From assembly GCA_023246715.1 (NCBI GenBank), contig JAHFHZ010000004.1, positions 1 to 50,471 on the forward strand: DNA of 50,471 nucleotides, given 5' to 3'. Numbering within the stretch: position 1 is the stretch's first letter; every line of letters starts with the position of its first letter. The notes beneath the pieces were generated by a model, which worked only from the letters and a program-made list of their open reading frames with translations, was not told the DNA's origin and made no database searches. A program made the position numbers and the translations under genes. Origin of the DNA: Candidatus Magasanikiibacteriota bacterium. Lineage in GTDB: Bacteria; Patescibacteriota; Patescibacteriia; Magasanikbacterales; GWA2-37-8. Positions 1 through 50,471 of the stretch are shown in pieces.

Positions 1-31
1 TGTCTCCATGAACGTACGGTCAGTTGAATGT

Positions 32-57
32 AAAAGACACCCTTGCGGGTGTCTTTT
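32..57. terminator. Bidirectional intrinsic terminator
   Basis: An 11-bp perfect stem (AAAAGACACCC / GGGTGTCTTTT) with a TTGC loop is flanked by A and T runs on both sides. It lies just past the stop of the minus-strand doxX-like gene, so it probably ends that transcript, and it could also stop anything entering from the left. Confidence 0.85.
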
Positions 58-60
58 ATT

Positions 61-104
61 ATACTCAATTTTGGAGGTAGTGGGGAGTTTTGTAATTGAA
101 AGCT
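61..104 (-). repeat. 44-bp repeat forming the 3' end of doxX; second copy at 38213-38256
   Basis: This stretch matches 38213-38256 on the other strand with one visible mismatch. It supplies the last codons and the stop of the doxX-like gene (tail FNYKTPHYLQN) and is followed by a terminator in both places. At 38 kb the same sequence is one arm of a larger inverted repeat. I infer a palindromic element that inserted into or recombined with doxX. Confidence 0.75.
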
Positions 105-349
105 AAGAGGTCAAACGCAAGACCGGCGTAGGCCCATTCGCGCAGCATCGGGAATTTTGGTTGCCAAATACCAATAACCCCCAGAATTTTGGCCCAACCA
201 ATAATGTGCAAGACATAGATCGGGTATCCCAAATGCACCATTATATCTTTGGCGGCTTGTCCGGCCATTACGTCGTAGATTGCGCCTATGAGTATAAACA
301 GCGAGAACAAGATTGTAACAGTATAATACGCGATTTTTATTTTTTTCAT
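65..349 (-). CDS. DoxX-like membrane protein, C-terminally truncated
   Basis: The 94 residues show three hydrophobic segments (about 7-27, 38-58 and 72-84) and the signature LGYP near residue 41, GWAKILG near 51 and REWAYAGLAFDL near 70, which I associate with the DoxX-like family of small integral membrane proteins of unclear function. Family members usually run about 115-130 residues with a fourth membrane segment; here the fourth is missing. It is replaced by a tail encoded by a sequence repeated at 38.2 kb. The start ATG is preceded by GT, as in most native genes of this window. The protein may be nonfunctional. Confidence 0.75.
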   Translation of the reverse strand: MKKIKIAYYTVTILFSLFILIGAIYDVMAGQAAKDIMVHLGYPIYVLHIIGWAKILGVIGIWQPKFPMLREWAYAGLAFDLLAFNYKTPHYLQN

Positions 350-412
350 ACCGCAAGGGTAGATAATTTAAGAATAATTCAGGTTAGTCTGGTGGTAGCG
401 AAAATTAAAATA

Positions 413-607
413 TTAAGGCAGGTCAGTTTTGGGGCGATTGCGATTGCGCTGCCCGACCGGATTGTGATGGGTAGTTTTGGCCGCCGGGCCAGCGTAGTGT
501 CCTTGGCCTGTGGCTTTTTTGCGCGGTAAAGCCGGTTTCCCCTTGGAGGTATCGATTTTTTCTTCAGCTTTTTTAAGGGCCTGTAGTTGCTTGGTGTACC
601 ATTTCAT
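413..607 (-). CDS. Small basic hypothetical protein
   Basis: A 64-residue Lys/Arg/Pro-rich polypeptide begins MKWYTKQLQALKKAEEKID and has a disordered-looking basic second half (PRKKATGQGH, then a His/Asn/Arg-rich end). I do not recognise a family. I chose the ATG at 607 because T precedes it, following the local rule; an in-frame ATG at 622 adds five residues. It lies upstream of doxX on the same strand with a 63-bp gap. It could be a nucleic-acid-binding peptide, but that rests on charge alone. Confidence 0.45.
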   Translation of the reverse strand: MKWYTKQLQALKKAEEKIDTSKGKPALPRKKATGQGHYAGPAAKTTHHNPVGQRNRNRPKTDLP

Positions 608-711
608 ATATATAGGGTTCATCGCTTAGCGAATTTTATCAGCTAACCATAGCACAAGTTGGCGCTCCGGGCTAGAGGGGTGGCTGGTTGCCGGCAAACG
701 CCTATGACAGT

Positions 712-1719
712 TTAATTAATTTCAATATCAATATGCCGCACATGTGGCACATCTTCTTTAATGCGTTTCTCAATTTGATTTATTTTGGTGCCGATGAGTC
801 GGGGCGCGCGGTCGCTTAATTCGGTAAAAAAACGAATGAATTGTGAATAATCAGCGGATAAGTTGTCAAACTCGGCCCTTAATTCCCCATAATTATGTGC
901 TTCCTTTAACAGGGCGGTACCGTTGAATTCCACTTCGCATTTTACCCGATACGTGTTGATGTCTAGTATGGCCGATTTAAAATCAATCACCTTTTCGATT
1001 GCCGGGTCGGCGTTCAAAATCGCCAGCACCTGTTCTTCTAAGTGTCGAGGCATTGCTTTTTCCAATAGGTACTCGCGGTTTTTAATGATGAGCATGATCG
1101 CCACGTACACCAATAACAATCCGATCAATATCGAGCCTACCGCGTCCCATACCACGCTCTGGGTAAACGAAGTCAGCGCTAAACTGGCCATGGCCAACAG
1201 CGAGCCAAGAACCGCCACCGCGTCTTCGTAAACAACCGCCAGCGTGGTCGGGTCGCCAGCTCGGAGGGTATTTAAAAATTTTGTTTCGGGGGTATGTCTC
1301 TTTAGCGCGCGGAAAGCATACACTAGTGTGAAGATTTCAATGACCAGCGACACTCCCAAAATCAAATATCCAATGGGATGTGTTGCTACGGGAGCGTGCC
1401 CAAACAGCGACACGAACCCACGGTACAACGTAACGCCCGCTCCCAAAAAGAAAATGCCGCAGGCGCTGATGAGCGCCCAGAAAAATCGTTCCTGCCCAAA
1501 CCCATAGGGGTAGTTGCTGGTGGCCTTACGTTGGGAACGTTTGATGCCGATCATTAAAAGAGCCTGGTTGCCGGTGTCGGCTGCAGTGTGCACGGCTTCC
1601 GAAAACATTGCCGAAGAACCGGTTAGGATAAAACCGGTAAATTTGATGACGGTGATAAATATATTGCCGGCCAAGGCGGCCATCACGGGCAGTAAACCGG
1701 CTGTTTGGGTAGGAAGCAT
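712..1719 (-). CDS. Cation diffusion facilitator (CDF) metal transporter
   Basis: The 335-residue protein carries the CDF fold: about six hydrophobic segments in the first two thirds, the HTAADTGNQ motif near residue 44 at the metal site of the second helix, YGFGQERFFWAL on the following cytoplasmic side, and YEDAVAVLG in the fifth helix. It ends in a cytoplasmic domain of roughly 120 residues. The HTAADTGNQ and YPYGFGQER wording resembles the ZnT9/SLC30A9-like branch. It probably exports a divalent cation such as zinc by proton antiport, but specificity cannot be read from sequence. I prefer the ATG at 1719; an ATG at 1746 lies upstream of a TATAAT-like element that would then be inside the gene. 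Confidence 0.88.
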   Translation of the reverse strand: MLPTQTAGLLPVMAALAGNIFITVIKFTGFILTGSSAMFSEAVHTAADTGNQALLMIGIKRSQRKATSNYPYGFGQERFFWALISACGIFFLGAGVTLYRGFVSLFGHAPVATHPIGYLILGVSLVIEIFTLVYAFRALKRHTPETKFLNTLRAGDPTTLAVVYEDAVAVLGSLLAMASLALTSFTQSVVWDAVGSILIGLLLVYVAIMLIIKNREYLLEKAMPRHLEEQVLAILNADPAIEKVIDFKSAILDINTYRVKCEVEFNGTALLKEAHNYGELRAEFDNLSADYSQFIRFFTELSDRAPRLIGTKINQIEKRIKEDVPHVRHIDIEIN

Positions 1720-1746
1720 ATACAGTATTTTATTATAAAATAGCAT

Positions 1747-1950
1747 ATATACTATAAAATAGCTAATTTTAGCTAAAAAATACTATCTTTTAACACGCAA
1801 CAGTGCCAAGGTCGGGTGATAGGCAGAGTCCATTTATGAGCGCCGTGCCTGGCTTCAATTGACAACTGCTTCGTATAGAGTAATATAGGTGTATATGCAA
1901 TACGCACTCGCCACTAATCTGAATAATAATTTCCCTCCCTACCTAGTTCC
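1747..1950. other. Intergenic stretch without a supported gene
   Basis: It holds AT-rich promoter-like sequence for the CDF gene (minus strand) and, on the plus strand, TTGACA at 1859-1864 followed 17 bp later by AATATA. That is followed by an ATG at 1895 opening a 29-codon reading frame that runs into the transposase remnant out of frame. This may be the stump of a gene cut by the insertion sequence. Confidence 0.4.
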
Positions 1951-2312
1951 GATGACAAACGATCCTGTTCCGGTTACCGTACCCTGACAGAGCAGTGCGT
2001 GCCAATCATCGCCATACCGCGGCAAAAGAATGCCCGAATTTGGCAGCATGGCAACAGTGGACACGACCGCTTGGTCCGCGATGAGAATCTCTCCGTCGTA
2101 TCAGACAGATCGGTCGAAAACAATGGAAAATTGAAAAGAACTATCATCGTCGGAGTCTAGCCGAAACCACGATGTTCCGGATTAAGACGATCTTTGGCAA
2201 TCGTGTGGTTGCTCGTCGTCATGATACGCAAACCACTGAATTATTCCTCCGTATCAAAACGCTGAATCGGATGACGGTGCTCGGTATGCCAGACAATGAT
2301 CTTGTTGCCTAG
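1951..2312 (+). pseudogene. IS5-family transposase remnant (C-terminal part, frameshifted)
   Basis: Translation from 1954 gives DDE-transposase sequence: DKRSC, then IPRQKNARIWQHGN, then RDENL. A two-base TC duplication near 2090 shifts the frame, after which RRIRQIGRKQWKIEKNYHRR, SLAETTMFRIKTIFGNR and LNRMTVLGMP follow up to TAG at 2310. The YHRRSLAET block and the final LNRM-x-LGMP are typical of the IS5 family, and the ET in the first carries the catalytic glutamate. The N-terminal half with the first catalytic aspartates is absent, so this is a decayed 5'-truncated copy. Confidence 0.85.
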
Positions 2313-2368
2313 ATTCCTTTCTCCAATGGTGGAGTGTGATTGGAGAGAGGAATTATTCAACAAAGTCC
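2313..2368 (+). mobile_element. Right end of the IS5-like element
   Basis: Directly after the transposase stop, a 15-bp imperfect inverted repeat (ATTCCTTTCTCCAAT / ATTGGAGAGAGGAAT) is followed by ATTATTCAACAAAGTCC, which resembles the terminal repeats of IS5-like elements. No matching left end is visible upstream, in keeping with the truncated transposase. Confidence 0.55.
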
Positions 2369-2399
2369 ATCAGAATAATTATTTTTTAAAATTTCAAAT

Positions 2400-3044
2400 A
2401 TGGATCAATCTCTATCACCTCAAAAAGAATCTTGGCGACATAGTCCAGATGCTTATAAAATACAAAAAGACTTAGCCAAATCTTTAGAGGAGGACTTGAA
2501 CGGAAGACCTGAAATGCTATTAGTTTCCGGTGAAAAAATCACCGCTCATCGACAGGACATTCAAGATACTTTAGAAAAATTTGATCAGCTGACTGAAAAA
2601 CAAAAGGAGGATATTGATAAACGATATATTATTTCTGGCGGCGTTAAAGGCTTGCTAGAGAGCGCTAATGAGCTTTTTTCTAAAATTGAAGCCATAGCAG
2701 ATAATAGTGGCATGTTTGTAGGTAAGTCAACTGGCCGTGCTACTGCGGAGGCTATCTGGAAGCAAGATGGGAATGTGCGTAGGATTGGTTTAAATCCAGA
2801 TTTTAATCTTAGACAAGAACTTGACTTAGGCATGACGCTTCCTGAAATAGACAAAAAAATATTTGCAATACTACAGCGAAGACTACCCGAAATAAATTTT
2901 AACATTCCACCCAAAGACCAAAGTGCCATTTTATGCGCTATGGCAGAATATGATAATCCGTGGGGAGTGCTTGCAGCGGCTAAACAGATTAAAGAAAGAA
3001 TTTTAAATCCAAATTTGGAGAAGGAACGATTAGAAAGAACGTAA
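2400..3044 (+). CDS. Hypothetical protein
   Basis: The 214 residues are soluble, charged and largely helical, with no signal peptide or membrane segment. Lys/Glu-rich stretches occur at about 20-35 and 50-75 (EKFDQLTEKQKEDIDKRY), and AILCAMAEYDNPWGVL at about 175-190. I do not recognise a family. The gene is AT-rich compared with its neighbours and starts with TATG, like native genes. It follows the insertion-sequence end by 31 bp and may have arrived with it or been separated from its promoter by it. Confidence 0.7.
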   Translation: MDQSLSPQKESWRHSPDAYKIQKDLAKSLEEDLNGRPEMLLVSGEKITAHRQDIQDTLEKFDQLTEKQKEDIDKRYIISGGVKGLLESANELFSKIEAIADNSGMFVGKSTGRATAEAIWKQDGNVRRIGLNPDFNLRQELDLGMTLPEIDKKIFAILQRRLPEINFNIPPKDQSAILCAMAEYDNPWGVLAAAKQIKERILNPNLEKERLERT

Positions 3045-3256
3045 AAATTTGGTCTGTGAAATAAAAGTGGCATACTACTGAGTGTTGTTTTTTTTATTTT
3101 AAAATTTAATTTTTTCTACCAAAAAAAATTATCCATTGTCAACGATCACGCCACCTATTTGACTAGCCCGTTTGGTGGATTGGGTTGGGGCTATTTGTTG
3201 GCCCGCTGCGGCGGGCTTAAAAAATGTTCGAACAATCCCTAATATACCGAGCGTAG
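3045..3256. other. Short intergenic region with a GC-rich hairpin
   Basis: Contains GCCCGCTGCGGCGGGC at about 3200 followed by TTAAAAAA, a weak terminator-like hairpin for the 2400 gene. No coding sequence is supported here. Confidence 0.4.
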
Positions 3257-3289
3257 AAAAATATGGATCAAGTAAGCCATATTTTTTTA
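3257..3289 (-). terminator. Terminator of the TrmB-like gene
   Basis: AAATATGG and CCATATTT pair around an 11-base loop, with A/T runs on both sides. It lies 27 bases beyond the stop of the minus-strand regulator gene. Confidence 0.6.
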
Positions 3290-3315
3290 TTGACCATAGG
3301 CGTGATTCGAACCCG

Positions 3316-4131
3316 TTAATACTTAATTTCTTTCAAAAAATCCCGCACTTCTTCTTCCTTGGTGGGGAGCGGTTGAGCTAAGCGCCAGATGACCTCAAAT
3401 TGAGACAGCATCATTTCGGCTAATTCCGCGCTTTCAATAATATAACCAAAACTTTCTTTGCGTGAAGATAAAAAGGCCACTTTGTTTCCATAAATCCAGT
3501 ACCCCATGCTGAACTGTATTTCAGCGGGAGCAACCCTGACTTCTCTTTTAAATAATTTTCCCGAACCAAGGTAGGGATGTTTTTTAAGAGCCACCACTTC
3601 GTTCTCCGGCCAAATAGCACGGGTATATACATTATTACGAATGCGTTCTTTGTTGTGATAACGAAAAAATTCCCCCGATAACACGTCAACCATTTTTTTA
3701 ATTGGCCAGTAAGCCTGGGTCTCGATATTTTTGTAGAGCAGCATGTCTTTTAAGACATTTTTTAACCCTTCAGCCCCTTCAAAAATTTCAAACTTCGGTA
3801 AAAGTAATTTTTGGGGTTGTTTTGCTTTTAATTCCGGCAGCAATTTTTGATATTCCAAAAAATCTTGCTGAGTACGTTTAATTTTTTCTTCAAAGATCGG
3901 AACAATTTTTTCTGGGTCTTTAGCAATAAAAAGTTTGACCCCGCCCTTTATTGATTGCACCACAAAACCTTTTTCTATCAGGCGTTTTAAAACGAGATAT
4001 TGGGTAACGCGAACAACCCCGCTGGTGCGGGCTAATTGTCCCGCGTTGAGTGGGCCATTTTCTAGCAAAAGACTATATGTTTTAATCTCGGCGATGTTTA
4101 GTCCGAGCCCGGTTAATATTTTTTCGAGCAT
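3316..4131 (-). CDS. TrmB-family transcriptional regulator
   Basis: The 271-residue protein starts with a winged helix-turn-helix (about residues 1-70): LTGLGLNIAEIKTYSLLLEN, GPLNAGQLARTSGV, then LIEKGFV. A coiled linker follows (about 80-115, EEKIKRTQQDFLEYQKLL), then an effector-binding-like region with FEIFEGAEGLKNVLKDML near 118 and ending in FEVIWRLAQP. This is the organisation of TrmB-like regulators, which are common in CPR genomes; ligand and targets are unknown. I chose ATG 4131 (preceded by GT) over TTG 4137. It is divergent from the GC-rich gene at 4219; the shared upstream region holds ACAAC-N12-GTTGT, a possible operator. Confidence 0.82.
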   Translation of the reverse strand: MLEKILTGLGLNIAEIKTYSLLLENGPLNAGQLARTSGVVRVTQYLVLKRLIEKGFVVQSIKGGVKLFIAKDPEKIVPIFEEKIKRTQQDFLEYQKLLPELKAKQPQKLLLPKFEIFEGAEGLKNVLKDMLLYKNIETQAYWPIKKMVDVLSGEFFRYHNKERIRNNVYTRAIWPENEVVALKKHPYLGSGKLFKREVRVAPAEIQFSMGYWIYGNKVAFLSSRKESFGYIIESAELAEMMLSQFEVIWRLAQPLPTKEEEVRDFLKEIKY

Positions 4132-4147
4132 ACACAATATCTCTATG

Positions 4148-4175
4148 TTGTTATTATGTTACAACACTATATACA
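4148..4175 (+). promoter_or_regulatory. Putative promoter of the 4219 gene
   Basis: TTGTTA, 16 bp, TATACA, ending about 44 bases before the start codon. The inverted repeat ACAAC / GTTGT overlaps the -10 region and could be an operator for the divergent TrmB-like regulator. This is inference from spacing and symmetry. Confidence 0.45.
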
Positions 4176-4218
4176 TAGTTGTCCACATCATCTAGGATAA
4201 GTTTACAAGGAGGTAGTG

Positions 4219-4842
4219 ATGAGAAACATGCAAGATCCCAAGAACTGGCTTCTACTCCCGCCGGGTGATACGTTGCTCCTGCGCTTCCCCGCGCCGGAGA
4301 TCCTGCCGGGCACCGAGCTGGCTTCGTCGCGCGACATTCTCGTCGCCAATGGCGGAGCCGCGTTTCCCTGGGGTCGGCTCCCGAAGCCCCAGCCGAATGA
4401 CCACCTGTGGCATGAGCATCGTCTCGGCACGGGTGGGCTTTACCACGTGGCATGGTTCGTGTGCCGCGAGGGCCGGGTGGGTGGGGCGCCGAACGTTCCG
4501 GAGGATTTGCCGGGCTCACTGCGTTCTGGCCTCTACCTGGACGGCGGCAGCTCGCCCGAGGGTCTCGCAGACAACGAGGGCTACGCCCTGGTCAAGCCCG
4601 CGAGCGATGCCGACCGGGACATGTACCGCCTCGTCATGCTGCATGCACAGCGGCACATCATGGCCGACGGCGGCCTGCTCATCGTGACCCCGATCGATGA
4701 GGGCGGCATCGTCCACGTCGGCTTCGGCGGGCGCTGCAGGAGCTGCCCAAACCCGCTGCTCATCACCATCGAGCAGCTCCGGGTGGCGGTGCCTGGCTAC
4801 CGCTTCGAGCCGCTGCCTGAATGGCAGAACTGGCAGGCCTAG
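4219..4842 (+). CDS. GC-rich cassette gene with C-terminal NifU-like domain
   Basis: The 207 residues are soluble. The last 65 or so fit the NifU C-terminal scaffold domain: IMADGGLLIVTPIDEGGIVH, then GFGGRCRSCPNPLLITIEQL, then VPGYRF. The CRSCP pair corresponds to the CxxC that holds a transient Fe-S cluster in NifU/NfuA proteins. The first 140 residues are unrecognised and Pro/Gly-rich. AAGGAGGT lies five bases before ATG 4219; a GTG at 4216 is too close to it. The gene is far richer in GC than both neighbours and has its own terminator at 4905. A role in Fe-S delivery is possible, but the N-terminal region gives no clue. Confidence 0.72.
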   Translation: MRNMQDPKNWLLLPPGDTLLLRFPAPEILPGTELASSRDILVANGGAAFPWGRLPKPQPNDHLWHEHRLGTGGLYHVAWFVCREGRVGGAPNVPEDLPGSLRSGLYLDGGSSPEGLADNEGYALVKPASDADRDMYRLVMLHAQRHIMADGGLLIVTPIDEGGIVHVGFGGRCRSCPNPLLITIEQLRVAVPGYRFEPLPEWQNWQA

Positions 4843-4904
4843 CCTCCTCGTGCCGCCGACACGTTAAATACCGGCCCCCTATCTTGCTAGCAAACAGGGC
4901 AAAA

Positions 4905-4935
4905 GACCACCGTCTTATTACGGAGTGGTTTTTTG
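4905..4935 (+). terminator. Terminator of the 4219 gene
   Basis: An imperfect stem (GACCACCG / CGGAGTGGT) around TCTTATTA is followed by TTTTTT. Confidence 0.65.
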
Positions 4936-5009
4936 TTTAAAGGTAGAGCTGATCGGCTTAAAAAAATTGGTTCTGAATCTATTGGTATTTTTTGATTCAA
5001 ATAAAATTC

Positions 5010-5039
5010 ATGACAAGAGGGTACATTTTTTGTTATACT
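5010..5039 (+). promoter_or_regulatory. Promoter of the DUF2200 gene
   Basis: ATGACA, 18 bp, TATACT, with the start codon about 25 bases downstream. No Shine-Dalgarno sequence follows. Confidence 0.6.
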
Positions 5040-5063
5040 CAACGTACTAAGCACATAAATAGT

Positions 5064-5417
5064 ATGTCAAAACATCGGATCTATACCATGAACTTCGCCA
5101 GCGTGTACCCGCTGTATGTCGCCAAGGCCAAGAAAAAAGGGCGGACCAAGACCGAAGTCGATGAGATTATCTGCTGGTTGACCGGGTATAGCCAGAAAAA
5201 ACTCGAAGCCCAGCTGGCCAAGCAGTTAAACATCGAGGCTTTTTTTGCCAAAGCTCCACGACTGAACCCCGCGCGGGCATTGATCAAAGGTATTGTCTGC
5301 GGCGTGCGCGTCGAAGACATTGCCGACCCGCTGATGCGTGAAGTCCGTTACATCGATAAACTAATCGACGAGCTGGCCAAAGGAAAAACGCTGGACAAGA
5401 TTTTGCGAAAACAATAA
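5064..5417 (+). CDS. DUF2200 family protein
   Basis: The 117 residues match the DUF2200 family along their whole length as I know it: [20 protein letters not shown] at the N-terminus, [19 protein letters not shown] in the first half, [10 protein letters not shown] and [20 protein letters not shown] in the second, ending [20 protein letters not shown]. The fold is small and helical with no known activity. I set the start at 5064 (AGTATG) because the family begins at MSKHRIY; an upstream in-frame ATG would add 24 unrelated residues that include the promoter. The gene is monocistronic with its own promoter and a strong terminator. Confidence 0.9.
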
Positions 5418-5420
5418 AAC

Positions 5421-5448
5421 AAAAAAGACGCCACCCAGCGTCTTTTTT
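5421..5448. terminator. Strong terminator after the DUF2200 gene
   Basis: AAAAAAGACGC and GCGTCTTTTTT form an 11-bp stem with a 6-base loop. It lies between convergent genes and could serve both strands. Confidence 0.85.
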
Positions 5449-5476
5449 AATTTTTCTTCTGCTAGAAAAGGTTCGT

Positions 5477-5857
5477 TTACACTTCTTTTCGGCGGGCCAA
5501 TCTCCAGTGAAAGGCAAACAGGGGGGCGCCGACCACGATAAACGAAATATCGCGAACCAAATCACGCTGGCGCTGGGCTTCGCGATTTTCGATCTCGGAT
5601 TTTTTTTGTTCTTCCTGATCAACACGGCATTTTTCCTGGGTAGTAGCGGTGTTCTCGCCCGCTGTCGGTAGCGGGCAGGCCGACGCGCTGGAGTAATAAC
5701 TGTAATTATCCGCTTTGGTGAAAACGTATGTTTTTAAAAGCGTACTTAACAAATCAACCGCTGAAATCACCATCATCATTAAGGCCACAAACGATACCAC
5801 GTACAAATAGAGCGTTTTAATAAACATGGATTTTGTGTTTACCGCGGGCGTTTCCAT
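5477..5857 (-). CDS. Two-helix membrane protein (DUF5671-like, uncertain)
   Basis: The 126-residue product has a hydrophobic segment at about 12-38 (FIKTLYLYVVSFVALMMMVI) and another near the C-terminus (FIVVGAPLFAFHWRLA). Between them lies a polar loop with two cysteines and a charged QEEQKKSEIENREAQRQRD stretch. The pattern resembles DUF5671-type CPR membrane proteins, but I am not certain. The start at 5857 (CATATGG) follows the T-before-ATG rule; ATG 5869 and TTG 5884 are alternatives. It faces away from the GC-rich hydroxylase gene next to it, and no function can be assigned. Confidence 0.6.
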   Translation of the reverse strand: METPAVNTKSMFIKTLYLYVVSFVALMMMVISAVDLLSTLLKTYVFTKADNYSYYSSASACPLPTAGENTATTQEKCRVDQEEQKKSEIENREAQRQRDLVRDISFIVVGAPLFAFHWRLARRKEV

Positions 5858-5936
5858 ATGGTGATACATTATTAAATAAAACAATAAAATGTAGAGAGGG
5901 GTGCCGGGCTTGTTGCGCCAGGCGGGGGAGTGGGTG

Positions 5937-6680
5937 TTAATCGATGATCGCGCCCTGGCGATCGATGATCACACCAAGGTTGCGGGCCGTGCCGGATTTG
6001 GGGATCTTGGCCCCCAGCCGCCCGCGTCGCCGGGCAATCCGTTCAGCCATTTCGTCCCACCATGGGAAGCTGGCCACCTGCATATGGTAGTGCTCGTTCA
6101 CCAGGTGGTGCGGCCGGTGGCGCTTTCGCACCGACAGGATAATCCAGCGCCAGAGGCCACGGCGCTTGGGCACATAGTGTGGGCAGTGGCCGCCCAGATA
6201 GTGCAGCGTCTCGTAGCTCAGGACGCGCGTGAGGATTGTGAGCGCCGCGGTGAGCGCGTAGCCGATCCCGAGCGTAGGGCCGAAGACCGCTAGGCAGCCC
6301 CCGATCACGCCGCAGGGAATCCAGCGCATGATGCAGTCGGGGATGAAGATATCTTGGGGATTGTCGGGGTCGGCATGGTGCAGACGATGGCTCTGCGCGC
6401 CCGCCAGATCGGGGAGTTGCCAGGCGCGGCCCCAGAACCGAATTGTGCGCGGTCGGTAGTGCAGGTAGTTACGGTGAAAGTAGTATTCCACCGGCGGGCC
6501 GAGCGGCAACAAGGCCGCGATCAACACCGGGTGCCAGACCGTCCAATGCCCCCAGCAGATACGGATAAACGCCAGTAGAACAATTGAGCTGACGAGCACG
6601 CGCGGGCTGTGCCGCCGGTACATTTCGGTCAGCCCCTGCCCGAGGGTGGTGATTGGGCGATGGTTCCGTGACTGCGTCAT
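5937..6680 (-). CDS. Fatty acid hydroxylase / sterol desaturase superfamily protein (GC-rich)
   Basis: The 247 residues include hydrophobic segments near 30-48, 55-70 and 125-160 and the histidine clusters of the membrane di-iron superfamily: EYYFHRNYLHY at about 65-75, HRLHH near 97-101, HYLGGHCPHY near 160, and HRPHHLVNEHYH near 189-200. These would bind the di-iron centre that hydroxylates or desaturates a lipid; the substrate is unknown. The start at 6680 follows AAAGGA by nine bases. The gene is much richer in GC than trpS and has no T before ATG, so I group it with the cassette genes although it is longer and a known enzyme family. Confidence 0.8.
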   Translation of the reverse strand: MTQSRNHRPITTLGQGLTEMYRRHSPRVLVSSIVLLAFIRICWGHWTVWHPVLIAALLPLGPPVEYYFHRNYLHYRPRTIRFWGRAWQLPDLAGAQSHRLHHADPDNPQDIFIPDCIMRWIPCGVIGGCLAVFGPTLGIGYALTAALTILTRVLSYETLHYLGGHCPHYVPKRRGLWRWIILSVRKRHRPHHLVNEHYHMQVASFPWWDEMAERIARRRGRLGAKIPKSGTARNLGVIIDRQGAIID

Positions 6681-6791
6681 GGCGCACCGTCCTTTCTTGG
6701 AGCTGTATAGCTGTTGTTGCAACGCCATCTTACCCAAAATGTACGATTGCTTTGTAGCAACAGCTGTATTTCTAAAGAACTGTTTAGTAAC

Positions 6792-7775
6792 TTAACGGAT
6801 ACCAACCAGTTGGCGCACCGTCTGCATCGTCGCGGCGGCGACTTTTTGGGCTTTACGCGCGCCAGTTTCCAAAATACCGTGCAACTGTTTGGGGTTAGCT
6901 AAGAGTTCTGCTCGCCGCGCCCGGAAATCCCTAAAATAATCGCCAATCGAACGGGTTAATTCCTGTTTCAAATCTCCATAGCGGATCGTACCATCCTTTT
7001 CGGACTTGGCAAATGTATTATAGGCCTCGGCCGAGCCAAACTGTTTTAAGAGCAGTAGCAAATTCGCCGCGCCGGGCGCCTGGCCGCCGCCCTCGGTGGC
7101 CGTCACCGCCTTTTTCAGTTTCGTTTCGATTTGCGTGGGCTCTTCGCAGAGTTCAATTACATGCCCAGCGCCAAGCGACTTGCTCATTTTTTTGCTTGGT
7201 TCCAAGAGGCTCATGACCCTGGGGAGCTCGGTGAAAATAGGTTTGATCATTTGAAAATACTCGCCATACCGTTTGTTAAACAATCGGACAATATCATTCG
7301 TCAATTCCAAATGCTGCTCTTGATCTTTGCCCACCGGTATCAGCGCCGGTCGATAGAGTAAAACGTCGGCCGCTTGCAAAATCGGGTAGGTTAAAAGCCC
7401 GGCATTAATATTTTTTTCTTGCTGAACCGACTTGTCTTTAAATTGCGTCATGCGCTGCAATTCCGCGATTGGAGTAATGGAGTTAAAAATCCAGGCCAAT
7501 TCAGTATGTTCGGCCACGTGTGACTGTACGAAAAAAGTAGTTGATTCAGGATCAATGCCGAGCGCCACTAGTTCGGCCGCCAGTGTTTGAATTTTTGTTC
7601 GCCGTTCATCGGCCGAGTCTTGGCCGGTTAACGAGTGATAATCCGCGATAAAAAAATAACAGTCGTATTGGCCGCTATTTTGTAGCTCCACCCAATTCTT
7701 CACCGCGCCCAAGTAGTTTCCGATATGCAAATTCCCCGTGGGTTGGATGCCCGAAAAAATTACCGGTTTAGCCAT
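6792..7775 (-). CDS. trpS: Tryptophanyl-tRNA synthetase
   Basis: A class I aminoacyl-tRNA synthetase of 327 residues, the usual length for bacterial TrpRS. It attaches tryptophan to tRNA-Trp in the cytoplasm. The HIGH-type motif is GNLHIGNYLG at 13-22 and the KMSKS loop reads KKMSKSLG near 195. IFSGIQPTG at the N-terminus, AELQRMTQFKDKS, and GKDQEQHLELTNDI are standard TrpRS blocks. The start codon is CTATG with no Shine-Dalgarno sequence. The promoter must lie in the short AT-rich divergent gap with the 7845 gene. Confidence 0.97.
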   Translation of the reverse strand: MAKPVIFSGIQPTGNLHIGNYLGAVKNWVELQNSGQYDCYFFIADYHSLTGQDSADERRTKIQTLAAELVALGIDPESTTFFVQSHVAEHTELAWIFNSITPIAELQRMTQFKDKSVQQEKNINAGLLTYPILQAADVLLYRPALIPVGKDQEQHLELTNDIVRLFNKRYGEYFQMIKPIFTELPRVMSLLEPSKKMSKSLGAGHVIELCEEPTQIETKLKKAVTATEGGGQAPGAANLLLLLKQFGSAEAYNTFAKSEKDGTIRYGDLKQELTRSIGDYFRDFRARRAELLANPKQLHGILETGARKAQKVAAATMQTVRQLVGIR

Positions 7776-7844
7776 AGCATTTTTTAATAATTTCCCTTAC
7801 ACTATATACTATTGCCTTGTATTTGTATACTAAATTCTCTCAGT

Positions 7845-8357
7845 ATGGGCAGAAAGCAAAACCGTCGTCAGACCCCGCCCGAAGGCTCCAGTTTCAAGAT
7901 AGAAAAACGCCTAGGTATTCCCGATCAACGGGGCTGTTCGTTCGAAACCACTCGGGAATTTGATTTAAGCTGCCTGGGCTTCCCTGGTGAGCGCACTATT
8001 TTTAATCTGGGCGATTTTTTCCTCAACCAAAGATCGCTCTTTGTCGCTGGTAACAAAGTGCAATTTAACCCCCAAGAAATGATGGTGCAAATCAGTGGTG
8101 GCACGGCCGGGAGCCACGAACTAAGCGTCCGTGAGTTCCTGGTAAAAATCGGCGTACCGCTTATCGACGACGTGATAGAAGGAAAAAGAGGCTCCGGCGG
8201 AGCGTTGACAATGTTGAGCGAGCTGCGGGTAGCGTTAAAAGAAAAAGAATTACAAAAAGAAGAACAAAAACGAGCGGAAGCTAATTTAACCGAATTATTT
8301 CAAGAGCAAGAGCATCGAACGCGGCCGGGAGGGCTGGGCAAATTATTTGGCCGCTAA
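7845..8357 (+). CDS. Hypothetical protein
   Basis: A 170-residue soluble protein with a basic N-terminus (MGRKQNRRQTPPEG), a predicted beta-rich middle (FNLGDFFLNQRSLFVAGNKV, then MVQISGGTAG), and a long charged helix from about 125 to 155 (LRVALKEKELQKEEQKRAEA) ending RPGGLGKLFGR. I do not recognise it. The start at 7845 is CAGTATG; upstream in-frame codons would include the promoter region with TATACT. It converges on rlmH with no gap between the two stop codons. Confidence 0.65.
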   Translation: MGRKQNRRQTPPEGSSFKIEKRLGIPDQRGCSFETTREFDLSCLGFPGERTIFNLGDFFLNQRSLFVAGNKVQFNPQEMMVQISGGTAGSHELSVREFLVKIGVPLIDDVIEGKRGSGGALTMLSELRVALKEKELQKEEQKRAEANLTELFQEQEHRTRPGGLGKLFGR

Positions 8358-8831
8358 TTAATAATGATACTTCCGGTTCCCTAAAATCATCTGCGCGCGG
8401 TAGAGTTGTTCCAAAAAAATCACCCGCGCCATTTGATGAGTAAAGGTCAGTTTCGACAAGGCGATGGTTCCCCGCGCCAGCTTGGTAATTGAGGGGTGCA
8501 GGCCAAGCGGCCCGCCCATTACGAACACCAAGGGCGCGCCGAGCAACTGGAGCGCGCTCAAATGGTTGGCCAAAGAGAGCGAAGAAAATTCCGCCCCACG
8601 CTCATCGAGCGCCACCACGTAGCCGTTTTTTATTTTAGCGATTTCTTGGGTAATTTTCTCTGCTTCTTTTGCTTTGATTAACTCCGGCAAATCCTTCTCA
8701 TCAAAACTTTCTTCCTTGAGCTCATGAATGTGGAGTTTAGCCAGCGGGGTGAGGCGTTTGAGGTATTCGGCCTCGGCTTCGCGCCAAAAGGGCTCTTTAA
8801 GCTTGCCCAAAACGATCAAATGTATGTTCAT
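8358..8831 (-). CDS. rlmH: 23S rRNA (pseudouridine1915-N3)-methyltransferase RlmH
   Basis: This 157-residue SPOUT methyltransferase matches RlmH in length and motifs: MNIHLIVLGKLKEPFW at the N-terminus, YVVALDERGAEFSS, the SAM-binding knot FVMGGPLGLHPS, and ALSKLTFTHQMARVIFLEQL with LYRAQMILGNRKYHY at the end. It methylates pseudouridine 1915 in helix 69 of 23S rRNA on assembled 70S ribosomes. The end is YHY where most orthologues have YHR, a small deviation near the active site. Start codon ATATG without Shine-Dalgarno. Confidence 0.95.
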   Translation of the reverse strand: MNIHLIVLGKLKEPFWREAEAEYLKRLTPLAKLHIHELKEESFDEKDLPELIKAKEAEKITQEIAKIKNGYVVALDERGAEFSSLSLANHLSALQLLGAPLVFVMGGPLGLHPSITKLARGTIALSKLTFTHQMARVIFLEQLYRAQMILGNRKYHY

Positions 8832-8868
8832 ATTTGGCTTAGATTAGCAAAAAAATAGCTTTAAACCA

Positions 8869-8897
8869 TTGACAAAAGGCCTAAAATGTGCTATACT
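8869..8897 (+). promoter_or_regulatory. Consensus sigma70-type promoter
   Basis: TTGACA, 17 bp, TATACT, with TG three bases before the -10 (TGCTATACT). This native promoter has the same layout as those in front of the GC-rich cassette genes. Confidence 0.88.
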
Positions 8898-8923
8898 AGT
8901 AATTGTAATTTTTAATCAAAAAT

Positions 8924-9184
8924 ATGGCTCGAAAGCCCCCTGGTGAGTCAGCTGATATTGGAGTCTACAATCGAGCGCTCAGGGGCCTGGCCAGTGACTC
9001 AAAAGCCGATGATGTTCAGGCGGAGATAGAAGCTGCTTTAAAGGCGGGTGAACAAGCCCAAGCCACAAGTGAGCGAAAAAATGCTGGAGCTACAACTAAA
9101 TCAATGAACCCAGAGGGCTCCGTGCTGCGCCGCACTCGGCGGCCGGACAGTTCCCCTGGCCAGCGCAGTTGGACAGCCAACTAA
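8924..9184 (+). CDS. Small hypothetical protein
   Basis: An 86-residue hydrophilic, probably disordered protein: MARKPPGESADIGVYNRALR at the N-terminus, an acidic-helical part (DDVQAEIEAALKAGEQAQAT), and a basic tail (RRTRRPDSSPGQRS). No family recognised. A consensus promoter 27 bases upstream of the ATATG start and a strong terminator make it a convincing monocistronic gene. Confidence 0.7.
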   Translation: MARKPPGESADIGVYNRALRGLASDSKADDVQAEIEAALKAGEQAQATSERKNAGATTKSMNPEGSVLRRTRRPDSSPGQRSWTAN

Positions 9185-9203
9185 AATTTGTTAATATACC
9201 TAC

Positions 9204-9236
9204 AATCACCCCATATTAATTGGGGTGATTTTTTTA
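9204..9236. terminator. Bidirectional terminator between the 8924 gene and tgt
   Basis: AATCACCCC and GGGGTGATT form a 9-bp stem followed by a T run. It overlaps the stop codon of the convergent tgt gene by three bases. Confidence 0.85.
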
Positions 9237-10403
9237 TTCCCATTCTTTTTTAAATTCCTTAAATCGCCCGGCGCCAATCGCCTGGCGGGTATCCCGCATC
9301 AACTGAAGCAGGAAATGCAAATTATGCAAACTGGCCAAACGCTGGCCCGATAATTCGCCCGCGGCAAACAGATGATGAAGATAGCTGCGCGAATAATTTT
9401 GGCAGGTATGGCAGGCGCAGGCGGCGTCAATCGGCTGGGTATCGCGGGCAAAGCTCGCATTTTTAATATTCAGCCGGTGCTGTTTGCTCGGGTTTTTGCT
9501 ATACAGCATCCCGTGGCGGGCTAAGCGGGTTGGCGCTACGCAGTCAAACATATCTACCCCGTGCTCCACCGCGATTAACAAATCAAGCGGTGAAAGCCCG
9601 ACGCCCATCGCGTAGTGCGGTTTGGTTTCGGGCAAATACGGGTACACCCAATCCAAAATTTCGGCCGTGGCGGCCATGTTGTACCCGATCGACTCGCCGC
9701 CGATCGCCACGCCGTCAAAAGGGAGCGCCGAAATAAATTCCGCCGAGCGTTCGCGCAAATCGCGATGCTGAGCGCCCTGAATAATGCCGAACAAAAATTG
9801 TTGGTAACCGTGGTAACGCGTATTGCCCATATGCGCGGCGAGCGACTGTTCGGCCCAGGCATGCGTGCGCGCCAACGCTGCTTCGGCGTAGGGGCGTTCG
9901 GCCGCGTCGGGCGTGCATTCGTCGAACGCCATAATAATGTCCGCCCCCAGCTTGTGTTGAATATCAATCGAACTCTCGGGCGTAAAGCGATGCGTGCTGC
10001 CGTCGATATGCGAGGTAAAAGTTACACCCTGCTCGTCGATAGCTACCAGGCGGCCTTGTGCGCCCGCTCCCAGTTCTGCGCCGGCGCGAGTTTCTTTGCC
10101 CAAACTAAACACCTGGAACCCGCCGCTGTCGGTAAGTAGCGGCTTGTCCCAGTTCATAAAACGGTGCAAGCCGCCGTGCTCCGCGATCAAATCTTCACCG
10201 GGGCGCAAATGCAGGTGATAGGTATTGCCGAGCATTATTTCAGCGCCCAGCTGGCGCATGTCTGCTTGATCCAGCGTTTTTACGCTGGCCTGGGTACCGA
10301 CCGGCATAAATACTGGCGTTTCGATCGTGCCATGATCGGTGGTAATTCGCCCGGTCCGCGCGTGGGTAGCGGTATCTGTGGCGGTAGTTTCAAAAAAAGG
10401 CAT
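9234..10403 (-). CDS. tgt: tRNA-guanine transglycosylase
   Basis: The 389-residue protein matches bacterial queuine tRNA-ribosyltransferase, which exchanges guanine 34 for a queuosine precursor. Visible marks are TPVFMPVGTQASVKTL near the N-terminus, LTDSGGFQVFSL with a catalytic aspartate, GIIQGAQHRDLRERSAE, GGESIGYNM, MFDCVAPTRLARHG with the nucleophile aspartate, and the zinc site CACHTC followed by a His in HNLHF. I start at 10403 (GGTATG, MPFFETTATD), which gives normal length; upstream in-frame ATGs would add up to 31 unrelated residues. No other queuosine gene is in the window. Confidence 0.95.
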   Translation of the reverse strand: MPFFETTATDTATHARTGRITTDHGTIETPVFMPVGTQASVKTLDQADMRQLGAEIMLGNTYHLHLRPGEDLIAEHGGLHRFMNWDKPLLTDSGGFQVFSLGKETRAGAELGAGAQGRLVAIDEQGVTFTSHIDGSTHRFTPESSIDIQHKLGADIIMAFDECTPDAAERPYAEAALARTHAWAEQSLAAHMGNTRYHGYQQFLFGIIQGAQHRDLRERSAEFISALPFDGVAIGGESIGYNMAATAEILDWVYPYLPETKPHYAMGVGLSPLDLLIAVEHGVDMFDCVAPTRLARHGMLYSKNPSKQHRLNIKNASFARDTQPIDAACACHTCQNYSRSYLHHLFAAGELSGQRLASLHNLHFLLQLMRDTRQAIGAGRFKEFKKEWE

Positions 10404-10517
10404 ACCAAAAAGTAATAGTGCCCCTAGCATAGCAAATAATTCATTTTTAGCAACCGAAAGCCGCCCAATTGCGTTCTTAGGTGGAGTTACCCACATGACT
10501 AAGTTAAAAAAAAAGTG

Positions 10518-10523
10518 TATACT
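10518..10523 (+). promoter_or_regulatory. Putative -10 box of the surface-protein operon
   Basis: TATACT lies 55 bases before the ATG at 10578. The -35 region 17 bp upstream reads ATGACT, similar to the ATGACA before the DUF2200 gene. Confidence 0.45.
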
Positions 10524-10577
10524 GGCATTATCTTAAATGCGGAGATTATTTTTGTTATTGAGTGACACCTGTATCTC

Positions 10578-13500
10578 ATGTCAAATTCCCTAAGAAAATC
10601 TTTTTATACAAATTTGGTGTTCGGCGTTCTAGCCAGTTTTTTTGCGGTGGTTACCAGTCTGGCGCTCAGTATGTGGTTATCGGGCTACGTCGACCGCGCG
10701 CTGGCCGCTTCACCACCGACAATCATCAATTACCAAGGGAAATTATTTCAAAATAGTTTAGCAGTCACGACCACGCAGAGCATGAAGCTGTTGTTGTACA
10801 ACGCAGCTACCGCGGGCAACGTGTTGTATACCGCCGGGGGCACCGTGGGTACCCCCACGGCCGTTTCGGTGGAAGTAACCACCGGCACCTTTAGCGTTTC
10901 GCTTGGGGGCAGCGGCACCAACGCCATTTCTGATGTTATTTTTCGGGATAATACCTCGGTTTACCTCGAAGTGACCGTTGGCGCCGAAACCATGAGCCCG
11001 CGCAAACAGATTGTTGCCTCGCCCTACGCCTTTAATTCACGGTACTTGGATGGAGTAGGCTCAAAGACAGTTTCCACCACCACCTACATTCCAATTTCCG
11101 ATGGCTACGGCAATTTCCTGTTCAACCAAGTTACCTCTACCTTCGTTACCTCCACTGGCGGAGCCTATCTAGCGGGCTCCAGCACCCTCGGCACGGCCTA
11201 CATTACCAGCCTCACCGTTGGGAACGGCCTGTTGACCTATTTAGCCAACACCCAGACGTTTACGGGCCTCAACACCTTTAGCGCCGGACTCATTGCTTCC
11301 GCATCTTCCAGTATCGCCTCCTCGCTCAACGTCAGCGGCAACCTCAACGCGTCATCCTCTTTGTTTGTCGGCGGCTTCTCCGCCCTAACTGGCTTCAACT
11401 CCACGGCTTCCTCGACCATCGGCAGCACGCTCAGCGTCACGGGCGCAACCACGGTATCCTCATCGCTTAGTGTCCTTGGCCTCACCAGCCTTACTGGCGG
11501 GTTTCTCTCCACGGCTTCCTCGACGGTGAATGCGGGGTTGAGTGTTTCGGGGGCTCTGAATGCTTCGTCAACTTTTAACGCAAACGGCTTAGCTGTTTTA
11601 ACCAGTGGATTTATCGCCAATGCCTCTTCCTCAATTGGTGGGGCCTTCCTGGTGAGCGGAAGCCTGAATTCTTCATCCACCCTCACTGCCAATAATCTCT
11701 CGATCCTTGGCACCTGTACCGGCTGTGGTGGCGCGACTAACGCAGTGAATACTTGGAGCGCTCTCAACACCTTTACCGCCGGTATTATTGCCAATGCCTC
11801 ATCAAGTATGGATCGTCTCCAGGTGGCTGGAGCCCTAAACGCCTCTGGCACCCTGTTGGTGAATGCCTCATCTTCCTTTTCCAATGGGTTAACGGTCGGC
11901 GTGGTCAGTACTACACCGAGTGCGAAATTCACTATTTATGAAGGCAGTGTTTTGGCTCTGGGCACGCAAGGTGGCGCTGGTGTCACCCCGGCTTCCGGTG
12001 CTGGTACCCGCCTGATGTGGATCCCCAACAAGTCCGCATTTCGCGCTGGCTACGTCAATGATACCCAATGGGACAATGGTAGTATTGGCAGCTACTCTAC
12101 GGCATTCGGTAACAATAACACCGCGAGTGGTGATTACTCTACGGCGGTAGGTTCTGGTAATACCGCGAGCGGCGTCTATTCGTTTGCAGGGGGGGCCGGA
12201 GGAATCGCTTCTGGTGCCGGCTCGTTTTCGGTCGGTGTAAATTCCAATGCTGCGAGTGGTGATTCTTCGGTTGCTTTTGGGAATAATAATACAGCCTCAG
12301 GAGGCTATACCTTCACCGTCGGCAGTGGCAATGTTGCGAATAACACTGGCGGTATTGCCATGGGTAATTCCAATACGGCCGGACTGCAGGCTACTGCAAT
12401 TGGTACGAGCAATGTCGCCAACGGCACGTATTCTATGGCTTTTGGCAGAGCCATGACTGTGAGCGGACACACCTCGATCGGTTTTAATTTGAATGGCGAT
12501 GCCGCTTCGACCCTGGCACAAGCCAATACCATGGCTATTATGAGTGGGAAAGTCGGTATTGGAACCGTAACTCCGGCCTATACGCTGAGTGTCAGTGGCA
12601 CTATTGGTCTCTCCGGTACCTCCACCTATTTTGCCGGTCCAACTACTACGGTTATGGATGGGCAATCTCTCACGATTGGCAAAGGTCCTGGTTTTAACCA
12701 AGGACTATTCTATGTTGATGCTGCCAGCTCAACTAATGGTGGCGCCATCTTTGCTTCGGGGAGTCTGGCAATCGCAGGCACCAGTGGTGGTATTCCACTC
12801 GAAGGAGCCGGGGCAAGATTGATGTGGGTGCCGACTAAGAGAGCCTTCCGCGTAGGAGAAGTGCTCAGCTCTGAATGGGATAATGTTAGTATCGGCAACT
12901 GGTCATTTAGTGCTGGCTACAATAATAGAGCCGTAGGTCAAGCCAGTATGGCTTTGGGGCAGAACGCCTTCGTAGAATCAAGCGCTGCCATCGGAGCTTT
13001 CTCCATTGGGTATAACAATTACACCCAGGACGGCGCGATTGGCGCGATTGGGTATAATGCTACCGCTAAGGGCACCAACTCAATGGCGCTTGGCAACTCC
13101 GTCACTGCCGGCAATGGCAACACCCCCAGTAGCTACACCTTTGGGGATGCCAATAGCGTCGGCGGACAGTACAGCGTGGCTGTAGGAACACAGAATACTG
13201 TTGACGGAGCACAATACGGTATGATTTTTGGCAACAATAGCACGGTCAGCGGACAATATTCTCTGGCGCTTGGCTGGGGTACGTATATTTCCGGGCAACA
13301 TTCTGCTGCTATCAATTTAGGAAATTCTGCAATGACCTTTTTCCAAAATCCACTGGTGTTTAATAATACCATGGCAGTAATCGGCGGTTACATGACCATT
13401 GGAAATGATGCCATAAACCCGGCGGCGCTCACTGGTGCGTCTTCTACTCTGTCTGTCTCTGGCACCTTGGCGATTGGCTCCCCCGGCAATGGCGGTGTAT

Positions 13501-14831
13501 CAGTAAGCTCTACCACCAATACCACCACTTTCAAATCTTATGCAGCCAATGCCGTCGGCGCGGTGGCGTTTGATTTTGATACTAATTTTAGTTTTACGTC
13601 GTCAACAGCCGGTGGCCCAGTGGACCGCGCCTTGGCCACCTTTAGTAACGCGGGCGTACGCAAGCTGATAATTTCGGCGGCTGGCAACGTGTACGCGTCG
13701 AGCAGTTTTATTGCCAACAGCAACTCCTTCGCGCTCGGCGACGTGGCCGAATATGTGAATCTCGCTCCAGGAGTGACGGCCGAAGCGGGCGATGTATTGG
13801 TAGTAGCCGAACAGGGTGCCGTGCAGTTCCGTCCGTCTGGTCAAGCGTACGAGCCTGCTGTTGCCGGAGTAATTTCCGATACCGGGCGGTTTGTAATGGG
13901 CGCCGGTGGCCCGGGCCGAGCCGCGCTCGCGCTGACTGGTTTAGTTTTGGTGAAAGCCAGCACCGAAAATGGCCCGATTAAAGCCGGTGATTACTTGGTT
14001 ACCGGAAGCAAACCAGGCATGGCGATGCGTTACGATATAGCGGCTGGCCGTGGGGGCGGCTTAGTGGGAATGGCGCTTGAGCCGCTGGAGGTTGGTAGCG
14101 GAAAAATTACTATCCTGGTAAACAAAGGTTTATCCGCGGCAACGCCGGCGCAAACCAACACTCTGGGATTAAGCGATACTGGTGGGCAGTTGGCTAAAGC
14201 GGCGGATTTGAACTTGGCCGGGCAGGATATTTTTAACGTAAAATCACTACGCGGTTTGAGCGGGGCTTGGGAACTGACCGCCGAAGGTAAATTAAAAGCA
14301 AAAATAGTCGAAGCCGACCAGGTTGCCGCTGCTGATTTTGTTGTGCGAGTTCCCAAAGACGCTCCGGCAGCGGTTGGGCAGGGTACTGTTGCGGTTGGTC
14401 AGCAGCTCTTGAGCATCAAGAATGAAAAAGTCACTGAACAGGCTAAAATTTTTGTCACCTTCCGTAATAATCCCCAGGCGTTTTGGTGGATTTCCAAGCA
14501 AGAAAAGGGCGCCTTTGAAATTTCGCTAAGCCAAAATGCGGCTGTCGAGAGTAAGTTCGATTATTGGATTATTGGCGTAGCGGTGGACGAAGAAACCGCC
14601 CCTGAAGCAGCTTCGGTTGAGGCACCGATCACCCCGGAACAAACTCAAAATTCAAACAGCGGTAGCAATCAGCCGCCAGCCGCTGCCACCCTACCCGATG
14701 ATACTCCTCTGGTAAGCGCGTCACCCGCCAAGGGTGAAGCGCCTGAGGCCGAGCCACCCACGCCTGATTCAGTGTCACCGGCCGCTCCCGAGCAGAACGA
14801 GGGCTCGTCGGCCCCGGCCACCGCGCCCTAG
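10578..14831 (+). CDS. Giant repeat-rich surface protein with YadA-head-like repeats
   Basis: The 1417-residue protein has a signal/anchor segment (about 12-44), a CPR-type N-terminal domain beginning INYQGKL and ending with MSPRKQIVASPYAFN near 150, then Ser/Ala/Thr-rich repeats of about 33 residues (for example ASSSIASSLNVSGNLNASSS). Two blocks of YadA-head-type repeats follow (about 510-630 and 770-920; NNNTASGDYSTAVGSGNTAS), as in trimeric adhesins. A C-terminal domain has AGVISDTG, ALTGLVLVKA and ENGPIKAGDYLVTGSKPG near 1100-1150, then a Pro/Glu/Ser-rich tail. I infer a long extracellular, possibly trimeric fibre for attachment. The start is CATG, one of few native exceptions to T before ATG. 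The next gene follows after 18 bases. Confidence 0.85.
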   Translation: MSNSLRKSFYTNLVFGVLASFFAVVTSLALSMWLSGYVDRALAASPPTIINYQGKLFQNSLAVTTTQSMKLLLYNAATAGNVLYTAGGTVGTPTAVSVEVTTGTFSVSLGGSGTNAISDVIFRDNTSVYLEVTVGAETMSPRKQIVASPYAFNSRYLDGVGSKTVSTTTYIPISDGYGNFLFNQVTSTFVTSTGGAYLAGSSTLGTAYITSLTVGNGLLTYLANTQTFTGLNTFSAGLIASASSSIASSLNVSGNLNASSSLFVGGFSALTGFNSTASSTIGSTLSVTGATTVSSSLSVLGLTSLTGGFLSTASSTVNAGLSVSGALNASSTFNANGLAVLTSGFIANASSSIGGAFLVSGSLNSSSTLTANNLSILGTCTGCGGATNAVNTWSALNTFTAGIIANASSSMDRLQVAGALNASGTLLVNASSSFSNGLTVGVVSTTPSAKFTIYEGSVLALGTQGGAGVTPASGAGTRLMWIPNKSAFRAGYVNDTQWDNGSIGSYSTAFGNNNTASGDYSTAVGSGNTASGVYSFAGGAGGIASGAGSFSVGVNSNAASGDSSVAFGNNNTASGGYTFTVGSGNVANNTGGIAMGNSNTAGLQATAIGTSNVANGTYSMAFGRAMTVSGHTSIGFNLNGDAASTLAQANTMAIMSGKVGIGTVTPAYTLSVSGTIGLSGTSTYFAGPTTTVMDGQSLTIGKGPGFNQGLFYVDAASSTNGGAIFASGSLAIAGTSGGIPLEGAGARLMWVPTKRAFRVGEVLSSEWDNVSIGNWSFSAGYNNRAVGQASMALGQNAFVESSAAIGAFSIGYNNYTQDGAIGAIGYNATAKGTNSMALGNSVTAGNGNTPSSYTFGDANSVGGQYSVAVGTQNTVDGAQYGMIFGNNSTVSGQYSLALGWGTYISGQHSAAINLGNSAMTFFQNPLVFNNTMAVIGGYMTIGNDAINPAALTGASSTLSVSGTLAIGSPGNGGVSVSSTTNTTTFKSYAANAVGAVAFDFDTNFSFTSSTAGGPVDRALATFSNAGVRKLIISAAGNVYASSSFIANSNSFALGDVAEYVNLAPGVTAEAGDVLVVAEQGAVQFRPSGQAYEPAVAGVISDTGRFVMGAGGPGRAALALTGLVLVKASTENGPIKAGDYLVTGSKPGMAMRYDIAAGRGGGLVGMALEPLEVGSGKITILVNKGLSAATPAQTNTLGLSDTGGQLAKAADLNLAGQDIFNVKSLRGLSGAWELTAEGKLKAKIVEADQVAAADFVVRVPKDAPAAVGQGTVAVGQQLLSIKNEKVTEQAKIFVTFRNNPQAFWWISKQEKGAFEISLSQNAAVESKFDYWIIGVAVDEETAPEAASVEAPITPEQTQNSNSGSNQPPAAATLPDDTPLVSASPAKGEAPEAEPPTPDSVSPAAPEQNEGSSAPATAP

Positions 14832-14849
14832 GTTATTTATTGATGCGTT

Positions 14850-17141
14850 ATGAAAAATAGGTTCGCCGCGGCACTCGGCCATATCAGTAAATTTTTTACC
14901 CTGGCAACAATTTTTGTCGTTCCTCTGGTGTGGTTACCCGTCACCCTCGAAGCGCACGAACTCCCCAAATACACGGTGCTCTATGCCGGGGTATTTTTTG
15001 CCTTATTGAGTTACTTGCTCCGGGCAATTAGCCTGCGTTTTGTATCGTTTCGCCGGACCGCCCTGGATATCCCGGTACTGCTCTTGTGGGCGGTTGTTTT
15101 AGCGACCAGTGTACTGTCAGCCGATCAGTTTACCAGCTTTGTTGGCGATTATGGAATTTTAGGCGTTTCATTTTTTGGCTGGTCGGCCTTTACGTTATTG
15201 TATTTTTTGCTTACCCAGCATCTAACGCGTTTAAAAGACGTTTATTACGTTCTTGGTCTACTGCTGTGTTCGATATCCCTAGCTGCCGCGTTAGCGCTGG
15301 CACGGGAATTCGGCATCACTGGACCAATTTTTGGTTTAACTGTGCCGGGAGCTTTACCGCACGCGGCCAGGCTGCTTTCCGGGCTGGTATTTACCTGGGC
15401 GGTCATTGTGGCGCTTGGTTTTTTAGCCGATAAGCGCTTGTCGCTGTTGGTGAGCATTGTGTCTGGTTGCGCGTTCAGCATTGGTGTAGTGGGCGTATTC
15501 CTCTGGGGGATACCGCTGCTGTGGATATTGCTTTCTGTGGCCACTGGCGTTTTGCTGATGTTTTTTTTAATTCATTTTAAAGAGGTGCGTTCCTGGTGGG
15601 TGTGGCTGGCCTTTGGCCTGTTGGCAGCCAGCCTGGTGATGGTGCTTTTGGGGCATTTATGGGTAGCGAACCGCTCCGCGGAATCATTTTTAGATTCCCA
15701 TACGTCGTTACTTATTGCTTCTCAAAATGCCACTTCGGGCTTTAAACGCCTGTGGCTTGGCGTGGGCCCGGGGAATTTTATCCAGGCCTTTTCACAGTTC
15801 CGACCAGCGGAATTCAACCTGACTCCGCTGTGGAATCTGCGTTTTTATTTGCCTTCGTCAAGCGCGCTTTCGTGGTTTGTGGAATTTGGAGCTGTTGGTT
15901 GCCTGGCGTTCTTACTGCTGGCTTTAGTTATCCTTGGAACGATAATCGCCCTTCACCTGCGCTCCCGTTCCCGCGCAGTTGAAGCGCTCGAAGCCGATGA
16001 CGTGGCGGAGGATCGCTATACCAAGTACCCACAACCATTTGTGTTGGTTGGAGTGTTGTCGGTTACCTGGTTGCTGTGGAGCGCCACGCTGGGGTTGGTA
16101 AATTTCGGAACCACGCATTGGCTGATCTGGTGGGTGTTGACCGCTCTGACTATGATTGTTTCGGCGTTTTCTCCCACGGTGCGCTCGCGAATCAGTAACG
16201 TGTCTCTACAAACTTCAACCCAATACGCCCTGGCTATTTCGTTTTGCGGTATTTTGTTATTCGCTTTGCTGGTTGCCTGGGGAGTTTATCTGGGCCGCTT
16301 TTACGCCGCCGAAGTCGTGTCGTTTTCGGGGTTGCACGGTTCGCCAGCCGAGCGAATTACCAAAACCGGGCGCGCGGTACTGCTCAATCCGTACCGAGGC
16401 ACATTGTATGTGGGATTAGCGGAAGCTTTTATGGCTCAGGCCGCGCAGCTCGCGCAAACCAATGGCGATCCGAACCAAGTCTATCAAACACTGGGTTTGG
16501 CGCTTGATGCTGCTGTCGTGGCGCGCGCTAAAGCCCCTCACAATGTGGCGGTGTGGGAATATTCAGCGGCGTTGTATAGCCAGGCCCGCCCACTATTGCC
16601 CGATGCCAATCGTTTGTTCAAAGAAACATTGGAACGCGCCATCGCCCTAGAACCAACCAACCCGCGGCTGTGGTTATTGCTCAGCCAAGCCGAAGAGTAT
16701 AGTAGTCAACTGGAAGCCGCTCAAAAAGCTGTTGAACGATCGATAGAACTAAAGCCAAATTTCGTTGAAGGGTATTTGCGTCTGGCTGAGCTGGCTCAAA
16801 AAAATAAAAACAGCGCTGGGGCGATTGCCGCGCTGGAGAAGGGTTTGCCATATAGCGAATCAAACCCGGATTACCTCACCCAACTGGGATTGTTATATTT
16901 TAATGGCGGCGACAAAGCGGATCTAAACCAAGCCGAAGAATATTTAAATCTGGCGTTAGCGCTGAACGCCAATTATTCCGACGCCCTATTTGGGCTTGGT
17001 GCCGTGGAGCAAAAAAGGGGTAATACTGCCGAAGCTCTTCGGTTATTCCGCCGGGTGCTGGAACTCAACCCCGGCAACCAGCTGGTGGAGCTCCGCCTGG
17101 AAGCGCTCCGGCCACAATCAGTCGCCGAACCAACACCATAA
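14850..17141 (+). CDS. O-antigen ligase-like polytopic membrane protein with C-terminal TPR repeats
   Basis: The 763-residue protein has ten or more hydrophobic helices in residues 15-490. A long extracytoplasmic loop contains RLWLGVGPGNFIQAFSQFRP near 300, the hallmark wording of the O-antigen ligase/polymerase (Wzy-C) superfamily. The last 270 residues contain TPR repeats (for example LEAAQKAVERSIELKPNFVE and AEALRLFRRVLELNPGNQLV). Such fusions are common in CPR genomes, where they may polymerise or transfer surface glycans. Being 18 bases downstream of the giant surface protein suggests co-transcription and perhaps glycosylation or assembly of that fibre; this is inference. Start GTTATG. 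Confidence 0.8.
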   Translation: MKNRFAAALGHISKFFTLATIFVVPLVWLPVTLEAHELPKYTVLYAGVFFALLSYLLRAISLRFVSFRRTALDIPVLLLWAVVLATSVLSADQFTSFVGDYGILGVSFFGWSAFTLLYFLLTQHLTRLKDVYYVLGLLLCSISLAAALALAREFGITGPIFGLTVPGALPHAARLLSGLVFTWAVIVALGFLADKRLSLLVSIVSGCAFSIGVVGVFLWGIPLLWILLSVATGVLLMFFLIHFKEVRSWWVWLAFGLLAASLVMVLLGHLWVANRSAESFLDSHTSLLIASQNATSGFKRLWLGVGPGNFIQAFSQFRPAEFNLTPLWNLRFYLPSSSALSWFVEFGAVGCLAFLLLALVILGTIIALHLRSRSRAVEALEADDVAEDRYTKYPQPFVLVGVLSVTWLLWSATLGLVNFGTTHWLIWWVLTALTMIVSAFSPTVRSRISNVSLQTSTQYALAISFCGILLFALLVAWGVYLGRFYAAEVVSFSGLHGSPAERITKTGRAVLLNPYRGTLYVGLAEAFMAQAAQLAQTNGDPNQVYQTLGLALDAAVVARAKAPHNVAVWEYSAALYSQARPLLPDANRLFKETLERAIALEPTNPRLWLLLSQAEEYSSQLEAAQKAVERSIELKPNFVEGYLRLAELAQKNKNSAGAIAALEKGLPYSESNPDYLTQLGLLYFNGGDKADLNQAEEYLNLALALNANYSDALFGLGAVEQKRGNTAEALRLFRRVLELNPGNQLVELRLEALRPQSVAEPTP

Positions 17142-17143
17142 TT

Positions 17144-17172
17144 TTTGCCGGGAGTACTTTTGTTGATATAAT
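17144..17172 (+). promoter_or_regulatory. Putative promoter of the helicase gene
   Basis: TTTGCC, 17 bp, TATAAT. A hairpin CCCTCTGC / GCAGAGGG (17176-17197) followed by TATCTTTTTT lies right after it. That hairpin could end the upstream operon, or act as a 5' hairpin or attenuator in the short helicase leader. Confidence 0.55.
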
Positions 17173-17175
17173 GAA

Positions 17176-17206
17176 CCCTCTGCTGTCTGGCAGAGGGTAT
17201 CTTTTT
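17176..17206 (+). terminator. Terminator-like hairpin between the TPR gene and the helicase
   Basis: An 8-bp perfect stem with a 6-base loop is followed by a run of six T. It ends five bases before the helicase start codon. Confidence 0.65.
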
Positions 17207-17210
17207 TAAA

Positions 17211-19256
17211 ATGATCGACTATTCGCAAAAATTGAATTCCGAGCAGCTCGCAGCGGTGTTGAACGGCGATGGGCCGTGTTTAGTGTTGGCCGGGGCCGGT
17301 TCCGGCAAGACGCGCACGATTACCTATCGCGTGGCGCGTCTGCTCGAAACCGGCGTATCGCCATCTGAAATTTTATTGGTCACGTTTACCAATAAAGCCG
17401 CGGCCGAAATGAATCGCCGGGTAGTGGAGTTAACTGGTGGCGGGCGCTTGCCCTGGTCGGGCACGTTTCACCATATTGCCTACCGTATTTTAAAAATCTA
17501 CGCCCCATTGCTTGGTTTTGGGAATAATTTTACCGTGCTCGACAGCGACGACAGCCAGGTATTGCTGAAAGCGGCCATCAAAGAAGCGCGTGGTCGCGAT
17601 GAAGCCAAGTTTCCGTCGCCCGCGGTGGTCGGCGGCATGATCAGTTTTGCCCGGAGCAGCCTGCGCCCGCTCCCGGACGTAATCGCCGAAAAATACCCGG
17701 CCTGGGAACGGTTCTCGGCTAAGCTCAGCGCGATTGCCGAACGCTATGCACAAAAGAAAAAAGAAGCCAACGCCTTTGACTTTGATGATTTATTAACCAA
17801 CCTATTGTTGTTGCTTGGCCAACCCAATATTGCCCATAAATACGCCACGCAGTTTCACTACGTCTTGGTGGATGAATACCAAGATACCAACCGTCTGCAG
17901 GCGGCGATCGTCAAAAAATTTGCTGCTGTCCACCACAATTTGCTGGTGGTGGGTGATGACGCTCAAAGTATTTATTCATTCCGCGCGGCCGAGATTGAAA
18001 ATATTCTGGAATTTGAGCGTGAATATCCTGGCACCAAAATTTTTAAACTCGAAAGCAATTATCGTTCCACGCCCGAAATTGTATCGGTGGCCAGTGCCAG
18101 CATCGCCAATAACCGCTCGCCGTATCGCAAGCAATTGCGCGCTACGCTGCCCAGTGGCGCCAAGCCAATTTTACATCCCGAAGTCGATCAAGCCGCCGAA
18201 GCGCTGTATGTGGTGAAAGAAATTAAAGCGGCGTTTGCCGCGGGAGTTGCCACAAATGAAATAGCAGTATTATTTCGGGCATCGCATCACTCCCAACGCT
18301 TAGAATTGGAACTAAGCAAAGCCGGAATCGCTTACGAATATCGGGGTGGCGTGCGTTTTTTTGACCGGGCGCACATTAAAGACGTGCTCAGTTTTTTACG
18401 TATTCTGTATAACCTGAAAGATGCCGCCGCCTGGCTGCGATTGCTCTTGCATCAAGAAGGGATTGGTCCAGCCGCTGCCGAAAAAATGATTCGCGCCGTG
18501 CAGGATTTGGGTAACGCCACCGACGTAGCCAACCTCGGGTTTCAATTATTAGGGCAGAAAGCGCAGGTAGGGTGGCGCAACTTTGTGGCGGTGTGGGAGC
18601 CGCTTTTGCAAAACAAAACGGCTTCGCCGGGCGAACTCGTAGAATTAATTTTAGCTTCGCCCTACCGCGAATTTTTGGAAACCGAATTTATCGACAGCCG
18701 TGACCGGATCGAAGACATCAAACAACTCGCCGTGTTCGCGGCGCAATACCAGGCACTGGAAGATTTTTTAAACGAAGCGAGTTTGCAGGAATCATTCGCG
18801 CTTGGGCGCGACGCCAATCAAAAATCTGCCGGGGGCGCGGAAGGTAAAATTATTTTATCGACCATCCATCAGGCCAAAGGCCTGGAATGGAGCCGGGTTT
18901 TTATTATCAATCTATCCTCCGGAGCGTTCCCGAACGACCGCTCGTTGCGCGAACGCAAAGGGCTCGAAGAAGAACGCAGGCTATTTTACGTCGCGCTCAC
19001 CCGGGCCAAAGATCAGCTGCATTTGAGTTATCCGCTGGCCGGTGGCGCGTTTGGCGATATGCTCGCCGGCCCCAGCCCTTTTGTGGAAGAGCTTAGTCTC
19101 GATTTATTAGAAGACCATTCATTATTGTTAACCGACTCACCATTTACTTCGGCTTCGGTATTTAACGATCCGGTGGCCGGCGTGACGTATGTTGATGAAG
19201 ATCAGCCTCGGCCATTCAAAAAAAACAGCTTTCTGCGCGAGATCGAAGATTTATAA
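17211..19256 (+). CDS. UvrD/PcrA-type superfamily 1A DNA helicase
   Basis: The 681-residue 3'-to-5' helicase shows the SF1 motifs in order: AGAGSGKTRT (Walker A, 27-36), VTFTNKAAAEM (Ia), VDEYQDTN near 219 (Walker B), VVGDDAQSIYSFRAA (III), LESNYRST (IV), STIHQAKGLEW near 550 (V) and VALTRAKDQL near 593 (VI). It is somewhat shorter than E. coli UvrD, with a short C-terminal tail. It would unwind DNA in repair or remove protein roadblocks. The start is AAATG with no Shine-Dalgarno, one of the few native starts without a preceding T. Confidence 0.92.
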   Translation: MIDYSQKLNSEQLAAVLNGDGPCLVLAGAGSGKTRTITYRVARLLETGVSPSEILLVTFTNKAAAEMNRRVVELTGGGRLPWSGTFHHIAYRILKIYAPLLGFGNNFTVLDSDDSQVLLKAAIKEARGRDEAKFPSPAVVGGMISFARSSLRPLPDVIAEKYPAWERFSAKLSAIAERYAQKKKEANAFDFDDLLTNLLLLLGQPNIAHKYATQFHYVLVDEYQDTNRLQAAIVKKFAAVHHNLLVVGDDAQSIYSFRAAEIENILEFEREYPGTKIFKLESNYRSTPEIVSVASASIANNRSPYRKQLRATLPSGAKPILHPEVDQAAEALYVVKEIKAAFAAGVATNEIAVLFRASHHSQRLELELSKAGIAYEYRGGVRFFDRAHIKDVLSFLRILYNLKDAAAWLRLLLHQEGIGPAAAEKMIRAVQDLGNATDVANLGFQLLGQKAQVGWRNFVAVWEPLLQNKTASPGELVELILASPYREFLETEFIDSRDRIEDIKQLAVFAAQYQALEDFLNEASLQESFALGRDANQKSAGGAEGKIILSTIHQAKGLEWSRVFIINLSSGAFPNDRSLRERKGLEEERRLFYVALTRAKDQLHLSYPLAGGAFGDMLAGPSPFVEELSLDLLEDHSLLLTDSPFTSASVFNDPVAGVTYVDEDQPRPFKKNSFLREIEDL

Positions 19257-19270
19257 AATTCGCTACAAAC

Positions 19271-19320
19271 AAAAACCCTTCCCACTGCCGCGTCCTGGAT
19301 GGGGCGGCAATGGAAAGGGT
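19271..19320 (-). terminator. Terminator of the 19346 minus-strand gene
   Basis: On the minus strand ACCCTTTCCATTGCCGC pairs with GCGGCAGTGGGAAGGGT with few mismatches, followed by TTTTTGTTT. It sits between the convergent helicase and lipoprotein genes. Confidence 0.75.
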
Positions 19321-19345
19321 ACCAGAGAGAGATTGTGCGGCCCGG

Positions 19346-19789
19346 CTACTGCTCGGTCAGGCAGTTGCCCGAGACCTGTACCAGGTCTCCCGCCTTGAGC
19401 GGGGCGCTGGGATCGATCGCGAGCGCGATGGTCTTTTCGAACGCCGCGCTGGCATCGCTCACGACCTGCTGGCCGGCCTGGCGCAGGTCGCGCTGGCCGA
19501 GGATGCGGAACTTGGCGTCGGGGCCATCGCAGGCCATGCTCTGCTTCTTCGGGGACTCGCTCCCGACGGGAGTGGCGCACTCGAGGTCGTAGTAGACGGT
19601 CCCGAGCACGAACCGCCGCCGCACGCTCACGTGCGGGCCACCACCCTCGCCCTGCTGCACGCGCATCATACAGTTGGCGTAGGGCGGGGTCTCGGGCGCG
19701 GTCGTGTCCGGGCGGACGTCGGTGTGGCAGGCGCCGAGGGCGAGGCTCGCGGCAAGCGCCGCGGAAAACAAGGTCTGGGACTTCCGCAT
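19346..19789 (-). CDS. GC-rich cassette lipoprotein, unknown function
   Basis: The 147-residue product starts with a lipoprotein signal peptide (MRKSQTLFSAALAASLALGA, then Cys21). The mature part is about 125 residues with four further cysteines (YANCMMRV, DLECATP, MACDGPDAK, SGNCLTEQ at the end), which could form two disulfides. I do not recognise the domain. AGGAG lies seven bases before ATG 19789. Its own promoter (TTGACA on the minus strand at 19851-19856) and terminator make it monocistronic. Its composition differs sharply from the helicase gene next door. Confidence 0.75.
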   Translation of the reverse strand: MRKSQTLFSAALAASLALGACHTDVRPDTTAPETPPYANCMMRVQQGEGGGPHVSVRRRFVLGTVYYDLECATPVGSESPKKQSMACDGPDAKFRILGQRDLRQAGQQVVSDASAAFEKTIALAIDPSAPLKAGDLVQVSGNCLTEQ

Positions 19790-19827
19790 TGGGATCTCCT
19801 GGTATTTGCACACTGTGTGCGTGAGTG

Positions 19828-19856
19828 TCTTTACCATAAAAAGCTCAATTTGTCAA
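19828..19856 (-). promoter_or_regulatory. Promoter of the 19789 lipoprotein gene
   Basis: On the minus strand TTGACA, 17 bp, TAAAGA, with TGG directly before the -10 (TGGTAAAGA). It has the same plan as other cassette promoters. Confidence 0.6.
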
Positions 19857-19909
19857 TAATCTAAGTCTGAATTTTGCCTTGGATTAGTCAGGTTTATGCA
19901 CAAAATACC

Positions 19910-19938
19910 TTGACAAAGGCCCGTTTTTATGCTACAAC
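19910..19938 (+). promoter_or_regulatory. Promoter of the 20192 gene
   Basis: TTGACA, 17 bp, TACAAC, with TGC directly before the -10. The leader that follows is about 250 bases and highly structured. Confidence 0.78.
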
Positions 19939-19961
19939 TAATTAGTTTTGCGAGTCTTTTT

Positions 19962-19989
19962 AGGAGCGCAAAACCACCGCTCTTTTTAT
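19962..19989 (+). terminator. Early terminator-like hairpin in the 20192 leader
   Basis: GAGCG and CGCTC-type pairing around CAAAACCAC is followed by TTTTTATTT, about 20 bases after the expected transcription start. It may cause premature termination. Confidence 0.45.
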
Positions 19990-20021
19990 TTGGCAAACAG
20001 AAAAACAAAGTGGGCTTTGTT

Positions 20022-20119
20022 CCCGAAACCATATTGAGAACAAGATTATTCAATATGGTATCGATCGGTTTGTAACCGTCGATACCTGTGGAGAAAATCG
20101 GTTTTTTAATGGTTTCGGG
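20022..20119 (+). ncRNA. Branched structured leader RNA (candidate cis-regulatory element)
   Basis: An 11-bp perfect outer stem (CCCGAAACCAT at 20022, ATGGTTTCGGG at 20109) encloses two further helices. CCATATTG pairs with CAATATGG (20029-20058), and GGTATCGA with TCGATACC (20057-20086) is extended by CGGTT / AACCG. The first inner helix shares bases with both the outer stem and the second helix, so alternative folds exist. A run of six T follows ATCGG at 20102-20107. Such an arrangement could act as an attenuator or ligand-responsive leader. It matches no riboswitch class I know. Confidence 0.5.
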
Positions 20120-20191
20120 AAGTCTGGCTCTTGCAAAAGAGCGGAGCTATCCCTAGGTAGTGCAGTTGCTCCATGTCTCAAGGAGGCCCAG

Positions 20192-20728
20192 ATGAAGCGC
20201 TCCAGCGATCCCTCTGCCACCACCACCCCGGCTTCGCAGTACGACGACCGCGACCCGGCCTTTGACGATGGCGGGGTCTTCGGCCTCGGGCACCGCCCGC
20301 CGCGTTTGATGATCGGGGCGATCCTGCCCCACGAGTCCTCGCCGACCTGCCCGCGGGAGCCGCCCCGGCCCGCCCGCCCCCGGGCGACTCCGCCCGCGGC
20401 CCTGCCCCGCCCAGCCTTCTCTGGCCTTGCCGGGTTGCTCTTCAGCGGGCCCGCCGCTCCCGCCCGGCCTCGGCAGGATGCCCGCCCCCCGCTGTCGGCG
20501 CCCGCCCGCCCCACCGTCTTTCCGGGAGGAACCGCTCCCGGGCAGTCCCTGGCCGCCCCGGGCGACAACGAGCCCTCGACCGATCTGCCGCGTCTCCCGG
20601 CCCCGGTCCGGCAGCTCCCGCCCACCGAGTGGGCGTTGAGCTGGCCCGAGCGAGTGCTCATCCTGGCCGCGGTCGTGGTCGTGCTCGGCTTCGTCGGATC
20701 GATCATCTACGCGGCCTTCGTCCCCTAG
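20192..20728 (+). CDS. GC-rich cassette gene: proline-rich tail-anchored membrane protein
   Basis: The 178-residue protein is dominated by Pro, Ala and Arg over residues 50-150 (for example RPARPRATPPAALPRPAF), with an acidic start. It ends in one strong membrane helix preceded by a Trp/Glu/Arg border (WPERVLILAAVVVVLGFVGS, IIYAAFVP). That predicts a C-tail-anchored, otherwise disordered protein. AAGGAGG lies six bases before ATG. No homologous family is recognised, and the reverse strand is also open because of the GC content, which is a warning. The structured leader and promoter argue that it is expressed. Confidence 0.65.
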   Translation: MKRSSDPSATTTPASQYDDRDPAFDDGGVFGLGHRPPRLMIGAILPHESSPTCPREPPRPARPRATPPAALPRPAFSGLAGLLFSGPAAPARPRQDARPPLSAPARPTVFPGGTAPGQSLAAPGDNEPSTDLPRLPAPVRQLPPTEWALSWPERVLILAAVVVVLGFVGSIIYAAFVP

Positions 20729-20870
20729 GCCAACCGACCCCTCACCCCCCACATCTGTTTGCCCCCGGCCTGCTCCCCCGCAGGCCCTGTTCACCACTGG
20801 TGAGTTAGCCCTATCGGGCTAGTCGCCAGTCTGGCTGCTGAAGCGCACACTAAGCCTGTTTCAGCCGTAC
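20729..20870. other. Intergenic hairpins after the 20192 gene
   Basis: Two stems are visible: GCCTGC / GCAGGC at about 20768-20786 and TAGCCC / GGGCTA with a TATC loop at about 20808-20822. Neither has a long T run, so they may be weak terminators or processing structures. Confidence 0.4.
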
Positions 20871-20899
20871 TTGACAGAAAAACCAGAAACCAGTATTAT
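20871..20899 (+). promoter_or_regulatory. Promoter of rpsL-rpsG-fusA
   Basis: TTGACA, 17 bp, TATTAT; the rpsL start is about 73 bases downstream. Confidence 0.85.
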
Positions 20900-20972
20900 C
20901 TGGCCCATAGAACGTACTCAAAAACATCGTGGCTGATGCACTCCTTACGTCAGTCTTTTTTTTATAAAAACT

Positions 20973-21401
20973 ATGCCCACAATCAACCAACTCGTGAAAA
21001 AGGGCCGCTTGAGCAAAAGCCAAAAGAGCAAAACTCCAGCGCTCCAGTTTACCGTAGATAACTTGCATCGCAAGACCACCCACTTCCGCAAGGGGACTTC
21101 GTTTAAGCGCGGGGTATGTACCAAGGTATATACCACCACGCCTAAAAAACCGAACTCCGCTTTGCGCAAAGTTGCCAAGGTTCGCCTGAGCAACGGTGTT
21201 GAAGTTATCGCCTATATCCCGGGCGAAGGTCACAACCTGCAAGAACACTCCATCGTGCTGATTCGCGGTGGCCGTGTGAAAGATTTGCCAGGCGTGCGCT
21301 ATCATATTGTGCGCGGGGTCTACGACACTCAGGGCGTGGCCAATCGCCGCCGCGGCCGCAGCTTGTATGGCAACAAACGGCCGAAAGCTGCCAAGAAATA
21401 A
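20973..21401 (+). CDS. rpsL: 30S ribosomal protein S12
   Basis: S12 shapes the decoding centre. The conserved core is clear: [12 protein letters not shown] at the start, [20 protein letters not shown] in the middle, [12 protein letters not shown] and [18 protein letters not shown] later. At 142 residues it is about 15-18 longer than most bacterial S12. The extra residues fall between PAL (about 22-24) and KRGVC (about 45), where roughly 20 residues ([16 protein letters not shown]) replace the usual five or so. It starts the str operon with rpsG and fusA. Start CTATG, no Shine-Dalgarno. Confidence 0.97.
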
Positions 21402-21450
21402 CAGTGGCCAGAAAGGCCGCTGTTATCCTGAACCCCGCCAGGCGGGGTGA
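21402..21450 (+). promoter_or_regulatory. Hairpins between rpsL and rpsG
   Basis: ACAGTGGCC / GGCCGCTGT (21401-21425) and CCCCGCC / GGCGGGG lie in tandem in the 117-base gap. The E. coli rpsL-rpsG gap holds the S7 autoregulatory site, so an analogous role is possible, but this is inference from position. Confidence 0.4.
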
Positions 21451-21518
21451 AGGATCTCTTGGTTAAAACCACGATTCTTAATTCCTTTCCAAATACTTCA
21501 CTAATTCCTAAAAATTGT

Positions 21519-21995
21519 ATGCGCGGAAAACCAGCTGTACGGCGAGTAATTGTGCCCGACCCGAAATACGGTAACGCCCTGCTTGCCAAATTTATCAATC
21601 ACGTCATGGTCGGCGGCAAAAAAACCACGGCCGAAGCGATCGTCTATGGCGCGTTGAAAAAAATCGAAGAAAACACCAAAAAAGATCCAGTAAAAATCTT
21701 TGAAGAAGCCATCAAAACCATTCAACCGCAGCTGGAAGTTCGCTCCCGACGCGTGGGTGGTGCCAACTATCAGGTACCGCTTCCGGTGCGCGGCGAACGC
21801 CAGGTGACTTTGTCATTCCGCTGGATTATCGGCGCGGCCCGGGCCAAGAAAGGCAAGCCGATGGCCGAAAAATTAGCTACCGTCATTTTAGAAAGCCAAC
21901 AGGGTATCGGCGACGCCGTGAAAAAACGCGACGACGTACACCGTATGGCCGAGGCCAACAAAGCCTTCGCGCACTTCGCTCGCTTCGCCCACTAA
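21519..21995 (+). CDS. rpsG: 30S ribosomal protein S7
   Basis: The 158 residues match S7, which nucleates assembly of the 16S rRNA 3' domain: MRGKPAVRRVIVPDPKYGNA at the start, FINHVMVGGKKTTAE, then RSRRVGGANYQVPLPVRGER and IIGAARAKKGKPMAEKLA. The start at 21519 is TTGTATG; an upstream in-frame start would add 24 unrelated residues. The family length fits. Confidence 0.96.
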   Translation: MRGKPAVRRVIVPDPKYGNALLAKFINHVMVGGKKTTAEAIVYGALKKIEENTKKDPVKIFEEAIKTIQPQLEVRSRRVGGANYQVPLPVRGERQVTLSFRWIIGAARAKKGKPMAEKLATVILESQQGIGDAVKKRDDVHRMAEANKAFAHFARFAH

Positions 21996-22024
21996 AACCT
22001 TTTTAGCTTCTTCACATATCGTAT

Positions 22025-24100
22025 ATGCCACGCGAATATTCATTGGAAAAAACCCGCAATATCGGCATCATGGCCCATATTGACGCTGGTAAAACCACCA
22101 CCACCGAACGCGTACTGTTTTATACTGGTAAAAAACATAAGATCGGCGAAGTGCATGAAGGTGAAGCGACCATGGACTGGATGGAACAGGAAAAAGAACG
22201 CGGTATCACGATTACGAGTGCCGCGACCACTTGTTTTTGGAAAGGTTTTCGTATCAACATTATTGATACCCCCGGACACGTGGACTTTACCGTGGAAGTA
22301 GAACGCAGTCTGCGCGTGCTCGATGGTGCCGTGGCGGTCTTTGATAGCTCACAGGGTGTAGAACCGCAATCCGAAACTGTCTGGCATCAGGCCGACAAAT
22401 ACAACGTCCCGCGCGTAGCCTTTGTAAACAAAATGGACAAACTCGGGGCTGATTTTTACATGAGCCTCGCTTCGATTAAAGAACGCTTGTCGACCGAAGC
22501 TTTCCCTGTTCAACTGCCCATCGGTGCCGATAGCACCTTTTCGGGTATCGTGGATGTGATTCTGGAAAAAGCCTTTAATTTCGAAGGCGATAAAGGGCAG
22601 AACATTATTGAAATTCCCGTGCCCGAAGATATGAAAACGCTGCTCGCCGAGCACCGCGCCAAGCTGCTTGAAAAAGTGGCCGAAGCCAGTGATCAGTTGA
22701 TGGAAAAATATCTCAACGCGCAACCCATTTCGATTGACGAAATCAAAACCGCCATTCGTAGCCTGGTAATTCAGGGCAAAATGTATCCTGTTTTGTGCGG
22801 CTCGGCGCTTGCCAATATCGGTGTGCAATTGATGCTCGACGCGGTGGTGGATTACCTGCCGTCGCCAATCGACGTGCCCGAAATGAAAGGCATCAACCCC
22901 GATTCCGAAGAAGAAGAAATTCGCAAACCGAGCGACACCGAACATTTTTCGGCCTTGGCGTTCAAAATTGCCACCGACCCGTTCGTGGGTAAACTAATTT
23001 TTTTCCGCGTCTATTCCGGGTCTGTTTCGGCCGGCAGTTATTTATACAATTCCACTAAAGGCCAAAAAGAACGCATTGGCCGCATCGTGCGTATGCATGC
23101 CAACAGCCGCGAAGACGTTTCGGATGTCTACGCTGGTGAAATTGCCGCTGCCATCGGCTTGAAAGATGTTTCGACCGGTGACACGCTGTGCGACGAAGAT
23201 CATCCGATTGTGCTTGAAAAAATCGTCTTCCCCGAACCGGTTATTTCGGTGGCGATCGAACCAAAAACCAAAGCCGACCAGGAAAAAATCGGTATCGCCA
23301 TGCAGAAGTTGGCCGAAGAAGATCCCACCTTCCGCATTCATACCGACACCGAAACGCTGCAGACCATTATTTCGGGCATGGGCGAGTTACACTTGGATAT
23401 TATCGTTGACCGCATGAAGCGCGAGTTCAAGGTAGAAGCCAATGTCGGCGCCCCGCAGGTAGCGTATAAAGAAACTATTCGCAATTCCGCCGAAGCCGAA
23501 GGCAAGTACATCAAACAATCTGGCGGACGTGGCCAATATGGCCATTGCTGGTTGCGCGTGGAACCGATGGAAGTTGGCCAAGGGTTTGAATTCGTTGACG
23601 AGGTAAAAGGCGGCGTGGTGCCCCATGAATTTTTGCCGGCGATCGAAAAGGGTGTCAAGGAATCGGTCACGCGCGGTATCCAGGCCGGGTATCCGGTGGT
23701 GGATATTAAAGTAACCTGTTTCGATGGTTCGTACCACGAAGTAGACTCTTCGGAAATTGCCTTTAAAATGGCCGCTTCACACGCTTTTCGCGACGCGTGC
23801 CTTAAGGCCAAACCAGTTATTTTAGAACCGGTTATGAAGGTGGAAGTTGTCACCCCCGAAAATTATATGGGCGAAGTGATCGGCGATTTAAACTCCAAGC
23901 GCGGCCAGATTCTGGAAATGACCGATCGCGGCCAAATGAAAGTGGTGAAAGCCACCGTGCCGCTCGCTAGCATGTTTGGCTACGCCACCAGTCTGCGCAG
24001 TATGAGCCAGGGCCGGGCCAGCTATAGCATGGAATTTGAAAAATACGGCGAAACTCCTAACAACGTTGCTCAAAATATCATCTCAGGCAAACAGAAATAA
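22025..24100 (+). CDS. fusA: Elongation factor G
   Basis: The 691-residue translocation GTPase has the usual bacterial EF-G length. The G motifs are [15 protein letters not shown] (17-31), [12 protein letters not shown] (switch region), [20 protein letters not shown] near 82 and [12 protein letters not shown] near 137. Domain IV begins around [18 protein letters not shown] near 500 and the C-terminus retains the [13 protein letters not shown]-type end (here [17 protein letters not shown]). Start TATATG, no Shine-Dalgarno, 29 bases after rpsG. A strong terminator follows, so tuf is transcribed separately. Confidence 0.98.
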
Positions 24101-24115
24101 ACATTTTTCCCTAGA

Positions 24116-24150
24116 CTAAAAAATCCTCCACCCGGGGGATTTTTAGTTTT
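24116..24150 (+). terminator. Terminator of the rpsL-rpsG-fusA operon
   Basis: CTAAAAAATCC pairs with GGATTTTTAG around a CCACCCGGG-type loop, followed by TTTT. Confidence 0.82.
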
Positions 24151-24156
24151 ATCATC

Positions 24157-24185
24157 TTGACAGGTGGTGCTGAGCGTGGTAGGAA
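24157..24185 (+). promoter_or_regulatory. Promoter of the cassette gene between fusA and tuf
   Basis: TTGACA, 17 bp, TAGGAA, with TGG directly before the -10. It begins only seven bases after the fusA terminator. Confidence 0.65.
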
Positions 24186-24213
24186 ATGTTCGCTTTTAAG
24201 GAAAGGAGCTACC

Positions 24214-24711
24214 ATGTCTTTACAAGCAAGGTCACGACTTGCGGCGCTAGTGTTTGTGGTGTCCTGTTCGGCTGTCTCACAACAGGTTGCTCCAGACAAC
24301 GCGCTCGATTCCGGCCAGCTAGGGAGCCCAACCTACCCCCACGGGCTCAATACCAGCAACTTCCAAAATCCTGGATCGGTTGATTGTGAGACGCTCGAAG
24401 GTGTTTCTGGTCGCTACTTCCGTCTGTTTGCGAACAGGTTGCCTGGCCAGCCCCGCCAGGTTTTGGTTCAGTGCAGGGACGGGGTGAAGCTCTTGGGATA
24501 CTGTGAAGGCTCCATGAATGTAGACACTTCCAATGTGGAAGTCGTCGAAAAGCACTACTTTGGCGGGTACAATGGCCGGCCAGCCGGTGCAGTTAAAACC
24601 CAGGATGCCAATGGCAACCAGGTGGTCAGTGCGCGAGGGGCTGACTATGTGGTAAGCCCAGGCAGCCCCGAGGTGGTACAGCTCAGCATGATCTGCACTA
24701 ATCGCAGCTGA
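24214..24711 (+). CDS. Cassette gene between fusA and tuf: exported protein, unknown
   Basis: The 165-residue protein has a signal peptide (about 1-20, MSLQARSRLAALVFVVSC). Cys18 might be lipidated although VVSC is a poor lipobox. The mature part has DCETLEGVSGRYF, VLVQCRDGVKLLGYCEGS and a C-terminal MICTNRS, giving four cysteines for possible disulfides. No family recognised. AAGGAG lies six bases before ATG. It is less GC-rich than the other cassettes but shares their promoter, Shine-Dalgarno and export signal. It interrupts the usual fusA-tuf neighbourhood. Confidence 0.72.
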   Translation: MSLQARSRLAALVFVVSCSAVSQQVAPDNALDSGQLGSPTYPHGLNTSNFQNPGSVDCETLEGVSGRYFRLFANRLPGQPRQVLVQCRDGVKLLGYCEGSMNVDTSNVEVVEKHYFGGYNGRPAGAVKTQDANGNQVVSARGADYVVSPGSPEVVQLSMICTNRS

Positions 24712-25149
24712 TCGAACACCGTCCATCTCTCCAGAGCGCACTCTCCCTCTCCTTGGGCGCCCGCGGCCCCCCTGCTGTTGGTGCCCACCCCCTCACTTAT
24801 ATCCGTTTGTAACGGATTACCCATTATAAAAAAACCAGCCTAATTTGGCATTCGCCAATTGGCGGAGGTGGAAGTCGAGATGTTTTGGCGCGGTATATCC
24901 TCTGATGCCGGACGCGCTCGCCCGATCGTAGCTCTCCTGGGCATCGAGGAATGGTCAGGGCTGACAGCTCATGGGCCTCAGGCCCCAAGCACAGCCACTA
25001 GTTCCCAGGGAACAGGCTGTCTTCCAAAACAAGCCCATTTTCATCGGCTGCCCCCCTCGGCAATTGAATTGCTGGTTAGATAGCATGGAGCCTGTTAAAG
25101 ATGCCGGCTGATTGTAGATGAAGGCTTTTGAATAAACTAAAATTTATTT
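24712..25149. other. 438-bp region without a supported gene
   Basis: It contains several perfect short hairpins: ATCCGTT / AACGGAT (about 24805-24821), TTGGC-ATTC-GCCAA (about 24846), GGGCCT / AGGCCC, and GTTCCC / GGGAAC (about 25000), plus ACAGGCT / AGCCTGT spaced about 70 bases apart. A 74-codon open frame from 24859 follows a GGCGGAGG-like sequence, but its composition and lack of motifs do not support a gene. It may be debris of a decayed cassette. Confidence 0.4.
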
Positions 25150-25177
25150 TTGACAATTACATTGAACCTGTTACAAT
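25150..25177 (+). promoter_or_regulatory. Promoter of the 25219 gene
   Basis: TTGACA, 16 bp, TACAAT; the start codon is 42 bases downstream. Confidence 0.78.
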
Positions 25178-25218
25178 GAGCCTTCGTTAAGGTAGGGGAA
25201 TATCCTTATGTCTATAGT

Positions 25219-25653
25219 ATGAAATCTTCCCAACTGAACCGTGTGCTCGGACTGGTAAAAAAAACCGGCGATCGCCTGGTGGTAATGGACGCGCAAACCG
25301 ACGAAGTCGTGGTAATAATGCGCCTGGAAGAGTACGAAAATTTGCTCGGCCCCGCCGATTGGCAAGCCGAGCCAGCTGATCTGGCCAGCGCAGACGATTG
25401 GGATATCCCCGAATCGCCCGCAAATTTTGAGCTTGAAACAGCTTCAGCGCCTGCTCACCCCGTGGCGCCAACCGTAAACGCCGACGATGAATGGCAACTC
25501 GGCACCCCGGTACAACCAACATCCTACGCCCCGCTCCCGGTTGATAGCCTCCCAAAAGCTCCAATTATCGAGCAAAACAGCCCAGAACAAGGTGTTTCTG
25601 ATATTCCTCACGAAGAATCCGACCCGCCGTTTTACCTGGAGCCCGTAGAATAA
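25219..25653 (+). CDS. Hypothetical protein with Phd-antitoxin-like N-terminus
   Basis: A 144-residue acidic protein. Its first 45 residues (KKTGDRLVVMDAQTDEVVVI, then MRLEEYENLLG) resemble the beta-helix core of Phd/YefM-type proteins and of a CPR protein group that keeps this module. The remainder is Pro/Asp/Glu-rich and probably disordered (for example PAHPVAPTVNADDEWQ). There is no toxin gene beside it, so an antitoxin role is not supported. Start AGTATG, consensus promoter, native composition. Confidence 0.65.
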   Translation: MKSSQLNRVLGLVKKTGDRLVVMDAQTDEVVVIMRLEEYENLLGPADWQAEPADLASADDWDIPESPANFELETASAPAHPVAPTVNADDEWQLGTPVQPTSYAPLPVDSLPKAPIIEQNSPEQGVSDIPHEESDPPFYLEPVE

Positions 25654-25675
25654 GCATCTTTCCACAGTCTACCCC

Positions 25676-25703
25676 TTGCCAAATTATTAGTTTCTGGTAT
25701 AAT
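25676..25703 (+). promoter_or_regulatory. Promoter of tuf
   Basis: TTGCCA, 16 bp, TATAAT, about 118 bases before the start codon. Confidence 0.75.
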
Positions 25704-25720
25704 CACACCGCTATTAAAAT

Positions 25721-25745
25721 ATAGCTTTTCAGCTATCATTTTTTT
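25721..25745 (+). promoter_or_regulatory. Terminator-like hairpin in the tuf leader
   Basis: ATAGCT-TTTC-AGCTAT is followed by CA and seven T. Within the leader and about 12 bases after the expected start, it may attenuate tuf transcription. Confidence 0.5.
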
Positions 25746-25821
25746 CATCATTTAAGCGGCTGGACCACAAATCTGTACCCGACCACTCGGGCAGTGCCGC
25801 GTAAGGTTTTGTAACAAACGT

Positions 25822-27012
25822 ATGACGGATTTTATCCGCAGCAAACCGCACGTCAACGTCGGTACCATCGGCCACGTTGACCACGGTAAGACCACCACCA
25901 CGGCGGCCATTCTTAAGGTCCTCGCGACCCATGGCCAGACCGCTCAGAATAAAGGTGTCGATGATCTCGACAAGGCCCCCGAATCCAAGGCCCGCGGTAT
26001 CACCATCTCAACCGCGCACGTGGAATATGAAACCGACAAGCGCCACTACGCGCACGTGGACTGCCCGGGACACGCCGATTATGTCAAGAACATGATCACC
26101 GGTGCCGCCCAGATGGACGGAGCCATCTTGGTTGTTTCTGCCGCCGACGGCCCCATGCCGCAGACCCGCGAGCACATTTTGCTTGCTCATCAGGTCGGCG
26201 TAAAATACATCGTCGTCTATCTCAACAAGTGCGACATGGTGACCGACAAAGAATTGATTGATCTGGTTGAAGAAGAAGTACGCGATCTGTTGAAAAAATA
26301 TAAATTCCCTGGCGACCAGGTGCCGGTTATCCGCGGATCTTCGCTCAAAGCGTTGGAAAACCCCAGCGACGAAGCTGCGGCCAAACCGATCTTGGATTTG
26401 ATGAAGGCCGTTGACGAATATATCCCCGAACCGGAACGCGCCATCGATAAACCGTTCTTGATGCCTGTTGAAGACGTTTTCTCGATCGAAGGTCGTGGTA
26501 CCGTAGTTACTGGTCGTATCGAACGCGGCATCATCCACATTAACGATGAAATTTCCATCGTAGGTCTGCGCGAAGAAACCATGAAAACCGTGGTGACCGG
26601 CATTGAAATGTTCAACAAGAGCTTGAAAGAAGGCCAGGCTGGCGACAACGCTGGTATCCTTCTGCGCGGTACCAAAAAAGAAGAAGTAGAACGCGGCATG
26701 GTGCTGGCCAAAACTGGTTCGGTCACCCCGCACACCGAATACGAAGGTGAGATCTACGTGTTGAGCAAAGAAGAAGGTGGCCGTCACAAGCCGTTCTTCA
26801 ATGGCTACAAACCGCAATTCTATATCCGCACTACCGACGTAACTGGCGAAATCGAATTACCGGCCGGAACCGAAATGGTCATGCCTGGTGATACGGTGAG
26901 CGTGAAAGTGAAATTGATCGTACCGGTTGCCTTGGAAGAAAAAATGAACTTCGCCATCCGCGAAGGCGGTCGTACCGTCGGCGCCGGCGTCGTAACCAAA
27001 ATTATTAAGTAA
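25822..27012 (+). CDS. tuf: Elongation factor Tu
   Basis: The 396-residue GTPase that delivers aminoacyl-tRNA has the expected length. Motifs: [19 protein letters not shown] (14-32), [14 protein letters not shown] (switch I), [20 protein letters not shown] near 80 and LNKCDMV near 134. Domain II has [13 protein letters not shown], and domain III ends [15 protein letters not shown]. Start CGTATG without a clear Shine-Dalgarno. It is separated from fusA by a cassette gene and the 25219 gene, and has its own promoter and a terminator before rpsJ. Confidence 0.98.
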
Positions 27013-27020
27013 TGAGCAGT

Positions 27021-27049
27021 CGGGGGGTGCAAGTGCGCCCCCCGATTTT
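27021..27049 (+). terminator. Terminator of tuf
   Basis: CGGGGGGTGC and GCGCCCCCCG form a GC-rich stem followed by ATTTTGTT. The T run is short, so read-through into rpsJ is likely, as no separate rpsJ promoter is evident. Confidence 0.65.
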
Positions 27050-27081
27050 GTTCCTTTAAGAGTTCTTTAGCGTTAAACGAC

Positions 27082-27432
27082 ATGACTACCGATACCAAAA
27101 CCACCGCCCCCAAGAAGAAGGAAGAAAGCCTGAGTCGGATTCGCATCAAAATCCGCGCCTACGACAATCGGATTATCGATCAAGCAACCCGCACTATTGT
27201 GGAAACTGCCGAGCGCCATGAAGCGCGCGTAGTTGGCCCAGTGCCGTTGCCGACCGAGAAGGTGAAATTTACGGTGAATCGTTCTACGTTCGTGCACAAA
27301 GACGCTCGCGAACAATTCGAAATGCGCGTCCACAAACGTTTGATCGACATCGTGAATGCCAGCCCAAAATGCGTGGATGCGCTTATGGGTCTGAATCTGC
27401 CGTCCGGCGTGGACATTGAGATAAAAATGTAA
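27082..27432 (+). CDS. rpsJ: 30S ribosomal protein S10
   Basis: The 116 residues contain the S10 core from about residue 18: [35 protein letters not shown], and the final [12 protein letters not shown] Lys/Thr-rich N-terminal extension of about 15 residues precedes it. S10 acts in the 30S head and, with NusB, in antitermination in other bacteria. Start ACATG, a rare native start without T. The S10 operon is split here: rplC has its own promoter 355 bases further on. Confidence 0.96.
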
Positions 27433-27456
27433 AAATAGTTGGCCAGAATACCCTTC

Positions 27457-27485
27457 TTGACACAATTTTTCAAAGAGCGTATACT
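27457..27485 (+). promoter_or_regulatory. Main promoter of the rplC-secY ribosomal operon
   Basis: TTGACA, 17 bp, TATACT, about 300 bases before rplC. Confidence 0.88.
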
Positions 27486-27491
27486 GGTAAA

Positions 27492-27735
27492 AATTTTATA
27501 GCAACTGGTAATTGCCATCGAAAAAATAAGATCCGCAAAAGGGCGGAAAACATTTCGTAGAAGGCGATTCACCACGGAGGAACAATTCCCTTTGATAAAA
27601 GTTAGCCCTCAAGCATCTTTTAGGCTGTTCCGGATTGAAGGCTAGAAGCACCTGTCTTGGTTCACGGCAAATGTGCCACAAGATAGACGCTTCTAGTTTT
27701 TATTTAGCCGGGAGCTGGCGGAAGCGGGCTAAGCA
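27492..27735 (+). ncRNA. Long structured leader of rplC with intrinsic terminator
   Basis: The roughly 290-base leader contains a strong terminator hairpin: CTAGAAGC (27642-27649) with GCTTCTAG (27689-27696), inner CTGTCTTG / CAAGATAG, then TTTTTATTT. A second hairpin (TTAGCC / GGGCTAA, about 27703-27731) follows. Upstream is GATCCGCAAAAGGGCGGA-type stem sequence and GGAGGAACAATTCC. Ribosomal operons are often controlled by a leader bound by L4 or another ribosomal protein, and this looks like a transcriptional attenuator of that sort. It matches no leader family I can name. Confidence 0.6.
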
Positions 27736-27787
27736 AGCCAAAGGAATTGTCTACATTTTAGTACCATTCAGATTAGGTTAACCAGGT

Positions 27788-28510
27788 ATGAAATTCATTA
27801 TCGGCAAAAAAATGGGCATGACCCAAATTTTCCTTTCAGATGGAAATGTTGTTCCGGTTACCCGGGTGCAGGCTGGCCCGTGTCCAGTGGCGGCAGTGCA
27901 AAAATTATCCGGGCGTGATGCTTGGTCGGTGCAATTAGGATATGGCGAAACCAAAGAATGGCGTTTGAGCAAGTCCGTTGCCGGCCACCTGAAAGGGTTG
28001 GGAGCCGTGCGCGAACTCAAAACCGTAACGCTTGATGAAGCGCCAACCGTTCAACGCGGCGATGTTGTGAATGTAGAGACGTTTGTTCCGGGCGACAGTG
28101 TTTCGGTCATTGGTACCAGCAAGGGCCGAGGTTTTGCTGGCGTAGTTAAACGCCACCATTTCCGCGGTGGCCCGGCTTCGCACGGTCATAAAGACAACTT
28201 GCGCGCTCCGGGGTCTATCGGCGCCGGTGGTGTGCAACGCGTATTCAAAGGCATGCGCATGGCTGGCCGCATGGGTGGCGCCCGCGTGACGGTTAAAAAT
28301 TTAGAAATTGTTGCTGTTAATCCGGAAAGTGACGAGCTGTTAATCAAAGGAGCTATCCCCGGTAGCCGCAATGCTTTGGTGTTAATTAGCGCTCCGGGTG
28401 AATTAAAAGCTGCTCGCCCGAATGCTGCCGCGGAAGTAGCGCCAGTTGCCGAAGCTACCACTGAAAGCACCGCTCCAGCCCAGACAGATACTCCCGACGT
28501 TTCCGCCTAA
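27788..28510 (+). CDS. rplC: 50S ribosomal protein L3
   Basis: The 240 residues cover L3 to about 205 (FIIGKKMGMTQIF, then GTSKGRGFAGVVKRHHFRGG, PASHGHKDNLRAPGSIGAGG and KGMRMAGRMGGARVTVKNLE). An Ala/Thr/Pro-rich tail of about 35 residues is absent from typical L3. L3 is an early-assembling protein near the peptidyl transferase centre. It opens the operon behind the attenuator-like leader. Start GGTATG. Confidence 0.97.
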   Translation: MKFIIGKKMGMTQIFLSDGNVVPVTRVQAGPCPVAAVQKLSGRDAWSVQLGYGETKEWRLSKSVAGHLKGLGAVRELKTVTLDEAPTVQRGDVVNVETFVPGDSVSVIGTSKGRGFAGVVKRHHFRGGPASHGHKDNLRAPGSIGAGGVQRVFKGMRMAGRMGGARVTVKNLEIVAVNPESDELLIKGAIPGSRNALVLISAPGELKAARPNAAAEVAPVAEATTESTAPAQTDTPDVSA

Positions 28511-28530
28511 ATAGACCTTTTACCGATTTT

Positions 28531-29169
28531 ATGCAAATCAGCGTCTACAATTTAATGGGAGAAGCGAAAGGCACTGCCGAATTGCCCGAAGAAATTTTTA
28601 ATGTTGTTATTAAGCCAGAAGTCGTTCACGAAGTTTTTACCGCGCAAGAGGCCAATGCCCGCCAAAGTTGGGCCGACACCAAAAAACGCGGTGAAGTGAG
28701 CGGTGGCGGCAAAAAACCCTGGCCGCAAAAAGGTACTGGGCGCGCTCGCCATGGTTCTATTCGTTCCCCAATCTGGAAAGGTGGCGGCGTGGCTTTTGGC
28801 CCGCTTTCGGAACGCAATTATTCTACCAAAATTAACCGCAAGAAAAAGCAGCTGGCTTTGAAAATGGTTTTGACCGATAAATTACAAAACAACCAATTAT
28901 GCGTCCTCGAAGATTTTGCCGCGTCCGAAGTTAAAACCAAAACTTTTGTAAAATTCTTGAAGATCGCGCCGTTAAAATCAACTTCGTGGTTGGTGCTTAC
29001 TCCCGGCAAAGACGCCAATGTCTTGCGTATGACCAACAATATTCCGAAGGTAAAAACTGAATTGGCTAAACAGGTGAATGTTTCGGCTTTATTGCAAAAA
29101 CAGGGTTTAATTCTAAGCAAAGCGGCCCTAGCTGAAATTGTGGCGCTCTGCATTAAGCCCGCTGTTTAA
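28531..29169 (+). CDS. rplD: 50S ribosomal protein L4
   Basis: The 212 residues match L4: [20 protein letters not shown], then [20 protein letters not shown] with the exit-tunnel loop, and a Rossmann-like C-terminal half ending [15 protein letters not shown]. In many bacteria L4 also represses its own operon, making it a candidate ligand of the leader upstream of rplC. Start TTATG, no Shine-Dalgarno. It is separated from rplC by 20 bases. Confidence 0.97.
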
Positions 29170-29179
29170 TCTTACCGCT

Positions 29180-29632
29180 ATGGGATTGCTTGATCGATTT
29201 ACCAAAAAAACTAACCCAAAAGCGCCTGCTACCTGGGCTCGCAAAACTGCTGCTTCCGAACAGTCGGTTGAGGCTGCTCCGGCCAAAGCAGCGCACGATC
29301 ACGAACCAAAAATCAACGATTCTGAAATAAAAGTTCCGAGCAGCCACGGGGCTGGGTATACCACCCTGTTGCGACCGTTGGTTACCGAAAAGGCAGCTCG
29401 CGGCGAAGTGGTTGGTCACTATACCTTTATGGTCAAGCGTTCGGCCAGCAAAAATGAAATTAAACGCGCGATTCAAACGCTCTATGGCGTAAAGGCCCTC
29501 GCGGTGCGAACTCAGAATATGTCCGGTCGCCAGGTACGTTTTGGCCGCAGCCTTGGTCGCCGTAGCGATTATAAAAAAGCAGTGGTCGTTGTCCCGGAAG
29601 GCAAGACCCTTAAATTGCATGAAGGAGTTTAA
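29180..29632 (+). CDS. rplW: 50S ribosomal protein L23 with N-terminal extension
   Basis: The L23 core occupies about residues 60-150: [40 protein letters not shown], and [20 protein letters not shown]. About 55 residues precede it ([20 protein letters not shown], then an Ala/Glu/Lys-rich linker), making the protein 150 long instead of about 95-100. L23 lies at the tunnel exit where nascent-chain factors dock, so the extension may matter there; that is inference. Start CTATG at 29180. Confidence 0.94.
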
Positions 29633-29640
29633 TCACCGTT

Positions 29641-30477
29641 ATGCCGATTAAAGTTTATAAACCAACTAACCCAGGACGCCGCAATTCAAGTGTGGACATG
29701 TTTAGTGATATTACTAAACATCGCCCGGAAAAAAGCCTGATTCAGATGTTGCCGAAGCATTCCGGCCGTAACAATCAGGGCCACATTACTGTCCGTCACC
29801 AGGGCGGCGGCGTGAAACGTTTTTATCGCTTGGTAGATTTTAAACGTCAGCGTTTTGGCCAAGAGGCCAAAGTTGAAGCTGTGGAGTACGACCCGAACCG
29901 TGGCGCTCGTATCGCGCTGATTACCTATACCGATAAGACTAAATCATACATTCTCTGCCCGGAAGGTTTGGCTGTTGGTTCAACGGTTGTATCGTCCGAC
30001 GCGGTCGCTGAAGCAAAAGTTGGTAACCGCATGCCCTTGGAACATATTCCCGCTGGTTTATTTATCCACAATATCGAATTGACCCTTGGTAAAGGCGGCC
30101 AATTGGTGCGCGGCGCTGGTTTATCGGCGCAGCTCATGGGTATTGATGGTAATTACGCCAACGTAAAATTGCCCTCGGGCGAAGTGCGTGCTATTGCCAA
30201 AGAATGCGCGGCGACGATTGGGTTGGTAAGCAACCCCGACTACCGCTTGATCCGTTGGGGTAAGGCTGGTCGTATGCGCAATCGCGGCATCCGCCCGACC
30301 GTTAAAGGTAAGAATATGAACCCGGTTGATCACCCGCACGGTGGTGGTGAAGGCCATAGCCCAATTGGTCAAAAGCGCGGCCCGCAGACTGTCTACGGCA
30401 AATCGGCGCGCGGGGTTAAAACCCGTCAACCCGGCAAGTGGAGTGATAAGTTTATTGTTAAATCGCGACGCGGCTAA
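29641..30477 (+). CDS. rplB: 50S ribosomal protein L2
   Basis: The 278-residue L2 is of normal length. Signatures: [14 protein letters not shown] near the start, [20 protein letters not shown], and the C-terminal [18 protein letters not shown] block with the histidine (about 229) important for peptidyl transferase activity. Start GTTATG; an AAGGAG lies 14 bases upstream but belongs to rplW codons. Confidence 0.98.
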
Positions 30478-30495
30478 TTTTAGGAAATACTTTGT

Positions 30496-30819
30496 ATGTC
30501 CAGAAGTTTAAAAAAAGGTCCATATATCGATCCGCGCGTGCTCAAAAAAGTGCAGGCGCTGAAGAAAAGCGGCAAGCATGATCCAATTAAAACCTGGTCT
30601 CGCGCTTGCGTTATTTCGCCCGAGATGGTCGGCGTAACCTTTTTGGTGCATAATGGAAAAAACTTTATTTCCGTGTTAGCCGATGAAAACATGGTCGGGC
30701 ATCGCCTGGGCGAAATGGCACCCACGCGCAAATTTATCCGCCATGGCGGCAAGATGGCCAAAGATCAAGAAGCCGCCGCCGCTCCCAAGCCCGCTGCCGC
30801 ACCGGCTGCTAAAAAATAA
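30496..30819 (+). CDS. rpsS: 30S ribosomal protein S19
   Basis: The 107 residues include the S19 core ([57 protein letters not shown]), followed by about 20 residues rich in Ala, Pro and Lys. S19 contacts 16S helix 42 and the large subunit head bridge. TAGGAAA upstream is a weak Shine-Dalgarno at best; start TTGTATG. Confidence 0.97.
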
Positions 30820-30822
30820 TGT

Positions 30823-31206
30823 ATGTCCACTGTAACCGCACAATTGAATTATTTGCGCCAAAGCCCGCGTAAAATGCGCCTCGTGGCCAACGCCATTCGG
30901 GGCAAAAGCGTGGTAAAAGCTCAACAGATTTTGACTGTTCTAAGCAAGCGGGGCGCGTTGCCGTTGTTTAAATTGGTTCGTTCCGCAATCGCTAATGCCG
31001 AACATAATTTTTCGTTAGTCGAAAAAAATTTAGTGATTAAAAGTATTATGGTGGATGGCGGTCCGGTGTTAAAACGCTGGATGCCGAAAGCCCACGGCCG
31101 GGCAACCCCGGTGCGCCAACGCACCTGCCATGTCAAGCTTGTCTTGGGTGAAAAGGTCTTCAAGTCTTCTGCTAAAGAAGCGGCTGCGCCGGAAGCGGCC
31201 AAATAA
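30823..31206 (+). CDS. rplV: 50S ribosomal protein L22
   Basis: The 127 residues match L22: VTAQLNYLRQSPRKMRLVAN, AIRGKSVVKAQQIL, LVRSAIANAEHNFSLVEKNL, and the tunnel-lining hairpin KRWMPKAHGRATPVRQRTCH. A short Ala/Glu/Lys tail follows. Start TGTATG, three bases after the rpsS stop, so translation is probably coupled. Confidence 0.97.
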   Translation: MSTVTAQLNYLRQSPRKMRLVANAIRGKSVVKAQQILTVLSKRGALPLFKLVRSAIANAEHNFSLVEKNLVIKSIMVDGGPVLKRWMPKAHGRATPVRQRTCHVKLVLGEKVFKSSAKEAAAPEAAK

Positions 31207-31217
31207 CCTGATTTTGT

Positions 31218-31925
31218 ATGGGTCATAAAGTCCATCCTAAAATTCACCGCACGCCAGCCATTTTCCCTTGGGATTCACGCTGGTATGCCAGCCCGAAACA
31301 ACTACCCTTGTTCATGAAGCAAGAAGTAGCCGTGCGGGAATATTTGGAAAAGAAATTTAAAGATGCCGGTATTGACGCGGTCAGTATCGAACGCTCGCCC
31401 AAAGAAATGACCATTACCGTGCTCACCGCCAAACCGGGCGTGATTATTGGACGGAGTGGCCAAGGGCTCGAGACAATTCGCAAAGATTTGGAACGAGGAA
31501 TTTTACAATTCAAATTGAAAGCCAAGCTTAATATCCAAGCGGTGAACCAACCGGCTTTGTCGGCAACCATTATGGCGCAGAACGCCGCTTCCGAAATTGA
31601 ACGCCGTCTGCCATTCCGCCGGGTAATGAAACAAGCTTTGCAAAAAGTAATGACCGCCGGCGCCCAGGGAGTAAAGATGCGCATGGGTGGCCGCTTGAAT
31701 GGAGCCGAAATTGCCCGTACCGAAAAGTTGGCCAAAGGCAAAATGTCTTTGATCACCATTCGCAGTAAAGTAGACTACGGTTTCGCCGAAGCTCAGACCG
31801 TGTACGGCAAAATCGGGATTAAAGTTTGGATTTACCAAGGTGAAGCGTTTGGTCGCCAGGACAAATTTGATAAAAAAGAACTGGTCAAACCTGCCGTGCC
31901 CGTTCTTCGCAAAGCCAGAGCCTAA
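31218..31925 (+). CDS. rpsC: 30S ribosomal protein S3
   Basis: The 235 residues contain the KH domain (VLTAKPGVIIGRSGQGLETI, about 73-92) and the C-terminal S3 domain with RRLPFRRVMKQALQKVMTAG, GAQGVKMRMGGRLNGAEIAR and KVWIYQGEAFGR. S3 forms part of the mRNA entry site. Start TTGTATG; normal length. Confidence 0.97.
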   Translation: MGHKVHPKIHRTPAIFPWDSRWYASPKQLPLFMKQEVAVREYLEKKFKDAGIDAVSIERSPKEMTITVLTAKPGVIIGRSGQGLETIRKDLERGILQFKLKAKLNIQAVNQPALSATIMAQNAASEIERRLPFRRVMKQALQKVMTAGAQGVKMRMGGRLNGAEIARTEKLAKGKMSLITIRSKVDYGFAEAQTVYGKIGIKVWIYQGEAFGRQDKFDKKELVKPAVPVLRKARA

Positions 31926-31940
31926 ATGTATTGCTGAAGT

Positions 31941-32357
31941 ATGCTGTTACCCAAAAAAGTACAACACCGTAAATGGCATAAAGGCCGCCGCCGCCAAAAA
32001 GGCATGGCCACGCGCACGATCGCGCTTAGTTTTGGTGACTTCGGTTTGAAGGCGCTGAGCTATGGCTGGGTAACCAGCCGCCAACTCGAAGCGGTCCGCC
32101 GCGTGCTTACCCGATTTGTGCGTCGCGGTGGTAAGATCTGGATCCGCGTTTTCCCCGACAAACCAGTCACAAAAAAAGGTAACGAAACCCCGATGGGTGG
32201 TGGTAAGGGCTCCCCGGATCATTATGTGACCGTGGTCAAACCAGGCACCGTACTGTTTGAAATGGTGGGTGTGACGCGCGAATCCGCGCAGCAGGCAATG
32301 AAGCTCGCTGGGTACAAGTTCGGAGTCAAAACGCGCTTTATAGAGAAAATCAAATAA
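31941..32357 (+). CDS. rplP: 50S ribosomal protein L16
   Basis: The 138 residues match L16: [20 protein letters not shown], then [17 protein letters not shown]-type sequence (here [20 protein letters not shown]), [37 protein letters not shown]. The protein sits near the A-site and the base of the L7/L12 stalk. Start AGTATG. Confidence 0.97.
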
Positions 32358-32366
32358 ACCGTTCGT

Positions 32367-32558
32367 ATGGATTTTAAGGATTTAAAAAATAAAAGTACTG
32401 CCGAGCTTGGCGAACTGCTGAAGGAAACCGAGTCCCGCTTGGGCGCGCTTAAATTCAAACGTGTCGGCGAGGCCACCAAGCAGCCGCACCTGTTCCGTTT
32501 GTGGCGCCGGGCAATTGCCCAGATTAAATTTTTGCTTGAGAGCAATAAAGCCCGTTAA
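32367..32558 (+). CDS. rpmC: 50S ribosomal protein L29
   Basis: A 63-residue helical hairpin protein: LKNKSTAELGELLKETESRL, then LKFKRVGEATKQPHLFRLWR and RRAIAQIKFLLE. L29 binds beside L23 at the tunnel exit. It is small and diverged but its position between rplP and rpsQ is decisive. Start TCGTATG. Confidence 0.95.
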   Translation: MDFKDLKNKSTAELGELLKETESRLGALKFKRVGEATKQPHLFRLWRRAIAQIKFLLESNKAR

Positions 32559-32572
32559 TTTTGGATCATTAT

Positions 32573-32842
32573 ATGGAAAAGAAACCAAAGACAACTAAGG
32601 CTCCGGTAAGCAAACGAACATTCCAGGGAAAAGTGGTTGCGGCCAAGAGCGCCAAAACCATTACGGTTCAGGTTGATACCATGAAATTGCATACCAAATA
32701 CCATAAAAAATATCGGGTGAGCGCCAAGTTCCACGTGCACGATGAGACAGGTAAAGCCAAAGTTGGCGACGTGGTGAAATTTCAGGAATGCCGCCCCTTA
32801 TCCAAAACGAAGCGTTGGTTTTTAGTAACCAAGAGTGTTTAA
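32573..32842 (+). CDS. rpsQ: 30S ribosomal protein S17
   Basis: The 89 residues match S17: RTFQGKVVAAKSAKTITVQV, HTKYHKKYRVSAKFHVHDE, and VGDVVKFQECRPLSKTKRWF. S17 binds 16S helices 7 and 11. I start at 32573 (TTATATG) because the upstream in-frame start adds four residues unlike the family. Confidence 0.96.
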   Translation: MEKKPKTTKAPVSKRTFQGKVVAAKSAKTITVQVDTMKLHTKYHKKYRVSAKFHVHDETGKAKVGDVVKFQECRPLSKTKRWFLVTKSV

Positions 32843-32857
32843 ACGTGTTGCCTGCGT

Positions 32858-33229
32858 ATGATCCAGCATCGAACCATGTTAAAATCCGCCGATAATACCG
32901 GAGCTAAAAAACTCCAGTGTATCCGCGTGCTTGGCGGCTATAAAAAACGCTACGCCCAGATCGGGGACATTATTACTTGCGTCGTGAAAGAAGCAGCACC
33001 CCGCGGATTGGTAAAGAAAAGCGACATTGTCCACGCCGTAATCGTGCGCCAGCACAAAGAGTATGGCCGCGCCGACGGTACCTATGTGCGCTTCGACGAA
33101 AACGCCGTCGTTATCGTGGATCGTGCCAGCAAAGAACCGAAAGGTTCGCGTATTTTCGGGCCGGTGGCGCGCGAGCTGCGCACCAAGGGATTCCAGAAAA
33201 TCATTTCGCTTGCCCCCGAAGTATTATAA
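32858..33229 (+). CDS. rplN: 50S ribosomal protein L14
   Basis: The 123 residues match L14 throughout: [20 protein letters not shown], the [20 protein letters not shown] region, [40 protein letters not shown]. It interacts with 16S h14 in a subunit bridge. Start GCGTATG. Confidence 0.98.
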
Positions 33230-33236
33230 ATTTTGT

Positions 33237-33548
33237 ATGTTAAAGATTAAAAAGAACGACAAAATTAAAGTGTTGAGCGGCAAGGATGCTGGCAAGACCG
33301 GTCCGGTTATTCAGGTTTTCCCCGAAACGCGCCAGGTGGTAGTAGAGGGGCTCAATATTATTAAAAAACACCTGCGCGCCAGCAAGAGCGGCGAAAAGGG
33401 TCGCAAGATCGAACTCGCCGGCCCTATCGCGATGAGCAAAGTCGCGGTGATTTGTCCAAAGTGCTCCAAGGCCGTGCGCGTTGGGTTTAAAGTTGATGCC
33501 GACGTTAAACATCGGGTGTGCAAAGGCTGTGAACAACTAATTGATTAA
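33237..33548 (+). CDS. rplX: 50S ribosomal protein L24
   Basis: The 103 residues carry the KOW motif ([20 protein letters not shown] at 3-22) and [14 protein letters not shown], then the C-terminal half with cysteine pairs CPKC (about 78-81) and CKGC (about 96-99). That would suit a zinc ribbon, an addition not present in all L24. The start is 33237 (TTGTATG), seven bases after rplN; the same frame is open further upstream but overlaps rplN. Confidence 0.95.
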
Positions 33549-33569
33549 TTGCCAGTTACGCAAGTCGTT

Positions 33570-34112
33570 ATGAATTCCTTATATAAAAATTACAAAACCG
33601 TGATTGCCCCTGCTTTGCAAAAAGAGTTGGGGCTAAAAAACGCGATGCAAGTACCCCGCGTCACCAAAGTGGTGCTCAATGTTGGCATTGGTCGTTTTGT
33701 GAAAGAAGCCGGTTTTGCCGATACTGTAGTTAAGGTGCTGCAAAAAATCACTGGTCAAAAACCGGTACGCACCCGCGCCAAGCAATCGATTTCCAACTTT
33801 AAAATTCGTGAAGGCATGGAAATCGGCGTGGCCGTCACCTTGCGCGGCACCCGGATGTACGACTTTCTAGAAAAATTACTGCGCGTTACCCTGCCCCGCG
33901 TTCGCGACTTTCGCGGTATTTCTGATAAATGTTTTGATCGCCAGGGAAATTACACGCTTGGTTTTAAGGAACATTTGGCTTTCCCTGAAGTTAAAATGGA
34001 AGAAATTGATCGCGTGCATGGTTTGCAAATCACCATTGCGACCACTGCCGGGAACAAAGCTGCTGGACAAGCGTTATTGGCCGGCCTCGGGTTCCCGTTT
34101 ATTAAGAAATAA
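33570..34112 (+). CDS. rplE: 50S ribosomal protein L5
   Basis: The 180 residues match L5, which carries 5S rRNA contacts: MQVPRVTKVVLNVGIGRF, TGQKPVRTRAKQSISNFKIR, GVAVTLRGTRMYDFLEKLL, FPEVKMEEIDRVHGLQITI. Start GTTATG at 33570; the family starts near here, and upstream TTG 33549 would add seven residues. Confidence 0.97.
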   Translation: MNSLYKNYKTVIAPALQKELGLKNAMQVPRVTKVVLNVGIGRFVKEAGFADTVVKVLQKITGQKPVRTRAKQSISNFKIREGMEIGVAVTLRGTRMYDFLEKLLRVTLPRVRDFRGISDKCFDRQGNYTLGFKEHLAFPEVKMEEIDRVHGLQITIATTAGNKAAGQALLAGLGFPFIKK

Positions 34113-34127
34113 TTATCCTATTTTGGT

Positions 34128-34313
34128 ATGGCTACTTGGGCCCAGATCGCAAAATCAGAGCGCACTCCGAAATTTTCCACTCGCGCGGTAAACCGCTGTT
34201 TTCAGTGCGGTCGCCGTCGCGGATTTATGCGCCGGTTTCGATTATGCCGTATCTGTTTCCGCGAACTTGCTAACGCCGGGCGCATCCCGGGCGTGCGCAA
34301 GTCAAGCTGGTAA
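34128..34313 (+). CDS. rpsN: 30S ribosomal protein S14, zinc type
   Basis: The 61-residue short S14 has cysteines at about 24, 27, 40 and 43 (CFQCGRRRGFMRRFRLCRIC), the zinc-ribbon form, and ends GRIPGVRKSSW. It is in the usual place between rplE and rpsH. Start TGGTATG. Confidence 0.97.
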   Translation: MATWAQIAKSERTPKFSTRAVNRCFQCGRRRGFMRRFRLCRICFRELANAGRIPGVRKSSW

Positions 34314-34366
34314 ATACCGCTATTTATTTATTATACTGTCGCCAATAAACACCTAAACTTTCAGTT

Positions 34367-34756
34367 ATGATGACCGATCCAATCGCCGACATGCTTACGC
34401 GGATTCGTAACGCCTCTATGGTTCACAAAAAAGAGGTAGCGATTCCGTATTCCAAAATAAAACTCGCGATCGCGACTATTTTGGCGCGCGAAGGTTATAT
34501 TGTGAGCGTGGAGGAGTTGAAGGATAACCATCCGTATCTGCTCCTGACGCTGAAATACGAAAATGGTGAACCGGCTATCCACCACTTAAAGCGCATCAGC
34601 AAGCCTGGCCAGCGTACCTATGTCAAGAAAGATGCTATCGACCGGGTGCTCAACGGCTATGGATTGGCTATTTTATCTACCCCCTCGGGCGTGCTTACCG
34701 ATGCCGAAGCCAAAGGAGCCAACGTCGGCGGCGAGCTTTTGTGCGAAGTGTACTAA
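34367..34756 (+). CDS. rpsH: 30S ribosomal protein S8
   Basis: The 129 residues match S8: MTDPIADMLTRIRNASMVHK, VAIPYSKIKLAIATILAREG, and the C-terminal GLAILSTPSGVLTDAEAKGA, with GELLCEVY at the end. S8 binds 16S helix 21 and regulates the spc operon in E. coli. Two consecutive ATG codons (34367, 34370) follow TT. Confidence 0.97.
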   Translation: MMTDPIADMLTRIRNASMVHKKEVAIPYSKIKLAIATILAREGYIVSVEELKDNHPYLLLTLKYENGEPAIHHLKRISKPGQRTYVKKDAIDRVLNGYGLAILSTPSGVLTDAEAKGANVGGELLCEVY

Positions 34757-34772
34757 CTATAGCCCTTGATTT

Positions 34773-35318
34773 ATGTCCCGTATTGGAAAAAAACTTATTA
34801 CCATTCCCGCTGGCGCAAGCGTACAGGTGAGCAGCCGTGAAGTGGTGGTGAAAGGTCCGAAAGGCGAAATTCGCCTAGCGTTACACCCCCATATCACCGT
34901 GCTCGAAACGGCCGAGGGTTTGACTGTAAAGCCAGTCAGCGAAACCAACAAAAAAGATCGTGCCCTGTGGGGAACTTTTGCCAGCATTATTCGCAATATG
35001 ATCGCCGGGGTCACCACCGGGTTTAAAAAACAGCTTGAAATCAATGGTGTCGGGTATAAGGCCACGCTAAAAGGAAAAAATTTGCAGTTGGAAGTTGGCT
35101 TTACTCATCCGGTAGAAGTCGCTGCGCCCGCTGGCATTGCCTTTAGCGTGGAAAAGAATATAATCACCGTTGAGGGCGCGGACAAACATTTGGTTGGTGA
35201 GCTTGCCGCTCATATCCGCTCGGTCAAAAAGCCTGAACCGTATAAAGGTAAGGGTATTAGATATATCGATGAAGTAATTCGCCGCAAAGCCGGTAAAACC
35301 GCGGCCAAAGCCGCCTAA
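34773..35318 (+). CDS. rplF: 50S ribosomal protein L6
   Basis: The 181 residues show the two-domain L6 fold: SRIGKKLITIPAGASVQVSS, VKGPKGEIRLALHPHI, VTTGFKKQLEINGVGYKATL, then KPEPYKGKGIRYIDEVIRRK, the usual C-terminal signature. Start TTATG. Confidence 0.97.
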   Translation: MSRIGKKLITIPAGASVQVSSREVVVKGPKGEIRLALHPHITVLETAEGLTVKPVSETNKKDRALWGTFASIIRNMIAGVTTGFKKQLEINGVGYKATLKGKNLQLEVGFTHPVEVAAPAGIAFSVEKNIITVEGADKHLVGELAAHIRSVKKPEPYKGKGIRYIDEVIRRKAGKTAAKAA

Positions 35319-35324
35319 TCGCGT

Positions 35325-35702
35325 ATGAAGCAACTAATTAAAACTACCAAAAATAAGTTACGCCAGGTTCGTCATCGCCGGGTTCGCGCACGCGTTTCTG
35401 GCACTGCCCAACTACCACGTTTGTCGGTATTTCGCAGCCTGACAGCCGTGCGTTTGCAGCTGATTGATGATGTGACGGGCCGCACCATTTGTGCCATAAA
35501 TACTGATAAAATCGCTGCCGACAAATTATCAGGAACCGGTGGAAAAAAAACCCAGGCCGCCTTTGCTGCGGGAAAAATGCTGGCGGAGCTTGCCTTAGCA
35601 AAAGGAATCAAGCAAGCGGTATTTGACCGCGGTGGGTACAGCTATCACGGCCGGGTGGCCGCGGTGGCCGAAGGCGCCCGCGCCGCTGGCCTGGTTGTTT
35701 AA
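35325..35702 (+). CDS. rplR: 50S ribosomal protein L18
   Basis: The 125 residues match L18, a 5S rRNA binder: RHRRVRARVSGTAQLPRLSV, FRSLTAVRLQLIDD, and the end VFDRGGYSYHGRVAAVAEGA with ARAAGL. Start GCGTATG, seven bases after rplF. Confidence 0.97.
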   Translation: MKQLIKTTKNKLRQVRHRRVRARVSGTAQLPRLSVFRSLTAVRLQLIDDVTGRTICAINTDKIAADKLSGTGGKKTQAAFAAGKMLAELALAKGIKQAVFDRGGYSYHGRVAAVAEGARAAGLVV

Positions 35703-35732
35703 TTTTGATGACCTTTAGTTACTTTTGTACGT

Positions 35733-36248
35733 ATGCTTCCTAACAAACCGGACAATCGCCGCCCGCGCCGCTCGGATCGACCCGAAGAGAAATCTGAATT
35801 TGAACAGTATATTTTGGATTTGGCTCGCGTTACTCGCGTTACTGAAGGCGGTAAACAAATGAACTTCCGGGTCTGTCTGCTTCTGGGCGACCGTGCCGGC
35901 CGGGTTGGGTATGGCGTGGCCAAAGGCGCCGACGTGCAGTTGGCCGTGGAAAAAGCCGTGCATCAGGCCAAAAAACGCATTATTCGCGTTCCGTTTATCA
36001 ACGAAACCATTCCGCACGCCATTGTGCGCAAATTTAAAGCCGCTCAAGTGATGCTCAAGCCCGCGCCGCGCGGTTCGGGAATTATTGCTGGGGGAGCACT
36101 CCGTTCTGTATTGGATTTGGCGGGTGTGCCAAACGTATCTTCAAAAATTTTGGGAACGACCAAGAATAAAATTACCATTGTTAAAGCAGCCTTTGAAGCG
36201 CTTAAGGGTTTCCAAAAAACCCGCCCGGCTCGCCCGGTTCGTAAGTAA
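35733..36248 (+). CDS. rpsE: 30S ribosomal protein S5
   Basis: The 171 residues include the double-stranded RNA-binding part (FEQYILDLARVTRVTEGGKQ, VCLLLGDRAGRVGYGVAKGA) and PAPRGSGIIAGGALRSVLDL with AGVPNVSSKILGTTKNK. A basic N-terminus (NKPDNRRPRRSDRPEE) precedes. It is followed directly by rplO: rpmD (L30), normally between them, is absent, as in CPR bacteria. Start ACGTATG. Confidence 0.97.
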   Translation: MLPNKPDNRRPRRSDRPEEKSEFEQYILDLARVTRVTEGGKQMNFRVCLLLGDRAGRVGYGVAKGADVQLAVEKAVHQAKKRIIRVPFINETIPHAIVRKFKAAQVMLKPAPRGSGIIAGGALRSVLDLAGVPNVSSKILGTTKNKITIVKAAFEALKGFQKTRPARPVRK

Positions 36249-36257
36249 TTGTTTTTT

Positions 36258-36695
36258 ATGTTACAGCCACATACTATTCGCCCTGCTCGCGGAGCAAAAC
36301 ACAGTGTCAAAAAAATCGGCCGTGGTAATGCTTCGGGCCATGGCACCTCTTCGGGTCGCGGTGGCAAAGGCCAAACTGCCCGCTCGGGCGGCAGTCGCGG
36401 CATTCAGGCGCGCGCTTTTAAATTTTTGTTGCAATCAACTCCTAAGCTCCGGGGCTTCACCAGCATTGCTGTAAAACCAGCCGAAGTATCGCTGAGTGAT
36501 TTAGAAACGAAGTTTAACGTCGGTGAAACCGTTGATCTGGCCGCTCTCAAGGCCAAACGCATTGTGCCCAGGGCTGCTGCTGCCGCTAAAATTTTGTCGA
36601 GCGGAGCGCTAAACAAAAAATTAACCATTGTTGGAATCAAAGCTTCTAAAGTAGCTGCCGAAAAAATTACGGCCGCGGGCGGCGAAATAAAATAA
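36258..36695 (+). CDS. rplO: 50S ribosomal protein L15
   Basis: The 145 residues match L15: the glycine-rich RNA-binding N-terminus (IGRGNASGHGTSSGRGGKGQ, TARSGGSRG) and the C-terminal domain (GALNKKLTIVGIKASKVAAE). Start TTTATG at 36258, nine bases after rpsE; an upstream TTG adds three residues. Confidence 0.96.
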   Translation: MLQPHTIRPARGAKHSVKKIGRGNASGHGTSSGRGGKGQTARSGGSRGIQARAFKFLLQSTPKLRGFTSIAVKPAEVSLSDLETKFNVGETVDLAALKAKRIVPRAAAAAKILSSGALNKKLTIVGIKASKVAAEKITAAGGEIK

Positions 36696-36778
36696 TTGGC
36701 TTCTTGGCGCAGCTCTGCTCTTGAGCGCGAGGCCCTTCTCTGGCCGCTGTTCGTTTAACCACTATTCACGCCGAATAT

Positions 36779-38053
36779 ATGTGGGACAAACTACGTCAAA
36801 TTTGGAAAATTGAAGAATTGCGAAATAAACTGTTATTTGTAGCCGGACTTTTAGTAGTTTTTCGGTTAATTGCGCATATTCCGATTCCCGGGGTAGACGT
36901 CGTGCAGCTCCAAAACTATCTGGCCGGTAATCAAATTTTGGGTTTCATTAATCTGTTTTCGGGCGGTGCGATCACCAACTTTTCGCTCATCGCTTTGGGG
37001 GTTGGCCCGTATATCACCGCTTCGATCATTTTGCAGCTGTTAACCATGATCGTGCCGAGCCTGGAAGAATTAAGCAAAGAAGGTGAATCCGGCCAGCAAA
37101 AAATTAACACCTATACTCGTTTTCTCACCGTACCGCTCGCGCTCCTGCAGGCTTTTGCCACCGTGCGTTTACTGAGTGCTCAGGGCGGCCAAATTTTGGG
37201 CACGCTGACGCCGTTTAGAACTATTACCATTATCCTCACCCTCACCGCCGGAACCATGTTTTTGATGTGGCTGGGTGAAAATATTTCCGAAAAGAAAGTT
37301 GGCAACGGCATGTCACTTTTGATTTTTGCCGGCATCGTATCCAGCCTACCTACGGCACTGCGTAATATCGCGATCAACTATAATCCCTCGGATCTTACTA
37401 CCTTGATTTTGTTCGGCGCGGTAGGAATCCTTACCATTGTCGGCGTAGTCTTTATCACCGAAGGTCAGCGCAACATTCCGGTGAGTTACGCTAAACAAGT
37501 TCGAGGCAACCGCATGTTTGGTGGTATCCAAACCCACCTGCCGTTCCGGGTGAATATGGCTGGCGTAATCCCCATCATCTTTGCTATTTCGTTAATTTTG
37601 TTCCCGTCGCTGGTCGCTCAATTCTTCGTGGCCGCTAAAACCGCTTGGTTGGCTAGCCTGGCGCGCGGCACCATTACCCTGTTCCAGAATCATATTTTTT
37701 ATGACATTTTGTATTTTACTTTGGTAGTAGCTTTCACCTATTTCTACAGCGCCATTATTTTTCAACCCCATAAAATTGCCGAAAATTTGCAGAAGCAAGG
37801 CGGTTTTATCCCGGGTATTCGCCCGGGCAAAGAAACCGAAAAGTATTTGGGCGCGACCATGCTCCGCTTGAATCTCACCGGCGCGCTTTTCTTGGGTGGT
37901 ATCGCGGTGTTGCCATTGGTTATTAGTGGTGTTGGCGGGACGCAGAACCTTACCATTGGCGGTACGAGCCTGTTGATCGTGGTGGCGGTAGCAATTGAAA
38001 CCGCCAAGCAAATCGAAGCGCAACTGACGGTTTACGAATACGACCAAGTATAA
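36779..38053 (+). CDS. secY: Protein translocase subunit SecY
   Basis: The 424-residue channel protein has ten predicted membrane helices and the SecY signatures FRLIAHIPIPGVDV (about 29-42), GLGPYITASI-type GVGPYITASIILQLL near 75, SEKKVGNGMSLLIFAGI near 173, and GFIPGIRPGKETEKYL near 340. It forms the Sec channel, through which the many predicted lipoproteins of this window would pass. Start ATATG, 83 bases after rplO. Confidence 0.97.
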   Translation: MWDKLRQIWKIEELRNKLLFVAGLLVVFRLIAHIPIPGVDVVQLQNYLAGNQILGFINLFSGGAITNFSLIALGVGPYITASIILQLLTMIVPSLEELSKEGESGQQKINTYTRFLTVPLALLQAFATVRLLSAQGGQILGTLTPFRTITIILTLTAGTMFLMWLGENISEKKVGNGMSLLIFAGIVSSLPTALRNIAINYNPSDLTTLILFGAVGILTIVGVVFITEGQRNIPVSYAKQVRGNRMFGGIQTHLPFRVNMAGVIPIIFAISLILFPSLVAQFFVAAKTAWLASLARGTITLFQNHIFYDILYFTLVVAFTYFYSAIIFQPHKIAENLQKQGGFIPGIRPGKETEKYLGATMLRLNLTGALFLGGIAVLPLVISGVGGTQNLTIGGTSLLIVVAVAIETAKQIEAQLTVYEYDQV

Positions 38054-38078
38054 AAAATAATCACCAGTATTTTCTCAC

Positions 38079-38099
38079 CCGCCGTTAAGGCGGTTTTTT
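38079..38099 (+). terminator. Terminator of the ribosomal operon after secY
   Basis: CCGCC-GTTAA-GGCGG followed by six T. Confidence 0.9.
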
Positions 38100-38100
38100 A

Positions 38101-38129
38101 TTGACAAAAAAATATGTCGAGAGTACGAT
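38101..38129 (+). promoter_or_regulatory. Promoter in front of a broken cassette gene
   Basis: TTGACA, 17 bp, TACGAT, beginning two bases after the T run of the secY terminator. This matches the layout after fusA, where a cassette promoter also begins right after the terminator. Confidence 0.65.
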
Positions 38130-38175
38130 ATAAAATCGTTCCTTGACGCCCCACTTGCTAGTGAGGAGGCCTGGT

Positions 38176-38274
38176 ATGTCGCCCCCCAGTTCGTTTGTTA
38201 ACCGCTCTGATCAGCTTTCAATTACGAAACTCCCCACTACCTCCAAAATTGAGTATCATAAAAAACACCCCTGA
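38176..38274 (+). pseudogene. Broken cassette gene: 5' stump cut by a palindromic element
   Basis: GAGGAGG lies six bases before ATG 38176 and the first codons are GC-rich (MSPPSSFVNR), as in cassette genes. After about 13 codons the frame enters the AT-rich repeat at 38213 and ends at TGA 38272 after 32 residues. Promoter, Shine-Dalgarno and start are intact while the body is missing. I infer a former cassette destroyed by insertion or deletion. Confidence 0.6.
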
Positions 38275-38335
38275 CGGGGGGTATCTTTTATGATAGCAGA
38301 TTTATTGCTTTTAGGGGGTTTCGTAATTCAAAGCT
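38213..38335. repeat. 123-bp imperfect palindromic element with internal terminator
   Basis: The outer arms AGCTTTCAATTACGAAACTC (left) and the complement of GGTTTCGTAATTCAAAGCT (right) match with few mismatches. Inner arms TATCATAAAA... / ...TTTTATGATA enclose ACCCC-TGAC-GGGGG, a terminator hairpin. The left 44 bases recur at 61-104 as the 3' end of the truncated doxX. This looks like a MITE-like or REP-like element able to bring a stop codon and terminator to its insertion site. Confidence 0.7.
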
Positions 38336-38500
38336 TAACCAAGGGGCCGAAGACGATGAGGCCCAAAGTTGGCTCCGCGGTGCGGGCGGCCCCGCCGCCG
38401 TTATGGTCGCGGTTGCTCCTCGTACGATCTGTGCCTGTAGCGCCCGTCCGCGCGGCTTGAACCCCTCAAGCCGCTTCCCTCAATGCTTTCTGCTTGTACC
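38336..38500 (+). other. GC-rich remnant between two palindromic elements
   Basis: Sequence from about 38340 to 38480 is GC-rich like cassette genes but has only short open frames (for example ATG 38357 for about 34 codons). It may be the decayed body of the cassette whose start survives at 38176. No domain can be recognised. Confidence 0.4.
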
Positions 38501-38503
38501 AAG

Positions 38504-38655
38504 AAGCTTCGAATTACAAAATGTCACCTTTTGTCATTGTGAGGATCGCAGCGACGAAGCAGTCCCATCGCGTTGTAGCACTAAACCAGGGGATTGCTTC
38601 GCTCCTTACAGTCGCTCGCAATGACAATAAGGGTGCTTTCGTAATTTACAGCAAG
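38504..38655. repeat. Composite palindromic repeat containing a REP-like core
   Basis: Outer arms (AAGCTTCGAATTACAAAATG at about 38504 and TTTCGTAATTTACAGCAAG at about 38637) resemble the ends of the 38213 element. The core GTCATTGTGAGGATCGCAGC (38533) pairs with GTCGCTCGCAATGAC (38611-38625) and with GGGATTGCTTCG. The core, of the type GTCATTGCGAG...GAAGCAATCCC, is a repeat I know from many unrelated bacteria. Confidence 0.7.
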
Positions 38656-38683
38656 AAGAGCGCACGGGGGAACTAAAACCTTA

Positions 38684-38715
38684 AAACCGGCTATTAAAGC
38701 TGTTTTTTGTTTTAT
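38684..38715 (+). terminator. Weak terminator
   Basis: AAAACCGGCT-ATTA-AAGCTGTTTT with mismatches is followed by TTGTTTTATT. Confidence 0.5.
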
Positions 38716-38737
38716 TCAATTGTTTTACTCAATACTA

Positions 38738-38766
38738 TTGACAAATTGCCAAAAATGTGCTAAGAT
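38738..38766 (+). promoter_or_regulatory. Promoter of the 38924 cassette gene
   Basis: TTGACA, 17 bp, TAAGAT, with TGC directly before the -10. Confidence 0.82.
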
Positions 38767-38817
38767 AAGCGGTTGTTCTTTACATTTTGGCTTACTACGG
38801 CCCTGAAAACGGCCTGA

Positions 38818-38870
38818 AATACGCACGATTTACCTTTGAATATCAACCTCAAGGGTGAATCGTGCGTATT
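38818..38870 (+). promoter_or_regulatory. 21-bp hairpin in the leader of the 38924 gene
   Basis: AATACGCACGATTTACCTTTG pairs over 21 positions, with two wobble or mismatch positions, with the stretch ending in AATCGTGCGTATT, around an 11-base loop. No T run follows, so it is not a terminator. It lies between promoter and Shine-Dalgarno and may stabilise or regulate the mRNA. Confidence 0.65.
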
Positions 38871-38923
38871 TGGTCGCCGGTTGAGAAGCCGGCCAGGAAT
38901 TGGTGCTTTCAAGGAGGTCTTTG

Positions 38924-39514
38924 ATGCCACAGACAAGCAGCCCCACTCCGAACGACTCGTTCCAGCAGTGCAACGGCAAGTGGCCCGGCGGCAAGCGCTG
39001 CACCAGGCAGCAGGAGCGGCTCCACTGCCCCGAGCACCTCGAGCAGATCCTGCTCGCGGCTCGCTTCGCCAACGAGGAGGACATTTCCCCCGGGGAGATG
39101 TTCTGGTATCGGTACAGCGTGAGCGGGCCCCGGATCTGGTTCCTCACATGTGAGGACCGGATCGAATTCGCCGACCCCCCGGCGCTGCCCGCCGGCTGCG
39201 GCCCCAACGACCGCGCCGCCGCCGAGCAGAGCGCCCTCGAGCGTCCGCGCCAGATCAATCGCGCCGCCCCGCCCCAGCGGCCCCGGCGCGACGATCAGCG
39301 CCCCGCCCGCGAGCGCCTGCAGCAGCCCCACCCCGTGCAGATGCCGGATCGGCCATTCCGGCCGCTCGTGCACCGCCTGGCGGCTGAGCCGAGCACCCCC
39401 GAGCAGCGCTTCGCGCAGCCGGTCACGACCACCATACGTAGCCCCCGCTACGCCGTGTTCGCCCCGACGCTCGCTCGCCGCCACGGCGGCCCCAAGGGCA
39501 ACAACGACCGGTAG
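38924..39514 (+). CDS. GC-rich cassette gene: Cys/His N-terminal protein, unknown
   Basis: The 196 residues begin with a possible small zinc site (FQQCNGKWPGGKRCTRQQER, then LHCPEHLEQIL: four Cys/His candidates within about 25 residues). GEMFWYRYSVSGPRIWFLTC follows, then a long Arg/Pro/Ala-rich, probably disordered half. There is no signal peptide, unlike most cassettes. AAGGAGG lies seven bases before ATG 38924. The gene interrupts the usual secY-adk junction. Both strands are open because of GC content, so only the start signals and the Cys/His block support this frame. Confidence 0.65.
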   Translation: MPQTSSPTPNDSFQQCNGKWPGGKRCTRQQERLHCPEHLEQILLAARFANEEDISPGEMFWYRYSVSGPRIWFLTCEDRIEFADPPALPAGCGPNDRAAAEQSALERPRQINRAAPPQRPRRDDQRPARERLQQPHPVQMPDRPFRPLVHRLAAEPSTPEQRFAQPVTTTIRSPRYAVFAPTLARRHGGPKGNNDR

Positions 39515-39639
39515 CCCCGCTTTCGGCAGCCAACGCCCCTCACGCCCACCCCGCGGCTCCCCAAAGCCGCGCTCCAAATAGCAATTTCTTTCTAAATTAA
39601 AGAGGAATTTCTTCTGGGGCAGAGGTCGTTAATCCGCTT

Positions 39640-39669
39640 AAAAATCATTCCAAACGGAGTGATTTTTTT
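39640..39669 (+). terminator. Terminator before adk
   Basis: AAAAATCATTCC-AAAC-GGAGTGATTTTTTT, a 12-bp stem with one wobble, ends the cassette transcript. Confidence 0.85.
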
Positions 39670-39671
39670 GC

Positions 39672-39700
39672 TTGTCAAAGCAGGCGATTTTTGATAGCCT
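39672..39700 (+). promoter_or_regulatory. Promoter of adk-map-ruvX-recO
   Basis: TTGTCA, 17 bp, TAGCCT with TGA before the -10; the adk start is nine bases downstream, so the transcript may be nearly leaderless. Confidence 0.5.
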
Positions 39701-39708
39701 GAAACAGT

Positions 39709-40383
39709 ATGAAAAAAATTATTATCCTGTTTGGGCCGCCCGGCAGCGGCAAAGGAACTCAGGCCAAACGTATCGCCGAAAGTTTTGGTTACCGGCACAT
39801 ATCGACCGGTGATTTATTACGCGCGCTTTCGGCTGCAGGCACTGTTGACGAGCAGGAACAAAAAGCCCTGGTGGCAATGCAGGGTGGTGCCTTGGTGCCT
39901 GATTGGTTAATTTATAAACTGGCCTTCCAGGCTATTACCGAATCGCTCCAAGCGGGTCAGGGTGTGGTACTCGACGGCGCTATCCGCAACACCGCTCAGG
40001 CCGAACACTATCAGGAATTTTTTAAGCAGCGGGGCGTGGCAGCAGAAGTAGTAGCCATCGAAATCGCCCTCCCCGATGAATTATCGCTTGAACGCCTCAG
40101 CACCCGCCGTGTCTGCGCCGCGTGCGGCGAAATCGTGCCCCTCACCGGCCCTGCTGCCCCGGCCAGCTGCCCCAAATGTGGCGGTAAACTGGTGGCCCGC
40201 GCCGACGACAATCAAGAAGTTGTCCGTAAACGAATTGAACTGCAAGGCAACCAGTCTCTTGCTCCCATCCGGGCTTTTTACCAGGGCCAGGGAACACTCA
40301 AAATTATTAACGGTAACCAATCTATCGCGGCAGTGGCCGAGGAAACAAGTCGTATTTTAAACGCTTCCGAGTATGTTGATTAA
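39709..40383 (+). CDS. adk: Adenylate kinase
   Basis: The 224-residue enzyme interconverts ATP + AMP and 2 ADP. Walker A is FGPPGSGKGTQAKRIAE (8-24); the AMP site shows YRHISTGDLLR near 28 and VLDGAIRNTAQAEH (usually DGFPR; here DGAIRN, a change near a catalytic arginine). The LID carries a zinc site of two cysteine pairs (CAACGE, CPKCGG). Its end overlaps the map start by 11 bases, indicating coupled translation. Start AGTATG. In most bacteria adk-map follow secY directly; here a cassette and repeats intervene. Confidence 0.95.
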   Translation: MKKIIILFGPPGSGKGTQAKRIAESFGYRHISTGDLLRALSAAGTVDEQEQKALVAMQGGALVPDWLIYKLAFQAITESLQAGQGVVLDGAIRNTAQAEHYQEFFKQRGVAAEVVAIEIALPDELSLERLSTRRVCAACGEIVPLTGPAAPASCPKCGGKLVARADDNQEVVRKRIELQGNQSLAPIRAFYQGQGTLKIINGNQSIAAVAEETSRILNASEYVD

Positions 40384-41239
40384 AACTCCCGCCGAATTGG
40401 CTCAGATCAAAAAAGGCGGCCATCTCATGGGTATAATCCTTTCCGAGCTGTATCGGAGTGCGCGCCCGGGAGTTTCAACCTGGGACGTTGACAAAGAGGC
40501 CGAAGCAAAAATTATTGCTTCTGGCGGGACGCCCGCGTTCAAGGGTTACACCACTCGGGTAAGCGACACGCCATTTCCTTCGACAATTTGCGCTTCGGTA
40601 AATACCGACTTGGTGCACGCCATTGCCCGCAAAGAAGTGAAGCTCAAAAAAGGCGATATTTTTAGCATTGATATCGGCATGGAATGGCCATTTAAAAAAG
40701 AAACCAAAAACAAAGAAAAAGGAAAAAAGTTAACCGGTCACCCCGGAGCCTCTCGCGGGTATTTTACTGATACCGCCGTAACATTTGCTTTGGGCGAAGT
40801 TCCTGCTCCGGTAAAAAAACTGCTCGCCGTTACCAAGCAAGCCTTAGAAGAGGGGATTAAAGCCGCCAAACCAGGCAACAGCGTGGCCGCTATTGGTAAA
40901 GCCGTAGAAAGCTACGTCCGCTCGCAAGGCAATTATGGTATTGTTCGCGATCTGGTGGGGCACGGCGTGGGCCATGCCGTGCACGAAGATCCCCATATCC
41001 CCAATTATTACGATCCAGCTTTGGAAAAAATTATCCTTAAGCCCGGCATGGTTATCGCCATCGAACCAATGATCTCGCTCTCGAATGAATACCGCGTGCA
41101 AACCAAACCAGATGGCTGGACGATCGAAATGGTTGACCAGTCGCTCTGCGCGCATTTTGAGCATACCCTGATTATTACCTCGCGCGGCAACACGGTGGTT
41201 ACGCGCCGCCCCGGCGAAGACAAAGAAGTGTTTTGGTAA
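40373..41239 (+). CDS. map: Methionine aminopeptidase, type I
   Basis: The 288-residue metalloprotease removes the initiator methionine. The metal ligands are visible in order: SIDIGMEW (Asp), YFTDTAVTF (Asp), GHGVGHAVHEDPHI (His), AIEPMIS (Glu) and FEHTLIITS (Glu). A Lys-rich insert (KKETKNKEKGKKLTG, about 107-121) separates the first two aspartates and makes the protein longer than the usual 250-265; similar inserts occur in other CPR proteins. Start GAGTATG inside the end of adk. Confidence 0.96.
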   Translation: MLIKTPAELAQIKKGGHLMGIILSELYRSARPGVSTWDVDKEAEAKIIASGGTPAFKGYTTRVSDTPFPSTICASVNTDLVHAIARKEVKLKKGDIFSIDIGMEWPFKKETKNKEKGKKLTGHPGASRGYFTDTAVTFALGEVPAPVKKLLAVTKQALEEGIKAAKPGNSVAAIGKAVESYVRSQGNYGIVRDLVGHGVGHAVHEDPHIPNYYDPALEKIILKPGMVIAIEPMISLSNEYRVQTKPDGWTIEMVDQSLCAHFEHTLIITSRGNTVVTRRPGEDKEVFW

Positions 41240-41243
41240 CGCT

Positions 41244-41651
41244 ATGAAAATTTTAGCTATTGATTACGGTACACGGCGTTTGGGGCTTGCCTGGAGCGAC
41301 ACAGTGCTCGATGTAGTGTTGCCGCATGGCACCATTGCCGCGCCGCGCCAAGCTTCGGCAACCAAAGCCCAAGGAGTTTTTATTGCGGGGATTACAAAGT
41401 TGTTAACCGAAAGCCCGGTCGATATCATCGTGCTGGGGTTCCCACGCGGCCTGGCTGGCCACGAAAACCAGGCCACGGCTCGGGTGAAAGAATTCGCGTT
41501 TGAATTGCAAAAACACACCAGCGTGCCGATCGAATTTTTTGACGAACGTTTTACCTCGGCGGCCGCCGACGCATTGGGGCCGGGCGTGGCGCGCGATGAA
41601 AAAGCGGCCATGATTATTTTAGAAGGCTACGTAAGCAGTAAAAATCACTAA
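41244..41651 (+). CDS. ruvX: Holliday junction resolvase-like protein YqgF/RuvX
   Basis: The 135 residues match the YqgF/RuvX family of RNase H-fold nucleases: MKILAIDYGTRRLGLAWSD with the first catalytic Asp, IIVLGFPRGLAGHENQ, EFFDERFTSAAAD with acidic residues, and the final DEKAAMIILEGYV. The family is implicated in 16S rRNA processing and recombination. Start GCTATG, four bases after map; it follows in the same operon. Confidence 0.93.
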   Translation: MKILAIDYGTRRLGLAWSDTVLDVVLPHGTIAAPRQASATKAQGVFIAGITKLLTESPVDIIVLGFPRGLAGHENQATARVKEFAFELQKHTSVPIEFFDERFTSAAADALGPGVARDEKAAMIILEGYVSSKNH

Positions 41652-41653
41652 GT

Positions 41654-42379
41654 ATGTTGAGCGTGGTTTTAGCGCGGCGCGACTGGCGGGAGTATGATCA
41701 GTTAATCACGCTCTACACGCGCGAAACCGGCCGTCGGCAAACTGTGGCGCGCGGCGTTAAAAAAATAACCAGCAAGAACGCCACCCACCTGGACGTCCCC
41801 GGCATAGTGGAAGCAGACATACTCCCGGGCAAAGAAGTTGATTATCTGCTCGCGGTGCAGCCGGTAGATTCGTTTATCCGCCTGGCCGGTGATTGGCGAC
41901 GGCTCTGCGTGTGGAATTTTGCCCGCCGCCTGGTGGAGCAGTTAGTGCGTGAAAGCGCCGAAGATCACGCGCTCTTTGAGCTCCTCGTTTCGTTCGGGGT
42001 ATATCTAAACACAGCGGAGCAAATTTTGCTGAGCGCGGCCGATAGTTTCACGCTTAAACTATTGGCGCGATTGGGTTTTTCCCCTGAGCTTGAAAATTGC
42101 GCGGCCTGTGGCGGTAAACTGGTGGGGGAGCGATTAGTGTTTGTTCCCTCGCTTGGTGGTCTGGCTCACTGGGGTTGCCTCCCCGCCAACACCGGGACGC
42201 CGCTTGGCTCAATCCCGTTTTCAGAGGCTCAGGCGCAACAACTGCGCGAATTGCTCACGCACAGTTGGGCGAAATGTGTTGCCAGGTCACATTGCCCCGA
42301 GGTGCGCCAGGCAATTAGTAGTTTTTTGGCTTATCATAGCGAAAAAAAGAATATTTTATTTCAATGGCCAACAGAATAA
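41654..42379 (+). CDS. recO: DNA repair protein RecO
   Basis: The 241 residues show the RecO N-terminal OB fold (VVLARRDWREYDQLITLYTR, GRRQTVARGVKKITSKNATH) and the zinc-like part FSPELENCAACGGKLV with a later Cys in HWGCLP. RecO loads RecA on SSB-coated DNA with RecR. Its start (AGTATG) is two bases after the ruvX stop. Confidence 0.9.
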   Translation: MLSVVLARRDWREYDQLITLYTRETGRRQTVARGVKKITSKNATHLDVPGIVEADILPGKEVDYLLAVQPVDSFIRLAGDWRRLCVWNFARRLVEQLVRESAEDHALFELLVSFGVYLNTAEQILLSAADSFTLKLLARLGFSPELENCAACGGKLVGERLVFVPSLGGLAHWGCLPANTGTPLGSIPFSEAQAQQLRELLTHSWAKCVARSHCPEVRQAISSFLAYHSEKKNILFQWPTE

Positions 42380-42381
42380 AT

Positions 42382-42410
42382 TTGTGGAGTTCGCTGCGTA
42401 ATGTTATGCT
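42382..42410 (+). promoter_or_regulatory. Putative promoter of asnS
   Basis: TTGTGG, 17 bp, TATGCT, 34 bases before the start. Confidence 0.45.
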
Positions 42411-42444
42411 GATTTTTTAGGGTAGTTCAATTATTGTGCCACGT

Positions 42445-43737
42445 ATGAACGTATCTATTTCGGAGTTTAAAGATTATGTCGGGCAAGCAGTTACTGTTTC
42501 CGGCTGGTTATACAACAAACGCTCGTCCGGACCGATCGCTTTTTTGGAGCTGCGCGACGGCAGTGGTTGGACGCAGGCCGTGGCCGTGCAAAAGTCCCTA
42601 TCACCCGAAGTGTGGTCCGCGGTGGAGCAGGTAACGCAGGAATCGTCGGTAGTGGTCACCGGCACGATTTCTAAGCATCCCAAAAAAGAAAATATTTTTG
42701 AGCTACAGGTTGCTGATCTGCGCATTTTGCAGCTAGCCACCGAATACCCGATCGCCAAAAAAGATCATGGCCCGGATTTTCTGATGGATAATCGCCACCT
42801 CTGGCTACGCAGCCGCAAGCAGTGGGCAATTCTGCGTTTGCGCGACTCGATCATCATGGCGATTAACATATATTTGCACCAGGAGCGGTTTATTAAAATT
42901 GACTCCCCGATTTTTACGCCCAACGCCTGCGAAGGCACCACCACGTTGTTCTCGGTACCGTATTTTGATTTAGGAACCGCTTACTTGTCTCAATCTGGTC
43001 AATTATATATCGAAGCGGCTATTGCCTCGGTAGGGCGTTGTTACGATTTTGGCCCTGTCTTTCGCGCGGAAAAAAGTAAAACCAAACGCCACTTGACTGA
43101 ATTTTGGATGATGGACGCCGAAGCAGCTTTTGTGGAGCATGCCGGCAACCTGGCACTGCAGGAAGGCCTAGTGCGTTTTATCGTGCGCTATTGCCTGGAA
43201 CATTGTCTGGAAGAATTAACGATTCTGGAGCGAGATGTTGAAAAATTAAAATTGGCCGATAATCCGTTTACCCGCTACGGCTACGACGAAGCGATTAAAA
43301 AATTAAATGAACTTGGTTCGGATATTAAGTACGGCGAAGATCTGGGCAATGATGATGAAGGACTCTTGACCAAAGACAGCACCGTGCCGGTGTTTATCGA
43401 AAAGTGGCCCAAAGGCATCAAACCGTTTTACATGAAGCGTGATCCGAACAATCCCGAATTGGTTTTGAATGATGACTTAATCGCCACCGACGGTGGAGGA
43501 GAATTAATCGGCGGCAGCCAGCGCGAGGAAAATGTTGATTTGCTGATCGCCCGGATGAAAGACGAAGGGTTAAATCAGGCGGACTATGAATGGTATTTGG
43601 ATACCCGTCGGTTTGGCAGCGTGCCGCATTCCGGATTTGGTATCGGGCTTGAGCGCACCGTGCGTTGGATCGCTGGGGTGGAGCATATTCGGGAATGTAT
43701 CCCGTTCCCGCGCACGATCGGGCGCTTGCGGCCGTAA
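42445..43737 (+). CDS. asnS: Asparaginyl-tRNA synthetase
   Basis: The 430-residue class II synthetase has an N-terminal OB-fold anticodon domain (VTVSGWLYNKRSSGPIAFLE, 16-35) and the catalytic core with FTPNACEGTTTLF, YLSQSGQLYIEAAI, FGPVFRAEKSKTKRHLTEFW (motif 2) and GFGIGLERTVRWIAGVEHIR (motif 3). The E-x-xxK-TKRHL pattern and Asn-type residues favour AsnRS over AspRS; discriminating fully needs alignment. ATG 42445 (CGTATG) is preferred to GTG 42436. It has its own promoter and terminator. Confidence 0.92.
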   Translation: MNVSISEFKDYVGQAVTVSGWLYNKRSSGPIAFLELRDGSGWTQAVAVQKSLSPEVWSAVEQVTQESSVVVTGTISKHPKKENIFELQVADLRILQLATEYPIAKKDHGPDFLMDNRHLWLRSRKQWAILRLRDSIIMAINIYLHQERFIKIDSPIFTPNACEGTTTLFSVPYFDLGTAYLSQSGQLYIEAAIASVGRCYDFGPVFRAEKSKTKRHLTEFWMMDAEAAFVEHAGNLALQEGLVRFIVRYCLEHCLEELTILERDVEKLKLADNPFTRYGYDEAIKKLNELGSDIKYGEDLGNDDEGLLTKDSTVPVFIEKWPKGIKPFYMKRDPNNPELVLNDDLIATDGGGELIGGSQREENVDLLIARMKDEGLNQADYEWYLDTRRFGSVPHSGFGIGLERTVRWIAGVEHIRECIPFPRTIGRLRP

Positions 43738-43750
43738 CAAAATTTCTTAA

Positions 43751-43779
43751 CATCACTCTGCTAAGAGTGGTGTTTTTTT
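43751..43779 (+). terminator. Terminator of asnS
   Basis: CATCACTCT / AGAGTGGTG around GCTA, followed by seven T. Confidence 0.85.
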
Positions 43780-44002
43780 GATTTTCTTTAAGCTTCTTAA
43801 CTAAATGTAGGCACCCTTTTGGTGCCAAAATGGTGCCGCCTAAAAGCACCGAGCGGTTCTCGCTTGGTATGACCCGGATTCTTCGCAACGCTCCTCATCA
43901 TTTCGTGTCATATCCTCGCTCGACAAATGCTCGGGAATTTTTGGTGAAATCGTTTTGTTACAAAAGGTATTCCGCCGCAGTCATTCAGCTTATTTCAAAA
44001 CT
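43780..44002. other. Intergenic region, nothing coding
   Basis: A hairpin GGCACC-CTTTT-GGTGCC occurs at about 43811-43827. The rest shows no gene or recognisable signal. Confidence 0.4.
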
Positions 44003-44092
44003 GTCATGCCCACCCCCACTTTTGTGAGGGTAAACTCCAGTGGGAATCCAGGTTTGGCTTACCGACTGGATTCCCGCCTGCGCGGGAATGAC
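44003..44092. repeat. REP-like inverted repeat, copy 1
   Basis: GGGAATCCAG (44042) and CTGGATTCCC (44066) form a perfect inverted pair, followed by GCCTGCGCGGGAATGAC. The CTGGATTCCCGC...GCGGGAATGAC unit is a dispersed palindromic repeat I know from many bacteria. A related copy lies at 44902-44970. Confidence 0.75.
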
Positions 44093-44118
44093 CCGACTTA
44101 ATTTTAAACATGACTTCA

Positions 44119-44147
44119 TTGACACTTTTCTGCTTTCCTGCTAAGCA
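44119..44147 (+). promoter_or_regulatory. Promoter of the 44208 cassette gene
   Basis: TTGACA, 17 bp, TAAGCA with TGC before the -10. A perfect 8-bp hairpin AAAATGAC-ACTGG-GTCATTTT (44166-44186) follows in the leader. Confidence 0.78.
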
Positions 44148-44207
44148 ACCAGGTAACTTGGACGCAAAATGACACTGGGTCATTTTGTTCCCCAAGAAGG
44201 AGGCCCC

Positions 44208-44750
44208 ATGTCCAGAACGCCTGCTCTGTATTGTGCCTTCGCCTGCCTGCTGGCTGTGCCCGCTTGCGTCGCCCCTGGCTTCGTCGGCATCGAGCGTGCT
44301 GCGGCCGCGCAGGCCCAGAGTGAGCCGCGGCTCACCAGCTACCTGCCCGGTATCGATCTGATTGGCACCCCGGCGGCTCAGCGGCCGCTGCCGATGGTCG
44401 AGGAGGTGGTGGAGACCGTGCCCGATGAGGCGATCGGCGGCATGAACCACCGCGAGCGCCTGGTGCTTCGGGGCCGTTGCGAGACCATCCTCGGCGCGGG
44501 CGGCCAGCGCTTCTTCATCGTCATCAGCCACGACGGCTCTCCCGAGGTCCGGCCACACTGGAACATCATGTGCGCCGACGGTTACGTCCGGGTCTCGTGC
44601 CCGCCGGGCCAGCAGAGCAGCCTCATGAGCCTGCCCGAAGAGCAGGCCACGCGCCGCTGCGCCAACTTCGAGAACTGGCACTTTATCTTGCCCACCGAGG
44701 GCGAGATCGATTCCGATGGCATCTTCCAGCTCGTCCACGCCTGCCGCTGA
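44208..44750 (+). CDS. GC-rich cassette lipoprotein, unknown function
   Basis: The 180-residue protein begins with a lipoprotein signal (MSRTPALYCAFACLLAVPAC, Cys20). The mature part contains RLTSYLPGIDLIGTPAAQRP, RGRCETILGAGGQRFFIVIS, WNIMCADGYVRVSCPPGQQS, RRCANFENWHFILP and HACR at the end. Five or so cysteines suggest disulfides and a small beta-rich extracytoplasmic domain. No known family recognised. AAGGAGG lies five bases before ATG. It opens the run of seven cassettes that reaches 50.0 kb. Confidence 0.75.
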   Translation: MSRTPALYCAFACLLAVPACVAPGFVGIERAAAAQAQSEPRLTSYLPGIDLIGTPAAQRPLPMVEEVVETVPDEAIGGMNHRERLVLRGRCETILGAGGQRFFIVISHDGSPEVRPHWNIMCADGYVRVSCPPGQQSSLMSLPEEQATRRCANFENWHFILPTEGEIDSDGIFQLVHACR

Positions 44751-44828
44751 GCCAGGCATGCAAACAATATCCCGCCCGGGCGCTCGTCGCTGCCACCGAG
44801 CACGAGCGCCTCCCGATCATTAATTTTA

Positions 44829-44851
44829 TCGCTGAATAAAGCGATTTTTTT
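44829..44851 (+). terminator. Terminator of the 44208 gene
   Basis: ATCGCT-GAATA-AAGCGAT followed by six or more T. Confidence 0.82.
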
Positions 44852-44901
44852 GTTTTATACGGCATTTTTACCCACATATATCCACTTGGCGCATACCTAG
44901 T

Positions 44902-44970
44902 CTGCCATCCCCGTGAAAACGGGGATCCAGTACTGTGTGTGGGCTGGATTCCCGCTGGCGCGGGAATGAC
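44902..44970. repeat. REP-like inverted repeat, copy 2
   Basis: ATCCCCGT-GAAA-ACGGGGAT followed by CCAG, a spacer, then CTGGATTCCCGCTGGCGCGG and GAATGAC. It is related to copy 1 at 44003 and lies before the next cassette promoter. Confidence 0.75.
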
Positions 44971-45035
44971 AATGTGTGATTAGGCGTGGACTACGTACAT
45001 ATATTTTTATCCCCAGTCCGAGAGCGGCCCAATCA

Positions 45036-45070
45036 TTGACAAAGCTCTATTTTTATGTAAGGGTAGAGCC
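45036..45070 (+). promoter_or_regulatory. Promoter of the 45117 cassette gene with overlapping inverted repeat
   Basis: TTGACA at 45036, then TAAGGG 16 bp later, preceded by ATG. GCTCTA (45044-45049) and TAGAGC (45065-45070) form an inverted repeat spanning the spacer and -10. It could be an operator or a leader hairpin. Confidence 0.6.
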
Positions 45071-45116
45071 AAGTCGCGTCAATGCGGCGAACCCCAACGT
45101 TAGAGGAGGTCTCCTA

Positions 45117-46202
45117 ATGCGATCCAGATCGTCTCCCCCCAGCCATCTGCTGTCCGCCGCCTTCGGGCTCCTGGCCCTGCTGGCCGCGCCCGGCCTGGCC
45201 GAGGCCAAGCAGATCTTCGTCGGGCCTTACCACGACGTGAGCAGGGCAGTCGTGGACAAGCCGCTCACGGCCAAGGAGAAGCTCGCCAAGTGCGCCAGCG
45301 ACAGCGCCTTCACTCTCGATGACTGCCAGCGGATGTTCCTTGTGCCGTCCGCAGCCACCACGAAGCAAGATGTGGATCTGCAGAAGGCCAAGACCCGAGA
45401 GGAGTCCGCCCGCGCGGCCCAGCTGAAGGCGGCCACCAAGGGCGGGGCCCAGAAGATCGAGGTGAACAACAACGCCACGTCTAACTCCGGCGGGAACAGA
45501 ATTCAGGCGACCTCGATCACCGAGGCAGTCCTGGGCCGCCGCGTCATCGCCTGGACCAACCTCCCGCGCTACGGCATGGGCCTCTTCGTTCCGGTGCGCT
45601 TCGAGCTCCGCAACGACGGGAACGACGCCCGCCAGGAGGCGATCGCAGTCGGCGTGGGCGTCGAGGCCCACGGCGGCATCTTCAGTGTGATGGAGAGGAG
45701 CGTCGTGTTCGCGTGGTATGGCGAGTTTGCCTGGCTGCGCGGCTCCCAGCTTACGGTCTCGGCGTTCGACGCCGCGACCTCCACGGTCAGCAGAATCACG
45801 GGCGGCACGAAGGCCGACCACCTCACCGTCTCCTTCGGTCTGGATCTGCTCGCCGGCAAGCTCGTCGGCGCCAAGCTGGGCTACGTCTACGACTACCGCG
45901 CCTCCTCTGTCGATGGCCCCGACGAGAACCTGCGCGGCATCCCCTCGACCGGGTCTCACGGAATGCGTGCGGCCCTGCGGATCGTTCCGTTCGGTTGGGG
46001 GCACCAGATATCCTTCGATCTATTCAACTGGAAGGAGACCTTCTACCCCACCAACCCCGACAACCCCGCCTACATCAACTACCAGGCGACCCCGGAGCAG
46101 CCCGCGATGAAGGCGACGGCCGTGCTCCCGAACGGGCCGCTCGTGACCACGAACTTTTTCAAGGTCATGATGACCTACCGACAGGACTTCAACTTCCTGT
46201 AG
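45117..46202 (+). CDS. GC-rich cassette gene: exported protein with beta-barrel-like domain
   Basis: The 361-residue protein has a cleavable signal peptide (about 1-30, LLSAAFGLLALLAAPGLAEA). A Lys/Ala-rich helical linker follows (about 70-115). The rest, about 230 residues, has alternating amphipathic strands (RYGMGLFVPVRFELRNDGND, AWLRGSQLTVSAFDA, DHLTVSFGLDLLAGKLVGAK, LGYVYDYRASSV) and a final MMTYRQDFNFL. The pattern suggests an outer-membrane-type beta-barrel. CPR bacteria are not expected to have an outer membrane, so either the fold call is wrong or the gene is of diderm origin. AGAGGAGG lies before ATG. No named family is recognised. Confidence 0.7.
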   Translation: MRSRSSPPSHLLSAAFGLLALLAAPGLAEAKQIFVGPYHDVSRAVVDKPLTAKEKLAKCASDSAFTLDDCQRMFLVPSAATTKQDVDLQKAKTREESARAAQLKAATKGGAQKIEVNNNATSNSGGNRIQATSITEAVLGRRVIAWTNLPRYGMGLFVPVRFELRNDGNDARQEAIAVGVGVEAHGGIFSVMERSVVFAWYGEFAWLRGSQLTVSAFDAATSTVSRITGGTKADHLTVSFGLDLLAGKLVGAKLGYVYDYRASSVDGPDENLRGIPSTGSHGMRAALRIVPFGWGHQISFDLFNWKETFYPTNPDNPAYINYQATPEQPAMKATAVLPNGPLVTTNFFKVMMTYRQDFNFL

Positions 46203-46325
46203 GCCCCACCCCCCGCCGTCCCCTCGACCCCCTCCGCAGCCCATGGCTCGCGAGCGGCTCCAGGCACGGCACTTCTCCCAAATGTCTAAATCAAGCCAAA
46301 CTGGTTTGGAAAGTTGGGAAAACGC

Positions 46326-46360
46326 AAAACCGCTCTCGCCCGAGGCGGTTTTTATTTTTT
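46326..46360 (+). terminator. Terminator of the 45117 gene
   Basis: ACCGC / GCGGT around TCTCGCCCGAG, flanked by A and T runs. Confidence 0.78.
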
Positions 46361-46389
46361 TAAAAACTTCCTTAGTCGTGTACAAACCC

Positions 46390-46418
46390 TTGCTTTTTTT
46401 AAATCCCTGTGGTAGGTA
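46390..46418 (+). promoter_or_regulatory. Promoter of the 46438 gene
   Basis: TTGCTT, 17 bp, TAGGTA with TGG directly before the -10. Confidence 0.6.
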
Positions 46419-46437
46419 AGTAATCAAAGGAGGCTCA

Positions 46438-47082
46438 ATGAAAAAAGATTACGATCGTCGCAAAGTTCTTGGCCTGCTTGGTAAGCTCACTGCGGCCCTT
46501 TGTCTGGCACCATTAACCGGCTGCTCTATCTTCCGTGGGGGCCAAGACGATTCATTAACCGGCGGTGGTTACCTAGACACCAAGACCGGCTGGGTGCGTC
46601 TGCCCGACGGGACTTTCACCGACGACGGTGACGTGTATCGTCAGGCGGTCAAACAGTTGAAGGAGAACCACCAGGTGCCCGCTGGCGGGCATTGCCCGAC
46701 ACCCGCCGTGCTCGGTAGCACCTCGGGAAACTTCGCCAACTTCCCCTGGGACGCGTCCTTCTGCAACGGCCTGTGCCCCGTTTGCGGGAAAGCTCCACTC
46801 ATTCAGCTCCGGAGCGAGTACTTCCCGCTCGGCGAAGATGGCGACGGACAGTCGCCGCCGATGTACAAGACCTATGGAGCATGTGCGGACCCCAGCTGTT
46901 TAAGTGGCGGCCAGGAGCAGTATCTGCCGGGCTCCAAGCGCCCCGCGCCCGCGCCGCGCACCATAAACGTGGATGGCGCGTTCGTGTACCCGCTCCCGGC
47001 CGGGGGCTGGTTCATGCCGCGGCTGCCCATGCCGGCTGGAATCCGGTTCGTCATTCCGCTCCGGCCCGTCTTCGTGCCGTAG
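46438..47082 (+). CDS. Double-cysteine-pair lipoprotein, paralogue 1
   Basis: The 214-residue protein has an N-terminal RR (MKKDYDRRKVLGLLGK) and a lipobox LTGC with Cys29, suggesting a Sec or Tat lipoprotein. Features shared with the next two genes: a Tyr/Trp-containing N-region (GYLDTKTGWVRLPDG), CPVCGKAPLIQLRSEYFPLG (about 113-132), a second cysteine pair CADPSC (139-144), KRPAPAPR, and AFVYPLPAGGWFMPRLP (181-197). The cysteine pairs may bind zinc or form disulfides. This copy is the most diverged, with a longer middle part. AAAGGAGG precedes ATG, and promoter and terminator are private. No known family. Confidence 0.75.
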   Translation: MKKDYDRRKVLGLLGKLTAALCLAPLTGCSIFRGGQDDSLTGGGYLDTKTGWVRLPDGTFTDDGDVYRQAVKQLKENHQVPAGGHCPTPAVLGSTSGNFANFPWDASFCNGLCPVCGKAPLIQLRSEYFPLGEDGDGQSPPMYKTYGACADPSCLSGGQEQYLPGSKRPAPAPRTINVDGAFVYPLPAGGWFMPRLPMPAGIRFVIPLRPVFVP

Positions 47083-47134
47083 CACCCGGTTCAGCCTTCC
47101 ACCACCAACCGCCGACCTCACCAGTCGGCCTTAG

Positions 47135-47173
47135 AACCCTGTTTTAAAAATTTTTAAAACAGGGTTTTTATTT
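47135..47173 (+). terminator. Terminator with a perfect 32-bp palindrome
   Basis: AACCCTGTTTTAAAAA is followed directly by its reverse complement, with no loop bases, then TTTATTTT. Confidence 0.82.
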
Positions 47174-47180
47174 TAACTAG

Positions 47181-47209
47181 TTGACCAAAGTAGCCGGGCG
47201 TGTTAAGAC
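47181..47209 (+). promoter_or_regulatory. Promoter of the 47261 gene
   Basis: TTGACC, 17 bp, TAAGAC with TGT directly before the -10. The leader contains CGGGGC-AATCAA-GCCCCG (47223-47240). Confidence 0.72.
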
Positions 47210-47260
47210 CGGAGCAGATTAACGGGGCAATCAAGCCCCGCATAGTAGGAAGGCCAGACC

Positions 47261-47857
47261 ATGTGCACTCGGCAGAGCGTTCTTTGTTCCCCCTTCATTC
47301 TCCTGGTCGTTTTTGCCAGCAGCTGTGTCCGCTTGTTCGGCGGCGAACAGGGAGACACGGGCGAGACTAAAATAACCGCGCCCTATGTCGAACCCAAAGC
47401 CGCCTGGGTTTGGGATGGACAGGAGTACCGTGAAGCGTCTCGCTCCGAGATCAACGATGCCATCGACAAGATGGCGCATGATCAGCACGGCCACGGCCGT
47501 ACGTTCGCCGCTCCGCTCGGGAGCGTGAGCGGCATCCCGGTTGTTGACCTGGTCTGCCCGTCGTGCGGCGAGGGGAAGCTCTCGCTCAACCTGATCTCGG
47601 AGTACTATCCCTTTGGGAGTGATCCCAAAAATGGCAATGGCCCGCCTGTTTACCGGACCTACGGAACGTGCGACAAGTGCGGCCACAGCCATTACATCAA
47701 GGGAACCGAGCGCCCGGCCCCCCCGCTCCAGAGTGAGCGCGTGGGTGGAACGATCGTCTACCCGCTACCAGCCGGGGGCTGGTTCATGCCGCGGCTGCCC
47801 GCTGGCTTTCGCCTGCCGGGTTTGCGCCCGGTTATTCCCGAGTTCGCCCTGCCCTAG
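47261..47857 (+). CDS. Double-cysteine-pair lipoprotein, paralogue 2
   Basis: The 198-residue lipoprotein (signal 1-21; ASSC with Cys22) aligns by eye with the next gene: APYVEPKAAWVWDGQEYREA (40-59), HGHGRTF, GSVSG, CPSCGEGKLSLN (99-110), YYPFGSD, CDKC (137-140), GTERPAPPLQSERVGG and VYPLPAGGWFMPRLPAG (166-182), then LRPVIPEFALP. Four cysteines in two CxxC pairs suggest a zinc ribbon or rubredoxin-like knuckles outside the membrane. AGGAAGG lies before ATG. It is monocistronic by its own promoter, and the 47892 promoter follows. Confidence 0.77.
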   Translation: MCTRQSVLCSPFILLVVFASSCVRLFGGEQGDTGETKITAPYVEPKAAWVWDGQEYREASRSEINDAIDKMAHDQHGHGRTFAAPLGSVSGIPVVDLVCPSCGEGKLSLNLISEYYPFGSDPKNGNGPPVYRTYGTCDKCGHSHYIKGTERPAPPLQSERVGGTIVYPLPAGGWFMPRLPAGFRLPGLRPVIPEFALP

Positions 47858-47891
47858 TTCTTTGGTACGTCACCAGGCGTTCCCGCTCGTA

Positions 47892-47920
47892 TTGACGCAA
47901 TTCGTCGAACGTGCTAGGAA
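47892..47920 (+). promoter_or_regulatory. Promoter of the 47980 gene
   Basis: TTGACG, 17 bp, TAGGAA with TGC directly before the -10. The leader has GGCTCC / GGAGCC (about 47938-47954). Confidence 0.72.
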
Positions 47921-47979
47921 TAGTCAGTCTCTCACAGGGCTCCTTTCGGGAGCCTTGTATCATTCCCAAGGAGATGTCC

Positions 47980-48636
47980 ATGTGTAACCGACGCAACCTG
48001 CTCCAAGCAATCGGCCTGCTGCCTTTTGCGCCCCTTGTCTCGGGGTGTCAGCAACTCTTCGGCGAGGGCGCGGCAGATCGCGGGCCCAACTCCCCGCCCG
48101 CCCCCTATGTCGACCGCAAGTTCGGCTGGGTGTGGGACGGCCAGGTCTACCGTGAAGCGTCGGCCAAAGAGATCGATGAGTTCATCGAGCAGATGACGCA
48201 AGAACAGTTCGGCCACGGCCGGCTGTTCATGGCCACCGGCAGCGTCGCTGCCGACCCGATCAAGCTGCCCGACGGCACCTGGCAGCTCCCGGGCACGCTC
48301 ACCGGCGTCCCGTGTCCCATCCCGGACTGTGACGGAACCTTGGTCGACATCAATCAGCGCCAATACTATCCCTTCGGGCGCGATAGCGACGGTGACGACG
48401 ACGGCTCGTCGGCCGTCAACGTCAGATTCGGCCAGTGCAACAGGTGCCTCTCCAGACGGGCGCTCCCCGAGCGCTTCGATGAGAAGGCCGAGCCGCTCAA
48501 GAGCCAACGCGTGAACGGCGCAGTCGTCTACCCACTGCCCGCGCCAATTGGCGGCTGGCTGTTGCCGCGTCTGCCGGCCGGTATGCGCCTGCCCACGCTC
48601 GGCCGCATTCCCATACCGCGGTTCGCCGTTCCCTAG
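47980..48636 (+). CDS. Double-cysteine-pair lipoprotein, paralogue 3
   Basis: The 218-residue protein has a Tat-like start (MCNRRNLLQAIG) and lipobox VSGC with Cys23. Shared with paralogue 2: APYVDRKFGWVWDGQVYREA (41-60), FGHGRLFMATGSV, a first cysteine pair widened to CPIPDC (112-117), YYPFGRDSDG, CNRC (153-156), KSQRVNGAVVYPLPAPIGGW and LLPRLPAGMRLP. The core is followed by the same Pro-rich end (IPIPRFAVP). AAGGAG lies before ATG. The YPLPAGGW motif has a two-residue insert (API). Function unknown; probably a surface component or partner of its paralogues. Confidence 0.77.
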   Translation: MCNRRNLLQAIGLLPFAPLVSGCQQLFGEGAADRGPNSPPAPYVDRKFGWVWDGQVYREASAKEIDEFIEQMTQEQFGHGRLFMATGSVAADPIKLPDGTWQLPGTLTGVPCPIPDCDGTLVDINQRQYYPFGRDSDGDDDGSSAVNVRFGQCNRCLSRRALPERFDEKAEPLKSQRVNGAVVYPLPAPIGGWLLPRLPAGMRLPTLGRIPIPRFAVP

Positions 48637-48659
48637 GCTACCGCGCAGCTCCGCCGCCT

Positions 48660-48675
48660 GCTGACCTGTCAGCAC
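48660..48675 (+). terminator. Short hairpin after paralogue 3
   Basis: TGCTGAC-CT-GTCAGCA without a T run; it may be a weak terminator or a processing site. Confidence 0.35.
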
Positions 48676-48681
48676 CTCGGC

Positions 48682-48728
48682 CCCTTTCCCGAATTGCTCA
48701 ACAAAATTATGAGCAAATCGGGAAAGGG
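48682..48728 (+). promoter_or_regulatory. 18-bp leader hairpin of the 48760 gene
   Basis: CCCTTTCCCGA (48682-48692) pairs with TCGGGAAAGGG (48718-48728), and TTGCTCA with TGAGCAA, with one A-A mismatch and a 9-base loop. No T run follows. No separate promoter is visible in front, so the gene may be transcribed with paralogue 3. Confidence 0.7.
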
Positions 48729-48759
48729 CAACGAAATCAACGCCCTGTGAGGAGGTCCC

Positions 48760-49500
48760 ATGCGCGTCCGTTCCTTGCCTCTCAACCTCGTGCTGCTCGC
48801 CCTTGCGGTCGGCACGCTGCCCGGTTGCAGCTTCATCGACAGACTCGGCCGCGAGATGACCGCCCGCGGCAATCAGGTGAGCCAGCTCTACCAGAAATGC
48901 CAAGAAAAAGTGGAGGGCGCCTGCGATGCCTGGATCCAGTGTTCACAAAGCGGCGTTGACGACTGCCGCAAGCTCGCCTCGGTTCAGCCGATCCTTGGCA
49001 GTCCGCCCGCGGTGAGCGGCCTTTTGCGCTTCGGCAGGGGAGGCGGCGCGGCGGGTGGCAACAACGGCGACGAGTGTGATCCGCCCGGCGAACGCGAGTG
49101 CTCGGCCAGCCCCGACGGCCGCCACCACTTCGTGGGGAAGATCCCCCCCACGTATCGGTTCTTCGTGAAGAAGGACAACACCTGCTGGCGTCAAGCGCTC
49201 GAGGACTGCGAGTACTGCCACACCACCTACATCGGCAACGCTAGCGAGGAGCAGATCACCTTCCCGCAGATCACCTCTGCGGTGGGGCAGGCTGCGGCTG
49301 CCAAGGAAGCCCTCGCCAAAGCGGCCGGAGGGATGCCTGCGCAGGCGCTCCTTGAGCTCCTCGCCGCCGGTAACAAGGCCGGTTTCGAGGCCAAGATCGC
49401 CGAGAGCTACTGGAGCCACATTTTTGAGGCTCAAGACAACGCCGAGACCTCGGCTGACCGCCACGGCCTCACGCCTTGCGTCAAGCACGTCAGCGACTAG
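48760..49500 (+). CDS. GC-rich cassette lipoprotein, cysteine-rich
   Basis: The 246-residue lipoprotein (lipobox LPGC, Cys23) has about ten more cysteines: YQKCQEK, EGACDAWIQCSQSG, DDCRKLA, GDECDPPGERECSASPDGRH, NTCWRQALEDCEYCHTTYIG and TPCVKH. A Gly-rich linker (FGRGGGAAGGNNGD, about 92-105) separates an N-terminal and a C-terminal part; the latter has an Ala-rich helix near 180-205. ALEDCEYCHTTY contains C-x2-C-H, which resembles a c-type heme site (CxxCH), but a single motif is not proof. GAGGAGG lies before ATG. Unrecognised. Confidence 0.74.
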   Translation: MRVRSLPLNLVLLALAVGTLPGCSFIDRLGREMTARGNQVSQLYQKCQEKVEGACDAWIQCSQSGVDDCRKLASVQPILGSPPAVSGLLRFGRGGGAAGGNNGDECDPPGERECSASPDGRHHFVGKIPPTYRFFVKKDNTCWRQALEDCEYCHTTYIGNASEEQITFPQITSAVGQAAAAKEALAKAAGGMPAQALLELLAAGNKAGFEAKIAESYWSHIFEAQDNAETSADRHGLTPCVKHVSD

Positions 49501-49516
49501 GCCATCTCAGTCAATC

Positions 49517-49545
49517 TTGACAAATTGCTCATAGACCCCTACAAC
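49517..49545 (+). promoter_or_regulatory. Promoter of the 49668 gene
   Basis: TTGACA, 17 bp, TACAAC. Confidence 0.75.
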
Positions 49546-49605
49546 GAGGAGCTTTGTCCGACCTGCGGGCCAGGCTCCCTCGCCATATGCCCTTTACAAC
49601 ACCAT

Positions 49606-49662
49606 CCCAAAGTAATCCAAGCGCTGAAAATCTTCAGCTCTAAGACAACTTTGGGAAGGAGG
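49606..49662 (+). promoter_or_regulatory. Nested leader hairpin directly before a Shine-Dalgarno
   Basis: CCCAAAGT (49606-49613) pairs with ACTTTGGG (49648-49655), enclosing GCTGAA-AATC-TTCAGC (49623-49638). AAGGAGG starts on the very next base. The placement suggests control of ribosome access or protection of the 5' end. Confidence 0.65.
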
Positions 49663-49667
49663 CCACC

Positions 49668-50027
49668 ATGCGTATCGCTGCCAAGCGCACCTTGATTGGT
49701 GTTGCGATCATTCTGGGCCTTGTCGCTTGCGCCTGGGCCGCTCTGAAGAAGCCTGCCGCTGCGCTCCCCACCGAGGTGCGCTGGAGTGATGTGACCCTGC
49801 CACCCTCCACCACCACCTGCGCCAAATACAGGCTGTGGGAGGTTCCGCCCGTGGACCAGGCCGAGCAAGCCGCTGACCCGCGCACGGCCGAGAACCGCTT
49901 CTTTCAGCGCGGTTGCGATGCCCGCCGCGTCACAGATGCTCGAGGCCATCGGGTGTTTCGGCTGCCGGGCGACCCGCTCATCTGCTGCACCAAGAATCCG
50001 GCCCTGGCTGCCGGCCCCAACCCCTAA
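49668..50027 (+). CDS. GC-rich cassette gene: small lipoprotein, unknown
   Basis: The 119 residues begin MRIAAKRTLIGVAIILGLVA with Cys21 as a possible lipidation site, although Ala-Trp after it is unusual. The mature part has TTTCAKYRLWEVPP, FQRGCDARRV and PLICCTKNPA, so about five cysteines in all. No family is recognised. AAGGAGG lies six bases before ATG. It has a private promoter, leader hairpin and strong terminator, and ends the cassette run. Confidence 0.68.
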   Translation: MRIAAKRTLIGVAIILGLVACAWAALKKPAAALPTEVRWSDVTLPPSTTTCAKYRLWEVPPVDQAEQAADPRTAENRFFQRGCDARRVTDARGHRVFRLPGDPLICCTKNPALAAGPNP

Positions 50028-50057
50028 CCCCTGCCGACCTCTCGCGTCGGCCCCATC

Positions 50058-50091
50058 AAAAACCACTCAACAAATTGTTGAGTGGTTTTTT
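50058..50091. terminator. Terminator of the 49668 gene
   Basis: AAAAACCACTCAAC and GTTGAGTGGTTTTT form a 14-bp stem with a 5-base loop. It can also serve the convergent DUF1653 gene. Confidence 0.88.
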
Positions 50092-50102
50092 AGTCGCCAA
50101 GC

Positions 50103-50327
50103 TTATATTTTTGAAAAACGTTGTTGCGTGATCCCATTATATTCCACCATTCCAAAAAACTCTGTTTTGGGCCTGATGAAAATAACATCTTCTCCAAATT
50201 CTGGTATAGCGTAAAGTGGTTTATAAAGCACCCACTCTTCTACCGTTTCGTGATGTCTGGCCAGGCCCGTTACTTGGTAGGTTTTTCCGCTATAATGGCG
50301 ATACACGCCAAGCAGTGATTGGTCCAT
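50103..50327 (-). CDS. DUF1653 family protein
   Basis: The 74 residues match the small DUF1653 family: LLGVYRHYSGKTYQVTGLAR, HHETVEEWVLYKPLY, VIFIRPKTEFFGMVEYNG, and a final RFSKI. The family is a small beta-barrel-like protein of unknown role. I place the start at 50327 (TTATG, MDQSLLG); ATG 50336 and GTG 50378 are in frame. It lies between tRNA-Leu and the cassette terminator, on the tRNA strand. A hairpin CAGAATCC-GTTA-GGATTCTG (50351-50370) separates it from the tRNA. Confidence 0.82.
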   Translation of the reverse strand: MDQSLLGVYRHYSGKTYQVTGLARHHETVEEWVLYKPLYAIPEFGEDVIFIRPKTEFFGMVEYNGITQQRFSKI

Positions 50328-50382
50328 AAAAAGCATCTTATTAAAGATAACAGAATCCGTTAGGATTCTGTATATCACATCG

Positions 50383-50466
50383 TGCGCGAAGAGAGAATCG
50401 AACTCTCATGGCCTTGCGGCCGCGGGATTTTGAGTCCCGTGCGTCTACCAGTTCCGCCATCCGGGC
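50383..50466 (-). tRNA. tRNA-Leu (anticodon CAA)
   Basis: The 84-nt cloverleaf on the minus strand starts GCCCGGATGGCGGAACTGG, has the D-loop GGTAGACGC, anticodon stem-loop CGGGA-CTCAAAA-TCCCG (anticodon CAA), a long variable arm (GCGGCCGCAAGGCC) typical of leucine, T arm GAGAG-TTCGATT-CTCTC, and discriminator A. CCA is not encoded. The acceptor stem as read has one C-C mismatch at the third pair and a G-T pair, so it is imperfect. Confidence 0.9.
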
Positions 50467-50471
50467 AGTTA

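Follow-up and report, generated by a model that had tools for sequence, protein, structure and literature searches.

Three consecutive genes of a Candidatus Magasanikbacteria genome, from an ultra-small and presumably host-dependent bacterium, are diverged tandem paralogues (37-48% identity) that encode predicted lipoproteins. The three, here called A, B and C, are members of a genome-wide class of 66 GC-rich genes that look foreign. The reading that we prefer, with a probability of about 0.42, is that the triad is a family of Sec-exported surface lipoproteins, expressed from separate cassettes, which forms part of an acquired GC-rich class and has a role in host contact. Hosts and contact proteins are known for only a minority of Patescibacteria. 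A class that can be read from sequence by its marks (GC3, Shine-Dalgarno site, promoter) and that is enriched in lipoproteins allows candidates for contact proteins to be listed and, should the donors of the class be traced, the host to be named.

The predicted lipoprotein triad

The window, i.e., the whole stretch of 50,471 nucleotides analysed, makes up contig 37 of an assembly that measures 1.06 Mb and is 92.8% complete. It carries the triad as follows:

46438..47082, + strand: predicted lipoprotein gene A, 214 aa, lipobox LTGC, RR in the n-region; GC3 0.73, GC-rich class
47261..47857, + strand: predicted lipoprotein gene B, 198 aa, lipobox ASSC, no RR; GC3 0.74, GC-rich class
47980..48636, + strand: predicted lipoprotein gene C, 218 aa from ATG 47980, lipobox VSGC, RR in the n-region

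The GC3 of gene C is 0.80, computed over a longer ORF that starts at GTG 47911 and overlaps the promoter-like site and leader of the gene. Since AAGGAG lies 6 nt upstream of ATG 47980 and the alignment of the three proteins starts at that ATG, it is the most likely start. A preliminary description of this DNA had presented the three as related consecutive genes; the frames were found where it had placed them, and paralogy was confirmed by matches of B to C (45% identity, E=4e-39) and of B to A (49% identity over B residues 45-191, E=2e-23). Pairwise dN/dS was about 0.42-0.46 and dS 1.1-1.5, with codon position 3 taking most of the differences; therefore, A, B and C are real proteins under moderate purifying selection. 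The copies are old relative to one another.

In the alignment of the three copies, the lipobox cysteine and four core cysteines were invariant, and G-x-D and VYPLPA..GGW..PRLP were also kept. The spacing within the core cysteine pairs varies: most are CxxC, whereas Cx4C occurs in C at the first pair and in A at the second. The following positions were taken from the alignment and, for the pairs of B, also from a structure model:

46774..46785, + strand: first Cys pair of A, CPVC
46882..46899, + strand: second Cys pair of A, CADPSC
46984..47010, + strand: VYPLPAGGW motif of A
47555..47566, + strand: first Cys pair of B, CPSC
47669..47680, + strand: second Cys pair of B, CDKC
47756..47782, + strand: VYPLPAGGW motif of B
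48313..48330, + strand: first Cys pair of C, CPIPDC
48436..48447, + strand: second Cys pair of C, CNRC
48526..48558, + strand: motif of C, VYPLPAPIGGW

The shared motifs were located where they had been described. In A, the N-terminal (WDGQ-type) motif has changed, and YFPLGED stands in place of YYPFG-x-D. The RPAPPL segment reads RPAPAP in A and is degenerate in C. As far as three sequences can tell, this pattern is consistent with selection on the cysteine pairs and the C-terminal motif.

All three lipoboxes end in cysteine, ASSC of B being the less typical. Since both Lgt (PF01790 at C24:5496-6209) and signal peptidase II LspA (PF01252 at C4:20483-20875) are encoded in the genome, Sec-dependent lipoproteins fit, and the earlier designation of the products as lipoproteins gains support; they are probably anchored at the cell surface. 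An RR motif, previously noted in two of the three, was found in A (DRRKVL) and C (NRRNLL) and is absent from B (TRQSVL). Its interpretation as a Tat signal was not supported: TatC (PF00902) was not found in 25 family genomes, including the triad's own (92.8% complete), whereas the same search found it in 11 of 14 control genomes. Since no TatC was found, we rejected Tat export for the triad. The RR motifs are no evidence of it and, in this host at least, are most plausibly the usual basic n-regions of lipoprotein signals.

Relatives and fold of the family

Searches of Pfam, NCBIfam, PHROGs, PADLOC and PDB gave no significant match to the triad, and its core matched no known domain family in Pfam, NCBIfam or PDB at significance. 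Rubredoxin, zf-ChsH2 and Zn_ribbon_3 gave sub-threshold matches to its CxxCG knuckles; these were below curated cut-offs or insignificant and covered 7-29 residues only. Copy B had no relative among 72,556 plasmids and 50,697 phage records, and the triad had none in viral contigs or in a scan of 84,980 species genomes with two peptide patterns. Profile searches, which had been proposed as a check and covered 25 Patescibacteria genomes from the family, 86 from the order, 381 from the class and 380 from the phylum, yielded no relative outside this genome, with the triad absent from all 24 other family genomes; nor was one seen in the asnS surroundings of 20 family members or at the other asnS loci fetched. 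The two best weak matches, when inspected, proved to be PheS (G403), in which the YYPF..CSFC stretch is a chance likeness, and a deaminase-like protein (G762); the remaining weak matches had E values of 0.01-0.07. All null searches are bounded by the collections searched. Within these, the earlier view that the family is new gains support, and the searches make it, so far, an orphan of one genome.

The two cysteine pairs lie 20-40 residues apart in all three copies, which is the spacing of a C4 zinc ribbon. A full-length AlphaFold model was poor (pLDDT 45.6) and its Foldseek matches unusable, whereas a model trimmed to B residues 80-178 reached a pLDDT of 65.9, with 51 of 99 residues at 70-90, and had strands flanking the cysteine pairs. 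Its highest Foldseek probabilities were for ZPR1 (0.51) and NrdR (0.35), both zinc ribbons, neither of them significant. The preliminary description had envisaged a zinc-knuckle or disulfide fold and had called for structure prediction; the placement of the strands and the ranking of zinc ribbons in this low-confidence model weakly favor a zinc-ribbon-like fold, while no significant profile or Foldseek match to a C4 zinc ribbon was obtained for the triad. In C4 zinc ribbons of the ZPR1, NrdR and ribosomal L37Ae type, as in the trimmed model of the triad, strands connect two Cys knuckles that sit at beta turns. However, those are cytosolic and the triad domain is on a predicted lipoprotein, its knuckle spacing varies among copies, and it matches none of them significantly in sequence or fold.

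Putative expression cassettes and the GC-rich class

Each triad gene is preceded by a promoter-like site and a Shine-Dalgarno-like site:

46390..46418, + strand: promoter-like site of A, TTGCTT-17-TAGGTA, TG at the extended -10
46426..46433, + strand: Shine-Dalgarno of A, AAAGGAGG
47133..47168, + strand: terminator after A, 16-pair stem with T tail
47181..47209, + strand: promoter-like site of B, TTGACC-17-TAAGAC, extended -10
47223..47240, + strand: leader hairpin of B, CGGGGC-AATCAA-GCCCCG, weak (z -1.2)
47247..47253, + strand: weak Shine-Dalgarno of B, AGGAAGG
47892..47920, + strand: promoter-like site of C, TTGACG-17-TAGGAA, extended -10
47938..47954, + strand: leader hairpin of C, GGCTCC-TTTCG-GGAGCC (z -2.2)
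47968..47973, + strand: Shine-Dalgarno of C, AAGGAG

All three promoter-like sites follow TTGnnn-N17-TA, and in each the -10 is preceded by TGn. They escape a stock sigma-70 scan, which requires a T in position 6 of the -10. The leader hairpins of B and C are small and modest. The earlier statement that each gene has its own promoter therefore stands as far as a promoter-like site and a Shine-Dalgarno-like site per gene, which were called by sequence pattern only.

The triad is part of an island (44169-50027) of seven consecutive GC-rich genes, flanked by core genes (ribosomal, secY, adk, map, asnS); the adjoining AsnS is 74-81% identical to AsnS of Candidatus Magasanikbacteria genomes. The other four island genes are:

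44169..44750, + strand: GC-rich orphan, predicted exported; likely start 44208, Shine-Dalgarno AAGGAGG
45117..46202, + strand: GC-rich secreted orphan, ending in FNFL, a C-terminus that reads as beta-barrel-like
48760..49500, + strand: GC-rich orphan, predicted lipoprotein; lipobox LPGC by eye, signal/TM only by a simple rule
49668..50027, + strand: GC-rich orphan, predicted lipoprotein or anchored protein by class GC and signal rule

A 19-bp inverted repeat (48682-48728, 95% complementary, leader z -5.3, without T tail) lies upstream of the 48760 lipoprotein gene, and a strong leader hairpin (49602-49659, z -4.4), whose 3' arm reaches into the Shine-Dalgarno of the 49668 gene, is a possible translational switch. 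Two ATTCCCGC-N4-GCGGGAAT palindromes that resemble the dRS3-like repeat (44066-44092 and 44944-44970) closely precede the first two genes of the island. We rejected the idea that the island has the boundaries of a mobile element: the class genes have no flanking direct or inverted repeats in common, and the ATTCCCGC...GCGGGAAT repeats occur genome-wide (about 45 loose matches), mostly far from the class. Elsewhere in the window, a 1417-aa predicted surface protein with SAFGNNNTASGDYSTAVGSGN-type repeats (10578-14831) adjoins a TPR-containing multi-pass membrane protein.

GC profiling with a home-made gene caller on the whole assembly separated the 66 GC-rich genes (GC3 about 0.81), to which the triad belongs, from 882 core genes (GC3 about 0.52). 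Most class genes stand as single insertions. Seven lie together in each of two runs, of which the first is the triad island; the second (C44:3892-9865, L049) includes a large coiled-coil membrane protein, and several of its small calls may be spurious. Class statistics were computed on genes of at least 80 aa (62 class and 853 core genes), with signal peptides and lipoboxes called genome-wide by a simple rule. A Shine-Dalgarno site preceded 38 of the 62 class genes (61%) and 25 of the 853 core genes (2.9%; Fisher p=4e-34), compared with 9.7% and 2.1%, respectively, in a control window. Core genes are thus essentially without Shine-Dalgarno sites, and the asnS regions of relatives look no different in this respect. 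A mutated anti-Shine-Dalgarno was ruled out: the 16S on C11 keeps an intact CCTCC at its 3' end, so the sites are usable. The class was also enriched in lipoboxes (15/62 versus 19/853, p=4e-10), strict TTGAC-N15-TGnTA promoters (17/51 versus 17/339) and leader hairpins (31% versus 16%), while a Pfam family was assigned to about a dozen of 59 class genes (count from the family table) versus 10 of 10 random core genes. By BLAST, the only paralogues within the class were the triad and one weak match, and the triad is its only clear paralogous family in this genome. At the beginning of contigs C17 and C29 (L021:100, L035:100), two other GC-rich genes have a like leader (same ACTCACTAGTCGTGAGT hairpin) and an MSFVIQS start before they diverge, a repeated 5' end on different genes. 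In the literature searched, we found no account of a GC-rich, Shine-Dalgarno-led gene class.

Similar genes were present in a relative with 38.6% GC (400 kb sampled), at GC3 0.65-0.94 versus a median of 0.31, with a weaker Shine-Dalgarno link (3 of 14 GC-rich genes), and GC-rich genes occurred in 6 of 20 asnS regions of family members. The relative G006 carries a GC-rich gene with recognisable function (L115:12756-13691), an apparent PRPP synthetase whose GC3 is 0.80 although the region around it has 42% GC. In the relative G022, two adjoining GC-rich lipoprotein genes (L211:15031-16662) share IDAPPPPLSLLSFGLEPTSN... behind different signal peptides, another tandem duplication within the class. 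In style, this pair resembles lipoproteins of Myxococcota; the GC-rich genes of the relative are reminiscent of GCNQVFGLDE / DAPPDAP-type lipoproteins of that phylum, which is a conceivable donor.

Discussion

According to our preferred reading, A, B and C would be exported by Sec, processed by Lgt and LspA and held on the surface of the Candidatus Magasanikbacteria cell. In each protein, a short linker and a WVWDGQ-type hairpin with a helix would be followed by a zinc-ribbon-like domain with four Cys and by a tail, rich in proline, that bears VYPLPA..GGW; each gene would be a separate expression cassette with its own promoter-like and ribosome-binding sites. The class genes would have come from outside and been inserted, moron-like, singly or in small runs between core operons, and the triad would act where an epibiotic cell touches its host, binding through the C-terminal segment. 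Surface location, metal binding, acquisition and host contact are what we infer, the last from lifestyle and predicted location, with the epibiotic lifestyle assumed from the phylum. Horizontal gene transfer to Patescibacteria has been documented (PMC12455944) and natural competence demonstrated in Saccharibacteria (PMC10633639); since the genome encodes ComEC, a route for gene acquisition is available. Considering that dS exceeds 1 while GC3 is still 0.73-0.80, duplication may have taken place either before or after arrival. A more far-reaching proposal, which we regard as doubtful, is that a lineage with a core without Shine-Dalgarno sites keeps a second, genome-wide class of GC-rich, Shine-Dalgarno-led, lipoprotein-enriched and mostly orphan genes drawn largely from its own host; this class would then be a record of the host of Magasanikbacteria, the triad being host-derived and expanded after arrival.

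The class could instead be endogenous: the organism itself would keep special, fast-evolving genes for exported products, in which strong promoters, Shine-Dalgarno sites and GC-rich codons serve separate or high-level expression, and the triad would be a product of local duplication. Class promoters resemble those of some core genes, which share the style TTGACAAAA..TGCTATACT, and this, like the usable Shine-Dalgarno sites provided by the intact 16S CCTCC and the excess of leader hairpins, is in keeping with such an origin. However, class GC3 hardly differs between a genome of 49% GC and one of 38.6% GC, which fits an outside origin better, and most class genes are without a relative in the genome; we consider an endogenous class unlikely. 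Envelope housekeeping by small metal-binding lipoproteins, chaperoning or buffering the metal or redox state outside the membrane, would suit four conserved cysteines in two pairs on a predicted exported protein, but it appears rather improbable, since absence of the triad from 24 of 24 other family genomes speaks against a shared housekeeping need. The occurrence of the triad in only one of the genomes searched would suit transient acquired genes without lasting use that are drifting to loss, but this is quite improbable: dN/dS of 0.42-0.46 over dS >1, three intact frames and invariant motifs oppose this, although the selection may predate arrival. Very improbable, in our view, is moron-like protection, in which lipoproteins from integrated phages would block phage adsorption or DNA entry (superinfection exclusion). 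The cassette layout, deviant GC and lipid anchor are as in lipoprotein morons, but no PHROGs, PADLOC, phage-genome or viral-contig match was found, and no prophage genes were noticed among the window neighbours of the triad, which are ribosomal, secY, adk, map and asnS.

Prophage morons are autonomous expression cassettes with their own promoter and ribosome site and deviant base composition, and some encode lipoproteins. The triad, as far as sequence patterns go, resembles them in autonomous layout, deviant composition, insertion between core genes and predicted lipoprotein products. Unlike morons, it is not in a recognisable prophage and has no phage homologue, and its class consists of dozens of genes spread over the chromosome. 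Lineage-specific paralogous lipoprotein families of host-associated bacteria are likewise tandem, diverged, exported and without a known domain; the triad differs from these in comprising three copies, in one genome, within a GC-rich, Shine-Dalgarno-led class.
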